From NCBI GenBank assembly GCA_019308645.1, contig JAFDHR010000053.1, positions 1-9,797 of the forward strand: a DNA stretch of 9,797 nt. Reading direction: 5' to 3'. The notes beneath the pieces are model-generated. The model did not search any database, had not been told where the DNA came from, and saw only the letters and a program-made list of their open reading frames with translations. Each line of letters opens with the position of its first letter. The stretch's first letter is position 1. This stretch comes from Deltaproteobacteria bacterium (GTDB taxonomy: Bacteria > Desulfobacterota > DSM-4660 > Desulfatiglandales > B25-G16). Positions 1 through 9,797 of the stretch are shown here, in pieces. The translations under genes and the position numbers were made by a program.

Positions 1-152
1 TCCTCTTGATCCACCGGTTGAGCGCTTTCGAGAGCATGGATCAAATCCTGATGCTGAAATAGCCAGGGTGGAAGCCAGCGTTCCTCTCCAGGGGCACGAT
101 TGATGGGTGCTGTCTTTGTTGGAAGTACTTTTAGTGAGTTGTTCCTATCCAT
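1..152 (-). CDS. Hypothetical protein, N-terminal fragment (runs off the window)
   Basis: An open frame starts at an ATG (150-152) and reads leftward to the window edge without a stop, giving about 50 residues. The fragment begins MDRNNSLKVL and contains the aromatic/proline stretch ERWLPPWLFQHQ. I recognise no domain, signal peptide or membrane segment. Support for a real gene comes from the upstream sigma-70-like promoter at 314-343 on the same strand and from the uninterrupted frame. No strong Shine-Dalgarno is visible; the purine run AAAGAGA lies rather far from the ATG. Base composition is near 50% GC by eye, richer than the rest of the window. The function is unknown, and the frame could be spurious because it is short. 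Confidence 0.5.
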   Translation of the reverse strand, partial: MDRNNSLKVLPTKTAPINRAPGEERWLPPWLFQHQDLIHALESAQPVDQE

Positions 153-175
153 AGAAGCATAAGTCTCTTTAATTT

Positions 176-265
176 AACCTATTAAATCGCCTTTCCTTGC
201 CAACATCTCTCGCATAAAATATCAGCAGGCGGAAAAACAAAAATAGACTTTCGCTCTAATAGGTT
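176..265 (-). promoter_or_regulatory. Possible structured 5' leader of the partial gene at 1-152
   Basis: In the predicted leader, AACCTATTA (257-265 read on the minus strand) is perfectly complementary to TAATAGGTT (176-184), closing a 9-bp stem around 72 nt. Inside, CGCCT and AGGCG can form a second stem around a conserved-looking AGAGATGTTGGC stretch. The layout resembles an aptamer P1 stem, but I could not match it to any riboswitch class I know (TPP, c-di-GMP, glycine, guanidine and fluoride were considered). It may be an ordinary inverted repeat. Confidence 0.33.
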
Positions 266-313
266 TGGATAGATAATATTTATTATACTACATTAATTAT
301 AAATATAAAAATT

Positions 314-343
314 TTTATATGCATAAATAATACTATTTGTCAA
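314..343 (-). promoter_or_regulatory. Sigma-70-type promoter for the leftward gene
   Basis: On the minus strand there is a perfect -35 TTGACA (338-343), an 18-bp spacer and a -10 TATAAA (314-319). It lies in a very AT-rich stretch. The predicted start near 307 gives a leader of about 155 nt before the ATG at 152. It sits just downstream of the histidine phosphatase stop, so it would separate the partial gene from that transcript. Confidence 0.55.
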
Positions 344-369
344 TAATGTTATGAAGAGGAATTTCTATA

Positions 370-1008
370 TTAAAAATCAGGTTGGACTGTCCCATTTGCT
401 ATTTCTTTCAAATGACAGGTATCATTCACCAGGGATAGGATAAACCTGTTATTTAAATATTCAATCAAATTAATGCACCCTGTATCTTGCTTAATCTCCC
501 AAAAATGTGAGTTGCTGAGTCCCAAAAGTGCACATAGAAGGACCTTGTTTATAACCCTGTGAGGAACGATAAGGATTGATTTACCAGGATTCTCTTTTAC
601 AATATTTTTAAATGCACGAAAAGACCGTTCCTTTGCTTCATCTAAAGTTTCTCCATGGGGGAATCTTATCAAGTCAGGCTTTTTTTCCCATTTTTCATAT
701 TGATCACTGTATTGTTTTTTTACTTCACTAAATGTTAAACCCTCCCAATTACCATAACTTATATCAATCAATCCTTGAACAGGTACTATTTCAAGATGAA
801 AAAATTTTGCAATTGGCTGAGCAGTCTCAATAGAACGTCTGAGCGGACTTGTATAAATAGCGCCAATGTTTTTATCCTTCAAGGCATCAGATATAGCTTT
901 TGCCTCTCTGTGTCCAGCTTCATTTAACGGAACGTCTATTCTTCCCCTAAATGTTAGCTTCTTGTTCCAGTCTGTCTGTCCGTGCCTCACTAAATATACC
1001 TTAGTCAT
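370..1008 (-). CDS. Histidine phosphatase (phosphoglycerate mutase-like / CobC-type)
   Basis: A 212-residue cytoplasmic protein of the histidine phosphatase superfamily, which forms a phosphohistidine intermediate to remove or move phosphate. The RHG motif is at residues 8-10 (nucleophile H9), followed by FRGRIDVPLNEAG (20-32), the SPLRRSIETA segment (54-63, R58) and the second active-site histidine H150 in ILIVPHRV. The start at 1008 places the RHG motif where the family has it and has an AGGGG Shine-Dalgarno at 1013-1017; an upstream ATG at 1053 would add residues read from a repeat and is rejected. Two details are atypical. The usual acidic Glu in the LREIDFGEWEG motif appears as Asp (LIDISYGNWEG, D82), and the usual HGG after the second His is HRV. 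Candidate substrates include alpha-ribazole phosphate, phosphoglycerate and others. No neighbouring cobalamin genes are present, so the substrate is open. Confidence 0.92.
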   Translation of the reverse strand: MTKVYLVRHGQTDWNKKLTFRGRIDVPLNEAGHREAKAISDALKDKNIGAIYTSPLRRSIETAQPIAKFFHLEIVPVQGLIDISYGNWEGLTFSEVKKQYSDQYEKWEKKPDLIRFPHGETLDEAKERSFRAFKNIVKENPGKSILIVPHRVINKVLLCALLGLSNSHFWEIKQDTGCINLIEYLNNRFILSLVNDTCHLKEIANGTVQPDF

Positions 1009-1017
1009 AACGCCCCT

Positions 1018-1117
1018 GTAGTTAGTATGCAGTATGGACTCAGCAGTAAGCAATAGAGATCTCTTTGCTGCTTACTACCTACTGCTTACTACCTACTACT
1101 TACTTCCTACTGCTTAC
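1018..1117. repeat. Inverted array of 7-bp words (element A)
   Basis: Five consecutive 7-bp units with consensus GTAWGCA occupy 1018-1052. A 16-bp core (1053-1068) contains the perfect palindrome AGAGATCTCT (1055-1064). Seven 7-bp units of the opposite orientation, alternating TGCTTAC and TACCTAC, fill 1069-1117. The core-adjacent units (1046-1052 and 1069-1075) are exact inverted copies, so the whole can fold into a long imperfect hairpin. It abuts the Shine-Dalgarno of the histidine phosphatase gene and would lie in its leader. A TATAAT-like hexamer on the minus strand at 1119-1124 could be a weak -10 for that gene, but the expected -35 is poor. Confidence 0.8.
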
Positions 1118-1260
1118 TATTATAATTTACTATTGCACTGTTATTCATAAAATTCAAGGTCTTATTTAGCTTGACAAAATATGCTGCTCCTTTTAGGCTT
1201 TCTATCGAAATAATGTAACTCAGGTTCAAAGTTCCGGGTTCACGGTTCAGGGTTAAACAG

Positions 1261-1389
1261 ATGAAGGAGAGGCTCGATTCCAAGATGAAGGCGGAGTTCA
1301 TTAGGTTCTTGCGATACACCAGGCTGTCTTGCACGGTAGTTCAGAGTAAGGCCTATGTCACCCTAAATTCGCCCAGCCGTGAACTGTGA
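1261..1389 (+). pseudogene. Remnant of a four-helix-bundle (23S rRNA IVS / S23-type) protein gene
   Basis: The plus-strand frame from ATG 1261 to TGA 1387 encodes 42 residues. The segment KAEFIRFLRYTRLSC followed by TVVQSKAYVTL resembles the C-terminal half of four-helix-bundle proteins, whose usual pattern (from memory) is close to KEFIRFLRYARGSCxEVQSxLYVAL. Full-length members are about 115-130 residues. The N-terminal half and the final helix are missing, and the frame runs into repeat words on both sides, so this is a fragment. Family members occur in intervening sequences of 23S rRNA genes and as free-standing genes. A weak rightward promoter (TTGACA at 1171-1176, poor -10 TAGGCT at 1194-1199) lies upstream. 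The similarity is recognised by eye and could be chance. Confidence 0.5.
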
Positions 1390-1391
1390 AC

Positions 1392-1415
1392 CCCGCCTGC
1401 CGTCTGGCGGGCAGG
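1392..1415. repeat. 24-bp GC-rich palindromic repeat, copy 1
   Basis: This GC-rich block in AT-rich surroundings can form either of two competing hairpins: CCCGCC (1392-1397) with GGCGGG (1406-1411), or GCCTGCC (1395-1401) with GGCAGGC (1410-1416). It matches the copy at 9577-9600 at 22 of 24 positions, differing only in the two central bases (TC here, GA there). It is inserted inside the right arm of element B. Confidence 0.85.
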
Positions 1416-1443
1416 CTTGAACCTTACAACCTGAATAGTTACG

Positions 1444-1464
1444 AAATAATTACTGTAATTATTT
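1444..1464. promoter_or_regulatory. Perfect 21-bp palindrome upstream of the IMP cyclohydrolase operon
   Basis: AAATAATTAC (1444-1453) and GTAATTATTT (1455-1464) are exact inverted copies around a single T. The site is AT-rich, about 150 bp before the IMP cyclohydrolase start, with no T-tract following, which fits an operator better than a terminator. The binding protein is unknown. No convincing -35/-10 pair could be placed next to it. Confidence 0.4.
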
Positions 1465-1483
1465 GGAATAAACTTCAACTTTT

Positions 1484-1589
1484 ATCCTGTTAAAAAAAGA
1501 GTATTCCCATTTATGGCTTTAGGGGAAAACGAGAGAGTTTGATCGGGTTTTAAAGCTTTCTTTATCTGCCTCAGTCGGGCTAACAGGAT
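1484..1589 (+). promoter_or_regulatory. Possible folded 5' leader of the IMP cyclohydrolase operon
   Basis: ATCCTGTTA (1484-1492) and TAACAGGAT (1581-1589) are perfect 9-bp complements enclosing 88 nt, ending 7 nt before the Shine-Dalgarno of the first gene. Inside, TTCCC pairs with GGGAA to give a small hairpin, and AAAGCTTT is self-complementary. The closing stem so near the ribosome site suggests translational control. I compared it from memory with the ZTP (pfl) riboswitch, the class most expected upstream of a purH-type gene, and did not find its conserved segments. Confidence 0.35.
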
Positions 1590-1610
1590 TTGCAAAAAGG
1601 AGGATGTAAC

Positions 1611-2210
1611 ATGAATAAAATATCCACAGCCCTTATAAGTGTCACGGATAAAAGTGGTATAGTTGAGTTTGCGAAATCTTTAGAGAAATTAGGGATAGAA
1701 ATTCTTTCAACTGGGGGTACAGCAAAGGCAATGAGGGATGGAGGAATAAAGGTTTTGGATATATCTGAGTATACCGGCTTTCCTGAAATGATGGATGGCC
1801 GTGTTAAAACACTTCATCCAAAAGTACATGGTGGATTGCTGGGAAGGAGGGATAACCAACAAGATATTCAGATGATGAACATACATGGTATAAAGAACAT
1901 AGATCTGGTGCTTGTTAATCTGTATCAATTTGAACGAACAGTTGCAAAAGAGGGATGTACATTAGAAGAGGCTGTTGAGAACATTGATATAGGTGGTCCT
2001 AGCATGCTCAGATCAGCCGCAAAGAATTTTAAGTATGTAACTGTTATAGTGGATCCATCAGATTATTCTAAGGTGTTAAAAGAAATTACAGAATCTGGGG
2101 GGACGACCTTACAAACACGATTTGAACTGGCAAAAAAAGTTTTTAATCTCACTTGGCAATACGATAGGGCAATAAGTAATTATTTAGAAGGGGTAAAACT
2201 GAGTGTTTAG
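1611..2210 (+). CDS. purH: Stand-alone IMP cyclohydrolase (PurH N-terminal domain only)
   Basis: The 199-residue product closes the purine ring, converting FAICAR to IMP in the last step of de novo synthesis. It matches the MGS-like N-terminal half of PurH: SVTDKSG (10-16), STGGTA (33-38), [17 protein letters not shown] (54-70) and [14 protein letters not shown] (126-139). Catalytic residues known in human PurH are conserved: K66, a Tyr at 105, D126 and K138. Usual PurH is about 510-530 residues with a C-terminal AICAR transformylase. Here a stop follows precisely at the domain boundary ([11 protein letters not shown]) and the kinase gene begins 5 bp later, with no transformylase remnant. It is therefore a clean single-domain enzyme, not a visible frameshift. 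The transformylase must be encoded elsewhere. The start at 1611 has a strong AAGGAGG (1597-1603); a TTG at 1590 lies upstream of that site and is rejected. Confidence 0.93.
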
Positions 2211-2215
2211 GCAGC

Positions 2216-3649
2216 ATGAAATATAATTCAGAAAATATCCGACCTGAAACTAACCGGTTCAGATTAGTTAAGTTTTTCGCCTATACAAGTTTCGTGATCC
2301 TCATTATTTCAAGCTTCACTCTATCAATGGTTATTTCCCAACGAGCCACAAAGGTCTTGATGAATACCTATGAGAATCATGCTCTTCTTATCGCAAATAA
2401 TTTAAACCATCAAGTATTTCACTATTTTACTATCCCTGTTAGATACAGATACGGGTCAATCAGTCTGAGAGAAAAGGAACAATCTGATCTGATGGATAAG
2501 ATAGTAAGGACTACTATTCACTCCTTTAATATAGAACAGGTTAATATATATGATACGGAGAAAGGCATTATTGCCTATAGTACCAATAGGGATTTGATCG
2601 GATTAACTGGCAGAGGGGGTATGGAATATAAAGCTGCCCTTGAGGGAAAACATAGCTCGCGTTTAGTATCCCGTGAACCTGCCATTTCCGGGTCTTTGTT
2701 CACGGATTTTGCAAAGGAGAAAAAGCTTAAGACCTTTATACCTTTCAAGGCAGAACCCCCTTATTACTACATCGGGATATTAGGTGTATTTGAGTTGACC
2801 CAAAATCTCACAAAAGAATATGAATCTATTTTAAAATTCAGGTATCTTATCTTTGGTGTATCTCTTTCGATTATGTTTCTTATATTCCTGGCTCTCCTGC
2901 TTGTAGTAAGGAAGGCTGAGCACATCCTTAGAAAAAGGGCAGAGGAACAAAAGCTATTAGAAGACCAACTGAATCAGGCTGAACGTTTAGCTGCGCTTGG
3001 TGAAATGGTCGCTGGTGTTTCTCATGAGATCAAGAACCCCTTAGGCATAATCAGGAGTACTGCAGAATTTTTAACAGAGAAATCAGCAGGTAATGAGAGC
3101 CAGAAGAAACTATCTTCTATTATTATTGAGGAGTCAGGGCGCCTCAATGATATTGTAACTGACTTTCTTGACTTTGCCAGACCTCAGGAGCCAAATTTCC
3201 AAGATTGTCACCTTGAAGAAATTATCGACAGAAACCTCTCTTTCCTGCAATCCGAATTAGATAAAAAGAATGTCGAAATAAATAATGGCGATCTGAATAA
3301 TAGGCCCTATAAAATTGAGGCAGATCCGGGCCTTCTTTATAGGGCATTCCTGAATATTTTTATAAACGCTATTCAGTCCATGAAAAATGGCGGTAATATT
3401 GATATTAAAATTGAAAAGGAGAAAGAAAATTACAGAATAGAAGTTTATGATACAGGAACAGGGATCAGCAAAGAAAACCTCAAAAAAATTTTTAATCCCT
3501 TTTTTACAACAAAGGATAAGGGAAGCGGCCTTGGATTGGCTATTGTGAAAAAGATTATAGAAGGGCATAAAGGAGAAGTATGGATAGAGAGCGAAGAAGG
3601 GACGGGAACAAGTGTATTTGTTATGTTGCCCCGAAAAAAACTAAAGTAA
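2216..3649 (+). CDS. Membrane sensor histidine kinase, HAMP-less ZraS-like
   Basis: A 477-residue sensor kinase of a two-component pair with the regulator downstream. Membrane segments lie near residues 20-41 and 209-232 and frame a ~165-residue extracytoplasmic sensor domain with no family I can name; its sequence between 105 and 195 (NIYDTEKGIIAYS, IGILGVFEL) has the flavour of a Cache/PAS fold. No HAMP is evident. A charged linker (233-260) leads straight to the dimerisation domain with phospho-acceptor H270 in SHEIKNPLG. The ATPase domain shows the N box (N384 in FINAIQSM), G1 DTGTGI (412-417), F box FNPFFTTK (426-433) and G2 GSGLGL (436-441), all intact. The 5-bp gap after the IMP cyclohydrolase gene indicates co-transcription. 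Its own ribosome site is weak (AGG at 2209-2211), so translational coupling is likely. The signal sensed is unknown. Confidence 0.95.
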   Translation: MKYNSENIRPETNRFRLVKFFAYTSFVILIISSFTLSMVISQRATKVLMNTYENHALLIANNLNHQVFHYFTIPVRYRYGSISLREKEQSDLMDKIVRTTIHSFNIEQVNIYDTEKGIIAYSTNRDLIGLTGRGGMEYKAALEGKHSSRLVSREPAISGSLFTDFAKEKKLKTFIPFKAEPPYYYIGILGVFELTQNLTKEYESILKFRYLIFGVSLSIMFLIFLALLLVVRKAEHILRKRAEEQKLLEDQLNQAERLAALGEMVAGVSHEIKNPLGIIRSTAEFLTEKSAGNESQKKLSSIIIEESGRLNDIVTDFLDFARPQEPNFQDCHLEEIIDRNLSFLQSELDKKNVEINNGDLNNRPYKIEADPGLLYRAFLNIFINAIQSMKNGGNIDIKIEKEKENYRIEVYDTGTGISKENLKKIFNPFFTTKDKGSGLGLAIVKKIIEGHKGEVWIESEEGTGTSVFVMLPRKKLK

Positions 3650-3650
3650 A

Positions 3651-3710
3651 TTAGTTGAATCGTTAAGTGGTTAAGCTGTTTACTACTCAACTACTTGACT
3701 ACTCAACCAA
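3651..3710. repeat. Inverted repeat of 8-bp words (element D) inside the operon
   Basis: Two 30-bp arms with no loop (3651-3680 and 3681-3710) are 21/30 complementary, plus two G-U pairs in RNA. Each arm is itself an 8-bp periodic array: the right arm read on the minus strand repeats GTTGAGTA, and the left arm repeats GTTRARNN. It starts one base after the kinase stop and separates kinase from regulator, so the operon mRNA would carry this hairpin. Confidence 0.8.
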
Positions 3711-3757
3711 TTAGCCCAACAAACTCAATAAACATAAAAAACCCAATAAACACAATT

Positions 3758-5119
3758 ATGGAAACAATCTTAATCATAGACGATGAAAAGAACTATCTTG
3801 TTATCCTTGAAGCCTTACTTTCTCCTGAGGGCTACGAGATAATTACAGAAGATAATGCCATGAATGCTCTCCGTTTAATTAGGGAAACAGATCTGGACTT
3901 AGTTATTACAGACATGAAAATGCCTGGGATGAATGGGATTGAACTCTTAGAAGAATCAAAGAAAATAAATCCTGAACTTCCCGTTATTATAATGACTGCC
4001 TATGGGACTATAGAAATGGCAGTCGAGGCCATGAAAAAGAGGGCCTATGATTATATTACCAAGCCTTTTAGAAATGAGGAATTAAAACTGACTATTAAGA
4101 AAGGCTTAGAAAACTATCGCCTTATTAAAGAAAACAGGCAGCTCAGTGAGGCCCTTTCAGATCGTTATAAATATGGAAATATAATCGGCAAGAGCAAACC
4201 TATGCTCAAGATCTATAATATGATCAGCAAAGTTGCCCAATCCAAGGCATCTGTCATGATCACAGGCCCATCTGGTACAGGTAAGGAGCTTATAGCTAAG
4301 GCCATTCATTATAATAGCCCAAGGAAAAACAGGCCCTTTATCTCTCTAAATTGTGGTGCATTGACTGAAACACTGTTAGAAAGTGAACTTTTTGGCCATG
4401 AAAGGGGCGCCTTTACTGGAGCTATTGCCATGAAAAAGGGGCGATTTGAATTGGCTGATGGGGGAACCTTATTTCTGGATGAGGTGGGGGAGATGCCACC
4501 TTCCTTACAGGTAAAACTACTTAGAGTATTACAGGAGATGGAATTTGAAAGGGTGGGAGGGACCAAAACCATTAAAGTGGATGTCAGAATTTTGGCAGCC
4601 TCGAATCGTAAATTAAAAGAGGACATAGACAGGGGAATATTTAGGGAGGATCTTTTCTATCGTTTGAATGTGGTTCAGATCGATGTGCCACCATTAAAAG
4701 ATAGGATCGAAGATCTTCCTTTTCTAACTGCACATTTTATAGAGAAATTCCAGCCATCCAAAAAGAAAAAAATAGAACTATCTCCTGATGTTTGGAAAGC
4801 CCTGTACAACTATAGCTGGCCTGGAAATATTAGGGAGTTGGAAAATACAATTGAAAGGGCTGCGGTGATGAATTCTGACGGATTAGTCAGCATAGAGGAT
4901 TTGCCAGACGAATTTTCAGGAAAACAGGAAGAAATCAATGTTGATAGATTCATACCCCTAAACGCTCCACTGCAAAAAACACTCGAGCAGATGGAAGAAC
5001 ATTTAATAAGAAGATCTCTGAAACAGTGCAATAATGTTCAATCTCATGCTGCAGAGATGCTCGGCATCACGAAAAGTCTTATTCAGCATAAAATGAAGAA
5101 GTACAACATCGTTGTTTAG
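3758..5119 (+). CDS. Sigma-54-dependent response regulator, NtrC/ZraR family
   Basis: A 453-residue enhancer-binding activator with three intact parts. The receiver domain (1-118) has acidic D8/D9, phospho-acceptor D52 in TDMKMPG and K102 in TKPF. The AAA+ domain (about 140-370) has Walker A GPSGTGKE (170-177), the sigma-54 contact loop GAFTGA (217-222), Walker B GGTLFLDEVGE (235-245) and the REDLFYRL arginine-finger region (296-303). The Fis-type helix-turn-helix is at the end (about 413-447, NVQSHAAEMLGITKSLIQHK). The kinase upstream is its likely partner. The ATG at 3758 begins METILIIDDE, as the receiver fold needs; an in-frame TTG at 3695 lies in repeat DNA and is rejected. No Shine-Dalgarno is apparent. 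GTACAA-type half-sites and a sigma-54 promoter just downstream suggest its target is the adjacent short transcript. Confidence 0.96.
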   Translation: METILIIDDEKNYLVILEALLSPEGYEIITEDNAMNALRLIRETDLDLVITDMKMPGMNGIELLEESKKINPELPVIIMTAYGTIEMAVEAMKKRAYDYITKPFRNEELKLTIKKGLENYRLIKENRQLSEALSDRYKYGNIIGKSKPMLKIYNMISKVAQSKASVMITGPSGTGKELIAKAIHYNSPRKNRPFISLNCGALTETLLESELFGHERGAFTGAIAMKKGRFELADGGTLFLDEVGEMPPSLQVKLLRVLQEMEFERVGGTKTIKVDVRILAASNRKLKEDIDRGIFREDLFYRLNVVQIDVPPLKDRIEDLPFLTAHFIEKFQPSKKKKIELSPDVWKALYNYSWPGNIRELENTIERAAVMNSDGLVSIEDLPDEFSGKQEEINVDRFIPLNAPLQKTLEQMEEHLIRRSLKQCNNVQSHAAEMLGITKSLIQHKMKKYNIVV

Positions 5120-5214
5120 AGGTTTAAAAAATTGTACCCATAATTATGCAATAATTTAAGTAGGTTATATTAAATAATAATTATATTATCCTTTTTGGGT
5201 ACAAAGAATTGTAC
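5101..5214 (+). promoter_or_regulatory. Cluster of GTACAA/TTGTAC half-sites, probable enhancer (UAS)
   Basis: Four half-sites of one hexamer occur in 114 bp: GTACAA at 5101-5106 (within the last regulator codons), TTGTAC at 5132-5137, GTACAA at 5199-5204 and TTGTAC at 5209-5214. The last two form the perfect-arm palindrome GTACAAAGAATTGTAC. In addition TTGTACCCA (5132-5140) is the exact inverse of TGGGTACAA (5196-5204). The palindrome centre is about 120 bp before the -12 element of the sigma-54 promoter, the usual place for an NtrC-family activator. Binding by the adjacent regulator is inferred. Confidence 0.52.
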
Positions 5215-5260
5215 TTTTAAGACAAATAGAAAAAGAGAATGGTGGTTTGGTATCACAGAA

Positions 5261-5279
5261 ATTGTTTAATTGAAACAAT
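5261..5279. promoter_or_regulatory. Second palindrome before the sigma-54 promoter
   Basis: ATTGTTTAATTGAAACAAT has perfect 7-bp arms around 5 bp and lies 35 bp upstream of the -24 element. It could be another regulator site or an IHF-type bending region, which often lies between enhancer and sigma-54 promoter. No further evidence is visible. Confidence 0.33.
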
Positions 5280-5313
5280 TAGTTACATAAACTATTCCCA
5301 AATATCATTATCT

Positions 5314-5330
5314 TGGCAAGAATATTGCAT
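5314..5330 (+). promoter_or_regulatory. Sigma-54 (-24/-12) promoter
   Basis: TGGCAAGAATATTGCAT matches the consensus TGGCACG-N4-TTGCA at all but one fixed position. The invariant GG (5315-5316) and GC (5327-5328) are separated by exactly 10 bases. The start site is expected near 5340. It is oriented away from the regulator gene towards the terminator, and no gene lies between them on this strand. Confidence 0.75.
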
Positions 5331-5339
5331 ATTAAGCAT

Positions 5340-5397
5340 TTAGAAATTAACCTCTTTTCTCCTAAAAAACCAACTGCTTATTAGTGGTTGGTTTTTT
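5340..5397 (+). ncRNA. Candidate sigma-54-dependent small RNA (~58 nt)
   Basis: The predicted sigma-54 start near 5340 and the intrinsic terminator ending at 5397 bound a transcript of about 58 nt. It has no start codon with a ribosome site, so it should be non-coding. The 5' half is single-stranded and includes the pyrimidine run CCTCTTTTCTCCT (5351-5363), which could pair with Shine-Dalgarno-like purine sequences; the 3' half is the terminator hairpin with a U tract, as in Hfq-type small RNAs. The arrangement parallels crcZ downstream of cbrB in Pseudomonas, but the sequence is not recognisably homologous. Transcription is not proven. Confidence 0.45.
5364..5397. terminator. Bidirectional intrinsic terminator
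   Basis: AAAAAACCAAC (5364-5374) and GTTGGTTTTTT (5387-5397) are perfect 11-bp complements around a 12-nt loop, with a six-T tract on either strand. On the minus strand it begins 2 nt after the era stop codon; on the plus strand it ends transcripts coming from the regulator operon and the sigma-54 promoter. Confidence 0.87.
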
Positions 5398-5399
5398 GT

Positions 5400-6287
5400 T
5401 TAGTATCCAAGCCTTCTTAAAGACCTTGTATCACTGCTCCAATTTTTTTCAATCTTAACAAAAAGTTCCAGATATACATGAGATGAAAATATTCTTTCCA
5501 TCTCCATTCTTGCATTTCTTCCTATTTTTTTAATCATGCTTCCGTTTTTCCCAATAATTATCCTTTTCTGTGAGGCCTTTTCCACAAATATCGTTGCCAT
5601 AACAGCAAGCAAATTCTTTTTCGGGTCTTCCTTTATTTTTTCAATATTTACAGCGCAGGAATATGGCAACTCCTCTCTTGTTTGATAATATATTTTTTCT
5701 CTTATAATCTCGGCCATTAGAAATTCCTCAGGCCTATCAGTAACCATATCAGTGGGAAAGAATTGAGGGCCCGGGGATAGTTTCTTTTTTAACTCCCCTA
5801 TTAAGGTCTCCAACCCATCACCATAAAGGGCAGACACAGGTATTATAGAATCAAAACGATCCATTTTGCTATATATCTCAATTATAGGCAGTAGATTTTC
5901 TTTTTTAAGCAAATCGATCTTGTTTATAGTAAGAATAGTGGTTTTGTCTGTTTTTCCCAAAATCCTTAATATAATATTTAGCTCACTATTATTTGCAGGC
6001 TCCTCAAAGCCGACTACCAGAAGTATCATATCAACCTCCCCCAAAGAACTTTTTGCCGAACCAACCATGCTTTTATGGAGCAGAGATCTCGTTTGATGGA
6101 TGCCAGGAGTGTCGATGAATACCATCTGGCAGTCATCTTCATTGTAAATCCCTAAAATCCTATTTCTGGTAGTTTGTGGCTTGGGAGATGTGATTGCTAT
6201 TTTTTGCCCAAGCAACCTGTTTAAAAGGGTAGATTTTCCAACATTAGGTGGCCCGATTATAGCTATAAAACCAGATAAAAAATTCAT
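5400..6287 (-). CDS. era: GTPase Era
   Basis: A 295-residue ribosome-associated GTPase that helps mature 16S rRNA and assemble the 30S subunit. The GTPase domain shows G1 GPPNVGKST (12-20), the KPQTTRNRI switch I region (36-44), G3 DTPG (59-62), G4 NKID (122-125) and G5 SAL (152-154). The C-terminal KH domain (about 205-285), which binds the 3' end of 16S rRNA, has its GKNG loop at 246-249 and a typical ending (LRRLGY). Length is normal for Era. The start codon follows a weak GGGAT ribosome site. It is last in the helicase-endonuclease V-era array, 111 bp after the endonuclease gene, and stops against the terminator. Confidence 0.98.
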   Translation of the reverse strand: MNFLSGFIAIIGPPNVGKSTLLNRLLGQKIAITSPKPQTTRNRILGIYNEDDCQMVFIDTPGIHQTRSLLHKSMVGSAKSSLGEVDMILLVVGFEEPANNSELNIILRILGKTDKTTILTINKIDLLKKENLLPIIEIYSKMDRFDSIIPVSALYGDGLETLIGELKKKLSPGPQFFPTDMVTDRPEEFLMAEIIREKIYYQTREELPYSCAVNIEKIKEDPKKNLLAVMATIFVEKASQKRIIIGKNGSMIKKIGRNARMEMERIFSSHVYLELFVKIEKNWSSDTRSLRRLGY

Positions 6288-6398
6288 GTTAACATCCCGA
6301 AATCTCTATAACCTAATGAAATCATATCTTTTTTAGTTGTGCTCTATTTATGCCGTCCACATGGAATGATGACCCGCCCTGGCCGAAGACAATTAGGG

Positions 6399-7091
6399 CT
6401 ATGCCACTAAGTTCTTCACATTTGCGCACCTCACTGAATTTACAAGGAGGTGAGCTTGCCTTGTAGGTTCAGGTATTCTATACTTTGAACAAGTTCCAAG
6501 AACAAATCTTATACAATCGTTTAGCATTATCCCATATCCGGGAGAAATAAAGATAGGCTTGACTTTTGATCTTGTCCGAACTACGGCTCCAATAACTCTA
6601 TTTTGATATGTGAGATAAGTATAGTTACCTTTATGTTCCCCAACCTGATTATACATACCCACAAGGCGTGATTTTGCGCAGCCAATAGTAGGCTTATTTA
6701 AAAGGATTCCCAGATGGGAGGCAAGGCCAAGCCCCCTTGGGTGTGCGATACCCTGCCCATCACAAAAAATCAGATCTGGTTCTATCTCCATCTTTCTGAG
6801 TGCACCAATTAATGCAGGAATTTCCCTGAAGCTTAAAAGGCCAGGTATATAAGGAAAGGAGACCTTCTTTTGAGACCACCTCTCTTCTGCCTTGTTTAAT
6901 GAGGGAAAATCAAGAACAACAACTCCTGCCCACATTATGTTAGACCCTCTTGCATAAGAGACATCTAACCCGGCAACATATCTTATTTTTTTATCTATGT
7001 TTTTTAAAATAACCTTACCTTTTAACTTCTTTTGGATTTTGACTGCCTCTTTATATGTCACATCCCAGGGATGTAAATCAGAGATATCCAT
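6399..7091 (-). CDS. nfi: Endonuclease V (deoxyinosine repair)
   Basis: A 230-residue nuclease that nicks DNA at the second phosphodiester bond 3' to deoxyinosine, starting repair of deaminated adenine. Family signatures are present: GLDVSYARG (41-49), PYIPGLLSFRE (80-90), DGQGIAHPRGLGLASHLG (111-128) and the C-terminal PEPTRQAH (207-214). The metal ligands known from the Thermotoga enzyme map to D43, E90, D111 and H214, and the wedge tyrosine to Y81, so it should be active. Length matches the usual ~225. The ATG at 7091 lies 4 bp from repeat element C, and no ribosome site is visible, so the repeat may have replaced the original leader. Downstream, GCCCT/AGGGC (6376-6380/6395-6399) makes only a small hairpin without a T-tract, so read-through into era is plausible. 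Confidence 0.96.
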   Translation of the reverse strand: MDISDLHPWDVTYKEAVKIQKKLKGKVILKNIDKKIRYVAGLDVSYARGSNIMWAGVVVLDFPSLNKAEERWSQKKVSFPYIPGLLSFREIPALIGALRKMEIEPDLIFCDGQGIAHPRGLGLASHLGILLNKPTIGCAKSRLVGMYNQVGEHKGNYTYLTYQNRVIGAVVRTRSKVKPIFISPGYGIMLNDCIRFVLGTCSKYRIPEPTRQAHLLVNSVRCANVKNLVA

Positions 7092-7095
7092 CTTA

Positions 7096-7240
7096 TTGAT
7101 ACTGGAAACTTGAAACTGGAAACTGGATTATGTGCATGTATGCTATCTATTGTTCCTAAAAACGGTTTTGGGATGCAATATAGCTTAGGGCCGTAAGATA
7201 TTGATAAATTTCAAGTTTCAATTTTCCAGTATCAAGTTTC
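7096..7240. repeat. Inverted array of 7-bp words (element C) filling the helicase/nfi gap
   Basis: The left arm holds five consecutive 7-bp units of type GAAACTG (7098-7132), the right arm five inverted units of type AAGTTTC (7206-7240). Segments 7096-7122 and 7209-7235 are complementary at 25 of 27 positions. The ~75 bp between the arms show no recognisable coding remnant. The element fills nearly the whole 154-bp gap, from 4 bp before the nfi ATG to 5 bp before the helicase stop. Confidence 0.82.
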
Positions 7241-7245
7241 AAATG

Positions 7246-9471
7246 TTAAATCTTCTCTAAACTCGTATAGCCAAGGTGAAGTAACTTAATACCTTTATCC
7301 TTGAAGATCACCTCTACCTTGTCATCACCCATAAATCTGGCGATTACCCCTATACCAAAGGCTGGATGATTGACCCTATCGCCTTGTTTTAGCGCAGTGG
7401 AGTCCGCAGCCGTTAGATCCAAGGGCTTATAAAAAGGTTTTGATCTTAAAATTGTATTATTAGCAGAGACATCAACCCGCTCATCCATAAATGCTGTATA
7501 CGCGTTACTGGAGAATGGGGTAACGGCCGGCGAGGAGGATGATAATAATGAATGGTGCTCAATAACATTATGAGGCAAGGCACTAACAAATGATGAAATG
7601 CCTTGGTGGTAATTACTGCTCAATCCTCCAGCGGTACGTACAAACTCCTTTCCTGGGTAGGCCATAATCAGTTTGTCTTTTGCTCGTGTAGCTGCAACAT
7701 ACAACAACCTGAGTTCTTCCTCAAGGCTCTCTCTGTTTGCAAAGGATTTTCCAGGTGGAAAGCGCCCATCCACAAGCCATATTATAAAAACTACTCTCCA
7801 CTCTAATCCTTTCGCTGAATGTATGGTAGAAAGCGTTAAGCAATCCGTTTTATCTAAAGGTCTGAGATCTACTGGACTTGTTGGCGGTTCAAGCGAGAGG
7901 TCATCCAAAAATGCTCTCAAGTTTTTATACCTCGATGCCATTGAAATTAACTGTTCTAACTCCTGTTCTCTTCTTGGGTAGTCATCGAATCTTTCTTTTA
8001 GAAAAGGGCTATAATATGCAAGTGCGAGCTCAACACCTTGTTTAGGCACTATCTTTGGTGTAGAAAGGGCATTCATAAGCTTAGCTAACTTAGTGAATTC
8101 CTCTCTTTCTTTAGTAATCCCTGGCCATTCATCTATCCTGTCTGCCACTACATCCTCTTTTTTCATCCAATCTATTATTGCCTGGCTCCTTCCGGGGCCA
8201 ATATTTTTTAGCAATCGTAAGAGACGGCCCCAGCTAAGAATGTCCTCTTTATTAATTATCACCCTGAGGTGTGCCAAAAGATCTTTGATGTGTGCAGACT
8301 CCATAAATTTAAACCCTCCGTATTTGGCAAAGGGAATATTGCGGCGTGTAAGTTCAAGTTCCAATTCAAATGAATGATAGCCAGCCCTGAATAAAACAGC
8401 TATATCTCTCAGCTGTTGTCCCTCGTCCAATAAAGCTTCTATAGTACTACATACATAAAACGCCTGATCGCGTTCGGTCCCAGTGTCAACAACCAGGGGA
8501 ATTTCATTGCCTTCCCTTCTGGTAAAGAGGCATTTAGTATACTTCTCCCGTGCTTGATCCATAAGTGCATTGGTCATAGTAAGCATGGGCTGAGTGGATC
8601 TGTAATTTTCTTCTAGTTTTATTATCTTGGCCTCTGGAAAATGAGCTGGAAAGTCAAACATATTTTTAAAATTAGCCCCTCTGAAGGAGTAAATGCACTG
8701 AGAATCATCACCCACGGCCATAACATTCTTATGTAAAGAACCAAGATAGCGGACAATATCGGACTGAATGGTGTTTGTATCCTGATATTCATCAACCATG
8801 ATATATTTGTATCTGTTGCCCAACCGATGTCTAATTTCTTCATCTTCTTTTAAAAGGAGTCTAAAAAAAAGGAGAAGATCATCATAATCCATGAGGTTGT
8901 TTTTTCTTTTATATTCTCTATAAAGTGTAAGCAGATGTTCTATCTGTGAAACGACTGGTAGAAATTGAGGATACTCTGTCTCCATGATATCATCTAAGGA
9001 CTTCTCCATATTGGCCGCTTTACTAATAATAGTTGCAATAGTAGACCTTTTCGGCAACCGAATAGACCTTTTTTCTCCATCTACCTCAGGGACAAGGGCA
9101 TGAGTTGCCTCCTCCATGTCTGATCTATCCATAATTGTAAAAGAGGGACTAAAACCGAGTCGGTGCGCCTCTTGTCTTAATACATACTGGGCAAGGGAAT
9201 GGAAAGTACCACCAGAAACATCTTTGCATCGTCTATCCGATAACTTTGCTGCTCTCTCAAGCATCTCCTTGGCTGCCTTTCTTGTAAAGGTTAGAAGAAG
9301 AATCTCCTTCGGCGGAATACCTTTTTCTATCAGCCATGCGACCCTATAGACCAGGGTCCGGGTCTTTCCACTTCCAGCCCCTGCAATCACAAGAATCGGG
9401 CCTTCAGGGGCAGTAACTGCAGACAATTGCGCCTTGTTCAAGACTTTATCGTATTGTATTTTAGCGGACAT
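7246..9471 (-). CDS. UvrD/PcrA-like DNA helicase (superfamily 1A)
   Basis: A 741-residue 3'-5' ATP-dependent DNA helicase of the UvrD/PcrA/Rep group, acting in excision repair and replication-fork maintenance. Ordered motifs are all intact: Q motif near Q15, Walker A GAGSGKT (31-37), Ia LLTFTRKAA (59-67), II VDEYQDTN (226-233), III GDDSQCIYSFRGA (254-266), IV LEENYRST (286-293), V STIHSAKGLEW (548-558) and VI LLYVAATRAKD (589-599). The C-terminus (about 696-741, GDRVNHPAFGIGVI to LEKI) is the Tudor-like domain that contacts RNA polymerase in PcrA/UvrD. Length fits PcrA (~720-750). The LEW in motif V instead of the common LEF, followed by IIWLVDGRFPP, marks a variant subgroup, so I leave the symbol blank between uvrD and pcrA. 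It heads the minus-strand array; the ribosome site (AGAG close to the ATG) is weak. Confidence 0.95.
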   Translation of the reverse strand: MSAKIQYDKVLNKAQLSAVTAPEGPILVIAGAGSGKTRTLVYRVAWLIEKGIPPKEILLLTFTRKAAKEMLERAAKLSDRRCKDVSGGTFHSLAQYVLRQEAHRLGFSPSFTIMDRSDMEEATHALVPEVDGEKRSIRLPKRSTIATIISKAANMEKSLDDIMETEYPQFLPVVSQIEHLLTLYREYKRKNNLMDYDDLLLFFRLLLKEDEEIRHRLGNRYKYIMVDEYQDTNTIQSDIVRYLGSLHKNVMAVGDDSQCIYSFRGANFKNMFDFPAHFPEAKIIKLEENYRSTQPMLTMTNALMDQAREKYTKCLFTRREGNEIPLVVDTGTERDQAFYVCSTIEALLDEGQQLRDIAVLFRAGYHSFELELELTRRNIPFAKYGGFKFMESAHIKDLLAHLRVIINKEDILSWGRLLRLLKNIGPGRSQAIIDWMKKEDVVADRIDEWPGITKEREEFTKLAKLMNALSTPKIVPKQGVELALAYYSPFLKERFDDYPRREQELEQLISMASRYKNLRAFLDDLSLEPPTSPVDLRPLDKTDCLTLSTIHSAKGLEWRVVFIIWLVDGRFPPGKSFANRESLEEELRLLYVAATRAKDKLIMAYPGKEFVRTAGGLSSNYHQGISSFVSALPHNVIEHHSLLSSSSPAVTPFSSNAYTAFMDERVDVSANNTILRSKPFYKPLDLTAADSTALKQGDRVNHPAFGIGVIARFMGDDKVEVIFKDKGIKLLHLGYTSLEKI

Positions 9472-9509
9472 TAATTCTCTATAGAACTCCCTTCACAAAG
9501 ATAAAATAG

Positions 9510-9655
9510 AAGTAACTCAGCCACAAATTATCACGAATTATCACGAACGATTATTTAACAATCCTTTTTCTACAGACCCGCCTGCCGGATGGCGGGCAGG
9601 TTAATTTGTGTCCATTCGTGGCTGAATAATTAAAAATAGAATAACATAGTTACTT
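9510..9655. repeat. Inverted repeat of 10-bp words (element E) with inserted GC palindrome
   Basis: The outer ends AAGTAACT (9510-9517) and AGTTACTT (9648-9655) are exact inverted copies. Inside, the left arm has three 10-bp units of type CACRAATTAT (9522-9551) after CAGC; the right arm (9601-9624) carries two inverted units and the matching GCTG. The GC palindrome is wedged next to the right arm. It lies upstream of the helicase gene, where a promoter would be expected, though none is clear. Confidence 0.68.
9577..9600. repeat. 24-bp GC-rich palindromic repeat, copy 2
   Basis: It has the same alternating-hairpin block as at 1392-1415 (CCCGCC with GGCGGG, or GCCTGCC with GGCAGG), identical except for the central dinucleotide GA. 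It lies within element E, immediately before the right-arm 10-bp units. Finding it inside two unrelated repeat elements indicates an independently dispersed sequence. Confidence 0.85.
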
Positions 9656-9797
9656 GAAAAAATATACCTATACACTTAAATTACAGCCCTGAAGCATGAA
9701 TAAAATAAAAAGGGTTCTACAATAGATCATGGGAAAAATTTTCATTGTAATGAGACAACCTACCATAAAATTACGCCAATAATCAGCTAAACCCTAC
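9656..9797. other. Intergenic remainder, nothing supported
   Basis: Together with element E this makes a gene-free stretch of about 325 bp. Both strands carry frequent stops here and only very short frames. A TTGAAA-17-TAAATT pair on the plus strand (about 9653-9681) is a weak promoter-like match pointing out of the window, not strong enough to call. Confidence 0.3.

Follow-up and report, generated by a model that had tools for sequence, protein, structure and literature searches.

What an NtrC-type regulator controls from the DNA at its own 3′ side is the question raised by this locus, in which genes for a PurH-type protein (199 aa), a histidine kinase and an NtrC-type regulator are followed by a 280-bp gap and a convergent era gene. 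We analysed the whole 9,797-nt stretch of DNA (the window) together with related loci and genomes. The sequence-only reading of the window had placed a promoter, enhancer and terminator module beside the regulator, an observation that was confirmed in the window sequence and in relatives. The features of the window are as follows:

2216..3649, plus strand: histidine kinase, a membrane sensor with HisKA and HATPase_c domains; 80 loci with relatives
3758..5119, plus strand: NtrC-type response regulator with a sigma-54 AAA domain and a Fis-type HTH
5122..5137, plus strand: imperfect enhancer palindrome UAS1, GTTTAAAAAATTGTAC, about −190 from the promoter and at the same place in relatives
5199..5214, plus strand: perfect enhancer palindrome UAS2, GTACAAAGAATTGTAC, occurring once in the window with 0.00 expected
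5273..5285, plus strand: IHF-like site, AAACAATTAGTTA, with a counterpart in relatives
5313..5330, plus strand: sigma-54 −24/−12 promoter, TTGGCAAGAATATTGCAT, of the form GG-N10-GC, from promoter scans and relatives
5338..5398, plus strand: predicted small non-coding RNA of ~60 nt, placed by promoter and terminator, starting at about 5336-5340
5352..5365, plus strand: conserved core of the RNA, CTCTTTTCTCCTAA, complementary to Shine–Dalgarno (SD) regions
5363..5398, plus strand: intrinsic terminator of the RNA, 16 pairs, from a hairpin scan and the fold

The kinase structure model consists of a helix followed by a mixed alpha/beta sensor (mean pLDDT 66.9). The PurH homologue upstream (1611-2210) has 199 aa only, with an MGS domain plus positions 1-58 of AICARFT/IMPCHase, and the transformylase part is absent. 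The earlier placing of the module in one operon with an IMP cyclohydrolase did not generalize: among the 40 relative loci whose sequence reaches beyond 700 nt on the upstream side of the kinase, 9 have purH there, and the adjacency is local to the clade of the window. Elsewhere in the window, a REP-like GC-rich palindrome (ccgcctgccg..tggcgggcagg) occurs in two copies (1394-1417 and 9577-9602) within otherwise AT-rich intergenic DNA.

The pattern TGGCAN6TTGCW occurs once in the window against 0.01 expected, and the exact GG-N10-GC at 5313-5330 bears out the near-consensus −24/−12 promoter with 10-bp GG/GC spacing that had been called previously. Both palindromes lie upstream of it, 77 bp apart; UAS1 is the weaker in the window, and better palindromes occupy its place in relatives. 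Four GTACAA/TTGTAC half-sites had been counted here. Enhancer sites downstream of the regulator were upheld, but the GTACAA at 5101 most plausibly represents Lys-Tyr-Asn codons of the regulator and the second enhancer is the one at 5122-5137, so that the arrangement is two palindromes, not four half-sites. Of the 48 promoters read (46 relative loci, the window and one tandem copy), 34 have an IHF-like site, called with the IHF consensus, at −42 to −36 counted from the promoter; shuffled sequences gave a mean of 1.9 anywhere in the 95 nt.

Downstream of the promoter, the terminator-like hairpin at 5363-5398 follows soon after the predicted start, as the sequence-only reading had it; because 0.9 such sites are expected by chance in the 1.5 kb scanned, the terminator count alone is not significant. 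The fold predicted for the RNA (5338-5400) has an energy of −19.3 kcal/mol (z −5.8), most of which the terminator accounts for. Apart from era, just 23-34-aa ORFs overlap 5300-5400, and none of them starts from a plausible transcript site and closes before the terminator, in agreement with the promoter–terminator interval having been described as free of coding frames. A peptide role for the RNA was considered and judged unlikely, given that no ORF of this interval fits. Rfam returned no family at gathering score for the RNA, only sub-threshold matches.

A kinase-alignment scan kept 80 of 100 matching loci; the regulator was found in 65, and 59 of these have a complete regulator with at least 300 nt downstream. 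A sigma-54 promoter is present in 46 of the 59, and the 13 loci that have none are 12 with regulators at 58-61% identity, plus L029. The sequence-only reading had staked itself on relatives with the same gene order keeping the promoter and half-sites; the refuting outcome did not arise, the promoter being found in 41/41 loci in which convergent era follows the regulator. Enhancer palindromes occupy positions near −190 and −113, and are 76-79 bp apart in 44/48 by the script's best choice, which was off for L012, L054, L056 and L032.1. The core CTCTTT[TC]CTCCT lies downstream of 42 of the 48 promoters, the remaining six being variants, and is followed by AA in 38/48. At some loci (L032, at 12080 and 12643, and L131/L085), enhancer, promoter and RNA are tandemly duplicated between regulator and era.

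The pattern of promoter plus core extends beyond the locus type of the window (group A): it matched 58 of the 395 genomes searched in the phylum, against 8 for the reversed control, with some matches plainly due to chance (for example, L082, L098 and L108). The same kinase–regulator pair precedes the RNA at L127, L128 and L130 (regulator at 54-57% identity). Group B has similar palindromes, and at the locus inspected (L129) no regulator adjoins the RNA. Group D, which we judge to be Geobacter-like, differs in its upstream repeats and has at most two pattern matches per genome. In each of the 15 genomes tested from groups B, C, D and similar, a relative of the kinase at 38-48% identity lies on another contig or no closer than 19 kb; it matches over nearly the full length in 14 of them and over residues 14-390 in G192. 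These loci bear on whether the transcript might act by its position, timing or protecting the end of era through convergent transcription or read-through antisense. In the window, the terminator does end two bases ahead of the era stop codon; yet the group B, C and D RNAs, which have the same promoter and core, have no era match nearby, and the core is conserved although the flanks vary. We therefore judge such a role highly unlikely.

Regulator and enhancers change together. The recognition helix TKSLxQHK (34 loci) pairs with GTACAA-type enhancers, SRxxMHYK (11 loci) with GTTAnn-type and GKSGLNQK (2 loci) with GTTCAA-type, such that helix and enhancer types match in 47/47 loci, with L046 relabelled by hand (its UAS2 is GTACAATATTTTGAAC, and the automatic label was wrong). 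The enhancer-type counts include regulator GTACAA codons, and the palindromes themselves agree. On a tree built without the HTH, each trait changes 8 times and 5/5 independent pairs on well-supported branches agree, too few pairs to reach p 0.05 (nothing below 0.06). The exact GTACAA-N4-TTGTAC palindrome occurs in 13 of 17 genomes (none in G001, G057, G293 or G388), every copy being at the RNA locus by coordinates; each genome has one, except that G011, which carries a duplicated RNA, has three. Of the 69 strict sigma-54 sites of G006, a single one, the promoter of the RNA, has the palindrome in exact form within 300 nt upstream, and the next-best enhancer matches near such sites have two mismatches. 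The regulator looks dedicated to the RNA, and the covariation of helix and enhancer makes it very probably the activator. Activation of a small RNA by the kinase–regulator pair, as proposed from the window alone, is supported by this 47/47 agreement and by the conserved promoter of the regulator–era loci. With the promoter standing before a short non-coding unit, the locus has the layout of a sigma-54 small RNA beside its own NtrC-type regulator, and we regard this predicted layout, together with its activation, as highly probable.

The core, whose reverse complement is TTAGGAG[GA]AAAGAG, is complementary to an SD-to-start-codon stretch, suggesting mRNA targets. Among 2255 start regions of G006, the best belongs to a porin-like gene (18-bp match including two G-U, −30.6 kcal/mol; mean best of shuffled-flank controls −27.7 kcal/mol, sd 2.2), followed by PilC-like, lipoprotein and ClpB starts; beyond this top hit, the start-region energies of G006 show no clear excess over the shuffled controls. 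Searching 16 genomes for TTAGGAGGAAAGAGTAATG with up to three mismatches yielded 63 sites, of which roughly 16 are the RNA itself, versus 35 in the reversed control. Eleven non-self sites had at most one mismatch; all nine that were fetched open signal-peptide, porin-like proteins, in seven genomes, and the remaining two are the second RNA described below (G369) and a contig-edge site (G011:C81). No such porin site was found in 9 of the 16 genomes. Six non-self sites had two mismatches, and two of the five fetched open porin-like genes, one being the LbtU protein of G001; of two three-mismatch sites selected by eye, one belongs to a porin-like gene. From the 337 genomes that lack the RNA pattern, 80 were searched likewise with one mismatch allowed; the only match there looks like the RNA itself. 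In G001, the nearest genome, an LbtU-family porin start pairs with the RNA of the window over 12 bp. The exact 13-mer TAGGAGRRAAGAG in G001-G005 and G007, close relatives of the window, led to no porin start among nine stretches fetched, four of which are the second RNA; the T-type pattern gave 20 sites versus 11 in the control.

Porin-family matches are weak for most targets, and these were called porin-like by eye. Above the Pfam cut-off are Porin_4 in P0142 and KdgM in P0124, two proteins related to L276 and L279, and LbtU for L285; other targets gave sub-threshold Porin_4 or DESULF_POR1, no Pfam family was found in 7/8 target fragments, and among solved structures none related to the porin alignment was found. 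P0121, identical to the fragment of L279, is a hypothetical protein of Desulfatiglans anilini, a cultured organism (G204) that appears to carry both RNA and porin. RNA and target also change jointly: ATCACTC in the RNA accompanies GAGTGATG in the target (G204, G351), and ATAGCTC accompanies GAGCTATG (G006). Own RNA–target pairs averaged −31.4 versus −29.1 for swapped pairs (p 0.0095, kinship uncorrected), and the own pair was better than the mean of the foreign pairs in just 8/12 targets.

An anti-SD core could pair with many purine-rich SDs, and the RNA, driven as described, could instead be a general translation damper or stress brake, with porins standing out only as abundant proteins that have near-consensus SDs. 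The complementarity to SDs as such, the overall energies of G006 near those of shuffled-flank controls with non-porin starts scoring well too, and the total of target-pattern matches in Geobacter-like genomes (207 versus 195 in the control) are all compatible with this idea. We consider it unlikely, because the extended TTA...TAATG match stands at porin starts in 9/9 fetched gene-start sites and in 0/80 pattern-less genomes, and because RNA and target change jointly in G204, G351 and G006. Sequence searches, then, found a seed complementary to the SD and start of outer-membrane protein mRNAs and co-varying with them, and the RNA probably represses porin translation. In Geobacter-like genomes (L112-L124, L299-L303), Lpp-like lipoprotein genes start with AGGAGGAAAG[AG]GTnATG, and unlinked sigma-54 RNAs carry the same core, again with up to two matches per genome. 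The five Lpp-like starts and one porin-like start of group D were picked by eye among the matches listed and are only suggestive; Alanine_zipper (Pfam) was below cut-off for the Lpp-like starts. For group C, a target pattern reading the RNA complement as SD, ATG and MKK codons was dropped, as it found the RNAs themselves only (5/7 genomes).

In G001, G003, G004, G006 and G007, another strict sigma-54 promoter precedes a structured RNA of ~130 nt that contains TAGGAGAAAAGAG; the second RNA of G369, whose small RNA is C-type, contains TTAGGAGGAAAGAG, with the promoter beyond the fetched stretch.

L290, L291, L294, L295, L306 and G006 position 2479506, minus strand (G006): second-RNA loci, with the exact complement of the core

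A pattern for the second RNA matched 8 of 27 genomes, most of the eight being one clade, and gave 0 in the control; the letter of the second RNA fits the T or C core type of the genome in 8/8. A covariance model found it in 5 of 395 genomes, of which four carry the small RNA and the fifth (G095) is weak; second RNAs from two of those four genomes were used to build the model. The RNA of the window pairs with the second RNA of G001 over 15 bp (−24.4 kcal/mol). The second RNA may be a sponge for the small RNA, the most straightforward interpretation. CsrA decoys hold several GGA motifs, as does the second RNA, which makes a CsrA decoy a candidate alternative to the sponge. The exact, type-matched complement and the GGA motifs could also mean that the core serves chiefly to bind a protein or another RNA, such as this second sigma-54 RNA or a CsrA-type decoy, with mRNA pairing secondary. 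That the second RNA was found in 8/27 genomes only, and that porin-start matches exist also in genomes where it was not found, render this improbable.

We place at about 0.72 the probability of our main reading, in which the two-component system switches on, through sigma-54, an RNA that represses the translation of porins with no recognisable Hfq. The kinase–regulator pair would respond to a signal, and the regulator, presumably activated by phosphorylation, would bind the two palindromes; DNA bending at the IHF-like site, putatively by IHF, would help to switch on sigma-54 polymerase at 5313-5330. The ~60-nt transcript would end at the terminator before era, and its mostly single-stranded core CTCTTT[TC]CTCCTAA would pair over about 12-19 bp with the SD region of porin mRNA, often reaching the start codon and blocking translation. 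The RNA is kept by many bacteria of sulfate-reducing type. Since its core is the counterpart of the translation start signals of genes for outer-membrane pores, it probably turns pores down when the sensor fires. Hfq (PF17209) was found in 0/22 RNA-bearing or related genomes and in 5/14 controls; small-RNA action there would need another chaperone or none.

NtrC-type activators drive small RNAs through sigma-54 in CbrB/crcZ, LuxO/Qrr and GlrR/GlmY, most of which work with Hfq or an Hfq-binding mechanism. The RNA of the window follows the same activator–sigma-54–RNA scheme, but the RNAs are unrelated and have other targets. crcZ is a long RNA with repeated A-rich Hfq/Crc motifs, and such repeats are absent from the ~60-nt RNA as read from the window sequence; the parallel to CbrB/crcZ with an unrelated RNA, drawn in the sequence-only reading, is apt for the layout. 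Closer in arrangement, by the published descriptions available, are Desulfovibrio vulgaris DVU0679 (Dv_sRNA2) and DVU0653, where a sigma-54 response regulator targets a non-coding RNA that lies immediately 3′ of the regulator gene, with no function given in those descriptions (PMC3333781, PMC4641369), and Myxococcus xanthus Pxr, which lies downstream of the sigma-54 regulator nla19/pxrR in a 262-nt intergenic region, has a predicted sigma-54 promoter and, like the RNA family described here, has tandem paralogues, in Cystobacter (PMC5568312, PMC5684412, PMC11928866). As described, Pxr differs in its length of about 108 nt, its three stem-loops and its control of fruiting, and an SD-complementary core is not among its features in those accounts.

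MicA, RybB, MicF, MicL and Fusobacterium FoxI are small RNAs that repress porins or lipoproteins. Together with Burkholderia NcS25, reported to be constitutively expressed (PMC10117139), they resemble the RNA of the window in having a seed over the SD or start of an outer-membrane protein mRNA; unlike what is proposed for it, they are not known to be driven by a neighbouring two-component system through sigma-54. We found no report of the RNA of the window in the open-access literature, the scope of our search. Regulation of the outer membrane by small RNAs has been described chiefly in gammaproteobacteria that possess Hfq and in connection with sigma-E. The probable porin output and the candidate sponge RNA were not foreseen from the window alone. 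If the main reading is true, sulfate reducers and their kin would have a separate solution for such control. A Desulfobacterota-wide scheme, in which sigma-54 replaces sigma-E in Hfq-free envelope small RNAs, with a dedicated kinase and regulator, a porin-silencing anti-SD RNA, Lpp-like lipoproteins as targets in Geobacter-like genomes and a sponge RNA in some lineages, is a tentative extension that we rate somewhat below even odds. Because every component, from sensor through enhancer, promoter and RNA to target and possibly an antagonist, can be read in sequence, compensatory tests can be designed at once, and the RNA of the window may suggest a role for the non-coding RNAs that follow sigma-54 regulator genes in Desulfovibrio and Myxococcus.
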